Source: Paracoccus chinensis
GTDB lineage: Bacteria; Pseudomonadota; Alphaproteobacteria; Rhodobacterales; Rhodobacteraceae
Assembly: GCF_900102885.1 (NCBI RefSeq)
Contig: NZ_FNGE01000004.1
Span: forward strand, 124,001 to 188,000
Direction: 5' to 3'
DNA: 64,000 nucleotides
Below the pieces are notes generated by a model. The model was given only the letters and a program-made list of their open reading frames with translations, searched no databases and was not told where the DNA came from. Positions 1 to 64,000 of this stretch are shown here, one piece after another. Numbering within the stretch: the first letter of the stretch is position 1; each line of letters begins with the position of its first letter. The translations under genes were made by a program, and so were the position numbers.

Positions 1-33
1 TTCGGGGAACGCGCGGGCCCTAGGTTCGGACGC

Positions 34-660
34 ATGAAGCGACTGGCCGTTTTCCTCCTGCTCGTGCCGCTGCCGCTTGCCGCACAGGACGCGCCGGGCG
101 CGTTCGACTATTACGTCCTGTCGCTCAGCTGGTCGCCAAGCTGGTGCGCGACGGAAGGCCAGGGGCGGGACGCCGCGCAATGCGAGCCCGGCCGGCGCGT
201 CGGCTTCGTCGTCCACGGCCTCTGGCCGCAGCACGAACGCAGCTGGCCGGACTGGTGCGAGACGCGCCAGCGCGACCCCTCTCACGCCGAAAGCCGGGGG
301 ATGGAGGACATCATGGGCTCGGCGGGGCTCGCCTGGTACCAGTGGAAGAAGCACGGCCGCTGCTCGGGCCTTTCGGGGACCGACTACTACCAGGCGACCC
401 GGAAGGCGGCGGAAACGGTCGAGATCCCGCCCGTGCTGCGCCTGCTTCCGCGCGACGTCCGGGTTGAGGCCGCAATGGTCGAAGAGGCCTTCATCGACGT
501 GAACCCCGGCCTGACCCGCGACGGCATCACCGTGACCTGCGACGAGGGACGGCTGGACGAGGTCCGCATCTGCCTGAGCCGGGACTTGCAGCCACGCGCC
601 TGCGCCGCCGACATCCGGCGCGACTGCCGCACGCGGATGCTGATCGAGACGCCGGGCTGA
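34..660 (+). CDS. Periplasmic RNase T2 family ribonuclease
   Basis: This 208-residue protein has a short signal peptide (about residues 1-18, ending LPLAAQ) and should act in the periplasm as a non-specific endoribonuclease. The first family active-site block is intact as HGLWPQ with His61. The second block reads WYQWKKHGRC (residues 101-110) and keeps Lys106 and His107, but where many T2 enzymes have His-Glu it has Tyr102-Gln103. Several cysteines (38, 50, 75, 110) fit the disulfides of secreted T2 enzymes. The ATG at 34 is the only start that keeps the signal peptide. It stands alone and is followed by a hairpin-rich repeat. Family assignment is firm; full activity is an inference because of the changed second block. 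Confidence 0.88.
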   Translation: MKRLAVFLLLVPLPLAAQDAPGAFDYYVLSLSWSPSWCATEGQGRDAAQCEPGRRVGFVVHGLWPQHERSWPDWCETRQRDPSHAESRGMEDIMGSAGLAWYQWKKHGRCSGLSGTDYYQATRKAAETVEIPPVLRLLPRDVRVEAAMVEEAFIDVNPGLTRDGITVTCDEGRLDEVRICLSRDLQPRACAADIRRDCRTRMLIETPG

Positions 661-667
661 GGCGCCG

Positions 668-743
668 AAGCGGGGGTTTTCCACCCCCGCGAATGGGGCC
701 CCTGCCCCATTCACCCCCGGAGGATATTTGCAGACAGAAGATG
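668..743 (+). repeat. Dispersed intergenic element, copy 1 (hairpins plus GGATATTT core)
   Basis: Two hairpins lie directly after the RNase gene: GCGGGGGT/ACCCCCGC at about 670-689 and GAATGGGGC/GCCCCATTC at about 690-711. They are followed by CCCCCGGAGGATATTT and then GCAGACAGAAGATG. The same core and tail recur at 883-925, 10064-10111 and 24990-25024. The hairpins could also end RNase transcription, though no T-run follows them. Confidence 0.6.
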
Positions 744-882
744 CTTGCTTAACCGCCTGTTAGGATTTCCGCTGCAAGACTGTGCCTGCGGTACAGGCGG
801 GGACGCCGATGACCGCGACAGGAGATGCCACACCCCGGCCGGACGGGTGCCGGGCCGGGGTGTGTGCATGGCAACCCATGGG
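744..882. other. Non-coding gap with a perfect 12-bp hairpin at 829-864
   Basis: No convincing gene lies between the RNase gene and the oxidoreductase gene; short reading frames here lack a ribosome site and protein-like composition. The main structure is an inverted repeat, CACACCCCGGCC at 829-840 and GGCCGGGGTGTG at 853-864, with a 12-base loop. It is flanked on both sides by oppositely oriented copies of the GGATATTT element. It may help terminate the convergent transcripts, but no T-run is present. Confidence 0.5.
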
Positions 883-925
883 GAATCTTCTGTCCTGAAA
901 TATCCCCGCCGGAGGCTCTGGCAGG
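883..925 (-). repeat. Dispersed intergenic element, copy 2 (inverted)
   Basis: Read on the minus strand this is CCTCCGGCGGGGATATTT followed by CAGGACAGAAGA, matching the core and tail of copies 1 and 4. It points towards copy 1, so the two form an inverted pair about 200 bp apart around the hairpin at 829-864. It lies just beyond the stop of the oxidoreductase gene. Confidence 0.6.
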
Positions 926-961
926 GACGCAGGAAAGACGGTGCAAGGAAGGGAGCCGGCC

Positions 962-1951
962 TTACTCCCCCACCCGCAGCACGATCTTGCCGATGTGATC
1001 GCCCGCTTCCATGTGGGCATGGGCGGCTGCGGCCTCCTCCAGCGCGAACTCGGTGTCCATGACCGGGCGCAGCTTGCCGGCCGCGATCATCGGCCAGACA
1101 TGGGCGCGCAACTCCTCGGCGATCCGGGCTTTCGCCAGATCGGACTGCGGCCTGAGAGTCGAGCCGGTGATCGTCAGCCGCCGCATCATCACGGGGGCAA
1201 GGTTCAGCGTGACCTTCGGCCCGCCCAGGAAGGCGATGAAGACCAGCCGCCCATCGTCGGCCATCGCCCGGATGTTGCGCGAGACATAGTCGCCCCCCAC
1301 CATGTCCAGGATCAGGTCCGCGCCGCCCTCGGTCCGCAGCGCCTCGACGAAGTCCTGCTCGCGGTAGTTGATCGCCGCGGCACCCAGTTGCGCGCAGGCC
1401 GCGCATTTCTCGTCCGAGCCCGCCGTCGCCCAGACCCGCGCGCCCAAGGCGCGGGCAATCTGGATGGCCGTGGTGCCGATGCCCGACGATCCGCCATGGA
1501 CCAGGAACCGCTCGCCCGCCTGCAGCCCGCCGTGCATGACGATGTTGGACCAGACCGTGAAGCAGGTCTCGGGCAGGCAGGCGGCCTCGGCGAGGCTGAG
1601 GCCCTCGGGCACGGGCAGCGCGTGCTCGGCGGAGGTGAGCGCGTATTCGGCATAGCCTCCGCCCGGCAGCAGCGCGCAGACGGCGTCGCCCACCTGCCAG
1701 CGGGTGACGCCGGCGCCCACGGCGGCCACATGACCCGCGCATTCCAGACCCGGCAGGTCCGAGGCGCCGGGCGGAGGGGCATAGTTCCCCTGCCGCTGCA
1801 GCACGTCCGGGCGGTTCACCCCGGCATGGGCCACGCGGATCAGGATCTGACCGGCGCCGGGCGCGGGCAGCGGGCGGCGGGCGGGCTGCAGGACATCGGC
1901 CTCGCCGGGACGGGTGATCTCGACGACCTTCATCTCGTGGGGCAGCGACAT
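962..1951 (-). CDS. NAD(P)H quinone oxidoreductase, zinc-free MDR family (Qor/PIG3-like)
   Basis: The protein of about 329 residues is a medium-chain reductase of the quinone oxidoreductase/PIG3 type. The N-terminal GroES-like part contains GVNRPDVLQRQG and PGLECAG, which are typical of this group, and the Rossmann part carries VHGGSSGIGT for NADPH binding. The structural and catalytic zinc cysteines of alcohol dehydrogenases are absent. The probable role is one- or two-electron reduction of quinones in the cytosol. The start at 1951 overlaps by one base the stop of the COQ9-family gene, so the two are co-transcribed; an internal Met at 1933 (MKVVEITRPGE) is an alternative start that matches the usual family N-terminus. 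Pairing with a COQ9-like gene hints at a link to quinone metabolism. Confidence 0.85.
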   Translation of the reverse strand: MSLPHEMKVVEITRPGEADVLQPARRPLPAPGAGQILIRVAHAGVNRPDVLQRQGNYAPPPGASDLPGLECAGHVAAVGAGVTRWQVGDAVCALLPGGGYAEYALTSAEHALPVPEGLSLAEAACLPETCFTVWSNIVMHGGLQAGERFLVHGGSSGIGTTAIQIARALGARVWATAGSDEKCAACAQLGAAAINYREQDFVEALRTEGGADLILDMVGGDYVSRNIRAMADDGRLVFIAFLGGPKVTLNLAPVMMRRLTITGSTLRPQSDLAKARIAEELRAHVWPMIAAGKLRPVMDTEFALEEAAAAHAHMEAGDHIGKIVLRVGE

Positions 1952-2607
1952 CAGGCGCGCCCCCGGTGTCCGGGGGCCGAGGTTGGCCGGGGCTTGCGGA
2001 TCCAGCCGGTGGCCAGCTTCGTCAGGGGTGCCGCGCCCGGCAGGTCGCGCAGGCTGGCCTTGAGCCTTTCGATGCGCATCACGTCCCCGATCCGGCGGTC
2101 GATGAAGGCGCGGGTATCGGCATGGCCCGGCGAGCTGTCGCCCAGCCAGTAGAGCACCGCCGCGCTGAAGACCGGCGCCAGCGTCCCGCGCTTGGTCCAC
2201 CAGTTCACGTCCTCCGAGCTGTCGCCGAGACCGGTCCAGATCGTATCCGCCGTTTCCCAGATCAGACGGGCGCCCAGCGCCGCGTTCTGGGGCAGCGCCA
2301 TGACGGTCGCGCCCGCGCGCACGAGCTCGGGGTCCGCCAGGGCCAGCCGCTGCCAGATCGCGTCGGCGATGCGGTCGCGGATGCGCCCCGTCCGCGAGCC
2401 TGCCGCAAGCGCGCGGGCCAGCGCCGCATCGCCCTGCCGGTGGTAGGCCGCGGCAAGGCTCGCGCCGCCTTGCGGGAAATGGACGCGCGCCAGGTCGGGG
2501 GACATCCCCAGGTCGCGGGCGCCCGCCATCAGGGCGCGGTCGTTCATCCCCTCGAAGGGCACATGCGTCAGCGCGGCCTCCAGCAGCCGGTCGCGGTCGT
2601 CTTGCAT
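1951..2607 (-). CDS. COQ9 family protein
   Basis: About 218 residues resembling alphaproteobacterial COQ9 proteins: an N-terminal TetR-like helical part (MQDDRDRLLEAALTHVPFEG) and a conserved C-terminal half with the WTKRGTLA and YWLGDSSP stretches. In mitochondria COQ9 binds lipid and assists COQ7 in ubiquinone hydroxylation; in bacteria a role in ubiquinone synthesis is assumed rather than shown. The start at 2607 is chosen over the longer frame (2634) because GGAGG lies eight bases upstream of it. It is the first gene of a two-gene operon with the quinone oxidoreductase and diverges from rpsU. Confidence 0.82.
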   Translation of the reverse strand: MQDDRDRLLEAALTHVPFEGMNDRALMAGARDLGMSPDLARVHFPQGGASLAAAYHRQGDAALARALAAGSRTGRIRDRIADAIWQRLALADPELVRAGATVMALPQNAALGARLIWETADTIWTGLGDSSEDVNWWTKRGTLAPVFSAAVLYWLGDSSPGHADTRAFIDRRIGDVMRIERLKASLRDLPGAAPLTKLATGWIRKPRPTSAPGHRGRA

Positions 2608-2708
2608 CCGAAAAACCTCCGTCAGGGTGGACAAACGGGACGCGCCGCGCTAAGGGGCTGCGTCCTGCAATCAAATCAACTCTAACCTAGGAAGGTGGTG
2701 ACAACCAC

Positions 2709-2915
2709 ATGCAGGTAAGCGTTCGCGACAACAACGTCGAACAGGCGCTTCGTGCCCTGAAGAAGAAACTTCAGCGCGAAGGGGTCTTCCGCGAAATGAA
2801 GCTGAAGCAGCATTTCGAGAAGCCGTCGGTGAAAAAGGCCCGTGAAAAGGCCGAGGCCGTCCGCCGCGCCCGCAAGCTGGCCCGTAAAAAGGCCCAGCGC
2901 GAAGGCGCGCTGTAA
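2709..2915 (+). CDS. rpsU: 30S ribosomal protein S21
   Basis: The 68-residue, strongly basic protein begins [20 protein letters not shown] and ends in a Lys/Arg-rich helix, as S21 proteins do. It binds the small ribosomal subunit near the anti-Shine-Dalgarno end of 16S rRNA. It has its own start region (GGAAGG upstream) and is closed by a strong terminator, so it is a single-gene transcript. Length and sequence fit the family throughout. Confidence 0.96.
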
Positions 2916-2941
2916 GGCGCAAGCGAACCGGATGGTTCAAG

Positions 2942-2976
2942 GAACCCCCGTGGCCATGGCCGCGGGGGTTTTTCTT
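2942..2976 (+). terminator. Rho-independent terminator of rpsU
   Basis: The inverted repeat AACCCCCG...CGGGGGTT, with an inner GGCCATGGCC palindrome, is followed by TTTTTCTTT. It begins about 27 bases after the rpsU stop and is a textbook intrinsic terminator. Confidence 0.88.
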
Positions 2977-3027
2977 TGGGCACCCGGCCGGACGTGCCAG
3001 GGTCCCGGCGCAGCAGGTGGTGCGCCG

Positions 3028-3429
3028 ATGCCGAGCGTCAGCGTCAGTTTCGCGATTGTCCCGGGGACCGAGGCCGCTCTGGGCCGGGCCGGCGGCCACA
3101 CGGTCATGGCTGATCGCCCCGAACGCAAGGCCGGCGGCATGGGACTGGGGTTCAACGGCGCGCAGCTGCTCGCCCCCGCCATCGGCTGCTTCTGCAACGA
3201 CCTGCGCTACATCTCGCACCGGCTGGGACGCCCGATCGCCGTCCTCTCGGGCGAGGTGGCGCTTGAGATGGAGGGCGATCCCCTGGTCGCAACCTCGGCC
3301 AAGATGCGCGTGCGCTGCGGGATGGAGGGCGGCTCGGACGCCTCGGAACTGGTCTAGGAGGCCAGGCGAGGCTCGATCGTCGGGATTTCGCTGCCGCGCG
3401 GGATTGCGCTGACGGTGACAGGCGGGTGA
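3028..3429 (+). pseudogene. OsmC-family protein interrupted by an in-frame amber codon
   Basis: From the ATG at 3028 the frame gives a protein of the OsmC/Ohr superfamily (thiol-dependent peroxide reduction or related): PERKAGGMGLGFNGAQLLAP and then AIGCFCNDLRYISHRLG carry the family's glycine-rich helix and a Cys-containing catalytic segment. At 3355-3357 the frame meets TAG after SDASELV. Without a frame shift the downstream codons read EARRGSIVGISLPRGIALTV and stop at TGA 3427-3429, which looks like the normal OsmC C-terminus. The intact gene would be about 133 codons; the truncated product is 109 residues. A single base change from a CAG or AAG codon explains it. It could be a recent null allele, a sequencing error, or a readthrough site. 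Confidence 0.7.
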
Positions 3430-3438
3430 TCCGTGCCT

Positions 3439-4578
3439 CTACCCTGCCTGCAGGCTTTGCCGCGCCAGCGCGGCGATCAGGTCGGTCTGCGTGACGATGC
3501 CCACGATCCCGTCGCCTTCAAGGATCGGCACCGCGTCGGTGCGGTGGGTCGCCAGAGGGGGTAGCAGCGCGGCGATGGGGGTCTCCGGGGCGGCCGTGGG
3601 CAGGTCGGCCTGCATCACGTCGGCGGCGCAGGACGCCGCCCCCCGGCGCGGCAGCAGCTTCCCCAGCCCCTTGCCTGGCAGCGCCCAGTCGCTGGCGATC
3701 AGGTGCAGCTGGAAGATGATGCCGAGAAAGCGCCCCCCTTCGCCCACAACCGGCAGCGAGGTGAAGCCGTGGTGCGCAAACAGCCCCGCCACGTCGCGCA
3801 GGGGCGTGCGCGGACCGACCGTGACCAGGTCGCGCGACATGATGTCGGCGGCGGTCTGGACGTCGGTGCGGTGGCTCGCGGCCTGGATCTCGGCGGCGGC
3901 GATCAGGCGCGCCAGGTCCTCGACGCCCAGGTTCAGCGACTGGCGATAGCGCACAAGGATGTCCGACAGTTCTTCTTCGGTCAGGCCCAGGCGCTCGACG
4001 GCCGGGGGGTCGGTGGTGCCGTTGGGGTTCGGCTCGTGGAACTGGCGGAAGGGATAGCGACGGCCCGTGGCACGGGCGTAAACTGCGGCGATCAGCACCA
4101 GCAGCGCCGTGCCCGCCGCCACGGGCACCAGCGCGAAGCTCAGGCCCAGGGGCGCGATCCGCTCGGCCCCCAGCGCCACGGTCATGGCCACCGCCCCGCC
4201 CGGAGGATGCGTCGCCCGGCACAGCGCCATGACCACGATGGCAAGCCCCACCGACAGCGGAACGCACAGCAGCGGGTCCGCCACGAAGCGGCAGACGAGG
4301 ATCGCCGTCAGCGCCGCCACGGTATTGCCGACGATGGCGGGCCAAGGCTGTGCCAGCGGGCTGTTCGGCGCCGCGAACAGAAGAACCGAGGAGGCCCCGA
4401 AGGGCGCGATCAGGTAGATGCCCAGCCACAGGTCGGGCGAAAAGGCCAGCGCGCATCCCGCCGCCACGGCAAGCCCCAGCGCGGCGCCAAGCCCCGCCCG
4501 CAGCGCCTCGCGCAGGGGAACGGCGGCGACCGAGGGACCGAGGGCGCGAAGTCGGGAATGGCTGGCGGCAGGGGGCAT
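3439..4578 (-). CDS. HPP family membrane protein with C-terminal CBS pair
   Basis: The protein of about 379 residues has two parts. The N-terminal half (about 20-180) has four or five hydrophobic segments and the HPP motif in RATHPPGGAVAMT, which names the family. The C-terminal half (about 245-375) has two CBS modules, DIMSRDLVTVGPRTPLRDVA and a second ending VGIVTQTDLIAALAR, which usually bind adenine nucleotides and gate the membrane part. HPP proteins with CBS domains have been linked to nitrite transport in plants and algae; substrate here is unknown. The start at 4578 is preferred because the longer frame to 4707 is not hydrophobic and has low-quality composition. It stands alone on the minus strand. 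Confidence 0.8.
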   Translation of the reverse strand: MPPAASHSRLRALGPSVAAVPLREALRAGLGAALGLAVAAGCALAFSPDLWLGIYLIAPFGASSVLLFAAPNSPLAQPWPAIVGNTVAALTAILVCRFVADPLLCVPLSVGLAIVVMALCRATHPPGGAVAMTVALGAERIAPLGLSFALVPVAAGTALLVLIAAVYARATGRRYPFRQFHEPNPNGTTDPPAVERLGLTEEELSDILVRYRQSLNLGVEDLARLIAAAEIQAASHRTDVQTAADIMSRDLVTVGPRTPLRDVAGLFAHHGFTSLPVVGEGGRFLGIIFQLHLIASDWALPGKGLGKLLPRRGAASCAADVMQADLPTAAPETPIAALLPPLATHRTDAVPILEGDGIVGIVTQTDLIAALARQSLQAG

Positions 4579-4737
4579 GATGCGCCTTATCCGAAGGTGA
4601 CGCAGCCGGGTAATGCGCCCCGCGGGAAGGTTGCAAGCCTGTCCGGCGTCCAAGGCGACGTCAGGAAGCGCCTCTGACCGGCTGGTCCGGGCAGCCTCCG
4701 GGGCCACGGATGCAGGGATTTTCCCGAGGGTTTCGGC

Positions 4738-5202
4738 TCAGACCGGCAAGGCCGTCGATTGCAGCACCACCCTCAGCGCAAAGGAGGATTGCATCTGCGC
4801 CACGCCGGGCAGGCGGGCCAGGTGCTGGCGATGGATGCGGGCGAAGTCGTCGGTGTCGGCGGCCAGGACCTTCAGCAGGTAGTCGGCCGAGCCCGCCATC
4901 AGGTGGCATTCCAGCACCTCGGGAATGGCGCGGACGGCCTTCTCGAAGGCATCCAGCGTGGCGTCGCCCTGGCCGGACAGGGTGATCTCGACGAAGACCG
5001 TGGTGGTGCGGCCCAGACGGCGGGGATCCAGAAGGGCTACATAGGCCGCGATGAAGCCCGCCTCCTCCAGCCGCTGGACACGGCGGTGGCAGGCGCTGGC
5101 CGACAGGTTGATCCGCGCCGCGAGGTCGGCGTTCGAGATGCGCCCTTCCTTCTGCAGGACCGACAGGATGCGGCGGTCGGTCGGGTCGAGATCAGGGCTC
5201 AT
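4738..5202 (-). CDS. Lrp/AsnC family transcriptional regulator
   Basis: The 154-residue protein has an N-terminal winged helix-turn-helix (LDPTDRRILSVLQKEGRISN, then NLSASACHRRVQRLEEAGFI) and a C-terminal RAM domain (GQGDATLDAFEKAV, VLECHLMAGSADYLLKVLA) that binds amino acids and forms octamers. The start at 5202 (MSPDLDPTDRR) fits the family N-terminus; the longer frame adds an Arg-rich stretch without homologous character. The target is unknown. It sits alone between the HPP gene and mscL, all on the minus strand. Confidence 0.92.
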   Translation of the reverse strand: MSPDLDPTDRRILSVLQKEGRISNADLAARINLSASACHRRVQRLEEAGFIAAYVALLDPRRLGRTTTVFVEITLSGQGDATLDAFEKAVRAIPEVLECHLMAGSADYLLKVLAADTDDFARIHRQHLARLPGVAQMQSSFALRVVLQSTALPV

Positions 5203-5272
5203 CGGCGGCTCGCTGCGGCGTCGTCGCCTGCAGCCTAGCCGCGCCGTCGGCACTCGCCAGAGGCAAAACGCG

Positions 5273-5704
5273 TCAGTGCTGAGGCCGGGCGGCCAGCAGG
5301 TCCCGGATCTCGGCCAGCAGCGCCTCGGTCGAGGGGCCGGCGGCGGAAGCTTCCGCCACCTGCTTGCGCATGGCCGCGTCCTTGATCCGGTTCACGCCCT
5401 TGACCAGCAGGAAGACCACGAAGGCGATGATGAGGAAGTTGATCACCGCCGTGATGAAGCTGCCGTAGGCGAAGACCGGGGCGCCTGCGTCGCGCGCGGC
5501 GCGCAGCGTGGGATAGTCACCGCCGTCCATCGCAAGAAAGTAGTTGGTGAAGTCCGTGCCCCCGGTCAGCAGGCCCAGCACCGGCTGCAGAAGATCGTCC
5601 ACCATCGAGGCCACGATGGCCGTGAAGGCCGCCCCGATGATGATGCCGACGGCCATGTCCATGACATTGCCCTTGGCGATGAAATCGCGAAACTCCTTGA
5701 TCAT
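5273..5704 (-). CDS. mscL: Large-conductance mechanosensitive channel MscL
   Basis: The 143-residue inner-membrane protein begins [20 protein letters not shown], the N-terminal helix and start of TM1 typical of MscL, followed by [20 protein letters not shown] second hydrophobic helix is at about 83-103 ([20 protein letters not shown]) and a cytosolic helix ends the protein. It forms a homopentamer that releases solutes on hypo-osmotic shock. The start at 5704 has GGAAGG upstream and matches the family; the longer frame to 5749 is not needed. Confidence 0.95.
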
Positions 5705-5791
5705 GACCTGTCCTTCCCCGGTCGGATATCGCTGGATCCAGACTGCCACGCGGGCCGTTTACAAACAAATGTCTAACGGAGGATCAGCCGA

Positions 5792-6493
5792 ATGTTCGAC
5801 CTGAGTGGCTTTCCCGTCACGAGCCGCTGGGCACCCCGGCGTCCGGACGCGATCCAGCTTTACACGCTGAACACGCCCAACGGGTTCAAGGCCTCGATCA
5901 TGCTGGAAGAATGCGGGCTCGACTATGACGCCCACCGCATCAGCATCGGCGACCCCGAGGACCAGATGACGCCCGAGTTCCTGTCCCTGAACCCCAACAA
6001 CAAGATCCCCGCGATGATCGACCCGCAGGGGCCGGACGGCGGGCCGATGGGCCTGTGGGAATCCGGCGCGATCCTGATCTATCTGGGCGACAAGACCGGC
6101 CGCTTCCTGCCGGGCGAGGGCGCCGCGCGCTACCGGACGATCCAGTGGCTGATGTTCCAGATGGGCGGCGTCGGTCCGATGTTCGGGCAGTTGGGCTTCT
6201 TCCATCGCTATCGCGGCTCGGAAATCGAGGACAAGCGCCCGCGCGACCGCTACGTGAACGAGGCGCGGCGGCTGCTGGGCGTTCTGGACCGCCAGCTTCA
6301 GGGGCGCGAGTGGATCACCGGGGATTACTCGGTCGCCGACATCGCGACCGCGCCCTGGGTGCGGACGCTGACCGTCAACTACGAGGCGCAGGACCTTGTG
6401 CGGCTTTCGGGCTTCACCAATGTCGCCGCCTGGATGGACCGCTTCCTGGCCCGGCCCGCCGTCCAGCGCGGCCTGACCGTGGGCGTGGCCTGA
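5792..6493 (+). CDS. Glutathione S-transferase family protein, YfcG/YghU-like
   Basis: The 233-residue protein has an N-terminal thioredoxin-like GST domain beginning at IQLYTLNTPNGFKASIMLEE and including NPNNKIPAMIDP and LWESGAILIYLGD, features of the Nu-class disulfide-bond oxidoreductases YfcG and YghU of E. coli. The all-helical C-terminal domain follows (WLMFQMGGVGPMFGQLGFF). The likely role is glutathione-dependent disulfide reduction in the cytosol. GGAGG lies 9 bases before the ATG at 5792. It is a single gene, diverging from mscL. Confidence 0.88.
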   Translation: MFDLSGFPVTSRWAPRRPDAIQLYTLNTPNGFKASIMLEECGLDYDAHRISIGDPEDQMTPEFLSLNPNNKIPAMIDPQGPDGGPMGLWESGAILIYLGDKTGRFLPGEGAARYRTIQWLMFQMGGVGPMFGQLGFFHRYRGSEIEDKRPRDRYVNEARRLLGVLDRQLQGREWITGDYSVADIATAPWVRTLTVNYEAQDLVRLSGFTNVAAWMDRFLARPAVQRGLTVGVA

Positions 6494-6587
6494 CGCGGCG
6501 GACAAGGCGCGCCCCGCAGTTGCCGCGCCGGATGCGCGCCGGTATTGTCGTCCCCTGCCGCCCCGTCCCTTCCCTGCCGGAGAGATC

Positions 6588-7286
6588 ATGACGCCTGCCG
6601 ACCTCGACACCGCACGGCAGTCCGCCCTACTGGCCGCCCTGCCGGAACCCCAGCGCGTCCGCGTGATGGAGGGGGCGCAGGTGCAGTCCGTGGAAACAGG
6701 CCAGACGATCTTCCTGCAGGACGAACCCGCCGACGCCCTGTTCATCGTGCTGGACGGCTGGGTCAAGCTGTACCGCGTGGCTTCCAGCGGGACCGAGGCG
6801 GTGGTCAGCGTCATGACGCGCGGCCGCAGCTTCGGCGAGGCGGTGGCGCTGCGGGGCCTGCCCTATCCGGTCTCGGCCGAGGCGATCACGCCCGCGCGGC
6901 TTCTGCGGCTGGACGCGGCGCGGCTGCGCCACCTGCTGCAATCGGACCCGGCCATGGCGACCTCGATGCTGGCGGCGGTCTTCGTCCATCTCCAGCATCT
7001 CGTGGGCCAGATCGAGGGGCTCAAGGCGCGCTCGGGCGTGCAGCGGGTGGCCGAGTTCCTCTTGGACCTGTCGGCGGGGCGCGAGGGCGAGGTGTCGGTC
7101 GCCCTGCCCTACAACAAGGCGCTGATCGCGGGGCGCCTGGGCATCAAGCCGGAAACGCTGTCGCGCGCCTTTGCCCGTCTGCGCGACCACGGCGTGCGGA
7201 TCGAGGCCGCGATGGCCCACATCGAGGACGTCGACCGCCTGCGCGAGCTGGTGGCGGAGGACCCCGCCAAGGCCTGGCTGCGCTGA
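6588..7286 (+). CDS. nnrR: Crp/Fnr-family regulator of nitrite and NO reduction (NnrR/NNR)
   Basis: The 232-residue protein has an N-terminal cyclic-nucleotide-type beta-roll (about 15-120), a long dimer helix and a C-terminal winged helix-turn-helix (IAGRLGIKPETLSRAFARLR). The N-terminal cysteines that bind the Fe-S cluster in FNR are missing, as in NNR/DNR proteins that sense NO through heme. It borders the norCBQDEF operon, the place of nnr in Paracoccus. It is therefore the probable activator of norC, nirS and nirI through the boxes at 12859 and 17327. CCGGAGAG precedes the ATG. No clear NNR/FNR box was seen in its own upstream gap. Assignment to NNR rather than another Crp-like protein rests on context. 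Confidence 0.85.
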   Translation: MTPADLDTARQSALLAALPEPQRVRVMEGAQVQSVETGQTIFLQDEPADALFIVLDGWVKLYRVASSGTEAVVSVMTRGRSFGEAVALRGLPYPVSAEAITPARLLRLDAARLRHLLQSDPAMATSMLAAVFVHLQHLVGQIEGLKARSGVQRVAEFLLDLSAGREGEVSVALPYNKALIAGRLGIKPETLSRAFARLRDHGVRIEAAMAHIEDVDRLRELVAEDPAKAWLR

Positions 7287-7290
7287 GGCC

Positions 7291-7560
7291 TCAGCCCAGC
7301 GCATAAAGCACCAGCGCCGCCAGCGCGAAGGCCCCGAGCCCCGCTCCGAAGCCACGCCGCGCGCCCGGCACCCCGGCCAGCCCCAGGTAGCGGTCCAGGA
7401 TCACCCGCGCCTTGAGCCAGGCGAGCACCAGGATCACCGCTCCTGCCGCCGTTGCGGCCCAGGGGGGCGAGGCGGGGCGCAGCAGCGACACGGCGGTTGC
7501 AACAGCCGACAGCGCGACAAGGGCAAGCCAAGCCCGGATCAGGGGATCGCGCGTCGTCAC
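7291..7560 (-). CDS. norF: NorF, small membrane protein of the NO reductase operon
   Basis: This 89-residue protein consists of three hydrophobic stretches (around LALVALSAVATAVSLL, AATAAGAVILVLAWL and GAFALAALVLYALG) with a conserved LKARVILDRYLGL between the second and third, as in NorF proteins. It belongs to the cytochrome oxidase subunit IV-like superfamily and supports NO reductase activity or maturation. It starts with GTG at 7560, overlapping the norE stop by four bases (GTGA). It is the last gene of norCBQDEF and converges with nnrR, whose stop is only 4 bases away. Confidence 0.85.
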   Translation of the reverse strand: MTTRDPLIRAWLALVALSAVATAVSLLRPASPPWAATAAGAVILVLAWLKARVILDRYLGLAGVPGARRGFGAGLGAFALAALVLYALG

Positions 7561-8105
7561 AGCAGATAGATCACGGGGAACAGCAGGACCCAGACAAGGT
7601 CCACCATATGCCAGAACTGGCCCGCCGCCTCGACGGCCTCGGCCCCGGCGCGGATGGCGACGATGCCCAGCAGGATCATGCCTGCCAGCACATGGGCCGC
7701 ATGGAACAGGGTCAAAAGCCAGTAGAAGGTGAAGAAGACATGGGTTTCCAGCCCGATCCCGCGCCGGGCGGCATCGGCATATTCGACGCCCTTGAGCGCG
7801 AGGAATACGCCCCCCAGCAGGATGGCCGCCGCCAGCCAGCGCCGCGCGGCTGCCCGCTGGCCCGCTTCGGCTGCGCGCACCGCCAGCGCCGCGGCCAGGC
7901 CCGAGGTCACGAGGACCATCGTGTTCACCCCCGCCGACAGCCGGTGCAGCTGGTCCTGTGCGGCGGCGAAACCCTGCGGATCCCCCAGCCGCAGCACCAG
8001 GAAGATCAGCAGCGCCGCGCCGAAGACGGCAAGCTCGCTGACGATCAGCACCCACATGATCAGCTCGCCCGGCAGGCCGGTGCGGGGGTGGACAGCCTCA
8101 GTCAT
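7557..8105 (-). CDS. norE: NorE, cytochrome oxidase subunit III-like protein of the NO reductase operon
   Basis: The 182-residue integral membrane protein has about five transmembrane segments and subunit III-like motifs: an N-terminal GELIMWVLIVSELAVFG, then FYWLLTLFHAAHVLAGM, and a final WHMVDLVWVLLFPVIYLL. NorE is not part of the purified NorCB complex but supports its assembly or activity. The start at 8105 overlaps the norD stop by four bases (ATGA) and the end overlaps norF in the same way, so translation is probably coupled across norDEF. Confidence 0.92.
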   Translation of the reverse strand: MTEAVHPRTGLPGELIMWVLIVSELAVFGAALLIFLVLRLGDPQGFAAAQDQLHRLSAGVNTMVLVTSGLAAALAVRAAEAGQRAAARRWLAAAILLGGVFLALKGVEYADAARRGIGLETHVFFTFYWLLTLFHAAHVLAGMILLGIVAIRAGAEAVEAAGQFWHMVDLVWVLLFPVIYLL

Positions 8106-10057
8106 GCGCCGACAAGCTGGCGATAGATCTGCGGCAGCGCCTCGGTCAGCCTGTCGGGGTGCGGGATCAGCGCGTGCCCGCCCTGCCCGAAGATGCGCGG
8201 GAACCAGGACTTGCCGTCGCGGTCCACGGTGATGCCGAAGACCGAATGGCCCGCGCGGCGCGCCTCGCGCACGGCCATGGCGCTGTCCTCGATGCCGTGG
8301 CGGCCCTCGTAATGGTCGAGGTCGTTGGGCTTGCCGTCGGTGATGACCAGCAGCAGCCGCCGCCGACGCCCCTGTTCGGCCAGCGTGGCGCTGGCATGGC
8401 GGATGCCTGCGCCGAGCCGCGTGTAGAAGGCGGGCCGCAGCGCCGCGATGCGGGATTCCACCGCAGCCGACATGGGCTCGTCGAAGCGCTTGCAGGTCGT
8501 TACGAACACCCGGTCGCGCTTGAGTGAGCAGAAGGCCTGCACCCCCACCTGGTCGCCGGTTGCATCCAGCCCCCAGGTTAGCGCGGCCAGCGCCTCGCGC
8601 TCGATGTCGATCACGGCACGCCCTGTCACGGCGCTTTCGGTGGACCGCGAGATGTCCAGCAGGATCGACACGGCGAGATCGCGGTTCTGCGGGCGCGACT
8701 GCTTCCAGACGCGGTCCGACCCTTCGCCCGCGACCTTCAGCCCCACGCGCGACCGGACGGTCGCGTCCAGATCCAGTTCGTCCCCGTCGCGGTGGCCGGT
8801 GGTGATGACGCGGCCGGGGCGCATCGCCTCGAACTGGCGGCGCACGGCGCGGATGCGGCGGCGGGCGGCGTCGTCGAAGGAATGCGAGGCCGCAGGATCC
8901 GCCTCGGGATAGCTGTCCAGCACGCGGGCATGGGCGGGCAGGTAGCGGCCGGTCCTCGCGTCCCATTCGGGATAGGTGAAGGCGCCCGACAGCGCCTCGC
9001 GGTCCACGTCCTCGGGCGACAGGTCCAGGTGGACCTTCAGCCGCGTGGCCGGGGCCTTGCTGACCTGGCCGAGGCTCAGCTCCTCCTGGTCGTCCAGCGC
9101 CTTGCGGGCGCTGTCTTCGTCATCGTCGTCCACGCGGCGGTTGAGGTTCAGGAACTCGGCCCAACTCAGGATCGCCTCGAACTTGTTGATGATCAGGCTG
9201 TCCTTGCGCTCGGCCGCGTCGGCCTGCTTGCGTCGGGCGCGGAGGGTGCGCTCCTGATGCTCGCCGGTTTCCACGACCTCGCCCTCGGCCTCGCGCGTCT
9301 CGACCCGGTCGGGCGAGGAAGCGGCGCCCGCCTCGGACACCACCCACAGGGGTACGGGCCGCAGCGGCTGATAACGCCGGGGCGCGGTGAAACCCGTCAG
9401 GTCTCCCTCCAGCGCTTCCAGCATCTCGGCCGCGCGGGGCGACAAGGGGGCATCATCGCCCAGCAGATGCCGCGCGACCGCCTCGACTGCCGCCTCCTCG
9501 GGCGGCAGGGTCGAAAGTGGTCGTCCGGCGAGGATCAGCCCGCGCAACTCGTCGTAAAGCCCCATCAGCCCCGGCGCGGCCTTGGCCACCCGATCGATGG
9601 TCGCCCGCGCCGCGGTCAGCCGCGCCAGATCGCGGCGCATCGGGTCGTCCCCGGTCTCCTCCGGCGCCACCAGATGCGCGGCATAGGCGGCCAGCCACAG
9701 GTACAGCGCGCCGTTCGCCTCGGGTGTCGGCAGAAGGGCCAGTGTCGCGGGCAGGCGCAGGATGCCGCCGTCGAACTCGGGCGTGGGCAGCGCCTCGGCC
9801 TCGGTCCCCAGGCGCCGCCGCCAGCTCAGCCGGTGGCGGCTCACGCGATCCGCCGCGGGCCGCATCTCGATCGAATGATCGCCGCCAAGGCCCCGGAACA
9901 GCACCGCAAGGCGGCCCGAGACCTCGGACAGGTTCACCCGGGCGTCCTCGTGCACAGGCAGCGAGTCAAAGCCGCTGGCAAGCCCGTGCCAGAGCTTGCC
10001 GATGCTTTCCTCGGGCTCCCACGGCTCGATCTCGCGCCAGTCCACACGCGCGGCCAT
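8102..10057 (-). CDS. norD: NorD, von Willebrand A-domain activator of NO reductase
   Basis: The protein of about 651 residues has a long helical N-terminal part and a C-terminal von Willebrand factor A domain (about 455-640). The metal-ion-dependent adhesion site is visible as LLDISRSTES (DxSxS), with a later Asp in VITDGKPND. NorD works with the AAA ATPase NorQ, like CbbO with CbbQ, in activating NorCB, probably through iron insertion. The middle is highly charged (about 270-320). The ATG at 10057 is chosen because GAAAGG sits seven bases upstream; an in-frame ATG six bases earlier (10063) is also possible. A repeat element separates it from norQ. Confidence 0.95.
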   Translation of the reverse strand: MAARVDWREIEPWEPEESIGKLWHGLASGFDSLPVHEDARVNLSEVSGRLAVLFRGLGGDHSIEMRPAADRVSRHRLSWRRRLGTEAEALPTPEFDGGILRLPATLALLPTPEANGALYLWLAAYAAHLVAPEETGDDPMRRDLARLTAARATIDRVAKAAPGLMGLYDELRGLILAGRPLSTLPPEEAAVEAVARHLLGDDAPLSPRAAEMLEALEGDLTGFTAPRRYQPLRPVPLWVVSEAGAASSPDRVETREAEGEVVETGEHQERTLRARRKQADAAERKDSLIINKFEAILSWAEFLNLNRRVDDDDEDSARKALDDQEELSLGQVSKAPATRLKVHLDLSPEDVDREALSGAFTYPEWDARTGRYLPAHARVLDSYPEADPAASHSFDDAARRRIRAVRRQFEAMRPGRVITTGHRDGDELDLDATVRSRVGLKVAGEGSDRVWKQSRPQNRDLAVSILLDISRSTESAVTGRAVIDIEREALAALTWGLDATGDQVGVQAFCSLKRDRVFVTTCKRFDEPMSAAVESRIAALRPAFYTRLGAGIRHASATLAEQGRRRRLLLVITDGKPNDLDHYEGRHGIEDSAMAVREARRAGHSVFGITVDRDGKSWFPRIFGQGGHALIPHPDRLTEALPQIYRQLVGA

Positions 10058-10063
10058 GATCAT

Positions 10064-10111
10064 GCCTTTCTTCTTCGGTCAAATATCCCGGGGTCCGGGG
10101 CAGAGCCCCGG
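10064..10111 (-). repeat. Dispersed intergenic element, copy 3, between norQ and norD
   Basis: Read on the minus strand this is a hairpin CCGGGGC-TCT-GCCCCGG (10095-10111), then the core GGGATATTTGACCGAAGAAG ending at the norD ribosome site. It has the same hairpin, GGATATTT and GAAGA order as copy 1. It is the only sizeable gap inside the nor operon, so it could lower norDEF expression relative to norCBQ or be an mRNA processing point. Confidence 0.6.
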
Positions 10112-10121
10112 TCCTCAGGTG

Positions 10122-10928
10122 TCAGCCCAGCACCGCCACCACGAGGTCGGCGAGCCCGCGCTTGATGTCGGCGTCGTCGGTCAGCGGCTCGATCATCGCA
10201 ACCGAGATCGCCCGGTTCAGGTCCATGCCGCCTGCCACCAGCGTCGCCGCATAGACGACGAGCCGGGTCGAGACGCCTTCTTCCAGGTCCTGCCCCTTCA
10301 GCGCCCGCAGCTTGCCCGCCAGCCGCACCAGCATCGCGGCGCGGCGTTCGTCCAGGCCGCTTTCCTGCACCACGATGGCGGTTTCCTGCGCCGCGGGCGG
10401 GAAGTCGAACTCCATCGCGACGAAGCGCTGGCGGGTGGAGGGCTTCAGCGTCTTGAGGATGTTCTGGTAGCCGGGGTTGTAGGAGGCGACCAGCATGAAG
10501 CCCGGCGCGGCCTCCAGTTCCTCGCCCGTGCGGTCGATGGGCAGGATGCGGCGGTCGTCGGTCAGCGGGTGCAGCACCACCGTCACGTCCTTGCGCGCCT
10601 CGACCACCTCGTCGAGGTAGCAGATCGCCCCCTCGCGGACCGCGCGGGTCAGGGGGCCGTCCACCCAGACCGTCTCGCCGCCCTTCAGCAGGTAGCGCCC
10701 GATCAGGTCGGATGCCGACAGGTCGTCATGGCAGGCGACCGTGTAAAGCGGCCGGCCCAGCCGCGCGGCCATGTGGGTGACGAAGCGGGTCTTGCCGCAG
10801 CCGGTCGGGCCTTTCAGCAGCACCGGCAGGTCGTTCCTGGCCGCCGCCTCGAAGACCGCGACCTCGTCGCGCTGGGGCAGGTAGAAGGGGGCGTCCGCCC
10901 CCTCCCTCGTTTCCGCATGAGCGTTCAT
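10122..10928 (-). CDS. norQ: NorQ, MoxR/CbbQ-type AAA+ ATPase for NO reductase activation
   Basis: The 268-residue cytosolic ATPase carries Walker A GPTGCGKT (residues 40-47), Walker B in AICYLDEVVEA and a sensor segment MLVASYNPGYQN, followed by the CbbQ/NirQ/NorQ C-terminal domain. With NorD it remodels or activates the NorCB complex. It begins 5 bases downstream of norB on the minus strand, so it belongs to the norCBQDEF operon. Sequence and length match the family throughout. Confidence 0.95.
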   Translation of the reverse strand: MNAHAETREGADAPFYLPQRDEVAVFEAAARNDLPVLLKGPTGCGKTRFVTHMAARLGRPLYTVACHDDLSASDLIGRYLLKGGETVWVDGPLTRAVREGAICYLDEVVEARKDVTVVLHPLTDDRRILPIDRTGEELEAAPGFMLVASYNPGYQNILKTLKPSTRQRFVAMEFDFPPAAQETAIVVQESGLDERRAAMLVRLAGKLRALKGQDLEEGVSTRLVVYAATLVAGGMDLNRAISVAMIEPLTDDADIKRGLADLVVAVLG

Positions 10929-10932
10929 GTCC

Positions 10933-12327
10933 TCACTCCGCCGGGGTGCGATGGGCCAGGTGGTCGCGATGGACCTGCGCGGGCCCGGGCTCGACGATCT
11001 CGCGCCGCACGACGACGATCGAGTAGATGAAGAGCAGCGCCCCCAGCACCACGGCGATGCCCGACCCGAAGCGCATCCAGTAGAAGATGCCCAGCTGGTC
11101 CTGCACGTCCATGTAGGCCTCGCCGTTCACCCGCTGCAGGTGCGTCTGCACGGTGCCCGCGAAGGTCAGCGTGAAGGTCATGAACAGCATCCCGCCCGAC
11201 ATCAGCCAGAAGGAGGCCATGTTCAGCACCTGGTTATAGGGATCGCGGTTGCGCAGGATGGGCGCGGCATAGGTGATGATCGCCAGCACCAAGCAGACAT
11301 AGGCGCCGTAGAAGGCCAGGTGCCCGTGCGCCGCGGTGATCTGCGTGCCGTGGGTGTAGTAGTTCACCCCGTGCAGCGTGTGCAGGAAGCCCCAGACGCC
11401 CGCGCCGAAGAAGGCCAGGACCGAGCACCCGAGCGACCACAGCAGCGCGGCCTTGTTCGGGTGGTCGCGGCGGCCCTTCCAGACCATGATGAAGGCAAAG
11501 GACATCATGGCGAAGAAGGGCACGATCTCGAAGGACGAGAAGATCGACCCCACCCACTGCCAGTAGGCCGGCAGGCCGATCCAGTAGTAATGGTGCCCGG
11601 TCCCCAGGATGCCCGAGAAGAGCGCGGTGGCGACGATGACGTAAAGCCACTTCTCGACCACTTCCCGGTCAACGCCCGTCAGCTTCAGCATCAGGAAGGC
11701 CAGGATCGAGGCCATGATCAGTTCCCAGACGCCTTCCACCCACAGGTGGATGACGTACCACCAGTACTGCTTGTCCAGCACGATGTTGTGGGGGTTGTAG
11801 AAGGCGAAGAGCCACAGCAGTGCCAGACCCCAGAGGCCCAGCAGCAGCACGTTCGAGATCGCGGTCTTGCGCCCCTTCAGCACCGTCATGGTGACGTTGT
11901 ACAGGAACAGCAGCGCGGCCACGGTGATGCCCACCTTGACCCAGGTGGGCTGTTCCAGGAACTCGCGCCCCTGGGTGCCCAGGAAGTAGCTTCCATTGAA
12001 CCAGTTGAAGATGTAGGTCAGCACCGCGCCAAGCGTGCCGACCACCATGATGATCAGCTGCAGCCATGCGATGGCCGGCGAATGGATCTCGCGCTCGGCT
12101 TCCTCGGGAAGCAGGAAATAGGCCGAGCCGAAGAAGCCCAGCAGCAGCCACACGACAAGGGCGTTGGTGTGCAGCATCCGGATGATGTTGAAGGGCAGGA
12201 TCTCGGCCAGGAAGTTCGGCTGGACATAGACATAGCCCATGAGCAGGCCGAAGGTGACCTGCAGCGCGAACAGCGCCATGGCCACGCCGAAATAGGCGAA
12301 GGCGATCTTCTGTGTTGCGTATCTCAT
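10933..12327 (-). CDS. norB: Nitric oxide reductase catalytic subunit, cytochrome b (NorB)
   Basis: The 464-residue protein has about 12 transmembrane helices and is the heme b/heme b3-FeB subunit that joins two NO molecules to N2O. Visible histidine motifs fit the heme and FeB ligands: HTNALVVWLLLG, HLWVEGVWELIMASILAF and GTGHHYYWIG, with a later THGTQITAAHGHLAFYGAY. The Glu in VEGVWE is one of the conserved NorB acidic residues. It lies directly downstream of norC (16-base gap), as in all cNOR operons. Confidence 0.97.
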   Translation of the reverse strand: MRYATQKIAFAYFGVAMALFALQVTFGLLMGYVYVQPNFLAEILPFNIIRMLHTNALVVWLLLGFFGSAYFLLPEEAEREIHSPAIAWLQLIIMVVGTLGAVLTYIFNWFNGSYFLGTQGREFLEQPTWVKVGITVAALLFLYNVTMTVLKGRKTAISNVLLLGLWGLALLWLFAFYNPHNIVLDKQYWWYVIHLWVEGVWELIMASILAFLMLKLTGVDREVVEKWLYVIVATALFSGILGTGHHYYWIGLPAYWQWVGSIFSSFEIVPFFAMMSFAFIMVWKGRRDHPNKAALLWSLGCSVLAFFGAGVWGFLHTLHGVNYYTHGTQITAAHGHLAFYGAYVCLVLAIITYAAPILRNRDPYNQVLNMASFWLMSGGMLFMTFTLTFAGTVQTHLQRVNGEAYMDVQDQLGIFYWMRFGSGIAVVLGALLFIYSIVVVRREIVEPGPAQVHRDHLAHRTPAE

Positions 12328-12343
12328 GATTGTCCCTCTCGCC

Positions 12344-12796
12344 TCAGCCCGCGTCGTTCGGCGGCCATTGCTGGGTGTTCACCGACCCCACGAACAGCAG
12401 GAAGTCGGAAAGCGCGCGGTATTCCTCGTCCGTCAGGTTGAACTGCGGCATCTGCCGCCGTCCCTCGATCCCCGTCGGCATGGCATCCATCCAGGCCTTC
12501 AGCGTTTCCACCGCCGCATCGGGATCGTCCTGGACCCCCCAGCGCTTCATCACGTTGCCCAGTTCGGGCGCGAAATAGGCGCCCTCGCCCAGCAGCGTGT
12601 GGCAGTTGATGCAGGCCTTGTTTTCCCACACCAGCTTGCCGGCGACGACGCTCTCGGTCAGGGCGGCTTGGTCCGTCGAGACGTTGACGGCGTAAAGGTG
12701 GCTGTGGACGGACATCGCGCCGAATATCGCGATGAAGAACAATGACCCGCCATAGAAGACGTTGCGGGCCATGCTCTTGGTCATGACGTCGCTCAT
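12344..12796 (-). CDS. norC: Nitric oxide reductase cytochrome c subunit (NorC)
   Basis: The 150-residue membrane-anchored cytochrome has one N-terminal transmembrane helix (about 13-33) and a periplasmic heme c domain with CINCHT. The axial Met is probably in RRQMPQFNLT. It takes electrons from periplasmic cytochrome c or cupredoxin and passes them to NorB. The start at 12796 (MSDVMTKSMARN) gives the usual length; the longer frame to 12826 would overlap the promoter. An NNR-type box is centred about 70 bases upstream. Confidence 0.96.
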   Translation of the reverse strand: MSDVMTKSMARNVFYGGSLFFIAIFGAMSVHSHLYAVNVSTDQAALTESVVAGKLVWENKACINCHTLLGEGAYFAPELGNVMKRWGVQDDPDAAVETLKAWMDAMPTGIEGRRQMPQFNLTDEEYRALSDFLLFVGSVNTQQWPPNDAG

Positions 12797-12825
12797 GGCG
12801 GCGGTCCCTTCGAGCAGTTTACACA

Positions 12826-12872
12826 ATCATACGGATAACGGCAGCGTGGGCCCAAGCCTTGCCCAAAGTCAA
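12826..12872 (-). promoter_or_regulatory. NNR/FNR-type box and -10 of the norCBQDEF promoter
   Basis: On the minus strand TTGACTTTGGGCAA (12872-12859) fits TTG-N8-CAA, the NNR/FNR-type half-site pattern, and strongly resembles the box between nirI and nirS. About 28 bases downstream is TATGAT (12831-12826), a good -10. The box centre falls about 46 bases from the likely transcript start, near the class II position (-41.5) used by this family. Confidence 0.75.
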
Positions 12873-12915
12873 CGAGGCGTGACCAGGCCGTGTTTTTCCG
12901 GATTTTCCTGCGCTG

Positions 12916-13797
12916 TCAGAGCGACACCAGCGCCTCGAGCCGGGCCTCGGGGAATGACTGCAGCGCGGCATCGATCGCGGGACGTTCCATCAGCACGGCG
13001 GCGGTGGACAGCGCATCGGCCAGGGCGGCATTCTCGGCGCTGACCGAAACCAGCGCCCAGCGCGGCGGCTGGCCCTGCGGCCCCAGGATATGCGCCCGGT
13101 CCCCGGCGAGACCGATCCGCGTTCCGAAGGGCGCCGAGGTCGCCAGCGCCCTGCCCTGCAGCGTCAGCTCGCGCACCAGACCCCCGTCGGGCGTCTCGAT
13201 TCGGGCCTGCCAGCCCGAGGCGCCCAGCGCCCGGACCTCGCCCGCGTCGATCAGCAGGTCTCCCAGGCGATGACGGGTTGCCACCTCGGCCAGCCGGTCG
13301 GCGGCGAAGCCCTGGGCGATCCCGTTCAGCGTCAGCGCCATTCCGGGACGCGCCAGCCGGATCTCGGCCACATCGGCGCGGACTTCGTCCCATCCGACCA
13401 GCGAGCGCGCAGGCGATTCGTCATGCCCCAGGCGGCGCGCCTGCCACAGCGGCTGCACGGTCGGATCGAAGGCGCCCCCGGTTGCGGCATGCACACGCCC
13501 GGCCAGGTCCAGCAGCGCCAGCATGTCGGCGGACGGATGAGGCAGCCGGCCCAGCGCGTTCAGCCGCATCAGCTCAGACCCGCCGAACAGCGAGAACTGC
13601 CGCTCGACCGACTGCAGCGCGCGCTCGGCCTCGGAAAAGAAGGCGCGGGCGGCGGCGGGGGTGCCGCCCTCGACCGTCAGCGCGACATCGGCACCCATCG
13701 CCACGCCCTGCCAGTGGTGGCGGGTGGGCGCAGCAGCAGCGGACAAGGCCAGCGCGCAGGCCGACAGGGCAAGGAAACGGCGGCGCGGCAGGATCAT
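12916..13797 (-). CDS. nirX: NirX, ApbE-like FAD:protein FMN transferase
   Basis: The 293-residue exported protein has an arginine-containing N-terminal signal (MILPRRRFLALSACALALSA) and the ApbE fold: GGAFDPTVQPL, LNGIAQGFAADRLAE and LIDAGEVRALG. ApbE proteins attach FMN through a phosphoester to Thr of exported electron-transfer proteins. The obvious client is NirI, encoded two genes upstream, whose N-terminal domain belongs to the flavinylated NosR group. It is the last gene of nirI-nnrS-nirX and starts at 13797 with an ATGA overlap with nnrS. P. denitrificans has a gene of this type beside nirI. Confidence 0.9.
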   Translation of the reverse strand: MILPRRRFLALSACALALSAAAAPTRHHWQGVAMGADVALTVEGGTPAAARAFFSEAERALQSVERQFSLFGGSELMRLNALGRLPHPSADMLALLDLAGRVHAATGGAFDPTVQPLWQARRLGHDESPARSLVGWDEVRADVAEIRLARPGMALTLNGIAQGFAADRLAEVATRHRLGDLLIDAGEVRALGASGWQARIETPDGGLVRELTLQGRALATSAPFGTRIGLAGDRAHILGPQGQPPRWALVSVSAENAALADALSTAAVLMERPAIDAALQSFPEARLEALVSL

Positions 13798-14999
13798 GAG
13801 GCGTTCCCCTTGACCGGGCGCGGCGTGGTCCAGATGGGCCACAGCGCCAGAAGATACAGCACGAAGGCCAGAATCCACAGCGCCCCCGCGCCCAGCGTGC
13901 CCGCCGCGTGGAACGAGCCCGGCCAGGCCGAAGCCGCCCAGCGCAGCAGGGCCGCCAGCGGGATCAGCCCGTAGGCCAGCGCCACAGTCGCAGGCGCGCG
14001 CAGGGGGCGGCCCGAATGGCCGATGCTGGCGCGGCTCATCACCGCCAGCGTCATGCCGCCGATCGCGCCGACGCCCAGAATGTGCAGCGCGCCGATCTCG
14101 GAGCTTAGGCCCAGCAGCGCCAGCCCCCAGGCCAGCAGCCCCAGCACCAGCATCGCATAGCCCGCGTGCAGCGCCCAGACGATGGGATCGCCCAGGGTGG
14201 ACAGCCCGCGCCAGCCCGCCAGCCTCAGCCCGGCCGCGATTCCCGCCGCCGCGGCGACAGCGCCGGTCAGCGGATCGGGCGCGCCCGCCAGCGCCAGAAG
14301 CGCAGTCAGGATCGGCAGGGCCACACCCGCGATCTCGAGCGGCTTGCGCGACACCGGGACCGGGGCGGCGGGGTTCCCGCGCAGCAGCGCGTTGCGGGTG
14401 AAGGCGGGGGTGACGCGCCCGCCCAGCACCGCGATCATGGCCGAAACCGTCAGCAGCCCGCCGCGCATCCCCTGCGCCTCGGTCGCGCTCCAACCGATCC
14501 AGTCGAGGTGGACCAGGAGGTTCGAGGTCCAGAACAGCGTCAGCAGGGCGATGAACATCAGGTTCTGGGGCTTGGGCTTGATCATTAGCATTGCCACCAT
14601 CCGCGCGCCCAGCACCGGCACGAAGGCGAGGTCCAGCAGTGCCACCACCCCGGCGGGCAGCGCGCCCGCGAACCAGACCGCGACACGCCCCGCGAGCCAC
14701 AGCCCCGCGACCAGCGCCACGAAACGGTCCGAAGGCGCGGGCGCGCCGGTCCAGTTCGGCACGGCGGTCAGGAAGAAGCCGCCCAGCGCCGCGCTGGCGA
14801 ATCCGAAGACCATCTCATGCGCGTGCCAGGCGATCGGGCCGGGGGCAAAGGGCAACTCGGCCGCGCCGGTGGTCCACAGCAGCCAGACGGCGATGGCGGC
14901 GACCGCGTAAAGCCCGGCGGCCATGAAGAAGACGCGCCAGCCGTCGCGGAAGAGGATGGGCAAGGACGGGGTGGGGGCGGAGGAAGCGGTCATGGTCAT
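13794..14999 (-). CDS. nnrS: NnrS family heme/copper membrane protein
   Basis: The 401-residue protein has about 12 hydrophobic helices and NnrS motifs: WHAHEMVFGFASAALGGFFLTA, NWTG, and near the end HILGVGAIGGMTLAVMSRAS with GHSGRP. NnrS proteins are associated with NO stress and denitrification; in Rhodobacter the protein contains heme and copper and in Vibrio it protects against nitrosative damage. The start at 14999 overlaps the nirI stop (ATGA) and the end overlaps nirX, placing it in the middle of a three-gene operon. Confidence 0.93.
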   Translation of the reverse strand: MTMTASSAPTPSLPILFRDGWRVFFMAAGLYAVAAIAVWLLWTTGAAELPFAPGPIAWHAHEMVFGFASAALGGFFLTAVPNWTGAPAPSDRFVALVAGLWLAGRVAVWFAGALPAGVVALLDLAFVPVLGARMVAMLMIKPKPQNLMFIALLTLFWTSNLLVHLDWIGWSATEAQGMRGGLLTVSAMIAVLGGRVTPAFTRNALLRGNPAAPVPVSRKPLEIAGVALPILTALLALAGAPDPLTGAVAAAAGIAAGLRLAGWRGLSTLGDPIVWALHAGYAMLVLGLLAWGLALLGLSSEIGALHILGVGAIGGMTLAVMSRASIGHSGRPLRAPATVALAYGLIPLAALLRWAASAWPGSFHAAGTLGAGALWILAFVLYLLALWPIWTTPRPVKGNAS

Positions 15000-17230
15000 G
15001 ACGTCACCTGCTGGGACCGGAAGGCCGGCGGTTGGTCGGAGCCCGGCGCCGCGGCGCCGGCATGGGCGCCTGCGGGCACCTGGGTGGGTTCGAGCGGCGG
15101 CGGCACGGGGCCGGTCGCGGGGGCGGTCGGAATGGGCGGCGCCCTGAAGCCGCCGCCGCCCGCGCCGCGCGCGCGGCGCTTGAGGACGGGACAGGTGTTC
15201 TCGTCGTCCATGATCGTCTGGCAGCGCAGGCACAGGACGCATTCATTGGGGTTGATGCGCCCCAGCGGGTCAATTGCGCCCATAGGGCATTTCGTTTCGC
15301 ACAGGCGGCACTCGCGCCCGCATTGGGGACGGCGCTTGAGCCAGTCGAAGACCTTCAGCTTGGCCGGGATCGCCAGCCCCGCGCCCAGGGGGCAGACGTA
15401 GCGACAGAAGAAGCGCTCGATGAAGAGCCCCGCGCCCAGCAGGGCCAGCGCGTAGAGCACGAAGGGCCAGGGCCGCAGGAAATACATCGAGATCGCGGTC
15501 TTGAAGGGCTCGGCCTCGGCCAGGACCAGCGACCGCTCCATGGAATAGAAGGACAGCGCCACGATCGCCACGAACAGCGTGTACTTGATGACCCACAGCC
15601 GTTCGTGCAGGGCCTGCGGCACGGCGATCTGGCGGACGCCCAGGCGCTGGGCGGCGGCGTTGGTCAGTTCCTGCAGCGCGCCGAAGGGGCAGAGCCAGCC
15701 GCAGAAAACCCCCCGGCCCCAGAACAGCATCCCCAGCGCCACGGCCGACCACAGCACGAAGATCAGCGGCGCCACCAGGAAGGTTTCCCAGCGGAAGCCC
15801 GACAGAAGCGCGTGCAGAAAGGCCACCACCTGCACGATGGACAGCTGCGCGTTCAACCCCCAGCCCAGCACGACCAGCGTGACGAACAGGTAGACAAGCC
15901 GCACCTGCCGCCACAGGCCCGCGCGGCGCACCAGCCATTCCTGCCCGAAAAGGATCAGCCCCAGCACCCCCAGCATCGCGCCGACCACGGCGATCTGCGG
16001 CTTCTTGGCCTGCCAGAACTGCTGCCACAGCGGGATCTCGGGCACGGGCGGGGCCAGGCGGAAGGCCTCAGGCACGGAAACCTGCGCGGACAGCGGCAGG
16101 GACAGGGTGCCGCCGTCCGCAGCAGGGCGGGTGGTGGTGACGGTCACGGTGAAGGGCTGCGTCAGGTCGATGCCGCCGCGTTCGGGGTCGGCGTCGATGC
16201 GGAACACGCTGCGTTCCGTGAAGGACGGCGCGCCCTCGGCGGCGATGCGGTTGACCTGGGTGTAGCCCTCGGCGGTGGGGGTCAGGGTGACCTCGCCCTG
16301 GGTCACGGCGATCCGCTCGAAGGTCCCGGCGCGCTTCCAGCCGGTGCCACGATGGCCCGTGGCCCCGCGCGAGAAGATCGCCAGCAGCGCCTCGCCCGAG
16401 GCGCGCGCGCCCGCGACGGCGTTGAAGGGCTGCTGGCCCAGCAGGTTGCGGCCCGCCGTGGGGGTGTCGATGATGCCGGTCCAGAATTCCAGGAACGGCT
16501 TGTCCGAATGGGTCGGCACCTGCCGCGCCCCGGCAAAGGCCTGCGCGGCATCCGCCATGCTGGCGCGGGCATGGGACAGGGCACCCATGGATTCCAGCGC
16601 CGCCCAGTCGGCGGGCGCATAGGCCACGCGGTCGATCACCCCGCCCTCGCCCTGCGCCGTGCCCAAGATGCGCGCGGTCCGCAGGATGCCGTCGCGGATC
16701 ACCCCGGTCGAGACGGTGGCGCGGGAAATCACGTCCGGCAGGCCCTCGGCGCCTTCGCCGGACTGGTTCGTGTCATAGCCGCGGAACCCGTCCACATAGG
16801 CCGCGATGTCGGCGTCCGAGATGCCCAGCGTCAGCACCGGCTCGGCATGGCGCATCAGCCGCGCCCCTGCCACGCGCCCGTCCGGCGCGACCGCCACCAG
16901 CACGTCCAGCGGCCGTCCCGAATAGCCGGTCGAGTTCGCCAGTTCCCAGGTCGAGCCGATCAGGCCCAGGGGCTCGCCGTCGGCCTCGACCCGCCAGCCG
17001 GGAACGGGCGCCTCCTGTCGCGCGACGGTGGACTGGCGCTCCGGGGGCAACTGGAACAGCGCCGCCGCAAGACCCGCGTCGGGGGCTGCGGGCGCGATCG
17101 CCTCGGCGGGCGCCGAAGAACCGGCGGCCGGCGCTTGAGCCGCCGCCGGGACCGGCACCAGGGACAGGGCCGCCAGCGACAGGATCGCGGCGACATGGGC
17201 AAGGCGGCAAAGGGGCGCGGGCAGGTTCAT
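14996..17230 (-). CDS. nirI: NirI, NosR-like flavin and iron-sulfur membrane protein for nitrite reductase
   Basis: The 744-residue protein starts with a signal peptide (about 1-30), then a periplasmic FMN-binding domain that includes DVISRATVSTG, resembling the flavinylation motif with a modifiable Thr. A transmembrane block follows, with CxxxCP-type sites (FCGWLCPFGALQE and FCRYVCPLGAG), then a cytosolic ferredoxin part CGRECRLCETKCPMG and CVLCLRCQ. This matches NirI/NosR, needed for nirS expression or electron supply. The tail of about 60 residues after the ferredoxin part is Gly/Pro/Ala-rich and unusual. The ATG at 17230 has GGGA six bases upstream. It diverges from nirS across a shared NNR-type box. 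Confidence 0.93.
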   Translation of the reverse strand: MNLPAPLCRLAHVAAILSLAALSLVPVPAAAQAPAAGSSAPAEAIAPAAPDAGLAAALFQLPPERQSTVARQEAPVPGWRVEADGEPLGLIGSTWELANSTGYSGRPLDVLVAVAPDGRVAGARLMRHAEPVLTLGISDADIAAYVDGFRGYDTNQSGEGAEGLPDVISRATVSTGVIRDGILRTARILGTAQGEGGVIDRVAYAPADWAALESMGALSHARASMADAAQAFAGARQVPTHSDKPFLEFWTGIIDTPTAGRNLLGQQPFNAVAGARASGEALLAIFSRGATGHRGTGWKRAGTFERIAVTQGEVTLTPTAEGYTQVNRIAAEGAPSFTERSVFRIDADPERGGIDLTQPFTVTVTTTRPAADGGTLSLPLSAQVSVPEAFRLAPPVPEIPLWQQFWQAKKPQIAVVGAMLGVLGLILFGQEWLVRRAGLWRQVRLVYLFVTLVVLGWGLNAQLSIVQVVAFLHALLSGFRWETFLVAPLIFVLWSAVALGMLFWGRGVFCGWLCPFGALQELTNAAAQRLGVRQIAVPQALHERLWVIKYTLFVAIVALSFYSMERSLVLAEAEPFKTAISMYFLRPWPFVLYALALLGAGLFIERFFCRYVCPLGAGLAIPAKLKVFDWLKRRPQCGRECRLCETKCPMGAIDPLGRINPNECVLCLRCQTIMDDENTCPVLKRRARGAGGGGFRAPPIPTAPATGPVPPPLEPTQVPAGAHAGAAAPGSDQPPAFRSQQVTS

Positions 17231-17326
17231 GAACATTCCCGGATGGACCCAGCAATTCTGCGGGCGCGACCAGACGCCGCAACTGCAGGCAGAGCACAAC
17301 ACTCGCCCGGAACTTCAGCGCGTGCC

Positions 17327-19441
<2,115 letters not shown>

Positions 19442-19456
19442 TCGTCGGAACGCAAA

Positions 19457-19484
19457 AGGGGCGCGCGGGCAGACTGCGCGCCTC
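19457..19484 (+). other. Intercistronic hairpin between nirS and nirE
   Basis: AGGGGCGCGC and GCGCGCCTCT form a 10-bp stem with one G-U pair and a short loop, 16 bases after the nirS stop. There is no T-run, so it is more likely a barrier to 3' decay, protecting nirS mRNA, or a partial attenuator before the heme d1 genes than a full terminator. Confidence 0.55.
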
Positions 19485-19520
19485 TCCATCCCCAGCAGAA
19501 AGCCGCAAGGGAACAGGCAC

Positions 19521-20306
19521 ATGGCGGGCAAGGTCTATCTTATCGGCGCAGGACCGGGAGATCCCGAACTGCTGACGGTCCGCGCGCTGCGCCTGCTGCA
19601 ATCGGCCGAGATCGTGGTCCACGACCGGCTGGTCAGCCCCGAGATCATGGCGCTGATCCCCGCCGCCGCCCGCCGCATTTCCGTCGGCAAGTCCGCGGGC
19701 TTCCATTCCGTCCCCCAGGACCAGATCAACGAGCTTCTGGTGCGCCTCGCCCGCGAGGGCCACACCGTCCTGCGCCTGAAGGGGGGCGATCCCCTGATCT
19801 TCGGCCGCGGCTCGGAAGAGGCCGAGGAACTCGCCGCCGCCGGCATTTCCTATTCCTATGTCCCCGGCATCACCGCCGCGCAGGGGGCCGCCGCCTCGAC
19901 CGGCGTGCCGCTGACCCACCGGGGGCTTGCCACGGGCGTCCGCTACGTCACCGGCCACCGGGCCCGCGACGAGGTGCTGGACCTCGACTGGCAGAGCCTC
20001 GCCGACCCCGACACCACGCTGGTCGTCTACATGGGCGCCGCGAACATGGCCGAGATCGCCGCCCGGCTGATCGCCGCGGGGATGCCCGTGGACCTTCCGG
20101 TGCTGGCCGTGGCCCATGCCACCACTCCGCGCGAGGCGCGGATGCTGTCGAACCTCACCCAGATCGGCGCCGACCTCGCCCGTGCGCCCATGGAGGCGCC
20201 GGTCCTCTTCATGATCGGCCGCACGGCGGGCCTCTACGACACCGCCGCCCTGCCCCTGCCGCGCGAATTGCGTGCCGCGCATCTTCGCGTGGTCGGGCAT
20301 GGCTGA
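19521..20306 (+). CDS. nirE: NirE, S-adenosylmethionine uroporphyrinogen III methyltransferase
   Basis: The 261-residue enzyme makes precorrin-2 from uroporphyrinogen III, the first dedicated step to heme d1. SUMT motifs are clear: YLIGAGPGDPELLTVRAL at the N-terminus, the catalytic loop around VVHDRLVSPEI, LRLKGGDPLIFGRGSEE, GITAAQGAAASTGVPLTHRG and VVYMGAANM. The start at 19521 gives a complete family N-terminus; the longer frame overlaps nirS. Its end overlaps the nirC start by eight bases. A methyltransferase inside the nir operon is typical of denitrifiers and separates heme d1 supply from siroheme synthesis. Confidence 0.95.
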   Translation: MAGKVYLIGAGPGDPELLTVRALRLLQSAEIVVHDRLVSPEIMALIPAAARRISVGKSAGFHSVPQDQINELLVRLAREGHTVLRLKGGDPLIFGRGSEEAEELAAAGISYSYVPGITAAQGAAASTGVPLTHRGLATGVRYVTGHRARDEVLDLDWQSLADPDTTLVVYMGAANMAEIAARLIAAGMPVDLPVLAVAHATTPREARMLSNLTQIGADLARAPMEAPVLFMIGRTAGLYDTAALPLPRELRAAHLRVVGHG

Positions 20307-20619
20307 CGCCGGCCTGATAGCGGCTGCCCTTATGGCCGTCGCCTCGGTCTCGCTTGCCGCCGAGATATCCCCCCAGCGACAGGCCGAACTGGAGCACATG
20401 GTGATCCAGGACTGCGGCTCTTGCCACGGCCTGACGATGAAGGGAGGCTTGGGCAAGCCCATCACCCCCGCCGACTTGGCGGGCTTTGACCCCGAGGGGC
20501 TCGCCGCGATCATTCTCGATGGCGTGCCCGGAACGGCGATGCCGCCGTGGCGGCCCCTGATCTCGGAAGCCGAGGCGCTGTGGATTGCCGACTACCTGAA
20601 GACGGAGAAGACCGAATGA
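20299..20619 (+). CDS. nirC: NirC, small periplasmic cytochrome c55x
   Basis: The 106-residue protein has a signal peptide (ALMAVASVSLAAE) and a mono-heme c domain with CGSCHGLTMKGGLG and the axial Met in GTAMPPW. NirC is an electron carrier that can donate to cytochrome cd1 and may serve the NirF/NirN steps of heme d1 maturation. The ATG at 20299 overlaps nirE by eight bases; a GTG at 20272 is a possible longer start. Its stop overlaps the nirF start (ATGA). Confidence 0.92.
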   Translation: MADAGLIAAALMAVASVSLAAEISPQRQAELEHMVIQDCGSCHGLTMKGGLGKPITPADLAGFDPEGLAAIILDGVPGTAMPPWRPLISEAEALWIADYLKTEKTE

Positions 20620-21812
20620 TCCGCGCCTGCCTTGCCGCGCTTGCCCTGATCGCCCCTGCCGCCGCGCTGGCGCAGACGGCTGCACCAGTGCCGGCGGCCC
20701 TGCCCGGCCCTGCCGAAGGGCCGCGCGGCACCGGCGACCTGGGCGTGGTGATCGAGCGGGCGACGGGCTCGGTCCTGGTCGTGGACCAGTCCGACCGCGC
20801 GGCGCTCTGCCGGGTCGAGGGGCTGGGCGACCTGTCCCATGCCTCGCTGACCTTCTCGCCCGACGAGCGCTTCGCTTATGTCTTCGGCCGCGATGGCGGG
20901 CTGTCCAAGGTGGACATCCTGACCTGCACCCTGGAAAACCGCATCGTGCAGGGCGGCAACGCCATCGGCGGGGCGATCTCGGACGACGGGAAACTGGTCG
21001 CCGTGTCGAACTATGAGCCCGGCGGGGTCAAGGTCTTCGACGCCGGCACGCTGGAACAGGTCGCGGACATCCCGATGGGGTCGAAGACCGTCGGTCTGGC
21101 GGACGCGCCGGGCTCCCGCTTTGTCGTCGCCACATGGGACACGGGCGAGGTCTGGGTGCTGGACCACTCGGTCGATCCGGCCAATCCGCAGGTCACGAAG
21201 ATCGAGGGCGTGGGGGCGAACCCGTATGACGCGCTGATGACGGCGGACGGGCGGACCTATATCGTGGGGCTCTTCGGGGAAAAGGGCCTGACCACCATCG
21301 ACCTGTGGGCCGACCCGCCCCAGCCGCGCCGCATCCTGCCCGACTATGGCAAGAACCAGCCCGACCTGCCCGTCTACAAGATGCCGCATCTGCAGGGCTG
21401 GACGCTGGCGGGCTCGACCTATGCCCTGCCCGCTGTGGGCCTGCACCAAGTGCTTTGGGTGGACGCGGCCAGCGGCGAGGAAAGCGGCCGCACGGATGTC
21501 GCGGGCCAGCCCGTCTTCGTCACCGCCCGCCCCGACGCGCGCGAGTTGTGGGTGAACTTCGCCACCCCCGACAACGGCACCGTGCAGGTGATCGACGGCT
21601 TGACCCACGAGGTCAAGCAGACGCTGCAACCCGGCAAGGGCATCCTGCACATGGAATTCACGCCACGCGGGCGCGAGGTCTGGCTGTCGGCCCGAGATGA
21701 CAACAAGGTCGTGATCCTCGACGCCCGCAGCTACGAGAAGATTGGCGAGATCGAGGCTCAGGCGCCGTCCGGCATCTTCTTCACCGCCCGCGCCCACAGG
21801 ACCGGCCTATGA
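20616..21812 (+). CDS. nirF: NirF, heme d1 biosynthesis protein
   Basis: The 398-residue protein has a signal peptide (MIRACLAALALIAPAAALAQ) and a beta-propeller resembling the d1 domain of NirS but without a heme c part: GTGDLGVVIERATGSVLVVD, TFSPDERFAYVFGRDG and MPHLQGWTLAGSTYALPAVG. NirF acts in the periplasm in a late step of heme d1 formation. The start at 20616 overlaps the nirC stop. Length and motifs agree with Paracoccus NirF. Confidence 0.94.
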   Translation: MIRACLAALALIAPAAALAQTAAPVPAALPGPAEGPRGTGDLGVVIERATGSVLVVDQSDRAALCRVEGLGDLSHASLTFSPDERFAYVFGRDGGLSKVDILTCTLENRIVQGGNAIGGAISDDGKLVAVSNYEPGGVKVFDAGTLEQVADIPMGSKTVGLADAPGSRFVVATWDTGEVWVLDHSVDPANPQVTKIEGVGANPYDALMTADGRTYIVGLFGEKGLTTIDLWADPPQPRRILPDYGKNQPDLPVYKMPHLQGWTLAGSTYALPAVGLHQVLWVDAASGEESGRTDVAGQPVFVTARPDARELWVNFATPDNGTVQVIDGLTHEVKQTLQPGKGILHMEFTPRGREVWLSARDDNKVVILDARSYEKIGEIEAQAPSGIFFTARAHRTGL

Positions 21813-22789
21813 CAGAGCTTTCGCCCGACTGCCTCGACACGCGCCTGCTGGACGAGTTCCAGCGCGACCTGCCGCTGGTGCCCCGCCCCTTCGCCGCCAT
21901 GGCCGAGGCGCTGGGGACGACCGAGGCGGATGTGCTGGATCGGCTGGAAAGGTTGCAGGACTGCGGCCGGATCAGCCGCGTCGGCGCGACCTGTCGGCCG
22001 AACACGGCAGGGGCCTCGACGCTGGCAGCTCTTGCAATCCCCGAGGACCGCATCGAGGAGGTCGCGGCCATCGTCGGCGCCGAGCCGGGCGTGAACCATT
22101 CCTACCTGCGCGAGGACCGCTGGAACCTGTGGTTCGTCGCCACCGCGCCATCCGAGGACGAGCTTGCCGCCTCGCTGGCCCGCATCGAGGAAGCTTCGGG
22201 CCTGCCCGTGCTGTCGCTGCCCTTGGTGCGACCCTTCAACATCGACCTCGGCTTCCGCCTGCGCGGCCCCCGCCAGCCGCTGGGACTGGACCGCGCGCCC
22301 GACATGAAGGTGCTGCGCGAGGATGACCGCCCGCTGATGCAGGCCCTGTCCGAAGGTCTGGACCTCGTGCCCGCCCCCTTCGCCGCCCTCGCGGCGCGGC
22401 TGGGCCGCGAGGAAGCCGAGGTCATCGCCCGTGTGCACGCGCTGGCCGAGGCCCGCATCCTGACCCGCGTGGGCGTCATCGTGCGCCATCGGGCGCTGGG
22501 CTGGGCGGCGAATGCGATGGTGGTCTGGCAGTTGCCCGAACAGGCCATCGAAGCCGCCGGCCGGGCGCTGGCGCAGGTGCCGGGCGTGACGCTGTGCTAC
22601 CAGCGGCGGCTCGTGCCGGGCGTCTGGGACTGGCCGCTCTTCTGCATGATCCACGCGCGCTCGCGTCCCGAGGCGATGGAGGTGCTGGACCGCGCCCGTG
22701 CCCTGCCGGAACTGGCGGAAATCCCGCACAAGATCCTGTTCTCGACCCGCTGCTTCAAGCAGCGCGGCGCATTGATCGAGGCCGCATGA
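21809..22789 (+). CDS. nirDL: NirDL, fused siroheme decarboxylase subunit
   Basis: The 326-residue protein is two AsnC/Lrp-like modules in tandem. The first (about 1-165) resembles NirD and contains GRISRVGATCRPNTAGASTLAA; the second (about 170-326) resembles NirL and contains ARILTRVGVIVRHRALGWAA and GVTLCYQRR. With NirG and NirH it removes carboxyl groups from siroheme to give didecarboxysiroheme. In Pseudomonas NirD and NirL are separate; the fused form occurs in Paracoccus. ATGA overlaps join it to nirF and nirG. The helix-turn-helix look is family ancestry and not evidence of DNA binding. Confidence 0.93.
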   Translation: MTELSPDCLDTRLLDEFQRDLPLVPRPFAAMAEALGTTEADVLDRLERLQDCGRISRVGATCRPNTAGASTLAALAIPEDRIEEVAAIVGAEPGVNHSYLREDRWNLWFVATAPSEDELAASLARIEEASGLPVLSLPLVRPFNIDLGFRLRGPRQPLGLDRAPDMKVLREDDRPLMQALSEGLDLVPAPFAALAARLGREEAEVIARVHALAEARILTRVGVIVRHRALGWAANAMVVWQLPEQAIEAAGRALAQVPGVTLCYQRRLVPGVWDWPLFCMIHARSRPEAMEVLDRARALPELAEIPHKILFSTRCFKQRGALIEAA

Positions 22790-23268
22790 CCCGACCCACC
22801 CGCACCGTCCTGCCGCCCGAGGCGCTGGACCCGACCGACCGCGCCATCCTGAACGCCCTGCAGGACGGCTTTCCGCTGACCCTTCGCCCCTACGACGACG
22901 CGGGCGCCGCGCTGGGGATCACCGGCGAAAACCTGATCGCCCGCCTGGCCCGCCTGCGGGACCTCGGCGCGATCACCCGCTTCGGCCCCTTCTTCGACGC
23001 GGCCGCCATGGGCGGGGCCTTCTGCCTTTGCGCGATGGCCGTGCCTGCGGATCGCTTCGACGAGGTCCTGACCAAGGTCAATGCGCATCCGGAAGTCGCG
23101 CATAACTATGAACGCACACATGCACTGAACATGTGGTTCGTTCTGGCGACTGACTCGCCCGAGGGAATCGAGCGGACGGCAGAGGCGATCGAGGGTGAGA
23201 CGGGGCTGAAAGTGATGCTGTTTCCCAAGCTGGAGGAATATTTCATCGGCTTCCGGGTGCAGGCATGA
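22786..23268 (+). CDS. nirG: NirG, siroheme decarboxylase subunit
   Basis: The 160-residue protein of the NirDLGH family begins with an AsnC-like helical part (LDPTDRAILNALQDGFPLTL) and contains LGAITRFGPFFDAAAMGGAF and VAHNYERTHALNMWFVLA, both typical of the group. It cooperates with NirDL and NirH in decarboxylating siroheme. The start at 22786 overlaps the nirDL stop and its end overlaps nirH. The split of names between NirG and NirH rests on gene order. Confidence 0.9.
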   Translation: MTRPTRTVLPPEALDPTDRAILNALQDGFPLTLRPYDDAGAALGITGENLIARLARLRDLGAITRFGPFFDAAAMGGAFCLCAMAVPADRFDEVLTKVNAHPEVAHNYERTHALNMWFVLATDSPEGIERTAEAIEGETGLKVMLFPKLEEYFIGFRVQA

Positions 23269-23750
23269 CCGTTCTCGACGCCAGCGACCGCAGCATCATC
23301 CGGGCCACGCAAGCGGGGCTGCCGCTGGTGGCCGCGCCCTATGCCGCCGTGGCAGCGGCCGTCGGGCTGACAGAGGCCGAAGTGATCGCCCGCATGACGG
23401 CGATGCAGGATCGCGGCGTCATCCGGCGCATCGCGGTTGCCCCGAACCATTATGCCTTGGGCATGACCGCCAACGGGATGAGCGTCTGGGACGTGGCCGA
23501 CGACCGCATCTCGGAACTGGGCGCCCGGATCGGGGCTTTGCCCTACGTGACCCATTGCTACCAGCGCCCCCGCGCCCTGCCCGACTGGCCCTACAACCTG
23601 TTCGCCATGCTGCATGGCGAAAGCCGCGAGGAAGTCGAAGGGAAGCGCGCCGAGGTCGCCTCGATCCTGGGGCCGGCCTGCCGGGGCCACGACATCCTCT
23701 ATTCGACCCGCATCCTGAAGAAGACCGGGCTGCGCCTGCGCGATGAATGA
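23265..23750 (+). CDS. nirH: NirH, siroheme decarboxylase subunit
   Basis: The 161-residue protein is paralogous to NirG and to the halves of NirDL: LDASDRSIIRATQAGLPLVA, GVIRRIAVAPNHYALGMTA and VTHCYQRPRALPDWPYNLFA. It completes the siroheme decarboxylase set. It starts with an ATGA overlap with nirG and ends 12 bases before nirJ. Order in the operon supports NirH over NirL. Confidence 0.9.
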   Translation: MTVLDASDRSIIRATQAGLPLVAAPYAAVAAAVGLTEAEVIARMTAMQDRGVIRRIAVAPNHYALGMTANGMSVWDVADDRISELGARIGALPYVTHCYQRPRALPDWPYNLFAMLHGESREEVEGKRAEVASILGPACRGHDILYSTRILKKTGLRLRDE

Positions 23751-23762
23751 AAGGGGCCGCCG

Positions 23763-24986
23763 ATGTTCCGCCTGACCCAATACATGCACCAGCTCGTCGA
23801 GCCGACTCCGGTCCGGCGCCGCGGCAATCCGGGTTCCGTCAAGCCGGTGGTGATCTGGAACCTGACCCGCACCTGCAACCTCAAGTGCCGGCATTGCTAC
23901 ACAGTCAGCTCGGACCACGTCTTCCCGGGCGAGCTGACGCATGAGCAGGCCTTGGGCGTGCTGGATGACCTGTCTGCCTTCCGCATCCCTGCGCTGATCC
24001 TGTCGGGGGGCGAGCCGCTGAGCCGCTTTGACTTCTGGGAACTGGCGGAACGGGCGCGCCAGTTGGACTTCCGCCACCTGTCGCTGTCCACCAACGGCAC
24101 CAAGCTTGGCGAGCCGGGCGTGGCCGACCGCGTGGCGGCGCTGGGCTTCGACTATGTCGGCATCTCGCTCGACGGGATCGGGGCGACGAACGACTGGTTC
24201 CGGGGCGTCCAGGGCGCCTTCGCCAATGCCTTGGCGGGCGTGAGGGCCTGCAAGGCGCGGGGCGTCAAGGTGGGCCTGCGCTTCACCATCACCAAGGACA
24301 ACGGCGACCAGCTACCGCTGATGCTGGACCTCTGCGAATCCGAAGGGGTGGACAAGTTCTATTTGTCCCACCTCGTTTATGCCGGCCGGGGCGACAAGCA
24401 CCGGGGCGAGGATCAGGAGCACGCCCATACCCGCCGCGCCATGGACCTGCTAATCGAGCGGGGCTGGGACGCCGTGTCCAACGGCCGCCCGCTGGAGATT
24501 GTGACCGGCAACAACGATGCCGATGCCGTGTGGTTCATGCGCTGGGCGGAACGGAATTTCGACGCGGCCACCGTGGCCCATGTGCGCGAGCATCTGGTGG
24601 CCTGGGGCGGGAACTCCTCGGGCCTCGGCGTCGCCAACATCGACCCGCAGGGGAAGGTGCATCCCGACACCTACTGGTCGGACTACACCGTGGGCTCGGT
24701 CAAGGAGAAGCCGTTCACCGAATGGTGGACGGGCGACGATCCCATGCTGGCCACGCTGCGGACCCGGCCGCGTCCGCTTAAGGGGCGCTGCGGCGCCTGC
24801 GCCTTCAAGGACGTCTGCGGCGGCAACACCCGCATCCGCGCCCTGCAGCTGACCGGCGACCCCTGGGCCGAGGACCCGGCCTGCTACCTGTCCAATGCCG
24901 AGATCGGCGTCGAGGATGACCTCGAACGGCTGACCGTGAGACCCTTCCGTGGAAAGAGCCATGACCCCGCGCACCGTTTCTTCTGA
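23763..24986 (+). CDS. nirJ: NirJ, radical SAM enzyme of heme d1 synthesis
   Basis: The 407-residue enzyme has the radical SAM cluster motif [11 protein letters not shown] (Cys38, Cys42, Cys45), the GGEPL motif and a C-terminal SPASM-like cysteine region ([12 protein letters not shown] and a later Cys in DPACYL) that probably binds a second Fe-S cluster. It removes the propionate side chains of didecarboxysiroheme during heme d1 formation. An AGGGGC-type ribosome site precedes the ATG at 23763. The 3' end overlaps the predicted nirN start by about 26 bases. Confidence 0.95.
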
Positions 24987-26553
24987 AAGACGCCTCCGGC
25001 GGGGATATTTGAGGCCGAAAGACATCGCGATCGCTGCCGCTCTGGCGCTGCTGCCCACCGGAGGCTGGGCCGACGCGGCCACGGATTATGCCGAGCATTG
25101 CGCATCCTGCCACGCCGAGAACCGGTTGGGCGGCACCGGTCCGGCGCTGATCCCCGAAACGCTGGGCCGGGTGCGCGGTATCGACGAGGTGATCGCGCAT
25201 GGGCGGCCCTCGACGCAGATGATGGGCTTCGCCGACCAGCTTTCGCCCGAGCGCATCGCCGCGCTGGTTGAGTTCATCAAGGCGCCCCTGGCCGAGACGC
25301 CGAGCTGGACCGTGGACGACATCGCGGCCAGCCGCGAGATGGTCGCGGACTACACCCCGGCGGAAAAGCCGGTCTTCACCGCCGATCCCATGAACATCAC
25401 GCTGGTCGTCGAGACGGGTGACCACCATGTCAGCGTGCTGGACGGCGACACCTTCGACGTGCTCGACCGCTTCGGCACGCCCTATGCGGTGCATGGGGGG
25501 CCGAAGTTCTCGCCCGACGGCCGCTATGTCTTCGTCATGTCCCGTGACGGCTGGGTCGAGAAATACGACATCTGGTCCCTGAAGGAGGTCGGCCGTGTCC
25601 GCGCGGGCCTCAACAGCCGCAACATCGCCATGAGCCATGACGGCCAGTGGCTCGCCGTCGCCAACTACCTGCCGCAGACACTGACGATCCTGTCCACCGA
25701 GACCTTGGAACCTGTGCGCGTCCTCGACGTGGCGGCAAAGGACGGCACCCCCAGCCGGGTCAGCGCGGTCTACCAAGCGCCCGAGCGGAAAAGCTTCATC
25801 CTCGCGCTGAAGGACGCGCCCGAGATCTGGGAGGTCGCGACCGATCCCGAGGCGGGCCCCTATTACGACGGCTATGTCCACACCTACGAAAAGGACGCGA
25901 CCGAGGCCTTCGGCGCGCAGGAGGGGCTGTTCGCCCGCCGCCGCATCCGCACCGAGGAGCCGCTGGACGATTTCTTCTTCGATCCCGGCTACAGGAACCT
26001 GATCGGCACCAACCGCGAGGGCACCAAGGGCGTGGTCATCAACCTGACCAGCGGCGGCAAGGTGGCCGAGCTGCCGCTGCCCGGGATGCCGCATCTCGGC
26101 TCCGGCATCACCTGGGACCGGAACGGCCACAAGGTCATGGCGACCCCGCATCTGGACGAGGGCGTCCTGTCGGTGATCGACATGACCGACTGGACGCTGG
26201 TGAAGCAGATCGAGACCAGCGGCCCCGGCTTCTTCCTGCGCAGCCACGAGACCTCGCCCTATGTCTGGGCGGATGTGTTCTTCGGCCCGCACAAGGACGA
26301 GGTCCATATCATCGACAAGCAGACGCTGGAGATCGTCAAGACCGTGAACCCCGCCCCCGGCAAGACCGTGGCCCATACCGAGTTCACGAAGGACGGCAAG
26401 TATGCCCTGGTCTCGATCTGGGAGGACGACGGCGCGGTCATCGTCTATGATGCCAAGACGCTGGAGGAGGTCCGGCGGCTGCCGATGAGGAAGCCCTCGG
26501 GGAAGTACAATGTCTGGAACAAGATCACCTTCTCGGACGGCACCAGCCACTAG
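24961..26553 (+). CDS. nirN: NirN, heme d1 protein with c-type heme (dihydro-heme d1 dehydrogenase)
   Basis: The protein of about 530 residues resembles NirS without its N-terminal arm: a signal peptide ([18 protein letters not shown]), a heme c site [12 protein letters not shown] and a d1 propeller ending [10 protein letters not shown]. NirN carries out the last oxidation that gives mature heme d1 and hands it to NirS. The ATG at 24961 has GGAAAGAG upstream but overlaps nirJ. Its first 16 or so codons fall in a copy of the dispersed GGATATTT element, and an in-frame TTG at 25009 would start the protein right at the signal peptide, outside nirJ. The true start is therefore open; the family assignment is not. 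Confidence 0.93.
24990..25024 (+). repeat. Dispersed element, copy 4, inside the predicted nirN 5' end
   Basis: CGCCTCCGGCGGGGATATTT followed by GAGGCCGAAAGA matches copies 2 and 3 in core and tail. Here the element overlaps the start of nirN, 4 bases after the nirJ stop, and supplies residues of the predicted pre-signal part ([12 protein letters not shown]). Confidence 0.6.
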
Positions 26554-26767
26554 AAGGAACCTGTGGCGGCTGGGGCTGATCCTGTCGCCCTTTGTCTGGG
26601 GGGCGGTGGCGATTAACCTGTTCATGCTGGGGCTGATCTCGGCCTCGGTCGGCTGGCCGAGCCTGTCGCCGGTGGCCACGCTGATCGTCGCGGTGCCGCT
26701 GACGATCCCCGCGACATGGCTCGCCGCACGCTGGGTCGGCGGGCTGATGGACGAGGCGGAGCGCTAG
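26510..26767 (+). CDS. Small two-helix membrane protein at the end of the nir operon
   Basis: The frame ends ...WVGGLMDEAER and has two hydrophobic helices (LGLILSPFVWGAVAINLFML and LSPVATLIVAVPLTIPATWL). The ATG at 26510 overlaps nirN by 44 bases; AGAAGGA at 26552, just after the nirN stop, suggests a start nearer 26561-26576 with a rare codon, giving about 65 residues. It is co-directional with nirN and shares a CTAG with the facing aldehyde dehydrogenase gene, so both stops overlap. Function unknown; its place suggests a denitrification accessory role. Confidence 0.6.
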   Translation: MSGTRSPSRTAPATRRNLWRLGLILSPFVWGAVAINLFMLGLISASVGWPSLSPVATLIVAVPLTIPATWLAARWVGGLMDEAER

Positions 26768-28173
26768 CGCCCGGCGCTGCGCCGGGCATAGGCCAGCATC
26801 GCGCCGATCAGCCGCTTGCGCGCGCCCCAGGGCGGCCGGACAAGGCCGGTGATGGCAAGCCGCGGCTGCACCATCACCGGGCGCTTCTTGGAAAAGCGCG
26901 CGAAGTCGTCAAAGCCGTGGTATTCACCGGTCCCGCTGGCCCCGACCCCGCCGAAGGGCAGGTTCAGCTGGCCCACGTGGAACATGCAGTCGTTGAAGGT
27001 GACGCCGCCCGACATGGTCCGCGCCAGTACCTCGTCCTGCCGCGCCTTGTCCTCGTCGAAGTAGTAGAGCGCGAGCGGCCTTGGCCTTGCGTTCACGAAA
27101 GCCAGCGCATCGTCCAGAGTCGGCGCGGGGATGACCGGCAGGACGGGGCCGAAGATCTCCTCGCGCATGAGGGCACTGTCCTCGGGCGCGTCGAAGACCA
27201 GTGTCGGCGGCATGAGGCGGCCGTTCGTCCCGGCAGGCACGGGAGCCAGTTCAACGACGCGGGCGCCGCCTTCGCGTGCCTCGGCCACGAGGCCCTGCAG
27301 CCGTGCGAGGTGGCGGTCCGAGATGATCCGCGCGTAGTCGCCGTTCAGACCGTTCGGGAACATGGCCGCGACGGCGCGGCGGGCCTGCGCCTCGAACTCG
27401 GCCATGCGCGCGGGCGGGACCAGCGCATAATCGGGCGCGACGCAGGTCTGGCCCGCGTTCAGCAGCTTGCCGGTCATTAGGCGCGGCAGGGCACGGCTCA
27501 GGTCGGCGCTGTCGTGCAGGATGGCGGGCGACTTGCCACCCAGTTCCAGCGTGACCGGGGTCAGGTTGTCGGCGGCGGCCCGCATCACCTCGCGCCCGAC
27601 ACGGGTCGAGCCGGTGAAGACCAGGTGATCCAGCGGCAGGCGCGTCAGGGCGCGGGCGACCTCCGCATCGCCGGTTACGACCGCGACCTGCTCGGGCGGG
27701 AAGGCTTCGGCCAGCAGCGCGGCCAGCGCCTCGGCCGTATGCGGCGCAAGCTCGGACGGCTTGAGCAGCACGCGGTTGCCGGCGGCAAGCGCATCGACCA
27801 TGGGACCGAGCGTCAGCAGGACCGGATAGTTCCAGGCGCCGATCACCCCAACCACGCCCAAAGGCTGGAATTCGTAGAACGCCCGTGCCGGCCACAGGAA
27901 GAGAGAGGCCGCCACCCGGCGGCGGCGCATCCAGCCGCGCAGGTGGCGACGGGCATGGGCGATCTGGTCGTAAAGCGGAAGCAGTTCCAACAGGCGCGTT
28001 TCGGAAGCCGGGCGACCGCCGAAATCGGCATCCACGGCGGCGATCAGTCGGCTCTCATGCGCACGGACTGCGCCTGCGAGTTGCGCCAGAGCATGCCGCC
28101 GCCTTTTCAGGTCGGGACGCGGGTCTGCTGCGAAGTGTGCACGCTGGCGCCTGATCATCTCGGCCAAGGTCAT
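26764..28173 (-). CDS. NAD(P)-dependent aldehyde dehydrogenase, coniferyl aldehyde dehydrogenase type
   Basis: The protein of about 469 residues belongs to the aldehyde dehydrogenase superfamily. It has WNYPVLLTLGPMVDALAAGN, KPSELAP, FTGSTRVGREVM, the catalytic Glu in TLELGGKSP and the catalytic Cys in NAGQTCVAPDY. The lack of the usual C-terminal extension and the GGVTFNDCMFHVGQ segment fit the coniferyl aldehyde or fatty aldehyde (class 3-like) dehydrogenases. The start at 28173 has GGAGGTG five bases upstream and is preferred to the longer frame. It is a single gene facing the nir operon. Substrate cannot be read from the sequence. Confidence 0.88.
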   Translation of the reverse strand: MTLAEMIRRQRAHFAADPRPDLKRRRHALAQLAGAVRAHESRLIAAVDADFGGRPASETRLLELLPLYDQIAHARRHLRGWMRRRRVAASLFLWPARAFYEFQPLGVVGVIGAWNYPVLLTLGPMVDALAAGNRVLLKPSELAPHTAEALAALLAEAFPPEQVAVVTGDAEVARALTRLPLDHLVFTGSTRVGREVMRAAADNLTPVTLELGGKSPAILHDSADLSRALPRLMTGKLLNAGQTCVAPDYALVPPARMAEFEAQARRAVAAMFPNGLNGDYARIISDRHLARLQGLVAEAREGGARVVELAPVPAGTNGRLMPPTLVFDAPEDSALMREEIFGPVLPVIPAPTLDDALAFVNARPRPLALYYFDEDKARQDEVLARTMSGGVTFNDCMFHVGQLNLPFGGVGASGTGEYHGFDDFARFSKKRPVMVQPRLAITGLVRPPWGARKRLIGAMLAYARRSAGR

Positions 28174-28301
28174 TCGCACCTCCGAAGCAGATACATTAAG
28201 CGGAAGATCGGAAAAATCGATCTGTTGGGCGATCAATATTACGCGCGGTCAATTTCACTTTAGAACGGAATATTATGAATCAAACAGACCCGAGATTGCA
28301 A

Positions 28302-28331
28302 ATAAAAAAGGGTGCCGCATTTGCGGCACCC
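28302..28331 (-). terminator. Intrinsic terminator of the outer-membrane protein gene
   Basis: GGGTGCCGCA and TGCGGCACCC form a 10-bp stem with a two-base loop. On the minus strand it is followed by a T-rich run (complement of AATAAAAAA at 28301-28309). It lies about 24 bases beyond the stop of the beta-barrel gene. Confidence 0.85.
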
Positions 28332-28354
28332 AGGAGAGGCAGGAGAGAAGCCGA

Positions 28355-28978
28355 TCAGAAGCGGAACGAGGCGTTGAGGCTGAGCGTGTCGAGATCCACG
28401 TCGGTGTCCGAGCCCGCACCGTTGTCCACTTCGAAGCTGTTGCGCATCCATTCGGCGCCCAGCATGAAGCGCGGCGTCGCCATGTACTTGACGCCCAGGC
28501 CGAAGCCGAGGCCGGTCTCGCTGCCATCTTCTCCGTCGAACTCCAGCTCTCCGCGAGCCAGGCTGATCGCAGCGTAAGGCAGCAGTTGCCCAGCATCGTA
28601 ACCGGCAAGAAGCTTCGCGCGCAGCAGGTTGCCATCCACGTCGCCAACCAGGTCATCGACGTCGATGCCGCCGATGTCGAAGTCGTCCAGCTTGTCATAG
28701 GACAGCTCGGCGCCGCCGACGAAGCGGCCGAAGTCGCGCAGGTAGCCGACATGGACGCCGTAGTTGTCGCCATCGACGTCAATGCCGTCGATATCGGCTT
28801 CGGTCTTGCCGTACTGCAGACCGGCATAGAAACCGGTCCAATCGCCGGTGGGCTGTTCGGCCGCGACAACGACCGGGGCGGCAGGTGCCACTTCGACGAC
28901 CGGGGCGGCATAGCCACCAGCCATTGCAGCGGCAGCGCTGCCGGAAATGAGAGCCGCGAGGAAAGTGGTCTTCATCAT
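28355..28978 (-). CDS. Outer-membrane beta-barrel protein
   Basis: The 207-residue protein has a signal peptide (MMKTTFLAALISGSAAAAMA) and an alternating hydrophobic pattern with aromatic residues, beginning DWTGFYAGLQYGKTEAD and ending SLNASFRF, the terminal Phe expected of outer-membrane barrels. It resembles the OmpA/Omp25-like family of eight-stranded barrels in alphaproteobacteria. Loops are rich in Asp and Gly. It has its own terminator and an AT-rich upstream region, so it is a separate transcript. Function could be structural or adhesive; no OmpA peptidoglycan-binding domain is present. Confidence 0.85.
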   Translation of the reverse strand: MMKTTFLAALISGSAAAAMAGGYAAPVVEVAPAAPVVVAAEQPTGDWTGFYAGLQYGKTEADIDGIDVDGDNYGVHVGYLRDFGRFVGGAELSYDKLDDFDIGGIDVDDLVGDVDGNLLRAKLLAGYDAGQLLPYAAISLARGELEFDGEDGSETGLGFGLGVKYMATPRFMLGAEWMRNSFEVDNGAGSDTDVDLDTLSLNASFRF

Positions 28979-29383
28979 CGATAAACTCCGAGGTCCGTTG
29001 AATGCAGCTTAATTAGCCCTCCTGTTTCCAATTGTCATTAACCACTTATTAACGGTTTTAAGTTTGTTGCATTTATATCACGAAGGCTGTGGCCCGTCTG
29101 CCTCTGCGACCTTGGTCAGAGGCGTGAAGACTGGTGCCGACAGGTCCTTGGCAGCCGTCCGCGTCTTCCCGGACACGCAGCCACAGGCGAGAGCCAGAAG
29201 AAGGCCGCGCAAGATCGGAAAGCCCCAGATGCCCTCAAGGGACGTTTCATAGCGTGGAATAGCCCTCCTCAAGCAATTTTATGGCTTGCCCCATCCTTTG
29301 CGGATGGTGTTCATTGCCAGGCAAAAGAAAGCCACCTGCCGCTCCACCATACGGAACGCATGTGGAGCAGAGGGGGACAGGGC
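28979..29383. other. AT-rich intergenic region, probable promoter of the barrel gene
   Basis: The part from about 28990 to 29090 is much richer in A and T than the rest of the window (for example ATTAACCACTTATTAACGG) and probably holds the promoter of the outer-membrane protein, whose GGAG ribosome site is at its left end. The rest (29090-29380) holds one weak reading frame on the minus strand and the upstream region of the TRAP operon. No repeat or RNA gene was recognised. Confidence 0.5.
29078..29272 (-). CDS. Possible small lipoprotein (doubtful)
   Basis: A frame of about 64 codons opens with TTG and contains RGLLLALACGCVSG, which looks like the end of a lipoprotein signal with a lipobox Cys, followed by about 35 polar residues. 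GAGGAGGG overlaps the first codons, so the start is unclear, and a TTG further in (at LEGIWGF) is possible. No homologue comes to mind. It might be chance. Confidence 0.3.
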   Translation of the reverse strand: MRRAIPRYETSLEGIWGFPILRGLLLALACGCVSGKTRTAAKDLSAPVFTPLTKVAEADGPQPS

Positions 29384-31258
29384 ATGGAACTGGCCGAAGA
29401 GCCCGGTGCCGAAGTGGCGCTGGGCGGCATCGAGACGCTGACCGAGCCGAAGAAGGCCGAAGCTTGGATGCGGCCGGTCGAGCTTGTCGCCGCCGCCCTA
29501 CTGGCGGTGATGATGGCCACGGTCCTGGCCAATGTCGTCTGTCGCTACGTCCTGCACCAGCCGCTGATCTGGGGCGACGAACTCGCCTCGCTGGCCTTCA
29601 TCTGGATGGCGATGCTGGGTGCGGCCATTGCCGTGGACCGGCACGAGCACCTGCGCCTGACCATCTTCCTGCCGCTGATCCCCGAACGCATCCGTCCCTG
29701 GATCGAGGTCGCAGGGCTGGTCGTCACCTGCATCCTTCTGCTGCGCCTGCTGCCCGAGGCCGTCAGTTACGCCTATGAGGAGTCCTTCGTCACCTCGCCG
29801 GCGCTGGGACTGCCGATGTCCTGGCGCGCCTCGGCCCTGCCCGCGGGGATCGGGCTGATGGCGCTGCTGATGGTCCTTGCCACCGTCCGCACCCGCAACT
29901 GGGGCGCGATCCTGTCCTCGCTGGTGCTGGTCGGGGCTATCGTGGAGCTGTTGTGGGCGGGGAAACCCACTCTTGCCAGCTTCGGCAACTGGAACCTGCC
30001 GATCTTCCTCGGGCTGGCCGTGGCACTTCTGCTGGCCATCGGCGTGCCCATCGCCTTCTGCTTTGCCACGGGGACACTCGCGTACCTGACTTTCGCCAGC
30101 CATGCGCCCGTCTTCGTGATGATGGGCCGGATCGACGAGGGGATGTCCTCGCTGATCCTGCTGTCGGTCCCGGTCTTCGTGCTGCTGGGCTGCATCCTCG
30201 ATGAAACCGGGATGGGCCGGGCCATCGTGAACTTCCTCGCCTCGCTGCTCGGACACGTTAAGGCGGGGATGAGCTATGTGCTGCTCGGCTCGATGTTCCT
30301 CGTCTCGGGGATTTCCGGGTCCAAGGTGTCGGACATGGCAACGGTGGCCCCGGCGCTGTTTCCCGAAATGCGCAGGCGGGGGCATTCGCCGGCCGAGATA
30401 ACCGCGCTGCTGGCGACGGGCGCGGCCATGGCCGACACGGTGCCGCCCTCGATCGTGCTGATCGTGCTGGGCTCGGCCGCGGGCGTCTCCATCGCGGGGC
30501 TCTTCAAGGCGGGCTTCGTCATCGCCATGGTGCTGCTGCTGGTTCTGGCGGTCCTCGCGCGCTGGAAGGCGCGGGGCGAGGACATGACCGGCGTCCGCCG
30601 CGCCCGCCCCGGCATCATCGGCCGCACCCTGCTGGTCGCGGCGCCCGCGCTGGTCCTGCCTTTCCTGATCCGCAGCCTCGTCGGCGGCGGCATCGCCACA
30701 GCCACCGAGGTCTCGGCCATCGCCGTGGTCTATGCCTTCCTGATCGGCGTCGTCCTGTACGGCGGCATCCCGCGCAAGCGCATCGTGCCGATGCTGGTGG
30801 AAACCGTCGCCATGTCGGGCGCGATCCTTCTGATCCTCGGCACCGCTTCGGCCATGTCCTGGGCGCTGACGCAATCGGGCTTCGCCCGCGACCTGACCGC
30901 CATCATGACCGCCCTGCCGGGGGGCGCGGTGATCTTCATGCTGGCCTCGGTCGTGATCTTCCTGATCCTCGGCTGTGTGCTGGAAGGACTGCCCGCCATC
31001 GTCCTGCTGGCGCCGATCATGTTCCCGCTGGCCCGCGCGCTGGGGCTGAACGACATCCATTATTCGATGGTGATCGTGACTGCGATGAACATCGGCCTGA
31101 TGGCGCCGCCCATCGGCATCGGCTTCTACATCGCCTGCAAGATCGCCAACATCTCGCCCGACGCCGTGATGGGGCGCATCTGGCCCTACCTTGTCGCGCT
31201 GCTGGTGGGCCTGGGCGTGATCGCCGCCGTGCCCGCCATTTCCACCGCCTTCATCTGA
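29384..31258 (+). CDS. TRAP transporter permease, fused small and large subunits (DctQM)
   Basis: The 624-residue inner-membrane protein joins the four-helix DctQ part (about 30-180; VVCRYVLHQPLIWGDELASLAFIWMAM is characteristic) to a 12-helix DctM part (about 205-624; IPIAFCF-type start, SGSKVSDMATVAPALFPEM and MAPPIGIGFYIACKIA). It imports an organic acid with Na+ or H+ using the binding protein encoded next. The ATG at 29384 has AGAGGGGGA upstream; the frame opens slightly earlier. It leads the operon up to 37585. Confidence 0.93.
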   Translation: MELAEEPGAEVALGGIETLTEPKKAEAWMRPVELVAAALLAVMMATVLANVVCRYVLHQPLIWGDELASLAFIWMAMLGAAIAVDRHEHLRLTIFLPLIPERIRPWIEVAGLVVTCILLLRLLPEAVSYAYEESFVTSPALGLPMSWRASALPAGIGLMALLMVLATVRTRNWGAILSSLVLVGAIVELLWAGKPTLASFGNWNLPIFLGLAVALLLAIGVPIAFCFATGTLAYLTFASHAPVFVMMGRIDEGMSSLILLSVPVFVLLGCILDETGMGRAIVNFLASLLGHVKAGMSYVLLGSMFLVSGISGSKVSDMATVAPALFPEMRRRGHSPAEITALLATGAAMADTVPPSIVLIVLGSAAGVSIAGLFKAGFVIAMVLLLVLAVLARWKARGEDMTGVRRARPGIIGRTLLVAAPALVLPFLIRSLVGGGIATATEVSAIAVVYAFLIGVVLYGGIPRKRIVPMLVETVAMSGAILLILGTASAMSWALTQSGFARDLTAIMTALPGGAVIFMLASVVIFLILGCVLEGLPAIVLLAPIMFPLARALGLNDIHYSMVIVTAMNIGLMAPPIGIGFYIACKIANISPDAVMGRIWPYLVALLVGLGVIAAVPAISTAFI

Positions 31259-31284
31259 AGCTGATCTCTGGGAGGAGAGAACCC

Positions 31285-32301
31285 GTGAAAACCAACCGCC
31301 GCACCCTGCTGATGGGGGCTGCTGCCCTCGGCCTTGCCGCGCCCTTCATCCGCCCCGGCGCCGCCCGCGCGGCCGAGTTCACCATGAAGCTGGCCAACAA
31401 CCAGCCGATGACCCACCCCACCAACGTCCGCGCGGCCGAGGCCGTGGCGAAGATCCTCGAGGAATCGGACGGCCGCGTGGACATCCAGGTCTTCCCCTCG
31501 AACCAGCTGGGCGCGGACACCGACGTGCTGGGCCAGTTGCGCTCGGGCGGGGTCGAGTTCTTCCTGCTCTCGCCGCTGATCCTGTCCACGCTGATCCCGA
31601 ACGCCGCCGTCAACGGCGTGGGCTTCGCCTTCCCGAACTACGACGCCGTCTGGTCGGCCATGGATGGCGAGCTTGGCGCCTATGCCCGGTCGCAGATCGA
31701 GGCGGGCGGGCTGATCGTGCAGGAGAATATCTGGGACAACGGCTTCCGCCAGACCACCTCGTCGCGCGGCCCGATCACCACGCCCGCAGATTTCGAGGGG
31801 ATGAAGATCCGCGTCCCCGTCTCGCCGCTCTGGACCTCGATGTTCACGGCCTTCGGCGCGGCGCCGACCTCGATCAACTTCGCCGAAACCTATTCGGCGC
31901 TGCAGACGGGCATCGTGGACGGGCAGGAAAACCCGCTGGCGATCGTCTCGACCTCGAAGATGGCCGAGGTGCAGAAATACTGCTCGCTGACCAACCACAT
32001 GTGGGACGGCTTCTGGATGCTGGGCAACCGCCGCGCCTGGTCCGCGCTGCCCGAAGACCTTCAGGCGATCGTCTCGAAGAACTTCAACGAGGCGGGCATG
32101 GCTCAGCGCCAGGACGTGATGGCGCTGAACGAGTCCCTGCGCGGAGAGCTTGAGGCCGCCGGCATGGCCTTCAACGAGGTCGATCCCGCGCCCTTTGAGC
32201 AGAAGCTGCGCGAGGCGGGCTTCTATGCCGAGTGGAAGGGCAAGTTCGGCGACGAGGCCTGGGCGATTCTGGAACGCTCGGTCGACCGGGCGCTGGCCTG
32301 A
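31285..32301 (+). CDS. TRAP transporter substrate-binding protein (DctP family)
   Basis: The 338-residue periplasmic protein has a twin-arginine-like signal (KTNRRTLLMGAAALGLAAPF, cleavage near ARAAEF) and the DctP fold: NNQPMTHPTNVRAAEA, FPSNQLGADTDVLGQLRSGG and the ligand-region NGFRQTTSS...ITTPADFEGMKIRVP. The Arg in KIRVP usually contacts the ligand carboxylate, so a carboxylic acid is expected. It starts with GTG at 31285 after a strong GGGAGGAG. It is the partner of the fused permease 26 bases upstream. Confidence 0.93.
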   Translation: MKTNRRTLLMGAAALGLAAPFIRPGAARAAEFTMKLANNQPMTHPTNVRAAEAVAKILEESDGRVDIQVFPSNQLGADTDVLGQLRSGGVEFFLLSPLILSTLIPNAAVNGVGFAFPNYDAVWSAMDGELGAYARSQIEAGGLIVQENIWDNGFRQTTSSRGPITTPADFEGMKIRVPVSPLWTSMFTAFGAAPTSINFAETYSALQTGIVDGQENPLAIVSTSKMAEVQKYCSLTNHMWDGFWMLGNRRAWSALPEDLQAIVSKNFNEAGMAQRQDVMALNESLRGELEAAGMAFNEVDPAPFEQKLREAGFYAEWKGKFGDEAWAILERSVDRALA

Positions 32302-32302
32302 C

Positions 32303-33157
32303 ATGGTGGTGCAGGCGCCCTTTCCCGCGACCGGTCCCGCCCTTCCGGGCGGGGCGCAGGCCGTGGACCGGGCGCTTGCGCTGCTGGCCGCCGTGGGCCG
32401 CGCCCCGCCCGAGGGGGCGTCCCTCTCCAGCCTGGCGCAGGTGGCGGGGGTGGCCAAGCCCACCGCCCGGCGCCTGCTGATCTCGCTGATGGGGGCGGCC
32501 CTGGTCGAACAGGACGCGGGCACGCGGCTTTACCACCTAGGCGCGGGCGCCTTCCTGCTGGGCCTGCGCGCCGGGCGTCGCCACGACATGGCCGAACTGG
32601 CGGCCGACTGTGTAGCGCGGCTGGCGCGGGACAGCGGCGACAGCGCCTTCCTGCTGGTGCCACAGGGGGACGAGGTCGTCTGCCTGATGCGCGAGGAAGG
32701 CGCCTTCCCCATACGCACCCATGCCCTGCTGGCGGGCGACCGCAACCCGGCGGGCGTGGGCGCGGGCGGGCTCGCCCTGCTGGCTGCCCTGTCGCCCGAG
32801 GAAGCCGCGGCCACCCTGGACCGCGTCGCGCCGGCCACTGCCGCCCGGATGGGCGAGGCCGCGGCACATCTGCCCGCCGACGTGGCGCTGGCGCGGGAGC
32901 AGGGCTTCGCGCTGAACCCGGGCCGGGTCGTGCCGGGAAGCTGGGGCGTGGCGGTCCCGGTGCTCTGGCCCGATGGCCGGCCCGCCGCCGCGCTGACCAT
33001 CGCCGCCATCGACAGCCGCATGGGCCCGGCGCGCCAAGCGGAACTCGTGCGCCTGCTGCGGGCCGAGACCGCGCTGATCGAGGCGCGGCTCGCCCGGCCC
33101 CTCACCCCCGGCGCAAGCCCCGCGCCGCAACCGACGCTTCGCACCCCGAGAGGATAA
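32303..33157 (+). CDS. IclR family transcriptional regulator
   Basis: The 284-residue protein has an N-terminal winged helix-turn-helix (AVDRALALLAAVG, then LAQVAGVAKPTARRLLISL) and a C-terminal IclR effector domain with RNPAGVGAGGLALLAAL and GSWGVAVPV. It lies inside the operon in the same direction, one base after the TRAP binding protein, so it is probably a self-linked pathway regulator responding to the imported acid or its CoA ester. A proline-rich tail ends the protein. Confidence 0.9.
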   Translation: MVVQAPFPATGPALPGGAQAVDRALALLAAVGRAPPEGASLSSLAQVAGVAKPTARRLLISLMGAALVEQDAGTRLYHLGAGAFLLGLRAGRRHDMAELAADCVARLARDSGDSAFLLVPQGDEVVCLMREEGAFPIRTHALLAGDRNPAGVGAGGLALLAALSPEEAAATLDRVAPATAARMGEAAAHLPADVALAREQGFALNPGRVVPGSWGVAVPVLWPDGRPAAALTIAAIDSRMGPARQAELVRLLRAETALIEARLARPLTPGASPAPQPTLRTPRG

Positions 33158-33160
33158 CTG

Positions 33161-34330
33161 ATGACCGAGCCGCTGATCGTGGGCTGGGCCCACACCCGCT
33201 TCGGCAAGTCCGAGGCCCCCGACACCACCGCCCTGATGGCCGAGGTTGCAGGCCCCGCGCTGGCCCATGCCGGCGTGTCAGCGGACCAGGTCGACGGCAT
33301 CTTCGTCGGCGTCTGGAACAACGGCTTCTCGCGGCAGGATTTCCAGGGCGCTCTGGTGGCGATGGGGACGCCGGAACTGGCGGGCGTGCCCTTCATGCGG
33401 ACGGAAAACGCCTGCGCCACCGGCTCGGCCGCGCTTTACGCGGCGGCCGACTTCATCGCCTCGGGGCGCGGCCGGGTCGCGCTGGTGATCGGGGCCGAGA
33501 AGATGACCGCGACCCCGGTCTCCGAAGTCGGCGACATCCTTCTGGCCGCCAGCTACGTCCCCGAGGAGGCCGACGTGGAAGGCGGCTTCGCGGGCGTCTT
33601 CGGCCAGATCGCCAACACCTATTTCCAGCGCCACGGCGACCGGTCCGAGGAACTGGCGATGATCGCCGCCAAGAACCACGAGAACGGCACCCGCAACCCT
33701 TACGCCCATATGCAGAAGGACTTCGGGGTCGAGTTCTGCAACACGCCCTCGGACAAGAACCCGCGCGTGGCAGGGCCGCTCAGGCGCACCGACTGCTCGC
33801 TGATCTCGGACGGGGCGGCGGCCATCGTGCTGGCGGATGCCGAGACGGCGGAAAGCCTGTCCCGCGCCATCCGCTTCCGCGCCCGGGCCCAGGCGGGCGA
33901 CGTGCTGGCGCTGTCCCGCCGCGATCCCATCGCCTTCGAGGGCGCACACCGCGCCTGGGCACAGGCGCTGGATCAGGCGGGGGTCCAGATCATGGACCTC
34001 GACCTCGTGGAAACCCATGACTGCTTCACCATCGCCGAGATGATCGAATACGAGGCGATGGGCCTCGCCGCCCCCGGCGAGGGCTGGAAGGTCGTGCGGG
34101 ACGGCACCACGCGGATGGGCGGCGCGCTGCCGGTGAACCCCTCGGGCGGGCTCAAGTCGCGCGGTCATCCCATCGGGGCCACGGGCGTTTCCCAGCACGT
34201 CATGGCCTGCCTGCAACTGGCGGAGGAAGCGGGCGAGATGCAGGTGCCGGGCGCGAAACTGGCCGGTGTCTTCAACATGGGCGGCGCGGCCGTCGCCAAC
34301 TACTGCTCGATCCTCGAGAGGGTGAAATGA
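33161..34330 (+). CDS. Thiolase family protein, SCP-x-like acyl-CoA acetyltransferase
   Basis: The 389-residue protein has the three thiolase active-site regions: the nucleophile in RTENACATGSAAL, the His in VETHDCFTIAEMI and the final GGLKSRGHPIGATG. These variants, especially HDCF in place of NEAF, are those of the sterol carrier protein-x/acetyl-CoA acetyltransferase group. It would cleave a 3-ketoacyl-CoA or, less likely, condense acyl groups. The gene overlaps the following acyl-CoA synthetase (ATGA), so activation and cleavage are co-translated. Confidence 0.9.
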   Translation: MTEPLIVGWAHTRFGKSEAPDTTALMAEVAGPALAHAGVSADQVDGIFVGVWNNGFSRQDFQGALVAMGTPELAGVPFMRTENACATGSAALYAAADFIASGRGRVALVIGAEKMTATPVSEVGDILLAASYVPEEADVEGGFAGVFGQIANTYFQRHGDRSEELAMIAAKNHENGTRNPYAHMQKDFGVEFCNTPSDKNPRVAGPLRRTDCSLISDGAAAIVLADAETAESLSRAIRFRARAQAGDVLALSRRDPIAFEGAHRAWAQALDQAGVQIMDLDLVETHDCFTIAEMIEYEAMGLAAPGEGWKVVRDGTTRMGGALPVNPSGGLKSRGHPIGATGVSQHVMACLQLAEEAGEMQVPGAKLAGVFNMGGAAVANYCSILERVK

Positions 34331-35943
34331 ACGACGCGACCCTGCCCCTAGCGGGCACCGCCGCGACGGCCCTGCCGGTGTCCACGCGGGTGATGAACCT
34401 CGCCACCTTCCTGACGCAATCCGCCCGCCGCCTGCCCGAGGAAATCGCGCTGGTCATGGGTGATCGCCGCTGGACCTGGGCCGAGTTCGAGGCCCGCACC
34501 GATGCCTTGGCTGCCGCGCTTCAGGACCGGCTGGGCCTGAAGAAGGGCGACCGGGTCCTCTGCCAGTCGCAGAACTGCCCCGAGATGATGCAGGCCATGT
34601 TCGCGGTCTGGCGCGCGGGCGGCGTCTGGGTGCCCGCGAACTTCCGCCAGACCCCCGAGGAGGTCGCCTATCAGGTGCAGGCCTCGGGCGCCGTGGGGCT
34701 GGTCTGCAACGCGGCCTTCCCCGATCACGCAGCAGCCTGCGGCGATCTGGGCTTCACGCTGACGATCGGCGGCAATGCCTTCGGCACCTCGCTGGAGGCA
34801 CTGACCGAGGACTACATGGGCCAGCGCCCACGCGTGGCGGTGGTGGATCGTGACGATCCCTGCTGGTTCTTCTTCACCTCGGGGACCACGGGGCGGCCCA
34901 AGGCATCCGTCCTGACCCACGGGCAGATGGCCTTCGTGGTCACAAATCACCTCGCGGACCTGATGCCGGGACTGACGCCCGAGGATGCCTCGCTGGTCGT
35001 CGCGCCCTTGTCGCATGGGGCGGGCGTCCACCAGCTGACGCAGGTCGCGCGCGGGGTAAAGACCGTGCTGATGCCGTCCGAGAAGTTCGACGTCGAGACC
35101 GTCTGCGCCCTGATCGCGGAATGGCGCGTCTCGACCATCTTCACGGTTCCCACGATCCTCAAGCTGATCGTGGAACATCCGGCGGCGGCCACGGCCGACC
35201 TCTCCTCGCTGCGCTATGTCATCTACGCGGGCGCGCCGATGTACCGCGAGGACCAGAAGCGCGCGCTGGAGGTGCTGGGCCCGGTGCTGGTCCAGTATTT
35301 CGGCCTGGGCGAGGTCACGGGCGCGATCACCGTCCTGCCGACCTGGCTGCACAGCGCCACCGACGACGGCCTGACCGGCACCTGCGGCTTTGCCCGCACG
35401 GGGCTTGAGGTGCAGGTGCAGGACGACAGCGGAAACGAAGTCGTCCCCGGCGAGACGGGCGAGATCTGCGTGACCGGCCTCGCCGTCTTCGCGGGCTACT
35501 GGAACAACCCCAAGGCAAACGCGGAATCCTTCCGCAATGGCTGGTTCCGCACGGGCGACCTCGGCCACATGGACGCGCGCGGGTTCTTCTACATCACCGG
35601 TCGGAAGTCGGACATGTTCATCTCGGGCGGCTCGAACGTTTATCCGCGCGAGGTCGAGGAGAAGATCCTGACCCACCCCGCCATCAGCGAGGTCGCCGTG
35701 CTGGGGATGCCCGATCCCCTGTGGGGCGAGGTCGGCTGGGCGGTCTGCGTGCCCCGACAAGGCGCCCAGGTCACGCCCGAGGACCTGGCCGCGCATCTCG
35801 ACGGCAAGCTTTCGCGCTACAAGCTGCCGCGCCGCTTCGTGATGTGGGACGCGCTGCCGAAGTCGGCCTATGGCAAGATCACCAAGAAGATGATCCGCGA
35901 GGAGTTGGAACGGCGCGAGTTGTCCGGGGACGCGCAGGCATGA
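34327..35943 (+). CDS. Acyl-CoA synthetase (AMP-forming)
   Basis: The 538-residue enzyme of the ANL superfamily has the AMP-binding P-loop FFFTSGTTGRPKASVLTH, the YFGLGEVTGA A5-type motif, and the C-terminal domain with GWFRTGDLGHMDARGFFYI and a catalytic Lys in PKSAYGKITKKM. It activates a carboxylic acid with ATP and CoA. With the TRAP importer upstream and thiolase beside it, the substrate is probably the imported acid. Chain length or aromatic nature cannot be fixed from sequence. Confidence 0.92.
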   Translation: MNDATLPLAGTAATALPVSTRVMNLATFLTQSARRLPEEIALVMGDRRWTWAEFEARTDALAAALQDRLGLKKGDRVLCQSQNCPEMMQAMFAVWRAGGVWVPANFRQTPEEVAYQVQASGAVGLVCNAAFPDHAAACGDLGFTLTIGGNAFGTSLEALTEDYMGQRPRVAVVDRDDPCWFFFTSGTTGRPKASVLTHGQMAFVVTNHLADLMPGLTPEDASLVVAPLSHGAGVHQLTQVARGVKTVLMPSEKFDVETVCALIAEWRVSTIFTVPTILKLIVEHPAAATADLSSLRYVIYAGAPMYREDQKRALEVLGPVLVQYFGLGEVTGAITVLPTWLHSATDDGLTGTCGFARTGLEVQVQDDSGNEVVPGETGEICVTGLAVFAGYWNNPKANAESFRNGWFRTGDLGHMDARGFFYITGRKSDMFISGGSNVYPREVEEKILTHPAISEVAVLGMPDPLWGEVGWAVCVPRQGAQVTPEDLAAHLDGKLSRYKLPRRFVMWDALPKSAYGKITKKMIREELERRELSGDAQA

Positions 35944-36830
35944 CCCTGGACGCAGCCTGGGCCATGCCCCGGACCTCCCAGCCCTCGGGGGCAAAGACCG
36001 CGCGCATGGTCCACCCCGGACCGCCCGCGGCAGAGCGGGTGCAGGCGGCGCGGACACGGCTGGTACCGGTCGCGGGCACCCTGCGGGCAGGCGAGACGGT
36101 GATGGCCGGGGTCGCCCGGCTGTTCGCCGAGGCGGGCTGTCCGGGAGGCGTGGTCTTCCTGGACGGCGTGACCTGCGACCCAATGCGCTATGTCCTGCCG
36201 GCCCTGTCCCGAGATGCGTCGCACGCGGCATGGTATTCGGACACCTACGCCCCCGAAGGGCCGGTGCGGATTGAGTGTGCCACGGCCAGCGTCGGCCAGC
36301 GCGACGGCGCGGCATTTCTGCATTGCCACGGCATCTGGGGCGCGGGCGAAAGCAGGGCCATGGGGCACCTGCTGCCCTTTGACAGCGTGGTCGCACAGGA
36401 TGCACCCGTGACCGGAATCGGCGCGCGGGATGCCTGGTTCGACTCGCGCCCCGATGCCGAAACGAACTTCACCCTGTTCCAGATTTCAGGCGGCCAGCCC
36501 GGCACCCATGGCCTTCTCGCCCGCATCGCGCCGGGCGAGGATGTCGTGACCGCCGTCGAGGCCCTCTGTGCCGATGCAGGCTGGACCGAGGCGCGCATCC
36601 ACGGCCTCGGCAGCATCGACCATATTTTGTTCACCGACGGCACCCGCGTCGATTGTCTTGCGACTGAACTGCGCTTTGCGGGTGCTCGGGTCGAGGGCGG
36701 CCGCGCGCATCTGCCCATCGATGTCGTGGACATCGACGGCGCCATTTCTCACGGCGTGCTGGCGCGCGGGGCGAACCCCGTGGGTGTGACGCTGGAACTT
36801 CTGATCGAACCGACCAAGGACAGAACATGA
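35940..36830 (+). CDS. Protein with probable tandem PPC/DUF296-like domains
   Basis: The 296-residue protein appears to contain two related halves. The first (about 45-180) has GTLRAGETVMAGVARLF, then HCHGIWG and GHLLPFDSVV, resembling the PPC (DUF296) trimeric fold. The second (about 185-290) has ARIAPGEDVVTAVEALC, GLGSIDHILFTDG and IDVVDIDGAISHGVLARGAN. The PPC fold occurs in plant AT-hook proteins and in bacterial proteins of unknown activity; no AT-hook is seen here. It overlaps the acyl-CoA synthetase stop (ATGA) and the SDR start, so it is a built-in part of the pathway. A ligase, hydrolase or regulatory role is open. The fold call is moderate. Confidence 0.6.
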   Translation: MTLDAAWAMPRTSQPSGAKTARMVHPGPPAAERVQAARTRLVPVAGTLRAGETVMAGVARLFAEAGCPGGVVFLDGVTCDPMRYVLPALSRDASHAAWYSDTYAPEGPVRIECATASVGQRDGAAFLHCHGIWGAGESRAMGHLLPFDSVVAQDAPVTGIGARDAWFDSRPDAETNFTLFQISGGQPGTHGLLARIAPGEDVVTAVEALCADAGWTEARIHGLGSIDHILFTDGTRVDCLATELRFAGARVEGGRAHLPIDVVDIDGAISHGVLARGANPVGVTLELLIEPTKDRT

Positions 36831-37585
36831 CCACCAAAGTCGCCCTCGTCACCGGCGCCGCGCGCGGCATCGGCCTTGCCGCCACCGAGATCTTCCTGGA
36901 ACGCGGCTGGCAGGTCGCCATGGTGGACCGGGACGGGGACGAACTGGCCGCCGCCTCGGGCACGCTGCAGGGCGTCCATCCCATCGTCGCCGACGTCTCG
37001 ATCCCCGAGCAGGTTGAGCAGATGCGCGAGCAGGCACTGACCCGCTTCGGCCGCATCGACGCCCTGGTCAACAACGCGGGCGTGGCGCTGTTCGCCCGCG
37101 CCGAGACGGTCTCCTTCGAGCAGTGGCGCGAGGTGATGGCCACGAACCTCGACGGCGTGTTCCTGTGCACCCAGGCGCTGACCCCGGCGCTGGCCGAGAC
37201 AAAGGGCGCGATCGTCAACATCGCCTCGATCTCGGGGCTGCGGGCGTCCACGCTGCGGGTGGCCTACGGCACGTCGAAGGCCGCTGTCATCCACCTGACC
37301 AAGCAATATGCCGCCGAGCTGGGCGAGATGGGCATCCGCGTGAACTGCATCGCCCCCGGCCCGGTCCGCACCAAGCTCGCGATGGCGGTCCATGCGCCGG
37401 AAATCATCGCGGCCTATTACGACGCGATCCCGCTGAACCGTTATGGCGAGGCGCGCGAAATCGCAGAAGGCATCGTCTTCCTGTGCTCGGACAACGCGAG
37501 CTTCGTCACGGGCCAGACCCTCGCCGTGGACGGCGGCTTCGACGCGACGGGCGTGGGCCTGCCCGCGCTGCGCCGGGACGACTGA
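36827..37585 (+). CDS. SDR family NAD(P)-dependent oxidoreductase
   Basis: The 252-residue classical short-chain dehydrogenase has the cofactor loop VTGAARGIGLAA, an NNAG motif in ALVNNAGVALFA, the catalytic Ser in IASISGLRAS and YGTSK with Tyr and Lys. VDRDGDE at the end of the second strand favours NAD over NADP. It would oxidise a 3-hydroxyacyl-CoA or a related alcohol before thiolase cleavage. It is the last gene of the TRAP operon, with its start overlapping the PPC-like gene, and it faces the ABC transporter genes. Confidence 0.92.
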   Translation: MTTKVALVTGAARGIGLAATEIFLERGWQVAMVDRDGDELAAASGTLQGVHPIVADVSIPEQVEQMREQALTRFGRIDALVNNAGVALFARAETVSFEQWREVMATNLDGVFLCTQALTPALAETKGAIVNIASISGLRASTLRVAYGTSKAAVIHLTKQYAAELGEMGIRVNCIAPGPVRTKLAMAVHAPEIIAAYYDAIPLNRYGEAREIAEGIVFLCSDNASFVTGQTLAVDGGFDATGVGLPALRRDD

Positions 37586-37589
37586 GGGC

Positions 37590-38351
37590 TCAGGCCCGCT
37601 GGTATTGCGAGGCCGCGATCAGGTGGCGGGTATAGGCGTTCTGTGCCCGACCCGCCCGCAGGTCCGCGACCTCCAGCCGGTCCACGATCTCGCCTGCCTG
37701 CATCACTGCCAGCCGCTGGCAGAGGTGCCCGATCACGGCGAGGTCGTGGCTGACCATCAGGTAGGTCAGCCCGCGATCCGCGCGCAGGTCGGTCAGCAGG
37801 TTCAGGATCTCGGCCTGCACCGACACGTCCAGCGCCGAGGTCGGCTCGTCCAGCAGCAGAAGCTCGGGTTCCCCGGCGAGCGCCCGGGCAATGGCGACGC
37901 GCTGGCGCTGGCCACCCGACAGCTGGTGGGGATAGCGGAAGCGGAAGCCGCGCCCCAGCCCCACGTCGTCCAGCAGGCGCACGATCCGGCGGTCGATGTC
38001 GTCCATGCCCTGCAGGGTCAGCGTCTCGGCCAGCACCCGGTCCACCGTGTGGCGGGGGTGCAGGCTGGCATAGGGATCCTGGAAGACCATCTGCACGCGG
38101 CGGTGGAAGGCGGGGCTGCGGCGGGCGCCCGACAGGGTCTCGCCCGCGACGGCGACCCGGCCCGACCAGTCGGGGGCAAGGCCCGCGATGGCGCGCAGGA
38201 CCGTGGACTTGCCGGACCCGGATTCGCCCACCAGCCCGAAGCTTTCGCCCCGTTGCACCCCAAGGTCCACGCCGCGCACGGCGTCCACCCGGTCGGGCGG
38301 ATGGCCGAACCAGACGCGCAGGTCCGCAACTGACAGGATAGGCGCGCTCAT
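37590..38351 (-). CDS. ABC transporter ATPase, peptide/nickel type (DppF-like)
   Basis: The 253-residue ATPase has Walker A GESGSGKST, signature LSGGQRQRVAIARAL, Walker B LLLLDEPTSALD and the switch His in MVSHDL. It is shorter than typical DppF (about 330) because the C-terminal oligopeptide-transporter extension is reduced. Its start at 38351 overlaps the upstream ATPase gene (ATGA), and it is the last gene of a five-gene operon on the minus strand. Confidence 0.9.
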   Translation of the reverse strand: MSAPILSVADLRVWFGHPPDRVDAVRGVDLGVQRGESFGLVGESGSGKSTVLRAIAGLAPDWSGRVAVAGETLSGARRSPAFHRRVQMVFQDPYASLHPRHTVDRVLAETLTLQGMDDIDRRIVRLLDDVGLGRGFRFRYPHQLSGGQRQRVAIARALAGEPELLLLDEPTSALDVSVQAEILNLLTDLRADRGLTYLMVSHDLAVIGHLCQRLAVMQAGEIVDRLEVADLRAGRAQNAYTRHLIAASQYQRA

Positions 38352-39232
38352 CGCAGGCCCCCGGGCAGGGCCTCGGTCATCGAGGCATCGACCAGCGGCC
38401 CCTCGCGCCATTCCTCGGCCCGTTCCAGCACGGGCAGGCGCTCCACCGGCGCGTCCAGCCGCGGCAGGCTGTTCAGCAGCCCCTGCGTGTAGGGATGGCG
38501 CGCCGCGTGCAGGTCGCGGGCGGCCAGCGTTTCCACGATGCGCCCCGCATACATGATCAGCACCCGGTCGCAGAACTGCGCAACAAGGTTCAGGTCGTGG
38601 CTGATGAAGATCAGCCCCATGCCCCGGTCGCGGACAAGGTCGTCCATGATCCGCAGCACCTCGGCCCGCACGGACACGTCCAGCGCCGAGGTCGGCTCGT
38701 CCGCGATCAGGATCTCGGGGCCGGCGGCCAGCATCATGGCGATCATGATGCGCTGGCCCATCCCGCCCGACACCTCGTGCGGATAGGACTGGTAGACCCG
38801 CTCGGGGTCGCGGATGCGGACGGCTTCCAGCATCTCCAGCGCCTTCAGGCGCGCAGCCGCGCGGCCCGCGCCGCTGTGCAGGCGGTAGGCCTCGACGATC
38901 TGATCGCCAACGCGCATCACGGGATTCAGGCTGAACTTGGGGTCCTGCATGACCATGGCGATGCGGCGGCCCCGGATCTTGCGGCGCTCGCGTTCGGGCA
39001 GGTTCAGGATGTCCTGCCCGCCCAAGGTCAGCGCCTGCGCCGTCACTCGCCCCGGTGGGCGGACAAGGCCCAGGATCGCGCGGCCGGTCATCGACTTGCC
39101 CGAGCCGCTTTCGCCCACCACGCCCAGCCTTTCGCGGCCAAGGTCGAAGGAGACGCCGCGCACGGCCTCGAACACCCCCTGCCGGCTCGGGAAGGTGACC
39201 CGCAGGTCGCGAACGGACAGAAGCGCGCTCAT
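38348..39232 (-). CDS. ABC transporter ATPase, peptide/nickel type (DppD-like)
   Basis: The 294-residue ATPase carries GESGSGKSM (Walker A), VSGGMGQRIMIAMML (signature with the GMGQR variant of DppD/OppD), LIADEPTSALD (Walker B) and ISHDLNLVAQFCDRV. The C-terminal HPYTQGLLNSLPRLD is the oligopeptide-transporter ATPase tail. With the neighbouring DppF-like protein it forms the heterodimeric motor. The start at 39232 overlaps the permease gene. Confidence 0.9.
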   Translation of the reverse strand: MSALLSVRDLRVTFPSRQGVFEAVRGVSFDLGRERLGVVGESGSGKSMTGRAILGLVRPPGRVTAQALTLGGQDILNLPERERRKIRGRRIAMVMQDPKFSLNPVMRVGDQIVEAYRLHSGAGRAAARLKALEMLEAVRIRDPERVYQSYPHEVSGGMGQRIMIAMMLAAGPEILIADEPTSALDVSVRAEVLRIMDDLVRDRGMGLIFISHDLNLVAQFCDRVLIMYAGRIVETLAARDLHAARHPYTQGLLNSLPRLDAPVERLPVLERAEEWREGPLVDASMTEALPGGLR

Positions 39233-40137
39233 TCCCCGGCCCCTTTGGGGTCCAGCACGTCGCGCAAGCCGTCGCCCAGGAAATTGAAGGCGAGGCTGAC
39301 GAGGAAGATGGCGATCCCCGGCATGGCCGCGACCCACCAGTGGTCGAGGATATAGGTCCGCCCGTCCGAGATCATGGCCCCCCATTCCGGCGCGGGCGGC
39401 TGCGCACCAAGGCCGAGGAAGCCCAGACCCGCCGCCGACAGGATGATCCCCGCCATGTCCAGCGCGACGCGAACGATCAGCGAGGACAGGCACAAGGGCC
39501 AGATGTGCAGGATCAGCAGCCGCGGCGCCGAAGCGCCCTGCATCCGGGCCGCGGCGATGAAGTCGGCGTTGCGGATGGTCAGCGTCTCGGCCCGCGCAAG
39601 CCGCGCGTAGGGTGGCCAGCCGGTCAGGGCCAGCGCAAGGACGGCGTTGGTGACGCTGGGGCCAAGCGCGGCCACGAAGGCCAGCGCGAGGATCAGCTTG
39701 GGAAAGGCCAGGAAGATGTCGGTGATCCGCATAAGGACCTGATCCACCCAGCCGCCCGCGAAACCCGCGACCGTTCCGATCAGCAGCCCGATCAGGGGCG
39801 AGATCAGCGCGACCGTGCCGACGATGAACAGCGTGATCCGCGAGCCCCAGATCAGCCGCGACAGGATGTCCCGGCCCAGCGCGTCGGTCCCCAGCCAATG
39901 TTCCGCCGAGGGCGGCTGTAGCCGGTCGGCCAGGTCCTGCGCAAAGGGGCTTTGCGGCGCGATCCAAGGGGCGAAGATCGCGGTTCCCACCAGCAGGACC
40001 AAGATCACCAAGCCCAGCAGGGCCAGGTGGTTGGACCGGAATACCAGCCACCCCTGATAGAAGGCCCCCAGCCGCGCCTGCCGCCGGGTCTGGGGCGCAT
40101 CCGTCAGAAGCCAGTCGCGCAGGGAAACGTCGCTCAT
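39229..40137 (-). CDS. ABC transporter permease, peptide/nickel type (DppC-like)
   Basis: The 302-residue protein has six hydrophobic helices, an N-terminal cytosolic arm and LGTDALGRDILSRLIWGSR, the hallmark of DppC/OppC. The EAA loop is ALGPSVTNAVLA...EAxxGA-like at ADFIAAARMQGASAPRLL. It pairs with the DppB-like permease encoded next to it; the start at 40137 overlaps that gene's stop. Confidence 0.9.
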   Translation of the reverse strand: MSDVSLRDWLLTDAPQTRRQARLGAFYQGWLVFRSNHLALLGLVILVLLVGTAIFAPWIAPQSPFAQDLADRLQPPSAEHWLGTDALGRDILSRLIWGSRITLFIVGTVALISPLIGLLIGTVAGFAGGWVDQVLMRITDIFLAFPKLILALAFVAALGPSVTNAVLALALTGWPPYARLARAETLTIRNADFIAAARMQGASAPRLLILHIWPLCLSSLIVRVALDMAGIILSAAGLGFLGLGAQPPAPEWGAMISDGRTYILDHWWVAAMPGIAIFLVSLAFNFLGDGLRDVLDPKGAGE

Positions 40138-41201
40138 TTCGACCTCGGGTCGAGGACGCGGTACAGGATGTCGGACAGAAGGTTCAGCACCACGAAGCAG
40201 GTGCCGACCACGACCGTGCCGCCCAGCACCGCGTTCATGTCGCCCGCCAGCAGCGCCTTGGTGATGTAGCTGCCGATGCCGGGCCAGCTGAAGATGATCT
40301 CGGTCAGGACGGAGCCTTCCAGAAGCGAGCCGAAGCTCAGCGCGATAACGGTGGTCAGCGGGATGGCGATGTTGCGGAAGGCATGGCCCCAGACGACGCG
40401 CCATTCCGGCAGGCCCTTGACCCGTGCCGTGGTGATGTATTCCGCCGACAGCTGCTCCAGCATGAAGCTGCGCGTCATGCGGCTGATATAGGCGAGGCTG
40501 AAGTAGCCCAAGAGGCTCGCGGGCAGGATGATGTGGCTGAAGGCGTCGCGGAAGGCGGGCCAGTCGCCCGCAAGCGCCGTGTCCAGCAGCATCAGGCCGG
40601 TGCGGGTGTCCACCATGCCGTCGAACAGGATGCCCTGCCGCCCCGGCCCGCCGACCCATCCGAGGATGCCGTAGAAGACCAGAAGGCCCATCAGCCCCAG
40701 CCAGAAGATCGGCACCGAATAGCCGACCAGCGCCACGACGCGCGCGACCTGATCGATCCAGCGCCCCCGGTTGGCGGCCGCGACCACCCCCAGCGGCACG
40801 CCGATCACGACGCCGATCAGCGTGCCGAGGCTTGCCAGTTCCAGCGTGGCGGGAAAGACGCGGCGCAGGTCCTCGGCCACGGGATGCCCGGTCGAGATCG
40901 AGCGGCCGAAGTCGCCCCGCAGCACGTCCCCGATATAGGTCAGGAACTGGACGATCAGCGGCTGGTCGAGGCCCATGGCCTGGCGCGCCGCCTCGTACTG
41001 GGCCTGGGTCGCGCGTTCGCCCACGACCTTCAGCACCGGGTCGATCGGCATGACCCGCCCGATGATGAAGGTCACCAGCAGCAGCCCCAGCATCGTCAGG
41101 ACCAGCGACAGAAGCACGCCGCCCGCCCCGCGCAGCCGCCGCCAGGCGGGGCTGCGGGGACGGGGCTGCGGCCCCGGCACTTGGGCGGTGTTCAGGCTCA
41201 C
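40134..41201 (-). CDS. ABC transporter permease, peptide/nickel type (DppB-like)
   Basis: The protein of about 355 residues starts with GTG at 41201 (VSLNTAQVPG), five bases after the binding-protein stop; the longer frame to 41360 runs through that gene. The first helix GGVLLSLVLTMLGLLLVTFIIG, the MGLDQPLIVQFLTYIGDVLRGDFG segment and the EAA loop SAEYITTARVKGLPEWRVVW are typical of DppB. An Arg/Pro-rich arm of about 25 residues precedes the first helix. Confidence 0.9.
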   Translation of the reverse strand: MSLNTAQVPGPQPRPRSPAWRRLRGAGGVLLSLVLTMLGLLLVTFIIGRVMPIDPVLKVVGERATQAQYEAARQAMGLDQPLIVQFLTYIGDVLRGDFGRSISTGHPVAEDLRRVFPATLELASLGTLIGVVIGVPLGVVAAANRGRWIDQVARVVALVGYSVPIFWLGLMGLLVFYGILGWVGGPGRQGILFDGMVDTRTGLMLLDTALAGDWPAFRDAFSHIILPASLLGYFSLAYISRMTRSFMLEQLSAEYITTARVKGLPEWRVVWGHAFRNIAIPLTTVIALSFGSLLEGSVLTEIIFSWPGIGSYITKALLAGDMNAVLGGTVVVGTCFVVLNLLSDILYRVLDPRSK

Positions 41202-41205
41202 CGGA

Positions 41206-42804
41206 TCACTCGCCCTTGGTGACCTGCTTGTAGGGCGCGCTGATGACCGAGCCGCCGGTGGACCAGTTCTGCACGTTGGCCTGCATCCCGTCCCGCGCGA
41301 CGCGCTGGAACAGCGGGATGATCGGCGCTTCGGCCTGATAGCGTTTCTGCAGGTCCACATACATCTGGCGGCGCTTCTCGGTGTCCTGTTCCACGACCGC
41401 GGCCTCGACGGTGGCGTTCATATCGGCGGGCACCGCGTAAGCGTTGCGCCAGGCCAGGATGCCGGTCAGCCCCGCGTCATCCGCGTTGTTCGGGTTATAG
41501 GCAAAGGTCCCCGCGTTGGTCTGCGGGTCGGCATAATCGGGGCCCCATTCGCCCAGGAAGATCGGAACCTGCCGCGCACGGTAGGCGTCCAGCACCTGCG
41601 CGCCCGTCATCTGCTCGATCTCCAGCGTCAGGCCGACCTGGGCCATCGCGTTCTGCAGCGACTGCGCCACGTCCAGGTATTCGCGGATGTCGCGCACCTT
41701 GGTCGTGACGGTGCCGCCGTTGATGCCGGCGTCGGTCAGGATCTGGCGGGCCTTCTCGATGTCATAGGTCCAGGGGTTCTCTTCCAGCGCGCCAAGGTAG
41801 CCCTCGGGCAGGAAGGCCTGGTGCGTCTTCCACTGGCCCTTCAGGAAAGAGGCTTCCATCCCGGCGTAATCGACCAGGTATTTCATGGCCTCGATCACGG
41901 GAGGCTGGGACAGCAGCGGGTCCTTCTGGTTCAGGCCCATGTAGAGGATGCGGCCCTTCAGTTCCTCGCTGAACTTGATCTCCGGGTTGCCCGCCAGGGC
42001 GTCCACGTCGGTGGGCGTCAGGTTGCGCGCCACGTCGATGTCGCCAGCCTCGAGCTGAAGGCGCTGGGCGCTGGACTCCTGCACGTTGCGCACGATCACC
42101 CGCTTCATCGCGGGCGCGCCGCCCCAGTAGGTCTCGTTGGCGACAAGCTGGACGACCTCGTTCGGGCGCCACGCGGCCAGGCTGTAGGGGCCCGAGCCCG
42201 CGCCGTTGGTGGACAGCCAGGTGTTGCCCAGGTCGTCGCCCTGCGCGTTGGCCATCGCCGTTTCCTTGTCGATCACGGCGGCATTGCTGGCAGCAAGGCA
42301 GTTCAGCACGAAGGACTGCGCATAGGGCTTGTCCAGCCGGATGGTCAGCGTACGCCCCTCGGCCGTGATCATCTGGTCCACGTTCTCGGGCGTGAAGCCG
42401 AACTGGGTCAAAATGAAGGCCGGTGCCTTGTTCAGCTTGACCACGCGCTGCAGCGACCAGGCGGCGTCCTCGGCGCGCACCGGGTTGCCCGACTGGAAGG
42501 TCACGCCCTCGCGCATGGTCAGCGTCAGGGTCAGCCCGTCCTCGCTCATCTGCCAGCTTTCGGCGAGGCTGGGCTGGTAGCCCTTGGACAGGTCCAGCGC
42601 GTCGAAATCGACCAGCCGGTCATAAAGGTTCTGGGTAACGTCGTTGCCCGAGAACTCGAAGCTCTGCGCGGGGTCGAGGCTGATGATGTCGTCGATCTGG
42701 GCAGCAACCACCAGCGTGTCGGCGGGGGTTTCGGCGTAAGCCGCCGGGGCAAGCGCAAGCGCCGAGGCCAGCAGCAGCGCGCGGGCGGAGAACGAAAGCG
42801 TCAT
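41206..42804 (-). CDS. ABC transporter substrate-binding protein, family 5
   Basis: The 532-residue periplasmic protein has a signal peptide (SARALLLASALALAPAAYAE) and solute-binding family 5 features: DDIISLDPAQSFEFSGNDV, the FQSGNPVRAEDAAWSLQRV region and a C-terminal RYQAEAPIIPLFQ. It should bind a peptide, opine or similar solute and deliver it to the DppBC-like pair. The start at 42804 gives the signal peptide; the longer frame is an upstream extension through the phosphatase gene. It leads the five-gene operon, diverging from the histidine phosphatase. Confidence 0.92.
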   Translation of the reverse strand: MTLSFSARALLLASALALAPAAYAETPADTLVVAAQIDDIISLDPAQSFEFSGNDVTQNLYDRLVDFDALDLSKGYQPSLAESWQMSEDGLTLTLTMREGVTFQSGNPVRAEDAAWSLQRVVKLNKAPAFILTQFGFTPENVDQMITAEGRTLTIRLDKPYAQSFVLNCLAASNAAVIDKETAMANAQGDDLGNTWLSTNGAGSGPYSLAAWRPNEVVQLVANETYWGGAPAMKRVIVRNVQESSAQRLQLEAGDIDVARNLTPTDVDALAGNPEIKFSEELKGRILYMGLNQKDPLLSQPPVIEAMKYLVDYAGMEASFLKGQWKTHQAFLPEGYLGALEENPWTYDIEKARQILTDAGINGGTVTTKVRDIREYLDVAQSLQNAMAQVGLTLEIEQMTGAQVLDAYRARQVPIFLGEWGPDYADPQTNAGTFAYNPNNADDAGLTGILAWRNAYAVPADMNATVEAAVVEQDTEKRRQMYVDLQKRYQAEAPIIPLFQRVARDGMQANVQNWSTGGSVISAPYKQVTKGE

Positions 42805-42993
42805 GGTCCTGATCCTGTCGGTTCTGGCGCCGCTCCTCGTCCTTGGGCCGCGGGCAAGCGCATGGGATTGCTGGCCGGTTCGTCCGGCTCTGCGCCGTTG
42901 GTGCGCCATCCTGCCCCGCGACGCAAGCATCACGATGGCGCAACCCGAAGGCACCCGCCCGTGTTGTCCGTCAGACGGATGCGGGGGACGACA

Positions 42994-43761
42994 ATGACGC
43001 CAAGATGGCCCGAGCGACTGTGGATCGTGCGGCATGGCGAAAGCGCGGGCAACGTGGCGCGCGACTTCGCCTATCAGCAGGGCCTGCCCCGGATCGACCT
43101 GACGGGCCGGGACGTGGACGTGCCGCTTTCCCCCCTGGGCGAACAGCAGGCCCGTGCATTGGGCCACTGGTTCTCGCAGGGGAAGGAGGAAGGGCGGCCG
43201 AACGTCGTCCTCGCCTCGCCCTATCTCCGGGCGATGGAAACGGCGCGCCTGTTCCGCGAGGCCGGGGGCTGCCCGGAGGGCACCCGCATCCACCTGGACG
43301 AGCGGCTGCGGGAAAAGGAATTCGGCATCCTCGACGGCCTGACCGGCCTCGGCATCCGCGCGGAACACCCTCAGCAGGCCGAGCTGCGCGCCAGCCTGGG
43401 CAAGTTCTACCACCGTCCGCCGGGGGGCGAGAGCTGGTGCGACGTGATCTTCCGCCTGCGCGCGCTGATGGACACGGTCGGGCTGCATCACGGCGGCTGC
43501 CGGGTGATGATCGTGGCCCATCAGGTCGTCGTCCTCTGCCTGCGCTACGTCATCGAGGGGCTGACGGAACAGGAGATCCTCGCCATCGACCGCGCAGGGG
43601 ACGTGGCCAACTGTTCCATCACCGAATACCGTTGGGAAGCCGGCGAGGAAGGCACCGACGGCGGCATGGCGCTGGTCCGCTACAACGTGACCGCGCCGAT
43701 GGAGGCCGAGCATACCCCCGTCACGCGCGAGCCCGACGCCATCGTAGGGAACCGGGGATGA
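42994..43761 (+). CDS. Histidine phosphatase superfamily protein (phosphoglycerate mutase-like)
   Basis: The 255-residue protein has the phosphohistidine motif IVRHGESAGN, the second Arg in SPYLRAMETARLF, an acidic REKEFG and the second catalytic His in VAHQVVV. It belongs to the broad-specificity phosphatase group rather than a true mutase. Its stop overlaps the start of the NAD(P)HX dehydratase gene (ATGA), suggesting a joint transcript. Substrate unknown. The ATG at 42994 begins exactly at the family N-terminus. Confidence 0.85.
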   Translation: MTPRWPERLWIVRHGESAGNVARDFAYQQGLPRIDLTGRDVDVPLSPLGEQQARALGHWFSQGKEEGRPNVVLASPYLRAMETARLFREAGGCPEGTRIHLDERLREKEFGILDGLTGLGIRAEHPQQAELRASLGKFYHRPPGGESWCDVIFRLRALMDTVGLHHGGCRVMIVAHQVVVLCLRYVIEGLTEQEILAIDRAGDVANCSITEYRWEAGEEGTDGGMALVRYNVTAPMEAEHTPVTREPDAIVGNRG

Positions 43762-44633
43762 CCGAGGCACAGGTTCTCGACGCGGCCTGGCTGCGCCGGC
43801 ATCCCCTGCCGGTCCACCCCGAGGACACCGACAAGAACAGCCGCGGCCGGCTGATGCTGGTGGGCGGCTCGCTTCTGGTGCCGGGGGGGCTGACGCTGAC
43901 CGCGACCGCGGCCTTCCGGGCAGGGGCGGGAAAGGTGCAGATCGCCCTGCCCGAGCCCCTGGCAATCCCCACCGGCATGGCCATGCCCGAATCCGGCATC
44001 TTCGCCCTGCCCACCGGCCCGGACGGAGAGATCGCCGACTGCAGCCCCATCATGGACAAGCTCGCCCCCTGCGACTGCCTGGCGCTGGGCCCCGCCGTGG
44101 GCACGACCGAGGCCGGGGGCGTGATCCTCGACAGGCTGCTGCCCCATGCGGGCGGCGCGCCCGTCATCATCGATGCGGCTGCCGTCTGCGCCGGGATCGA
44201 CCGGCAGGACGCCATCGCCGCCCTGCCCGGCGGCGCGATCCTGACCCCGCATGTGGGCGAGATGGCATTGCTGACCGGCATTCCCGCCGAGGAGATCGAG
44301 GCCGACCGCGACAAGGTCGCGCTGGAGCAGGCCGAACGACTGCGGGCGGTGGTGCTCATCAAGGGCGCGACCACCGTGATCGCCAGCCCCGACGGCGAGC
44401 TGATCGTCTATGGCGGCGGCGGCGTGGGGCTGGCGACGGGCGGATCGGGCGACGTGCTGACCGGGATCATCGCGGGCCTCTGCGCGCGGGGGATGCCAGC
44501 CTGGGAGGCGACCTGCTGGGGCGTCTGGCTGCATGGCGAGGCGGGACGGCGGCTGGCCGAGCGGCTGGGGATGATGGGCTTCCTTGCCCGCGAACTGCCC
44601 GGCGAGGTGCCGAGCCTGATGCGCGGGATCTAG
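43758..44633 (+). CDS. nnrD: ADP-dependent NAD(P)H-hydrate dehydratase
   Basis: The 291-residue protein is of the YjeF C-terminal/ribokinase-like family: HPEDTDKNSRGRLMLVGGS at the start, ILTPHVGEMALLTG, VLIKGATTVI and the nucleotide site GLATGGSGDVLTG. It repairs hydrated NAD(P)H using ADP. The epimerase domain often fused to it is absent, so an epimerase must be encoded elsewhere. It overlaps the phosphatase gene upstream. Confidence 0.88.
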   Translation: MTEAQVLDAAWLRRHPLPVHPEDTDKNSRGRLMLVGGSLLVPGGLTLTATAAFRAGAGKVQIALPEPLAIPTGMAMPESGIFALPTGPDGEIADCSPIMDKLAPCDCLALGPAVGTTEAGGVILDRLLPHAGGAPVIIDAAAVCAGIDRQDAIAALPGGAILTPHVGEMALLTGIPAEEIEADRDKVALEQAERLRAVVLIKGATTVIASPDGELIVYGGGGVGLATGGSGDVLTGIIAGLCARGMPAWEATCWGVWLHGEAGRRLAERLGMMGFLARELPGEVPSLMRGI

Positions 44634-44769
44634 ACGCGGGGCCGCGAGGCCTAGCTGAAAAAGCCGCTTCCCTGCCCTTGCAGCCGGGGCGCGGGCGGGG
44701 GATGTGTCCTCGCATCGGCCAGCACCGGGCGTTTCCCTTGGCTGGCGGCACAAGCGAAAGGATCCTCGG

Positions 44770-46290
44770 ATGTCAGGCTTCACCCCTCACGGCAAGCACC
44801 TGGTCGGCGGCGAATGGGTCGCGGGCGAGGCGACGTTCCAGTCGAGCCCCGCGCATGGCCCGGCACATGACTTCGCGGTGGGCACCCCCGATCTGGTCGC
44901 CCGCGCCTGCGCCGCCGCCGCCGGGGCCTTCGACGCCTATGCGGCGACCACGCGCGAGGAACGCGCCCGCTTCCTCGAAGCCATCGCCGACGAGATCGAC
45001 GCCCGCGCCGAGGCCATCACTGAAATCGGCACCCAGGAATCCGGCCTGCCCGAAGGCCGCCTGCAGGGCGAGCGTGGCCGCACCACCGGCCAGCTGCGGC
45101 TGTTTGCCGAACATATCCGCAAGGGCGACTACCTCGACCGGCGCCTCGACGCGGCCCTGCCCGACCGCGCCCCGGCCCCGCGCCCGGAACTGCGGATGAT
45201 CCAGATGCCCATCGGCCCGGTCGCGGTCTTCGGCGCCTCGAACTTCCCGCTGGCCTTCTCTACGGCGGGCGGCGACACGGCCGCCGCGCTGGCGGCGGGC
45301 TGCCCGGTCGTGGTCAAGGGCCATTCCGCCCATCCCGGCACCGGCGAGATCGTGGCCGAGGCGATCCTTGCCGCCATCGAGAAGACCGGGATGCCCAAGG
45401 GTGTCTTCTCGCTGATCCAGGGCGGCAACCGGAAGGTGGGCGAGGCGCTGGTGACCGACCCGCGCATCAAGGCCGTGGGCTTCACCGGCTCGCTGCAGGG
45501 GGGCCGGGCTCTGTTCGACCTCTGCGCCCAGCGCCCCGAGCCGATCCCCTTCTTCGGGGAACTGGGCTCGGTGAACCCGATGTTCGTCCTGCCCCAGGCG
45601 GCCGCCGCGCGGGGCGAGGAGATCGGCAAGGGCTGGGCCGGGTCGCTGACCATGGGCGCGGGCCAGTTCTGCACCAACCCCGGCATCGCCGTGGTGATGG
45701 ACGGCCCCGAGGCCGACCGGATCATCGCCGCCGCCCGCGCCGCGCTGGAACAGGTCGCGCCCCAGACCATGCTGACCGACGGCATCGCTCAGGCCTATCG
45801 CCAAGGCGTGGACCGCATGGCCAAGTCCAACGCGGTGAAGCCGGTGCTGACCACCGACAGCGCCGAGCGGAACGCCTCGCCCAACCTTTACGAGACCACC
45901 GCCGACGCCTTCCTGGGCGAGGACGACCTGGCCGAGGAGGTCTTCGGGCCGCTGGGACTGGTCGTCCGCGCAAGCTCGCCCGAGGACATGGAGCGGATCG
46001 CCCGCGGCTTCCCCGGCCAGCTGACCGCGACGCTGCATACCGATCCCGAAGACGCCGATCTCGCCCGCCGCCTGCTGCCGATCCTGGCGCAGAAGGCCGG
46101 CCGCGTGCTGGCCAACGGCTTCCCGACGGGGGTCGAGGTCGCCGATGCGATGGTCCACGGGGGACCCTACCCGGCCTCGACCAACTTCGGCGCGACCTCG
46201 GTCGGCACACTGTCCATCCGCCGCTTCCTGCGGCCGGTGTCCTTCCAGAACCTGCCCCCCTACCTGCTGTCGGGCGACCTGGCGGGCTGA
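44770..46290 (+). CDS. Alpha-ketoglutarate semialdehyde-type aldehyde dehydrogenase (NADP)
   Basis: The 506-residue enzyme shows the ketoglutarate-semialdehyde dehydrogenase pattern: GASNFPLAFSTAGGDTAAAL, KGHSAHPGT, the catalytic Glu in FFGELGSVNPMFVLP and the catalytic Cys in GAGQFCTNPG. It should oxidise 2,5-dioxopentanoate to 2-oxoglutarate, the last step of hydroxyproline or pentose/uronate breakdown in proteobacteria, though no such pathway genes adjoin it. AAGGATC precedes the ATG at 44770. It ends at a strong terminator. Confidence 0.85.
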   Translation: MSGFTPHGKHLVGGEWVAGEATFQSSPAHGPAHDFAVGTPDLVARACAAAAGAFDAYAATTREERARFLEAIADEIDARAEAITEIGTQESGLPEGRLQGERGRTTGQLRLFAEHIRKGDYLDRRLDAALPDRAPAPRPELRMIQMPIGPVAVFGASNFPLAFSTAGGDTAAALAAGCPVVVKGHSAHPGTGEIVAEAILAAIEKTGMPKGVFSLIQGGNRKVGEALVTDPRIKAVGFTGSLQGGRALFDLCAQRPEPIPFFGELGSVNPMFVLPQAAAARGEEIGKGWAGSLTMGAGQFCTNPGIAVVMDGPEADRIIAAARAALEQVAPQTMLTDGIAQAYRQGVDRMAKSNAVKPVLTTDSAERNASPNLYETTADAFLGEDDLAEEVFGPLGLVVRASSPEDMERIARGFPGQLTATLHTDPEDADLARRLLPILAQKAGRVLANGFPTGVEVADAMVHGGPYPASTNFGATSVGTLSIRRFLRPVSFQNLPPYLLSGDLAG

Positions 46291-46295
46291 AACGA

Positions 46296-46325
46296 AAAAG
46301 GGCCGCCCTCGGGGCGGCCCTTGCC
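46296..46325. terminator. Bidirectional terminator between converging genes
   Basis: GGGCCGCCC and GGGCGGCCC form a 9-bp stem with a three-base loop, with AAAAA on the left and TTGCCTTT on the right. It serves the plus-strand dehydrogenase and, in reverse with TTTTT, the minus-strand peptidoglycan-binding gene. Confidence 0.8.
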
Positions 46326-46335
46326 TTTCGGCGAT

Positions 46336-47079
46336 TCAGCGCGAGGTCAGGCGCTCGAACTGGTTGGCGGTCAGATAGCCCGTCGCGTTCAGGTCATTGG
46401 CCCGCTGCCAGGCCGCGATCGCGTTGCGGGTCCCGCGCCCGAAGACGCCGTCCACGCCGCGCGTGTCGAAGCCGCGCCGCGTCAGCCCGGCCTGCACGGC
46501 CGCGCGCTGCTGGCGGCTGAGGTTCAGCACCCCCTCGGCCCGCGCAGGGGCCCCGTCCGCAGCCGCGCCCGTGTTCGACGCCGAGCCGCTTGCGGCAGGC
46601 GCGCGCCCTTGCAGGATCTCGGTCGCCTGTGCCGAGGTCAGGGTGCCGGTCTGGGGATAGTTGCGGTCGCGCTGCCACAGCGAGATGGCGCGGCGCGTGC
46701 CGGGGCCGAAGCTGCCATCCAGTCCGTTGGTGTTGTAGCCGAGCGCGTTCAGGCGGCGCTGGATGGCGACACGCTGGTCGGCCGACAGCGAGGCACTGCC
46801 CGCACTCGACTGGCTGCCGGTGGTTGCCACGGTCCCGCCCAGCCGCCGCACGCGCTCTCGCGCCTGTTCGGCATAGGCGCCGTTGGGAAACTGGCGCAGG
46901 TAGGACTGGTAGGCCGACAGCGAGTTCGTCTGCTGCGCCTGCGCGAAGGCGGCGCGGTCCTGTTCCTGCTGCAGATACTGCCGGGCGATGCCGCCCACGA
47001 TCTCGCCCACGTCCTGCGCCTGCACGGGCGCGGCAAGAAGAACGGCCGCCAGCGCCGTGGAAATCATCGTCCTGACCAT
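46336..47079 (-). CDS. Secreted protein with two peptidoglycan-binding domains
   Basis: The 247-residue protein has a signal peptide (MISTALAAVLLAAPVQAQ), a helical Gln-rich stretch with a TPR-like SAYQSYLRQFPNGAYAEQAR, and two PG_binding_1 domains: about 104-155 (IQRRLNALGYNTNGLDGSFG) and about 192-245 (AGLTRRGFDTRGVDGVFG). It should bind murein in the periplasm; no catalytic domain is visible. GAAGGGA precedes the ATG at 47079. The linker between the domains is Ala/Ser/Gly-rich. Single gene, diverging from the binding-protein genes. Confidence 0.85.
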   Translation of the reverse strand: MVRTMISTALAAVLLAAPVQAQDVGEIVGGIARQYLQQEQDRAAFAQAQQTNSLSAYQSYLRQFPNGAYAEQARERVRRLGGTVATTGSQSSAGSASLSADQRVAIQRRLNALGYNTNGLDGSFGPGTRRAISLWQRDRNYPQTGTLTSAQATEILQGRAPAASGSASNTGAAADGAPARAEGVLNLSRQQRAAVQAGLTRRGFDTRGVDGVFGRGTRNAIAAWQRANDLNATGYLTANQFERLTSR

Positions 47080-47357
47080 CAAGGTTCCCTTCTTTCCTGT
47101 GGCGCCTCGGGCGGTGCACGGGCGCGAAGCTGATGCCCCTTGGCCGGGGCGGCCGAGGATTATAGCGCCAAGGGTGCCATCCGGTTCCCGCAACCCTGGA
47201 GCTGCCCTTTCCCAAACGCTTAAACTTGCAGCGGGAATTCTGCCCTGTCCGCTTGCGGGCGCTTGCCAGCGGAACGCGCATTGGACAGTCTGCGCGGCGG
47301 AGGAACGGGGCTGCGCGGCAAGGACCGCGCAAGACACCCAGACAAGGGAGGAAGAAC

Positions 47358-48557
47358 ATGGCGAGGTTTTTCGCATCGGTCGCGGTCGCGGCCCTGCTGG
47401 GCGTGCCGGCCTGGGCCGAGGTTTCGGACAACAAGGTCAGGATCGGCATCCTGAACGACCAGACGGGCGTTTATGCCGATTTCGGGGGCTTGGGCTCGGT
47501 CGAGGCCGCGAAGATGGCCGCCGAGGAGTTTGGGGGCACGGTTCTGGGCGCGCCTGTCGAGATCGTCTCGGCCGACCACCAGAACAAGCCGGACATCGCC
47601 AGCAACATCGCGCGCCAGTGGTATGACACCGAGCAGGTGGACGCGATCATGGAGCTGACCACCTCGTCGGTCGCGCTGGCCGTCCAGGCGCTGAGCGCCG
47701 AGAAGAAGAAGATCAACCTTGTCACGGGGGCGGCGACGGCGGACCTGACGGGCAAGGCCTGCTCGCCCTACGGCTTCCACTGGGCCTATGACACCCATGC
47801 GCTGGCCGTGGGCACCGGGGGCGCATTGGTCGAGGACGGGGGCGACAGCTGGTTCTTCCTGACCGCCGACTATGCCTTCGGCTATTCGCTGGAAGAAAAC
47901 ACCGGCGCCGTGGTCAAGGAAAAGGGCGGCACGGTGGTGGGCTCGGTCCGCCATCCGCTGGCGGCAACCGATTTCTCGTCCTTCCTGCTGCAGGCGCAAA
48001 GCTCGGGCGCCAAGGTCGTGGGACTGGCAAACGCGGGGCTGGACACCCAGAACGCCATCAAGCAGGCGGCCGAGTTCGGCATCGTGCAGGGCGGCCAGCG
48101 CATGGCGGGGCTGCTGTTCACCCTGGCCGAGGTGCACGGGCTGGGGCTGGAAACGGCGCAGGGGCTGACGCTGACCGAAAGCTTCTACTGGGACCGCACG
48201 GAAGCCAGCCGCGAATTCGCCAACCGCTTCAAGGAACGCACGGGCAAGATGCCCAACATGGTGCAGGCCGGCACCTATTCGGGCGTGCTGCATTACCTCA
48301 AGGCCATCGAGGCCGCCGGCACCGACGAGACGGAAGCCGTCGCCGCGAAGATGCGCGAACTTCCCGTCAGCGACGCCTTCGCGGAAAGCGGCCGGGTCGG
48401 GCCGAACGGGCGCATGATCTCGGACGTCTACCTGATGGAGGTGAAGACCCCCGCCGAAAGCAAGGGCGAGTGGGACTACTACACCGTCAAGGCGACCATC
48501 CCGGGCGACCAGGCCTATATCGACCCGGCGAAAGCGGGCTGCCCGCTGGTGCAATAG
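47358..48557 (+). CDS. Branched-chain-type ABC substrate-binding protein, copy 1
   Basis: The 399-residue periplasmic protein has a signal peptide (ARFFASVAVAALLGVPAWAE) and the type I periplasmic-binding fold of the LivJ/receptor ligand-binding family: VRIGILNDQTGVYADFGGLG and VSADHQNKPDIASNIARQW. This subgroup often serves aromatic or other carboxylic acids rather than leucine. GGAGGAAG precedes the ATG at 47358. It is followed by its own terminator and then by a close paralogue, which is unusual. Confidence 0.9.
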   Translation: MARFFASVAVAALLGVPAWAEVSDNKVRIGILNDQTGVYADFGGLGSVEAAKMAAEEFGGTVLGAPVEIVSADHQNKPDIASNIARQWYDTEQVDAIMELTTSSVALAVQALSAEKKKINLVTGAATADLTGKACSPYGFHWAYDTHALAVGTGGALVEDGGDSWFFLTADYAFGYSLEENTGAVVKEKGGTVVGSVRHPLAATDFSSFLLQAQSSGAKVVGLANAGLDTQNAIKQAAEFGIVQGGQRMAGLLFTLAEVHGLGLETAQGLTLTESFYWDRTEASREFANRFKERTGKMPNMVQAGTYSGVLHYLKAIEAAGTDETEAVAAKMRELPVSDAFAESGRVGPNGRMISDVYLMEVKTPAESKGEWDYYTVKATIPGDQAYIDPAKAGCPLVQ

Positions 48558-48568
48558 AACGACCCTGC

Positions 48569-48596
48569 AGGGCCGGGCATCCCCGGCCCTTTTTCA
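48569..48596 (+). terminator. Intrinsic terminator after binding protein copy 1
   Basis: AGGGCCGGG and CCCGGCCCT pair with a four-base loop and are followed by TTTTTC, 12 bases after the stop codon. It separates the first binding protein from the second and the liv-type genes, or lowers expression of the latter. Confidence 0.88.
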
Positions 48597-48730
48597 TTCG
48601 CACAATTCATCGTCCGAACGTCTTGCTTCGCACATGAACTGCGGCAATCATCCGGCTCGGAGAGAACAGAAAGGGCGCAAGCAATGCGCCGCCCCGCGGC
48701 CGGCGGCCCGGGGAGAATCGGGAGGACGAC

Positions 48731-49936
48731 ATGAAGTTTCTGTATGTCACCGCCGCCACGGCGGCGCTGCTGGCTGGTACGGCCACGGCGCAGGAAGTCT
48801 CGGACGGCAAGGTCAAGATCGGCATCCTGAACGACCAGTCGGGCGCCTATTCGGCGCTGGGCGGACTGGGCTCGGTCGAGGCCGCGAAGATGGCTGTCGA
48901 GGAAGCCGGCGGGACCGTTCTGGGCATGCCGGTCGAGATCGTCGCGGCCGACCACCAGAACAAGGCGGACGTGGGCTCGTCCATCGCCCGCGAATGGCTG
49001 GATGCCGGGCAGGTGGACGCGATCATGGACCTGACCACCTCGTCGGTGGCGCTGGCCGTGCAGACCCTGGCGGGCGAGCGCAACAAGGTGACCATGATCA
49101 CCGGCGGCGGCACGACGGAACTGACCGGCAAGGCCTGCACGCCCTACAGCTTCCACTGGGCTTATGACACCCATGCGCTGGCCGTGGGCACCGGCAGCGC
49201 CGTCGTGGCGCAGGGCGGCGACAGCTGGTTCTTCCTGACCGCCGACTATGCCTTCGGCTATTCGCTGGAAGAAAACACCACCAAGACCGTCGAGGCTGCG
49301 GGCGGCCAGGTGCTGGGATCGGTGCGCCACCCGCTGAACACGACCGACTTCTCGGCATTCCTGCTGCAGGCCCAGGCCTCGGGCGCCAAGGTGGTCGGCC
49401 TCGCCAGCGCCGGGACCGACACCCAGAACGCCATCAAGCAGGCGGCCGAGTTCGGTCTGACCCAGGCGGGCCAGAACATGGCCGGTCTGCTGCTGATGAT
49501 CTCGGACGTCCACGGTCTGGGTCTGCAGGCCGCGCAGGGTCTGTACCTGACCGAGTCCTATTACTGGGACCGCGACGACCAGTCGCGCGACTTCGGGAAC
49601 CGCTACAAGGAACGGACCGGCGCGATGCCGACCATGGTCCAGGCGGGCACCTACTCGGCGGTGCTGTCCTATCTCAAGGCGATCGAGGCCGCGGGCAGCG
49701 ACGATGCCGCCAAGGTGTCCGAGCAGCTCAAGAGCATGACGATCAACGACGCCTTCGCCCGCAACGCGACCGTGGCCCCGAACGGCCGTCTCATGAGCGA
49801 CGTCTTCCTGATGCAGGTGAAGTCGCCCGAGGAAAGCAAGGGCGAGTGGGACTATTACCATGTCCGCGCCACGATCCCCGGTGCCGAGGCCTACATGAAC
49901 CCGGCCGAGTCGGGCTGCCCGCTGGTCACCGGATGA
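48731..49936 (+). CDS. Branched-chain-type ABC substrate-binding protein, copy 2
   Basis: The 401-residue protein is a close paralogue of copy 1; long stretches agree (SWFFLTADYAFGYSLEEN, THALAVGTG, DTQNAIKQAAEFG), with differences spread throughout. It has a signal peptide (MKFLYVTAATAALLAGTATA). It overlaps the livG-like gene by an ATGA and so belongs directly to the transporter operon. The pair points to a duplication with divergence in ligand or expression; residues that differ near the cleft (for example TGAATADLTGKAC against TGGGTTELTGKAC) may set specificity. Confidence 0.92.
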   Translation: MKFLYVTAATAALLAGTATAQEVSDGKVKIGILNDQSGAYSALGGLGSVEAAKMAVEEAGGTVLGMPVEIVAADHQNKADVGSSIAREWLDAGQVDAIMDLTTSSVALAVQTLAGERNKVTMITGGGTTELTGKACTPYSFHWAYDTHALAVGTGSAVVAQGGDSWFFLTADYAFGYSLEENTTKTVEAAGGQVLGSVRHPLNTTDFSAFLLQAQASGAKVVGLASAGTDTQNAIKQAAEFGLTQAGQNMAGLLLMISDVHGLGLQAAQGLYLTESYYWDRDDQSRDFGNRYKERTGAMPTMVQAGTYSAVLSYLKAIEAAGSDDAAKVSEQLKSMTINDAFARNATVAPNGRLMSDVFLMQVKSPEESKGEWDYYHVRATIPGAEAYMNPAESGCPLVTG

Positions 49937-50706
49937 CGGACGTCCCGCATGACGACGAACCGCGGGTGGTGCTGTCCGCCCGCGGTCTGGGCAAGGACTT
50001 TTCCGGGTTCACGGCCGTCAACAACGTGAACCTGGATGTCCATCACGCCCGTATCCACGCATTGATCGGCCCCAACGGGGCCGGCAAGACCACCGTCTTC
50101 AACCTTCTGACCAAGTTCCTGCAGCCCACGCGCGGGCAGATCACGCTTCTGGGCACCGACATCACCAAGATGAAGCCCGACGCGGTGGCCCGCATGGGGC
50201 TGGTGCGGTCCTTCCAGATTTCCGCCGTCTTCCCGCACCTGACGGTGCTGGAGAACGTGCGCGTCGCCCTTCAGCGCCCGGCCGAGCTGCATGTGCAGTT
50301 CTGGCGCTCGCTCGGGGCCTTGGACGTGCTGAACGGCCGCGCCGAGGTGCTGATCGACGAACTGGGCCTGACGCCCTGGCGCGACGTGCGCGCCGCCGAT
50401 CTTTCCTATGGGCGCAAGCGGGTGCTTGAGATCGCGACCACGCTGGCGCTCGACCCGCAGGTGCTGCTGCTGGACGAACCGATGGCCGGCATGGGGCACG
50501 AGGACGTGCATACCGTGGCCGAGATCATCCGCGAGGTCGCCCGCCACCGCGCCGTGCTGATGGTGGAACACAACCTCTCGGTCGTGGCCGACATCTGCCA
50601 CCACGTGACCGTGCTGCAGCGGGGCGAGATCCTGGCCGAGGGCGATTACGCCACCGTCGCCGCCGACCCGCGCGTCCGCACCGCCTACATGGGGACCGAA
50701 GCATGA
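49933..50706 (+). CDS. livG: Branched-chain-type ABC transporter ATPase (LivG-like)
   Basis: The 257-residue ATPase has GPNGAGKTT (Walker A), the LivG-like FQISAVFPHLTVLENV, LSYGRKRVLEIATTL in place of the usual LSGGQ, LLLDEPMAGMG (Walker B) and MVEHNL. It is the first ATPase of the operon and pairs with the LivF-like protein that overlaps it (ATGA). The name reflects family, not a proved leucine substrate. Confidence 0.9.
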   Translation: MTDVPHDDEPRVVLSARGLGKDFSGFTAVNNVNLDVHHARIHALIGPNGAGKTTVFNLLTKFLQPTRGQITLLGTDITKMKPDAVARMGLVRSFQISAVFPHLTVLENVRVALQRPAELHVQFWRSLGALDVLNGRAEVLIDELGLTPWRDVRAADLSYGRKRVLEIATTLALDPQVLLLDEPMAGMGHEDVHTVAEIIREVARHRAVLMVEHNLSVVADICHHVTVLQRGEILAEGDYATVAADPRVRTAYMGTEA

Positions 50707-51404
50707 GCGCGCTTCTGAACGTGGCCGGGCTGAACGCCTGGTATGGCGAAAGCCACGTCCTGCATGGCGTGAACATGCATGTGAGCGAGGGCGAGACGGT
50801 CTGCATCCTGGGCCGCAACGGCATGGGCAAGACCACGACCCTGCGCTCGATCATGGGCATCGTGCGCAAGCGGACGGGCCAGATCACCTTCGCGGGCCAG
50901 GATGTGCTGGCGATGCCGCTGCACCGCACCGCGCGGGCGGGCCTGGGCTTCGTCCCCGAGGAACGCGGCATCTTCGCGACGCTGTCCGTGGACGAGAACC
51001 TGATGCTGCCCCCCGTTGTGGCGCCGGGCGGCATGACGCTGGACGAGATCTACGCGCTGTTTCCGAACCTCAAGGAACGCCGCAACAGCCCCGGCACCAA
51101 GCTGTCGGGCGGCGAGCAGCAGATGCTGGCCATGGCGCGCATCCTGCGCACCGGCGCGCGCTGCCTGCTGCTGGACGAGCCGACCGAGGGGCTGGCCCCC
51201 GTCATCATCGACGCGATCGGCGCGGTGCTGCGCGAACTCAAGGCGCGCGGCATGACCGTGGTGCTGGTGGAACAGAACTTCCGCTTCGCGTCCAAGGTCG
51301 CGGACCGCTTCTATGTCATGGACCATGGCGTGATGACCCACGAATTCCCTGTCGGAGAGCTGAACGCCCGCATGGACATGCTGCACGAAACGCTGGGGGT
51401 CTGA
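50703..51404 (+). CDS. livF: Branched-chain-type ABC transporter ATPase (LivF-like)
   Basis: The 233-residue ATPase carries GRNGMGKTT, the LivF-type GLGFVPEERGIFATLSVDEN, LSGGEQQMLAMARIL, LLLDEPTEGLAPVI and LVEQNFRFASKVADRF. Length and motifs fit LivF. It starts inside the livG stop (ATGA) and the livH ATG comes one base after its own stop. Confidence 0.92.
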   Translation: MSALLNVAGLNAWYGESHVLHGVNMHVSEGETVCILGRNGMGKTTTLRSIMGIVRKRTGQITFAGQDVLAMPLHRTARAGLGFVPEERGIFATLSVDENLMLPPVVAPGGMTLDEIYALFPNLKERRNSPGTKLSGGEQQMLAMARILRTGARCLLLDEPTEGLAPVIIDAIGAVLRELKARGMTVVLVEQNFRFASKVADRFYVMDHGVMTHEFPVGELNARMDMLHETLGV

Positions 51405-51405
51405 G

Positions 51406-52293
51406 ATGACGATGATCTTCGGAATCCCGATCCAGGCCTTCATGGGCCAGATCCTCATCGGGCTGATCAACGGGTCCTTCTACGCGCTGCTGTCGCTGGG
51501 ACTGGCCGTGATCTTCGGCCTTCTGCGCGTCATCAACTTCGCCCATGGCGCGCAATACATGCTGGGCGCCTTCGTGGCCCTGCTGGCGCTGAACTGGCTG
51601 GGTCTGAACTACTGGTTCGCGCTGATCCTGGCGCCGCTGGTGGTGGGCGCCTTCGGCGCGCTGCTGGAACGCACGATGCTGTCGCGGCTCTATCAGCTTG
51701 ACCACCTTTACGGCCTGCTCTTCACCTTCGGCCTGGCGCTGACGCTGGAAGGCACGATGCGCTGGTATTTCGGCGCCTCGGGCCAGCCCTACGCGGCCCC
51801 GGCCGCGCTGACGGGGGCGGTCAACCTGGGCTTCATGGTGCTGCCGATCTATCGCGGCTGGGTGATCCTCGCCTCGCTGATCGTCTGCCTTGCCGTCTGG
51901 GCGCTGATCGAGAAGACGCGTCTGGGCGCCACCCTGCGCGCGGCGACCGAGAACCCGACCCTGGTGCAGAGCTTCGGGATCAACGTGCCGATGCTGCTGA
52001 CGCTGACCTATGCGCTGGGGGCGGGGCTTGCCGCCATCGCCGGCGTGCTGGCCGCGCCGATCTACCAGGTCTCGCCGCTGATGGGCTCGAACATCATCAT
52101 CGTGGTCTTTGCGGTGGTCGTGGTCGGCGGCATGGGCTCGATCATGGGCGCCATCGTCACCGGCTACCTGCTGGGCATCGCCGAGGGGCTGACCAAGGTC
52201 TTCTATCCCGAAGCCTCCAACATCGTGATCTTCGTCATCATGGCGATCGTGCTGATCCTGCGCCCCGCGGGCCTGTTCGGAAAGGAGGCCTGA
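51406..52293 (+). CDS. livH: Branched-chain-type ABC transporter permease (LivH-like)
   Basis: The 295-residue membrane protein has about eight hydrophobic helices. LINGSFYALLSLGLAVIFGLLRVINFAHG is the family N-terminus, and RAATENPTLVQSFGINV is the cytosolic loop that touches the ATPase. It forms the channel with the LivM-like protein encoded immediately after. Confidence 0.92.
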   Translation: MTMIFGIPIQAFMGQILIGLINGSFYALLSLGLAVIFGLLRVINFAHGAQYMLGAFVALLALNWLGLNYWFALILAPLVVGAFGALLERTMLSRLYQLDHLYGLLFTFGLALTLEGTMRWYFGASGQPYAAPAALTGAVNLGFMVLPIYRGWVILASLIVCLAVWALIEKTRLGATLRAATENPTLVQSFGINVPMLLTLTYALGAGLAAIAGVLAAPIYQVSPLMGSNIIIVVFAVVVVGGMGSIMGAIVTGYLLGIAEGLTKVFYPEASNIVIFVIMAIVLILRPAGLFGKEA

Positions 52294-52294
52294 G

Positions 52295-53293
52295 ATGGCC
52301 AGGACATCCGAAATCTCGACCTCCGAGCCCGGCTCGGTTCCGACCATGGGCCGGGGCGTGCAGCTTCTGCTGCTGGCCCTGGGCGCGCTGGTGCTGATCG
52401 GGGCGCCCTTCGTGGTCTATCCCGTCTTCGCGATGACCATGCTGTGCTTCGCGCTCTTCGCGGCGGCCTTCAACCTGCTGCTGGGCTACACGGGCCTTCT
52501 GTCCTTCGGCCACGCGGCCTTCTTCGGGGGCGCGGCCTATTTCACGGCCCATGCCGCCAAGGTCTGGGGCTGGAACCCCGAGTTCGCGCTGGCGCTGGGC
52601 GTTCTCGGGGCGACTGCACTGGGCGTGGTGATCGGTGCCATTGCGATCCGGCGGCAGGGCATCTACTTCGCCATGATCACGCTGGCCTTGGCGCAGATGT
52701 TCTTTTTCTTCTGCCTGCAGGTGCCCTTCACCCATGGCGAGGACGGCATCCAGGCCGTGCCGCGCGGCCATCTGTTCGGGTTCATCGACCTGAACGACAC
52801 GATGACCATGTATTTCTTCGTGCTGGCGGTCTTCGTGCTGGGGCTGGTGCTGATCTGGCGCTTCGTGAACTCGCCCTTCGGCATGATCCTGAAGGCGATC
52901 CGCGAAAACGAGCCGCGCGCGATCTCGCTGGGCTATGCGACGGCGCAGTACAAGCTGGGCGCCTTCGTGATGTCGGCGGCGCTGGCGGGCATGGCCGGCG
53001 GGCTGAAGGCGCTGGTGATGCAGTTCGCCACGCTGACGGACGTGGACTGGCACATGTCGGGGCAGGTGGTGCTGATGACGCTGATCGGCGGCATCGGGAC
53101 GCTGCTGGGCCCGGTCCTGGGCGCGGGCATCGTGATCGCGCTGCAGAACCTGCTGGCGACCTCGGCCTTCCCGGTGACGATCATCACGGGGCTGGTGTTC
53201 ATGGTCTGCGTCATGCTGTTCCGCCGCGGGCTGATCGGCGAGTTGGCCCATTCCCGCCTGGGCCGCGCCCTGGGCCTGCGCCCGCCGGGCTGA
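52295..53293 (+). CDS. livM: Branched-chain-type ABC transporter permease (LivM-like)
   Basis: The 332-residue protein has about nine hydrophobic helices with family motifs AAFNLLLGYTGLLSFGHAAFFG and the coupling loop ILKAIRENEPRAISLGYAT. The N-terminal 20 residues (TSEISTSEPGS) are a polar cytosolic lead. It ends the transporter operon, with a terminator 25 bases downstream. Confidence 0.92.
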   Translation: MARTSEISTSEPGSVPTMGRGVQLLLLALGALVLIGAPFVVYPVFAMTMLCFALFAAAFNLLLGYTGLLSFGHAAFFGGAAYFTAHAAKVWGWNPEFALALGVLGATALGVVIGAIAIRRQGIYFAMITLALAQMFFFFCLQVPFTHGEDGIQAVPRGHLFGFIDLNDTMTMYFFVLAVFVLGLVLIWRFVNSPFGMILKAIRENEPRAISLGYATAQYKLGAFVMSAALAGMAGGLKALVMQFATLTDVDWHMSGQVVLMTLIGGIGTLLGPVLGAGIVIALQNLLATSAFPVTIITGLVFMVCVMLFRRGLIGELAHSRLGRALGLRPPG

Positions 53294-53317
53294 GGCCCCG
53301 CCGACCACAGGAACCAA

Positions 53318-53346
53318 GGCCGCCGCGATCCCCTTCGCGGCGGCCG
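53318..53346 (+). terminator. Intrinsic terminator of the liv-type operon
   Basis: GGCCGCCGCGA and TCGCGGCGGCC make an 11-bp stem with a short loop, followed by GTTTCATTTT. It lies 25 bases after the livM-like stop. Confidence 0.82.
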
Positions 53347-53490
53347 TTTCATTTTCGGGCACGGGCAGGGACCGTTTGCCGGGGCAGAGTCGTTGACTGA
53401 CACGGGAACGCGCCCGAGGGCGCAGGACTTCACCGGACCTCCGGCCGTCGGCCGGGCGGCATGGCATCAGGCAACAGACAGCAGGATCGG

Positions 53491-53811
53491 ATGGCTCTCG
53501 TGAACGACACTGGCGAACAGCGGGGAAACCCCAGCTTGCTCAAGAAGGACATCGACCAGGGGCTGACCGGGGACAAGGTCAGCTACCCTGACCCCGCGGC
53601 CTCGCCTCTGGGCACGGATGACGAGGCCGCGGGCACGCCCAACACGCCCCAGCAGGTGGCCATGGCCCGCAGCCTCGAACGCGGCCAGGGTGCGCAGGCA
53701 GGCCAGCGGGCGCCCGACTTCGGCAACGACAAGCGCGGGCCGGGCCGGGCCTCGATCGTGATCATCGCGGGGATCGTGGCCGTGGGCCTGCTGCTGCTGG
53801 TGGCGCTGTGA
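53491..53811 (+). CDS. Small tail-anchored membrane protein of unknown function
   Basis: The 106-residue protein has a hydrophilic N-terminal part rich in Gly, Asp, Gln and Pro and a single hydrophobic helix at the very end (SIVIIAGIVAVGLLLLVAL), typical of a tail anchor. An AGGATCGG precedes the ATG at 53491; an earlier ATG at 53461 is possible. It stands alone between the liv-type operon and the molybdenum enzyme. No family recognised. Confidence 0.6.
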   Translation: MALVNDTGEQRGNPSLLKKDIDQGLTGDKVSYPDPAASPLGTDDEAAGTPNTPQQVAMARSLERGQGAQAGQRAPDFGNDKRGPGRASIVIIAGIVAVGLLLLVAL

Positions 53812-53851
53812 CGACCCGCGCGCCGGGACAGGCTCCCGGCGCGCCATGGCC

Positions 53852-56140
53852 TTACATCGCCTCGAGCCGCACGGGCACGCCCTTGTAGGCCGGGGTCTTG
53901 GACATCCGGTCGTGCAGGCCCACGGGGATGACCGGGTTCACCTCGGGGTAATAGGCTGCGACGCAATGGTCGGGCAGGTCGTAGGCCGTCACCGTCAGAC
54001 CTGCCACGCCGCGCGGATGGCCGTCCTCCTCGGCGCAGACCAGACGCACCTTCTGCCCCTCGGCCAGTCCGGCCCGCGCGATCTCGGCCGGGCTCATCAG
54101 CACGATCATGCGGTCGCCCGACAGCCCCCGCAGCCGGTCGGAAAAACCGTAGATCGTGGTGTTGAACTGGTCGTTCGAGCGCAGCGTGACCAGCGTGTAT
54201 TCCCCCTGCCCCAGCGGCCGGTTCAGCCCCGAGTTGGAATCGGGCACTGAAAACTCGGCCTTGCCGCTCTCCGTCTGCCAGCGGCGTTCCCGCGCGGCAT
54301 TGCCCTTGTAGAAGCCGCCCGGCTCATGCATCCGCCGTTCGTAGTCCGCGAACTTGTCGGGCCACAGCGCCTCGATGCAGGCGCGGACGCGGGAATAGTC
54401 GGCCACCCAGTCGTCCCAAGGGACGTCGGGGTTCGGTTCCAGCGTGGCCTTGGCGATGCCTGCCACGATCGCGGGCTCGGACAGCAGCGTCCGCGCGGCG
54501 GGCTCGTTCCGGCCCAGCGAGGCATAGATGTGGGACAGCGAATCCTCGATGGACACGACCTGAGGGCCGGACACCTGCTCGTCCTCCTCGGACCGCACGA
54601 GGCAGGGCAGAAGCCAGGTCTCCCGCCCCGGCAGCAGGTGCGAGCGGTTGAGCTTGGTGGCCACGTTGACGATCAGGTCCAGATCCGTCCAGTGCTCCTT
54701 GACCCGGCCCGAATCCGGGATCGAGATGGCGAAGTTGCCGCCCATCTGCAGGAAGCCCCTGACCGAGCCGTCGATGACGCCCTCGGCCGCCTCGACGGTG
54801 GTGTGGCCGGTCTCGCGCGGTGGGGTGAAGCCGAACATCCGCCCCATCTCGTCCAGGGGCACCAGCTCGGGCTTTTCCGAGATGCCGACCGTGCGCTGCC
54901 CCTGCACGTTGGAATGCCCCCGCACCGGGGAAATCCCCGCCCCCAGCCGTCCGAGGTTCCCGCGCAGCAGCATCAGGTTGACCAGCATCCCCAGCGTCTC
55001 GCCGCCCCGGACATGCTGGGTCAGGCCCATGCCATACATGGCGATCGCGCGCTTGGACCGCGCATAGGCCGTGCCGACCTCGCGCAGGTGGTCGCGCGAC
55101 AGGCCCGACAGCGCCTCGATCTCGTCCCAGCCCGTCGCCTCGGCATGGGCCTTGAGCGCCTCGTAGCCTGTGGTGTGCTCGGCAATGAAGCCGTGGTCGA
55201 GGATGCCGCCCTCGGCCGTTTCCAGTTCAAGCACCCGCTTGATCAGCCCGAGGATGGCGGCCATGTCGCCGCCCGGCCGCACCTGCAGGTAAAGGTCCGA
55301 GATCTCGGTCGAGCCGCCCAGCATCTGGGTGATCTGCTGGGGATTGCGGAAGCGCAGCAGGCCTGCCTCGCGGACGGGGTTGAAGGTGATGATGGTGCAG
55401 CCGCGCTGCTTGGCCTGCTGCAGCGTGTGCAGGAAGCGCGGGCTGTTCGAGCCGGTGTTCTGGCCGAAGAACAGCATCAGGTCGCAATGGTCGAAGTCCT
55501 CCAGCACGCAGGTGCCGACAGGCGAGCCGATGAACTTCTTCAGCGCCACGCTGGTCGTCTCGTGGCACATGTTCGAGGAATCGGGCAGGTTGTTGTGCCC
55601 GTACATGCGCGCGAAAAGCTGCCACATGAAGGATGTCTCGAGGCTCGCGCGCCCCGAGGTGTAGAAGACGACCGACTTCGGGTCCATCCGGCGCAGGGTG
55701 GCGCCGATGGCCGCGAAGGCCTCGTCCCAGGTGGTTTCCACATAGCGGCGGGTGCCGGGGTCGAAGCGCATCGGGTGGGTCAGGCGGCCGAGCGACTCCA
55801 GCTCGTGGTCGGACAGTTCGCGCAGTTCCTCGACCGTGCGGCTGGCGAAGACCTCGGGGTCGCAGGTGCGCCGGTCCAGGTCCCAGATCGTGGCCTTGGC
55901 GCCGTTCTCGCAGAACTCGGCCAGGTGGGGCTTGGCGGGCTTGGCCCAGGCGCAGGAGGTGCACATGTGGCCATTGGGCTTGTTCTGGCGGCGCAGCGTG
56001 TCCAGCACGGCGGCGGTCGGCGGCTGGCCCACCATGACCTTGCTGATGCCTTCCATCGAGCCCCAGCCGCCGGCAGGTCCCCCATAGTAAGGCGTGTCAG
56101 GATCCTGCTGCGTTTCGGGATCGATTCGCTTCTGGCTCAT
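53852..56140 (-). CDS. Molybdopterin oxidoreductase of the FdhF/YdeP family
   Basis: The 762-residue protein is a bis-molybdopterin enzyme of the YdeP branch. Near the N-terminus Cys60, Cys63 and Cys77 (CTSCAW, EFCENG) are visible, an incomplete pattern for a 4Fe-4S site. SSNMCHETTSVALKKF places Cys192 where formate dehydrogenases have the metal-ligating Cys or Sec. GQNTGSNSPR, MYGMGLTQHVRGGETLGML, RGHSNVQGQRTVG and the C-terminal dinucleotide-binding domain follow. No twin-arginine signal is present, so it should be cytosolic. E. coli YdeP aids acid resistance; substrate is not settled. The start at 56140 follows a weak site. A Crp/Fnr regulator is encoded upstream in the same direction. Confidence 0.85.
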   Translation of the reverse strand: MSQKRIDPETQQDPDTPYYGGPAGGWGSMEGISKVMVGQPPTAAVLDTLRRQNKPNGHMCTSCAWAKPAKPHLAEFCENGAKATIWDLDRRTCDPEVFASRTVEELRELSDHELESLGRLTHPMRFDPGTRRYVETTWDEAFAAIGATLRRMDPKSVVFYTSGRASLETSFMWQLFARMYGHNNLPDSSNMCHETTSVALKKFIGSPVGTCVLEDFDHCDLMLFFGQNTGSNSPRFLHTLQQAKQRGCTIITFNPVREAGLLRFRNPQQITQMLGGSTEISDLYLQVRPGGDMAAILGLIKRVLELETAEGGILDHGFIAEHTTGYEALKAHAEATGWDEIEALSGLSRDHLREVGTAYARSKRAIAMYGMGLTQHVRGGETLGMLVNLMLLRGNLGRLGAGISPVRGHSNVQGQRTVGISEKPELVPLDEMGRMFGFTPPRETGHTTVEAAEGVIDGSVRGFLQMGGNFAISIPDSGRVKEHWTDLDLIVNVATKLNRSHLLPGRETWLLPCLVRSEEDEQVSGPQVVSIEDSLSHIYASLGRNEPAARTLLSEPAIVAGIAKATLEPNPDVPWDDWVADYSRVRACIEALWPDKFADYERRMHEPGGFYKGNAARERRWQTESGKAEFSVPDSNSGLNRPLGQGEYTLVTLRSNDQFNTTIYGFSDRLRGLSGDRMIVLMSPAEIARAGLAEGQKVRLVCAEEDGHPRGVAGLTVTAYDLPDHCVAAYYPEVNPVIPVGLHDRMSKTPAYKGVPVRLEAM

Positions 56141-56232
56141 GGCTACACCCCCTGTGGCTCCGCAGGCGCGGGCTGCACCTGCGGGAAGGGAAGGCCCCGG
56201 TCTTGCCCGGGGTTCCCCCAAGGGGCGAATTA

Positions 56233-57027
56233 TCAGGACCGGGCCGCAACCTGCCGCAGGCGGCCTTGCGGTGCGGTCATGACGCCGCCCCGCGACACTT
56301 GGGCCAGCCGCTCGGCGGTTTCAGGCGGCAGGTAGAGGTAGTCCCAGTCGAATTGGGCCTGCCGGAACAGCCGCGGCAGGTCCATGACCTCGACCCGGCC
56401 ATCCAGGAACAGGCAGATCCGTTCCTGCCGCAACTCGCCCAGCATCCGGTTGGCATGGACCGGAGTCATGCCGCAGGCCTCGGCCAGGTCCGTCTGGCTG
56501 ATGGGCAGAGGGCAGCCGTTCAGCCCGCAAAGCCCGCGCGCATATTGCCGGACCAGCGTTTCGGCAAAAAGACTGGCGATCCGCGGGCGCCCCGTCAGCC
56601 GCCCGTTGCGGAAGGTCCAGTACCGCTCGACCGCCGCGTCCAGCAGCGTGACCTGCCACAGCTTGTCGTAAAGGTCGGGCGCATCCTGCCGCAGCGCCGA
56701 GATGGCCTCATGGGGCAGCGCGCTGACCGTGGCGGGGGCGAGGGCCTCGATCTCGTGGTCGCTGTGGCCCAGCCGGCAGGTCGGCAGGTCGACGAAGTCG
56801 CCGGGGATCAGCAGGCCCAGAAGCTGCCGCCGCCCCTGGTGGTCGGCACGATAGCGGCCGGCGAAACCTTCCAGCAGATACGAGCAGGCGGTCACGGGCA
56901 CCCCGGCCTGCGCCAGCTTGTGCCGGGGCCGGACGGTCGCCGCAGGCCCCTGAAGGGAGGTGACCAGTTCCGCCTCGGAATGCGAGAACAGCTGCGGATA
57001 GGCGTGATGAAGGTCGATTCCCGGCAA
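56233..57027 (-). CDS. Crp/Fnr-type transcriptional regulator
   Basis: The protein of about 264 residues has an N-terminal cyclic-nucleotide-like roll (LLEGFAGRYRADHQGRRQLLGLLIPGDFVDL), a dimer helix and a C-terminal helix-turn-helix (PISQTDLAEACGMTPVHANRMLGELR). FNR-type N-terminal cysteines are missing. It resembles the GerE-like Crp proteins common in Rhizobiales and Rhodobacterales. No ATG fits: TTG at 57027 has AGGGGAG six bases upstream and is chosen, with another TTG at 57108 possible. It lies just upstream of the YdeP-type gene on the same strand and may control it. Confidence 0.82.
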   Translation of the reverse strand: MPGIDLHHAYPQLFSHSEAELVTSLQGPAATVRPRHKLAQAGVPVTACSYLLEGFAGRYRADHQGRRQLLGLLIPGDFVDLPTCRLGHSDHEIEALAPATVSALPHEAISALRQDAPDLYDKLWQVTLLDAAVERYWTFRNGRLTGRPRIASLFAETLVRQYARGLCGLNGCPLPISQTDLAEACGMTPVHANRMLGELRQERICLFLDGRVEVMDLPRLFRQAQFDWDYLYLPPETAERLAQVSRGGVMTAPQGRLRQVAARS

Positions 57028-57192
57028 TCCCTTCTCCCCTGCCCGGCGGCGTGTCCGGGTAGCTGCATGTCTCAGGAAAGGGGTGAAGAAACAGGAAGCT
57101 GCCGTCAACCTTGCCTGACGCTTCCCTGCAACGGCAGGGAAGGGAATTGGTTCATCCCGGGCAGCCCGCCTGCCGCAGCGTCAGATGCAGGC

Positions 57193-57221
57193 GAAAGGCC
57201 GGCCAGTGCGGCCGGCCTTTC
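57193..57221 (-). terminator. Probable terminator of the Tor-type reductase gene
   Basis: GAAAGGCCGGCC and GGCCGGCCTTTC form a 12-bp perfect stem with a five-base loop. On the minus strand the arm ends with TTTC. It begins about 18 bases past the reductase stop. Confidence 0.7.
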
Positions 57222-57238
57222 CCTGTCGGCTGCCCGCC

Positions 57239-59929
57239 TCAGTTAGCGGCAGGCACGGCGTCCGCGGCGTTGCGCATCAGGAAGTCGGTGACAAGGGCCG
57301 CTTCCTCCTCGTCGAGGCCTGCGCGCGGGAACATCGACGGGGTGATGCCGCGCCATTGCAGCTGGGTGAAGCCCTTTGGATCGCGAGGCCCGTGGCAGAC
57401 GGTGCAGCGCTGGTAGAAGATGCGCTCGCCCGGCTCCATGTTCTCGTAAAGCGCCTCGACCAGGCCCGCGACGCGGTCCAGCCCCAGCTCGCCCTCGTCC
57501 ACGGCGGCGAACTGGTAGTCGGTCAGGATCGCGGGCGGCTGATAGGCTTGGTTGGGACGTTCCGCATCCTCGCACTTGGCGACGGAGGCCACGCAGGTGT
57601 TGGCGATGGTCGCCTGCGTCAGCCCCGAGGCGGGGCGTTCCGAGGTGATCCAGTTGATCTGCCCCGAGTTGCAGCGCCCCTTGCTGTCGAGGTCCGGCCA
57701 GACGCCTTCGTAAAGCGACATGACGCCCGGCATGATGTCGTCCGACAGCACCGCCCCCGCGATGATCGCGCCGCGATCGTTGCGGATTTCCACGAGGTCC
57801 CCGTCCGCGATGCCACGCGCCTCGGCGTCCTGGCGGTTGATCCGCACCGGCTCGCGCCCGTCGATCTTGTAAAGTTCGCGCAGCCGGGCCGAGTTGTCCA
57901 TCTGGCTGTGCAGCCGGTACCAGGGATGGGGGCTCACGACATGCAGCTGGCCTTCCCCGGCATTGCCCAGGTATTCCAGCGGCTCCTGCCAGACGGGCAT
58001 GCCGGGGTTGTCGGCCACCTTCATGTCGGCGATCGAGCTGCAGAACATCTCGATCTTGCCCGAGACCGTGTGCAGCGGGTTCTTTTCGGGGTCCTCGTAG
58101 AAGGCGCCGTGGCGGACCCACTTGCGCGCCTCGGGGGGCGCGGGCTGGAGCGCATAGCCCTTTTCCCAGAACTCCTCGAAGGGCGTGGTCTTGGACGCGC
58201 CCGAGCGTTCATAGGCCGCGCGGATGTGGTCCATGAAGTCCAGGCTGTCGGTGAACTGCGCCCAGAGGCCCATCTTGTCGGCCAGCGCCTCGAAGATCTC
58301 GTAGTCGCTCTTCGACTCGCCGAGCGGCTCGATCACCTTCTTCATGGCGTAGATCTTGTCGTTGGAATAGGTGCCGCCGACCGAGATGTCGTCGCGCTCC
58401 ATCGTGCCCGAGGCGGGCAGGACGATGTCGGCCCAGCGCACGGCGGCCGTCCACCAGATGTCCTGGCTGACGATCGTGTGCAGCTTGCCGAAGGCCTTAA
58501 GCAGCCGGTTCAGGTCCTGCTGGTGCGAGACGAAGTTGTTGCCTGCGTTGTAGATCATCTTCACGTCGGGATAGGTGCGGGTCTGCCCGTTGTAGAAGAA
58601 CTCCTTGCCCGGGTTTTCCAGCATCTCGACGATGCGGCTGGCGGGGCAGAGCTTGTCCACGAGGTTCTTGCCCGAGGACAGGCCCGTGGGGGTGGGCTGG
58701 CCCGACTGGGGCATGCCGCCGTTGCCATAATGCCAGCTGAAGCCCACGCCCTCGCCCGGCTTGCCGATCTTGCCGACCAGCGCGGCGAAGTTGATGATCG
58801 CGTGGTGGGTCAGCTCGCCGTGGTGGGCGCGCTGCAGCGACCAGGCGCCTGCGAACTGGGTGCGCGAACCGGCGAACAGTTCGGCCAGTTCGCGGATCCG
58901 GTCGGCCGGGATGCCGGTGATGGCGGCGGCCCAGTCGGGCGTCTTGGGGGTGCCGTCGTCCCGGCCCTGGACATAGGCGATCCAGCGGTCGGCCCCGACC
59001 GTGTATTTCGCCATGTAGTCCTTGTCTTCCAGCCCCTTTTCCAGAACGTGGTGGGCCATCCCGAGGAACAGCGCGATGTCGGTGTTGGGGACGATCTGCA
59101 CCCAGTCCGCGTTCAGGTAGTAGTCCGAGGCGGTGCGCTGCGGGTTGATCGAGATGAAGCGGCAGCCCGCGTCGCGGATCTCGGCCCAGGGGCCGTACAT
59201 GCCGTGGTCGGCGACCGTGAACTCGATCCGGTTGTTCTTGATCGGGTCGCAGCCGACCAGCACGAAGACCTGCGTGTTGTCGCGCACGACCTCCCAGGCG
59301 GTCTGGGGCGAATAAACCTCCATGTCGCCGATGATGTGCGGCAGCGCGACCTGGCTCGCCCCGGCCGAGAAGTCGCCCTGGGTGATGGTGCAGCCGCCGA
59401 TCAGGTTGAAGAAGCGCTGCTGCATGACGTTCGGGCGGAAGGACCCGGCATTGGCCCAGCCCCCGTAGGACGAGCTGAAGATCGCCTCGTTGCCGTTTTC
59501 CTCGATGGTCTTGAGGATCGCGTTGCCGGCCAGCGCCAGCGCGGTGTCCCAGTCCACGCGGACGAATTCCTCGCGCCCGCGCAGTTCCGGCTTGGTGTCG
59601 CCGGTCTGCCAGCCGTCCAGGTAGGACTTGCGGACCATGGGATAAAGGATGCGGCTTTCGTCATAAACGCGATCCACCGTGCCCAGCATCAGCATGTCGG
59701 TGGGCTGGTGGTCGAGCTCGGTCACCGGAGAGATCGAGGTGAGGCGCCCGTCGCGCACGACCGCCTCGAAGGGCCCGAAATGCGTGGCGTGGAACACCCG
59801 CTGTCCGTGCGAGTTGGGGTCGATCGCAGCAAGGGCCGAACTGTTCATCAGCCGGGCGGCGCCCAAGGCCCCCACCGCCACGACACCTGCCTGCATGAAG
59901 CTGCGGCGCGAGATCTGACATGCGGTCAT
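57239..59929 (-). CDS. torA: S-/N-oxide reductase (TMAO/DMSO/biotin sulfoxide type) with fused C-terminal cytochrome c
   Basis: The 896-residue periplasmic enzyme has a twin-arginine signal (CQISRRSFMQAGVVAVGALG) and the TorA/DorA molybdenum fold: SSSYGGWANAGSFR, DFSAGASQVALPH with Ser188 as the expected molybdenum ligand, and YSPQTAWEVVRDNTQVFVLV. Family members are usually about 780-830 residues. Here about 95 more residues (from about 800) carry CTVCHG (Cys842, Cys845, His846), QLQWRG and a Met in PSMFPR, like the last heme domain of the TorC/TorY electron donors. The donor domain thus seems fused to the reductase. GGAAGGAA precedes the ATG at 59929, and an FNR-like box lies upstream. The exact substrate is open. 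Confidence 0.88.
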   Translation of the reverse strand: MTACQISRRSFMQAGVVAVGALGAARLMNSSALAAIDPNSHGQRVFHATHFGPFEAVVRDGRLTSISPVTELDHQPTDMLMLGTVDRVYDESRILYPMVRKSYLDGWQTGDTKPELRGREEFVRVDWDTALALAGNAILKTIEENGNEAIFSSSYGGWANAGSFRPNVMQQRFFNLIGGCTITQGDFSAGASQVALPHIIGDMEVYSPQTAWEVVRDNTQVFVLVGCDPIKNNRIEFTVADHGMYGPWAEIRDAGCRFISINPQRTASDYYLNADWVQIVPNTDIALFLGMAHHVLEKGLEDKDYMAKYTVGADRWIAYVQGRDDGTPKTPDWAAAITGIPADRIRELAELFAGSRTQFAGAWSLQRAHHGELTHHAIINFAALVGKIGKPGEGVGFSWHYGNGGMPQSGQPTPTGLSSGKNLVDKLCPASRIVEMLENPGKEFFYNGQTRTYPDVKMIYNAGNNFVSHQQDLNRLLKAFGKLHTIVSQDIWWTAAVRWADIVLPASGTMERDDISVGGTYSNDKIYAMKKVIEPLGESKSDYEIFEALADKMGLWAQFTDSLDFMDHIRAAYERSGASKTTPFEEFWEKGYALQPAPPEARKWVRHGAFYEDPEKNPLHTVSGKIEMFCSSIADMKVADNPGMPVWQEPLEYLGNAGEGQLHVVSPHPWYRLHSQMDNSARLRELYKIDGREPVRINRQDAEARGIADGDLVEIRNDRGAIIAGAVLSDDIMPGVMSLYEGVWPDLDSKGRCNSGQINWITSERPASGLTQATIANTCVASVAKCEDAERPNQAYQPPAILTDYQFAAVDEGELGLDRVAGLVEALYENMEPGERIFYQRCTVCHGPRDPKGFTQLQWRGITPSMFPRAGLDEEEAALVTDFLMRNAADAVPAAN

Positions 59930-59958
59930 GGGCGATTCCTTCCATTCCATCTTTCGGC

Positions 59959-60003
59959 ATGATATGGGCCCGCGGGGCGGCCCCGGTCCATGATCTGGAT
60001 CAA
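59959..60003 (-). promoter_or_regulatory. FNR-type box and -10 upstream of the Tor-type reductase
   Basis: On the minus strand TTGATCCAGATCAT (60003-59990) differs by one base from the FNR consensus TTGAT-N4-ATCAA. TATCAT at 59964-59959 is a good -10. The box centre is about 44 bases from the predicted transcript start and 67 from the ATG, the usual class II layout. It also lies about 150 bases before the divergent gene at 60148. Confidence 0.75.
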
Positions 60004-60147
60004 GGCAGCGGGGCGGGGAAGGTTGCCTTCTGGTTGTGGAATCAGGTCCGGCTTGCGCGAAATCCTGCCTGTTTTCCTGTCCCGGTGAACAAGGGAGCAG
60101 GGGCGCGCGTTGCCCGGAAAACAACCTCTGGGAAGGAGAAGGAAGCG

Positions 60148-60660
60148 ATGGTCACCATGTCTCGTCTCTTGGGTCCGGCGGCGGTGGCGGCCCTGCTGGC
60201 CACGCCCGTCCTTGCGCAGCAGAGCGCTCCGGCGCCCGCCGGTGGCTCACCCGACGCGCCCGCCGCAACCGCGCCGGTGGCTGATAATCCTGCGCCCGAT
60301 CAGCCCGATGCCGTGGCCGTTCCGACCGCGCCCGCAGCGGGCGGCGGCGAGCCTGCCGACCCTCACCTGATGCTGCCCGCCCTGACCGGTGGCCCCGATG
60401 GCTCGCCCACCGCCCTGCGCGGCAACCCCCTGCCCGGCACCTCGACCTCGATCCCCACGGCCAACCCGGCCGGCGTGCCGCCCCTGCCCGAGCGCCAGGG
60501 CCAGGCCGCGGAACGCGAGGACACGGGGATCGAGGGGCAATGCGACCCCGTGACCAGCATCGGCTGCCCCGCCCTGCGCACGGACGGCGCCACGCAGACC
60601 GTCAGCCCCGATCCCGCTGCCCCCGGCGGCTCTGCCGCGACCAGCGGCGCCACGAACTGA
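60148..60660 (+). CDS. Secreted Ala/Pro-rich protein of unknown function
   Basis: The 170-residue protein has a signal peptide (SRLLGPAAVAALLATPVLAQ) and a low-complexity mature part rich in Pro, Ala, Gly and Asp. Its only distinctive feature is a short cysteine pair in GIEGQCDPVTSIGCPALR, which could form a disulfide. GGAAGGAGAAGGAAG precedes the ATG at 60148; an ATG at 60157 is also possible. It diverges from the Tor-type reductase and faces the response-regulator gene across a strong hairpin. No family recognised. Confidence 0.65.
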   Translation: MVTMSRLLGPAAVAALLATPVLAQQSAPAPAGGSPDAPAATAPVADNPAPDQPDAVAVPTAPAAGGGEPADPHLMLPALTGGPDGSPTALRGNPLPGTSTSIPTANPAGVPPLPERQGQAAEREDTGIEGQCDPVTSIGCPALRTDGATQTVSPDPAAPGGSAATSGATN

Positions 60661-60670
60661 GCGTCCTTCC

Positions 60671-60702
60671 GGCCTGCGAGGACAACCGCGTCCTTGCAGG
60701 CC
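60671..60702. terminator. Hairpin between converging genes
   Basis: GGCCTGCGAGGAC and GTCCTTGCAGGCC pair over 13 positions with one G-U pair and a six-base loop. There is no T-run on either side, so termination would be factor-dependent. It lies 10 bases after one stop and 7 bases before the other. Confidence 0.55.
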
Positions 60703-60708
60703 TGCGCC

Positions 60709-61803
60709 TCAGGTCGCCGGCCGGGACGGGGGACCTGCCTGTCCCTTCGGGTCGGTGCAATGCGGACATTCAGCCAGGGGCACGCTGCGCAGCAGCAGCA
60801 TCAGGTCGGCCTGCCGCGAGGTCATGGTCTTCTGGAAGATGTTGCGAAGATGGAAGTTCACGGTCGTCAGGCTGATCGCCAGCTGGTCCGCGATGTCCTT
60901 CAGCCGCAGCCCCCTAGCCAGAAGCTCGGCCACCGCGGCCTCGCCCGCCGTCAGCCCGGCCGCCTGCGCGATAAGGCGGACGCCCAGCCGCCGCGCCGCG
61001 TCGAAGCCGAGGATCAGCGCCATCATCATGGGATCGCCCGGCCGGACCGGCAGCGAGCCCAGGTCGGACAGGACGACCAGCCTCCAGCTGTCCTGCGGAA
61101 GATCCTGGCTGATCACGGCGGCCGAATGGTGGCAGCCGCCCTGGCGCAGGCTGTCATAGGCCGCGTTGATGGACTGCATGTAGTCGGCCTCGCCGATGGC
61201 ATGGCGCAGCCAGTTGCGGGTCGGCGGGGAAAGCTCCTGGGACAGTCGCCGCGCGGCGCGGTTCGAAAAGCAGATGCGTCCGCGCATGTCCAGCAGCACC
61301 AGCCCGAAATCCAGTCGGTTCACCGCCCGCACCAGCCCCGCCACGGCATCGTCCTGATGGGGATGCCCGTGGACCGAGGCGATCCGCGCCGCCAGCCGCA
61401 GTTGCGCGTCCACGGCCGCCACCAGCAGGTCATAATCCACCGGCTTGACCAGGTAGTCGTCGGCTCCTGCCCGCTTGCCGGCCAGGATGTCCGACCGGTC
61501 CGCGAAGCCCGTCAGCAGGATGAAGGGCACGTCGTTCAGGTCCGGCCGCGTCTGGCGCACCCGGCGCAGAAAGGTCATCCCGTCGATCCCGGGCAGGGTG
61601 ATGTCCGACAGGATCACGTCAGCGCGGACACTGTCCAGCCGGGCCAGCGCGGCCTCGGCGCTGGTTTCGGCCAGAACGTCATAGCCCGCCTCGGTCAGCA
61701 CCGCCGAAAGATCCTCGAGCAGGTCCGGCTCGTCCTCGCAGACGAGGATGAGGGCGCGCTCTTCCTCGCCTTTGGCCGGGCTGGGGTGCTTAGGGGCGGC
61801 CAC
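60709..61803 (-). CDS. Response regulator with REC, PAS-like and LuxR-type DNA-binding domains
   Basis: The 364-residue protein has a receiver domain (about 17-135; phospho-acceptor Asp67 in VILSDITLPG, Lys in YLVKPVDYD), a middle PAS-like segment (about 150-270; FGLVLLDMRGRICFSNRAA) and a C-terminal LuxR-type helix-turn-helix (LTAGEAAVAELLARGLRLKD). The middle domain resembles a sensor and is uncommon in simple NarL-type regulators. It starts with GTG at 61803 after AGAGGTG, overlapping the stop of the kinase gene. It should act with that kinase. Confidence 0.88.
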   Translation of the reverse strand: MAAPKHPSPAKGEEERALILVCEDEPDLLEDLSAVLTEAGYDVLAETSAEAALARLDSVRADVILSDITLPGIDGMTFLRRVRQTRPDLNDVPFILLTGFADRSDILAGKRAGADDYLVKPVDYDLLVAAVDAQLRLAARIASVHGHPHQDDAVAGLVRAVNRLDFGLVLLDMRGRICFSNRAARRLSQELSPPTRNWLRHAIGEADYMQSINAAYDSLRQGGCHHSAAVISQDLPQDSWRLVVLSDLGSLPVRPGDPMMMALILGFDAARRLGVRLIAQAAGLTAGEAAVAELLARGLRLKDIADQLAISLTTVNFHLRNIFQKTMTSRQADLMLLLRSVPLAECPHCTDPKGQAGPPSRPAT

Positions 61804-63265
61804 GGCGCACCTCTGCCGGGCCGGGCCGCACGGGCGCGTCGGGGCTGACATACCGGGCTCCCGTTCCTGCCTCGGCCAGCGGAAGCACCAGGTCGAAGCG
61901 CGCACCGTGCTGTCCGTCGCTGGCCACGCGGATCGTTCCGCCCTGGATCTCGGCCAGCCTGCGGGCCAGCCACAGGCCGACGCCACTGCCGGGATGGCCC
62001 ACCGCGCGTTCGCCCCGCCAGAAGCGCTGGAAGATCGCCTCCTGGTCGGCCGGAGGAATCCCCGCGCCCTGGTCGATGACCGAGATGACGGCCATCCCCT
62101 GCGCCTCGGCGGCCCGCAGCTCGACCGGGCTGCCGCTGGGCGAGTATTTCAGCGCATTCTCGACCAGGTTGGCCAGCGCGTGAAAGGCAAGGCTGGGATC
62201 GCAGAGGAGGCGCAGCCCTGCCGCGTCCGTCGGCAGGACCAACCGCTGGCGCCCTTCCCCCATCCCTTCATGCGCCAGGATCATGGCGACCAGATGCTGC
62301 AGCGGGACCGGACGGGGATGGATCGAGGGCGCACCGCCCTCGACCGCGCCCGCCAGCATGGCCTGGTCCATGAAATGCAGCACCTGGCTGATCTGCCGCC
62401 GGATCCGCAGCAGGGCCGCGCTGTCCTGGGGACGTTCGGCCAGATCGGCGCGCGACAGCATCCGTTGCGCGGCGCTGTCGATCACCGTCAGGGGCGACCG
62501 CATCTGGTGCGCGATCACGGCGGCGATGTTGCGCAGGTAGGCCGCGGAATCGCAGGCGCGCTGCAGATCCCGCTGAAGCTTGCGGTCGTCCTGGACGCGG
62601 CGCAGCGTCCACAGCAGGCACAGGACGAGCCACGCCAGTCCCACGAGCCCCGCCAGCACCGCCGCCGCCCCCAGCACAAGGATGCGGTAAAGCTGACCTG
62701 CCCTTTCGACCTGCTGCGCCTCGTGGGCGCTTTGCACGCGCGCCCCGGCCCGGCTCAGCGCCCGTTCCAGTTGCGTCAGCCGGGCGGCAAGGCCCGCCAG
62801 ATCGCCCCGGCTGTAGACGACGCGCGCCGGGTCGCGGTCGCGCAGTTGAGTGATGGCGGCGGCGATCTCGTCGTCCAAGGCGGCGGCGGCAGCGGAACGG
62901 TCCCGCAGCACGGGCTCCAGCTGGTCCAGCCGGCGCAGCAGCAGGTGGTAACGGCGGATGAATTCCTGCCGGGCGGCGGGGTTCTCGGCATGGTCTTCCG
63001 CGACCTCGTTCAGCCGCAGGGCCTCGACCGCCGCCTGGACGTAAAGCCGGGGCATGTCGGCCACCGGGTCCCGCAGGGGGCGCGCCTCCATCCGCCACAG
63101 CTGCACCGAGGCGAAGACCGTCACCGACAGCGCCGCCGCGATCAGCAGAAAGGGCAGCATCAGGCCGGGGGAAAAGAACAGCGCGTGCAAGGGCAGATGC
63201 CCCCGGACCTCGGCCTCGTCTTCGGGCGCCGCAGCCGATGCCCGGTCAACCACCTCGCTCGTCAT
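61790..63265 (-). CDS. Membrane sensor histidine kinase
   Basis: The 491-residue kinase has TM1 at about 33-55, a periplasmic helical region of about 135 residues, and TM2 at about 195-220. The dimerisation segment carries His253 in AVIAHQMRSPLTV, followed by NLVENALKYSPSG (N box), VIDQGAGIP (G1) and GSGVGLWLARRLA (G2). No HAMP domain is obvious between TM2 and the His. It is transcribed with the response regulator, whose start overlaps its stop. The neighbouring Tor-type reductase makes TMAO/DMSO sensing a possibility, but the periplasmic part was not recognised. Confidence 0.9.
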   Translation of the reverse strand: MTSEVVDRASAAAPEDEAEVRGHLPLHALFFSPGLMLPFLLIAAALSVTVFASVQLWRMEARPLRDPVADMPRLYVQAAVEALRLNEVAEDHAENPAARQEFIRRYHLLLRRLDQLEPVLRDRSAAAAALDDEIAAAITQLRDRDPARVVYSRGDLAGLAARLTQLERALSRAGARVQSAHEAQQVERAGQLYRILVLGAAAVLAGLVGLAWLVLCLLWTLRRVQDDRKLQRDLQRACDSAAYLRNIAAVIAHQMRSPLTVIDSAAQRMLSRADLAERPQDSAALLRIRRQISQVLHFMDQAMLAGAVEGGAPSIHPRPVPLQHLVAMILAHEGMGEGRQRLVLPTDAAGLRLLCDPSLAFHALANLVENALKYSPSGSPVELRAAEAQGMAVISVIDQGAGIPPADQEAIFQRFWRGERAVGHPGSGVGLWLARRLAEIQGGTIRVASDGQHGARFDLVLPLAEAGTGARYVSPDAPVRPGPAEVRRGRP

Positions 63266-63352
63266 CGGCAGTTCCCTCCCCGTTGAGATCGGGACGGGCC
63301 GGGCAACATCACGCGCCCGAGCCCTCGATCGACAAAGTCCCGGAGCGGCCGG

Positions 63353-64000
63353 TCAGGCGGCCGCCTCGGCGCAGGTTTCGACCAAGGCCGAGGCGACGGC
63401 GTCCAGCTCGTCCTCGGTCCAGGTGGGATCGACCAGCAGGCACAGGCTCGTCTCGCCCAGGGCCCGCGCCATGGGCAGCGGCTCGGGCGGATGCAGGCCG
63501 GGCGGGGCGAAGATCGCCTCGCGGTAGATTTCCGAGCAGCTTCCAGTCAGCACCGGCCGGCCGCGCGCGGCCATGGTGGCCAGGATGCGGTCGCGGTCCC
63601 AGCCGGGGGCCAGTCGTTCAGGGCGGACGAAGGCATAGAAGCGGTACCAGGCATGAGTCATGCCCTCGGGCGGCATGGGGATGCGCAGCAGGTCCGTGCC
63701 GTCCAGCGCCGCCGCCAGCCGCAGGGCGTTGCGTTCCCGCGCCGCCCGCCATTCGGGCAGCCGCCGCAACTGGACGCGGCCCAGCGCGGCCGAGGGCGCC
63801 GTCATGCGCAGGTTGGTGCCCGGCCCCGCCGCGTGCAGCCAGCGGAAACCGGGAGCCGGGTCCTTCTGGAACACCAGGGCGCGGTCCTTGCCATGGTCCT
63901 TGAAGCTCCAGATCTCGTCGAACAGGGCGTCGTCGTCGGTGACGATCATGCCGCCCTCGCCGCCCGTGGTCATGATCTTGTCCTGGCAGAAGGAATAGGA
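63353..64000 (-). CDS. DegT/DnrJ/EryC1/StrS family aminotransferase (3' part, cut by the window end)
   Basis: The visible 215 residues begin SYSFCQDKIMTTGGEGG, where the Lys is the PLP-binding residue of the sugar aminotransferase family. FKDHGKDR, FRWLHAAGPGTNLRMTAPSAALGRVQL and the C-terminal small domain follow (TWTEDELDAVASAL). The 5' part lies beyond 64000. Such enzymes make amino sugars for surface polysaccharide or glycans, or PLP-dependent dehydratases of similar kind. It is on the minus strand, upstream of the histidine kinase gene with an 87-bp gap, and its partner genes must be outside the window. Confidence 0.88.
   Translation of the reverse strand, partial: SYSFCQDKIMTTGGEGGMIVTDDDALFDEIWSFKDHGKDRALVFQKDPAPGFRWLHAAGPGTNLRMTAPSAALGRVQLRRLPEWRAARERNALRLAAALDGTDLLRIPMPPEGMTHAWYRFYAFVRPERLAPGWDRDRILATMAARGRPVLTGSCSEIYREAIFAPPGLHPPEPLPMARALGETSLCLLVDPTWTEDELDAVASALVETCAEAAA

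Follow-up and report, generated by a model that had tools for sequence, protein, structure and literature searches.

The stretch of Paracoccus chinensis DNA analysed here (64,000 nucleotides, termed the window) carries on its minus strand an unbroken reading frame of 896 codons (57239..59929) that begins with an ATG at position 59929, contains no internal stop, and ends with a stop codon at 57239-57241. The encoded protein of 896 residues joins a catalytic part and a C-terminal tail in one chain, and it is nearly certain that this architecture combines a molybdoenzyme with a heme domain. The N-terminus (MTACQISRRSFMQ) carries a twin-arginine motif (SRRSFMQ) within a putative Tat-type signal region spanning residues 1-36 (59822..59929), which matches the Pfam TAT_signal model below its cut-off (E 0.023). 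Of the 81 loci scanned, 68 have a twin-arginine motif where one is expected. Residues 45-786 (57572..59797) constitute the bis-MGD molybdenum catalytic part, as delimited by Pfam, TIGR00509 and PDB matches. These are followed by a linker (residues 787-829; 57443..57571) and by a predicted monoheme c domain related to the C-termini of TorC and TorY (residues 830-893; 57251..57442). All of these features, as well as the residues within them discussed below, lie on the minus strand.

The original prediction described the protein as about 95 residues longer than usual, with characteristic motifs in the additional segment, and both statements hold. The 35 unfused relatives end 2-33 residues past the aligned catalytic part (16-24 residues in 30 of the 35), and the protein continues for approximately 90 residues from where they stop. 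The expected elements CTVCHG (residues 842-847), QLQWRG (856-861) and Met866 are all present. A frame error that conceals a separate cytochrome gene, which would have undone the prediction, is ruled out by the single open frame and by the presence of the fusion in 79 of the best 80 of 179 relatives, the 80th (L130) being cut by the end of its contig. Also arguing against such an error, unfused matches in a whole-protein search of the family reach at most 46% identity, and those from 54% upwards are all fused or inner pieces of a fused gene.

The three Pfam domains PF00384 (171.7 bits), PF01568 (78.5 bits) and PF18364 (45.2 bits) exceed their cut-offs and place the catalytic part in the DMSO reductase (Mo-bisPGD) family. 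Matches to Molybdopterin_N, Molybdopterin and Molydop_binding end at residue 779, and phmmer matches to solved DMSO and TMAO reductases end at residues 785-799. The N-terminal Fe-S cysteines are absent, as the aligned residues 44-60 include no Cys. Ser188 (59366..59368), which is invariant in 42 of 42 full-length sequences, aligns with the GDYS sequence of a DorA-like relative (L018), TorA and TorZ, as is characteristic of the TorA/DorA/BisC group. The corresponding serine of DMSO reductase is its Mo ligand.

Within this group, the protein scores under the curated cut-off of the NCBIfam bisC_fam model (TIGR00509; 846.5 versus 1017.55 bits) and of the TorA equivalog model (TIGR02164; 628.8 versus 1465 bits), and in the tree described below it is positioned outside the E. 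coli TorA group. Its best sequence match, 1eu1, reflects a likeness to Rhodobacter DorA, with which it shares the aligned serine and a tyrosine of the active-site loop. In contrast, DorA has no heme domain, and the loop reads YGGWxxAG in the fused enzyme instead of YGWKSxG. Because the catalytic loop is unlike those of both TorA and DorA, transfer of a substrate by homology is weak. The enzyme is probably a periplasmic reductase of N- or S-oxides such as TMAO.

The tail has the features of a c-type cytochrome, namely a CxxCH heme-attachment motif (CTVCH, residues 842-846; 57392..57406) and a candidate distal heme ligand, Met866 (57332..57334), for which TorC and TorY both have a Met at the aligned position. 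All 42 of 42 full-length sequences share C842, C845, H846, W859 and M866, and covalent attachment of heme to this domain is predicted. CxxCH and the Met are likewise present in 80 of 80 loci (the best 80 of 179), a count that is partly built in since the loci were fetched with patterns that held a motif. A chance occurrence of CxxCH was considered and is ruled out by the invariance of the motif together with the Trp and Met in the 42 sequences.

Domain searches of the type proposed in the original prediction confirm the three molybdopterin domains over cut-off, and they detect the tail by the NCBIfam TorC model and below the cut-offs of Pfam. Specifically, TIGR02162 matches residues 833-893 (E 3.7e-5) with 23.2 bits, to be read next to a cut-off of 478 that applies to a whole protein. 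The isolated tail scores 20.0 bits against Pfam Cytochrom_C (gathering score 21.3) and 20.3 bits against Cytochrome_CBB3 (gathering score 27), and it also stays under the Pfam cut-offs when scored within the whole protein. Run against a small database of five proteins, a profile of 12 tails finds the C-termini of E. coli TorY (6e-12) and TorC (4e-10), and the CxxCH, Trp and Met residues co-align. With this profile, eight stand-alone small cytochromes from gammaproteobacteria (family f188) score 26-35 bits and TorC C-termini 28-30 bits. The 1.5 kb flanks of the f188 genes contain no TorA-type gene. The proposed resemblance of the tail to the last heme domain of TorC and TorY is thus borne out as similarity, but other small cytochromes score equally well. 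These comparisons support TorC-like as a fitting description of the tail rather than as proof of its origin.

Structure prediction was another check that had been proposed. An AlphaFold model of the full-length protein (pLDDT 81, pTM 0.84) is weaker at residues 811-830, in the linker, and at 841-850, around the heme motif. Its best matches among solved structures are MtsZ, DMSO reductase and TorA. The closest is MtsZ of Haemophilus influenzae, a methionine sulfoxide reductase, with the DorA and TorA folds only slightly behind. Modelled by itself (pLDDT 82.6), the tail has a predicted fold whose best matches are small c-type cytochromes, namely DHC (2fwt; Z 7.6 over 59 residues) and SorB, the heme subunit of sulfite dehydrogenase (2blf_B; Z 5.1), while the best Foldseek E value is 0.055. 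In sulfite dehydrogenase SorAB, a Mo enzyme has a dedicated small c-heme partner. Unlike the fused enzyme, SorAB comprises two polypeptides, and its Mo family is a different one.

The original prediction recommended looking for the same fusion in other Rhodobacteraceae, and we found it there. With the whole protein as query, full or partial fused genes came up in 11 of 295 family genomes, in 5 of 385 genomes from a class sample (three of them new) and in 4 of 398 from a phylum sample (one of them new). A scan of 84,980 species' genomes by tail alignment yielded 191 candidate stretches, of which 179 were confirmed and the best 80 kept. The tail query included part of the linker and the patterns held CT[VL]CH or SMFxxAGL, and unfused or motif-less forms may exist among the 99 confirmed matches outside the best 80. 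The best 80 of the 179 loci represent 77 genome records, one genome giving three and another giving two. An open reading frame of at least 880 codons is present in 70 of them; among the other ten, four are at a contig end and six are broken or shortened. Hosts of these best 80 of 179 mostly belong to genera of the Rhodobacteraceae and Roseobacteraceae, and further hosts are Pseudovibrio, Cohaesibacter, Kiloniella, Azospirillum and Moritella. The nearest of 41 aligned relatives are those of Pelagivirga sediminicola (90%) and Paracoccus sanguinis (87%).

In a tree of the catalytic part (62 rows, 60 of them different), a branch that has 100/100 support and a length of 0.95 changes separates 27 fused proteins from 35 unfused ones, among them E. 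coli TorA and TorZ. The DorA-like rows also fall outside the fused group. The tree took in 16 of the 80 kept loci, and the short rows L010, L015, L016 and L024 were dropped. The simplest reading of this tree would be one old fusion that later spread.

The genes near the fused gene suggest how it might be regulated. Among the best 80 of 179 relatives, of which 19 loci are shorter than 14 kb, a TorR-like regulator is encoded nearby in 56, a TorS-like kinase in 54 and a TorT-like protein in 53. For the one example of each that was scanned, the TorR and TorS models are top-scoring, yet below their cut-offs. The Moritella example of TorT exceeds the TorT cut-off, and TorT is annotated as such in two plasmid records. 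None of the 15 genomes with a fused gene passes the TorT cut-off, and eight score 194-296 bits. No TorT-, TorS- or TorR-like gene is located beside the window gene or in its nearest kin (L067-L072), and the best TorT match elsewhere in the window genome reaches 40 bits. Genes for molybdenum cofactor synthesis (moeA in 33, moaA in 35) and a DUF2478 gene (in 34) also occur among the best 80 of 179 loci, mostly downstream. A plasmid of Leisingera caerulea is annotated in the order torT, kinase, regulator, fused enzyme, molybdotransferase, DUF2478, moaA, pseudoazurin and CMD protein.

A motif scan identified a candidate FNR-type box (TTGATCCAGATCAT; 59990..60003, minus strand) that begins 74 bases before the ATG of the fused gene. 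It is one of two FNR-type matches in the window, where 0.29 would be expected. Boxes with at most two mismatches occur between -90 and -60 in 36 of the 67 scorable loci (of 81), the window included, compared with 1.2 in shuffled sequences and at most 5 in 200 shuffles. Their presence there points to anaerobic control of the fused gene. Boxes with one mismatch are commoner in loci without Tor genes (9/15 versus 5/52; p 1.4e-4), as are those with two (13/15 versus 25/52; p 0.009), where the p values serve only as a guide as the loci are related. The same scan also fires between -300 and -270, in 23 of 67 loci at two mismatches and in four at one mismatch. Going by coordinates, this stretch would lie inside torR wherever torR is present.

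The original prediction held that no TorC or TorD gene adjoins the enzyme, and this proved correct for the flanks as well as for the whole window genome. Searches with tblastn gave no TorC match, with working positive controls, and no TorD match, with E. coli TorD itself as the sole positive control, in 80 + 11 flanks (best 80 of 179). The window genome (99.98% complete) contains no match to PF03264 (TorC, NapC and NirT) and none to PF02613 (TorD). The fused gene does not form part of a torCAD system, in which TorC and TorD are encoded with torA. A PF02613 protein is encoded somewhere in 13 of 15 genomes with the fusion, within 5 kb of the fused gene in none, so the fused group is not characterised by loss of TorD. 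PF03264 is commonly absent across the family (present in 44 of 290 genomes), and the local contrast is more telling. A PF03264 gene is located within 5 kb of 8 of 12 unfused TorA/DorA matches versus none of 15 fused genes (Fisher p 2e-4). The unfused set consists of those family-search matches whose alignment extends into the signal region (query start at most 14), one genome giving three, and three of the 15 fused genes are on short or ending contigs. Furthermore, three genomes (G125, G210 and G625) carry both forms, and a torC-sized PF03264 gene adjoins only the unfused one.

Carriers other than TorC are encoded in these genomes. The window genome has cytochrome bc1 and, on another contig, pseudoazurin. 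Cytochrome c1 is present in all 12 genomes with the fusion that are at least 90% complete, and in 14 of 15 overall. Pseudoazurin exceeds its cut-off in 4 of these 15 genomes, and the 11 without a match over cut-off include one of the same genus (G023). With phmmer, a pseudoazurin gene was detected near the fused gene in 12 of the best 80 of 179 loci, several of which are near kin. In 11 of the 12 it is downstream on the same strand, directly adjoining in three, and in the other (L114) it lies 5.3 kb away on the opposite strand. Seven of eight loci scanned pass the NCBIfam pseudoazurin cut-off, and L139 fails (88.2 versus 109.85). Pseudoazurin is not a universal donor, given that 11 of 15 genomes have none over cut-off and that 68 of the best 80 of 179 loci have none close to the fused gene. 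Since only four of the 15 encode it over cut-off, a cytochrome c would have to serve elsewhere. The original suggestion of direct electron delivery by a soluble cytochrome c or cupredoxin has indirect support, from the lack of TorC and NapC, from the presence of bc1 and pseudoazurin, and from the downstream pseudoazurin genes, that of L. caerulea included. No genome among the 15 passes the MenD cut-off. All 15 have matches at E <= 0.001, the best with 69.9 bits versus a cut-off of 244.2, which we read as related TPP enzymes.

Comparison with known systems indicates how such an enzyme might function. A tethered c-heme serves as the entry for soluble carriers in cytochrome cd1 NirS and in those copper nitrite reductases that have a fused cytochrome c, and the catalytic domains of both are unrelated to the fused enzyme. 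The catalytic part is approximately 37% identical to those of E. coli TorCAD and TorYZ. In E. coli TorC, the heme domain is attached to a tetraheme cytochrome of the membrane, whereas in the window it is on the enzyme chain; according to a 2024 study, the tetraheme part docks, the C-terminal domain feeds TorA without significant binding alone, and one model sets this domain about 35 angstroms from Mo (PMC11727998). The original assumption that the domain belongs to a separate membrane cytochrome in known systems is incomplete. Campylobacter jejuni TorA (Cj0264), as described in one report (PMC6195509), takes electrons without TorC from TorB (Cj0265), a soluble monoheme protein fed by the bc complex (QcrABC). 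This pair resembles the window enzyme in having a TorA-type enzyme, a monoheme domain described in that report as TorC-C-like, and no TorC. In contrast, TorB is a separate protein and the quinol is menaquinol, while the window enzyme has the domain fused and its genome has no MenD over cut-off. By analogy, membrane TorC, soluble TorB and the tethered tail would logically be three forms of one domain arrangement, the window enzyme being the third.

We favour the view, at a probability of roughly 0.58, that the protein is an N- or S-oxide reductase, with TMAO its likeliest substrate, that is fed by soluble carriers via its own TorC-like heme and without TorC. Electrons would pass from quinol to cytochrome bc1 (or another donor), on to pseudoazurin or a cytochrome c, from this carrier to heme c of the tail, and via Mo bis-MGD to the oxide. 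The covalent tail would stand in for the docking role of membrane TorC, and for this reason TorC would not be needed. Heme loading, donor, substrate and direction are all inferred here. The probability is held at this level, despite the near-certain architecture, by a thermodynamic puzzle. According to Garg et al. (PMC6195509), bc-coupled TMAO reduction from ubiquinol is clearly unfavourable, in that ubiquinol at +90 mV does not easily drive the reduction of TMAO (+130 mV) via the bc complex against the proton-motive force. Together with the lack of a MenD over cut-off, these energetics imply a donor that is not linked to bc1, a substrate other than TMAO, an unusually low heme potential, a quinone other than it seems, or a reaction that runs in reverse.

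The potentials of soluble high-potential carriers such as pseudoazurin and cytochrome c are above that of the TMAO/TMA couple, and a carrier pool of this kind would call for a substrate above TMAO in potential or for the oxidising direction. A speculative and rather unlikely extension is that the fused proteins form a TorA-like branch uncoupled from the quinol pool, running on such carriers, that either reduces a substrate whose potential exceeds that of TMAO or, by oxidising a thioether or tertiary amine in vivo, feeds denitrification or oxidases. Oxidation taken as an explanation in its own right, with a thioether or tertiary-amine dehydrogenase whose heme passes electrons on to pseudoazurin or cytochrome c, would make sense of the pseudoazurin linkage and the missing TorC, and electrons leaving a couple near +130 mV would run downhill to a carrier of high potential. 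We nevertheless regard it as improbable, because the homology is to reductases and because the TorT-, TorS- and TorR-like genes of most relatives (best 80 of 179), with the FNR-type boxes, point towards anaerobic respiration and the sensing of oxides.

The same enzyme might instead receive its electrons from a membrane quinol dehydrogenase (NapC/CymA-like or unrecognised), with the tail supplying the fifth heme that a split TorC would lack. Six of the 15 genomes with the fusion do encode PF03264 proteins that could be such donors, and by the potentials given in PMC6195509 the transfer from ubiquinol to TMAO is acceptable when the bc step is bypassed. This arrangement is unlikely, since none of these genes is near a fused gene and nine of the 15 genomes, six of them at least 90% complete and the window's included, have no PF03264 match. 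More doubtful is a non-respiratory role in periplasmic repair of methionine sulfoxide or another S-oxide. The closest fold match to MtsZ favours such a role, as does BisA of Campylobacter concisus, which is reported to be paired with a soluble monoheme cytochrome and to repair MetSO (PMC10653797); the nearly equal matches to the DorA and TorA folds and the TorT/S/R-like and Mo-cofactor genes of relatives speak against it.

In the reading that we favour, a reductase fed by soluble carriers, the fused enzyme would present the TorA-TorC contact naturally within a single chain, and its structure would allow the geometry of electron transfer from the TorC domain to Mo to be solved directly. It also poses a testable bioenergetic question, namely how oxide reduction proceeds in bacteria without detectable genes for TorC or for MenD-route menaquinone. 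Biogenesis is a further question, since a Tat-type molybdoenzyme that carries a c-type heme domain would presumably have to suit both the Tat and the cytochrome c maturation machinery. Each module is known already. Among the open-access titles and abstracts listed (20 of 875 and 15 of 392 papers for two of the searches), none describes the tethering in one chain or its link to pseudoazurin. The original prediction would have been refuted had the domain been a well-described norm among all close homologues; the homologues do carry it, but none of the open-access papers listed describes it.

The fusion extends over nearly its full length in six plasmid records, five of which annotate it as ‘molybdopterin-dependent oxidoreductase’ and the sixth of which lists no feature. 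The records give only this name because the tail scores below the Pfam cut-offs, and for the same reason automatic annotation hides the heme tail in dozens of genomes.

Adjoining the fused gene in the window is a gene for a Crp/Fnr-family regulator (56233-57108, minus strand). Because this protein scores only 60 bits against the FnrL model, under the cut-off of 300, and its sequence contains no N-terminal cysteine cluster, it is probably not an oxygen-sensing Fe-S FNR. The second gene downstream of the fused gene, on the same strand, encodes an FdhF/YdeP-family molybdoenzyme (53852-56176, minus strand; TIGR01701, 875 bits, over the cut-off) that lies outside the 45 commonest neighbour clusters of relatives.

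Upstream of the fused gene, the minus strand carries genes for a histidine kinase and a response regulator (60709-63265). The regulator has a LuxR-type HTH, which is separated from the receiver by a long stretch. This pair is not TorS and TorR. A divergent gene (60148-60660, plus strand) encodes a small, secreted-looking Pro/Ala-rich protein with no Pfam match.

A DUF2478 protein (for example, 8654-9178 in locus L119) is present in 34 of the 80 fused loci that represent the best of 179 confirmed matches. Mo-cofactor genes often surround its gene at these loci, and a role for this protein in maturing molybdoenzymes is plausible. A complete tor island is found on a Leisingera caerulea plasmid (L183; NZ_CP081094.1, 1073-15736), where torT, a kinase, a regulator, the fused reductase, a molybdotransferase, DUF2478, moaA, pseudoazurin and a CMD protein are encoded. 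In L121 (Sedimentitalea nanhaiensis) and two further relatives (L073 and L143), the fused gene is broken or shortened away from contig ends, which suggests either that it is dispensable in some strains or that these assemblies contain errors.
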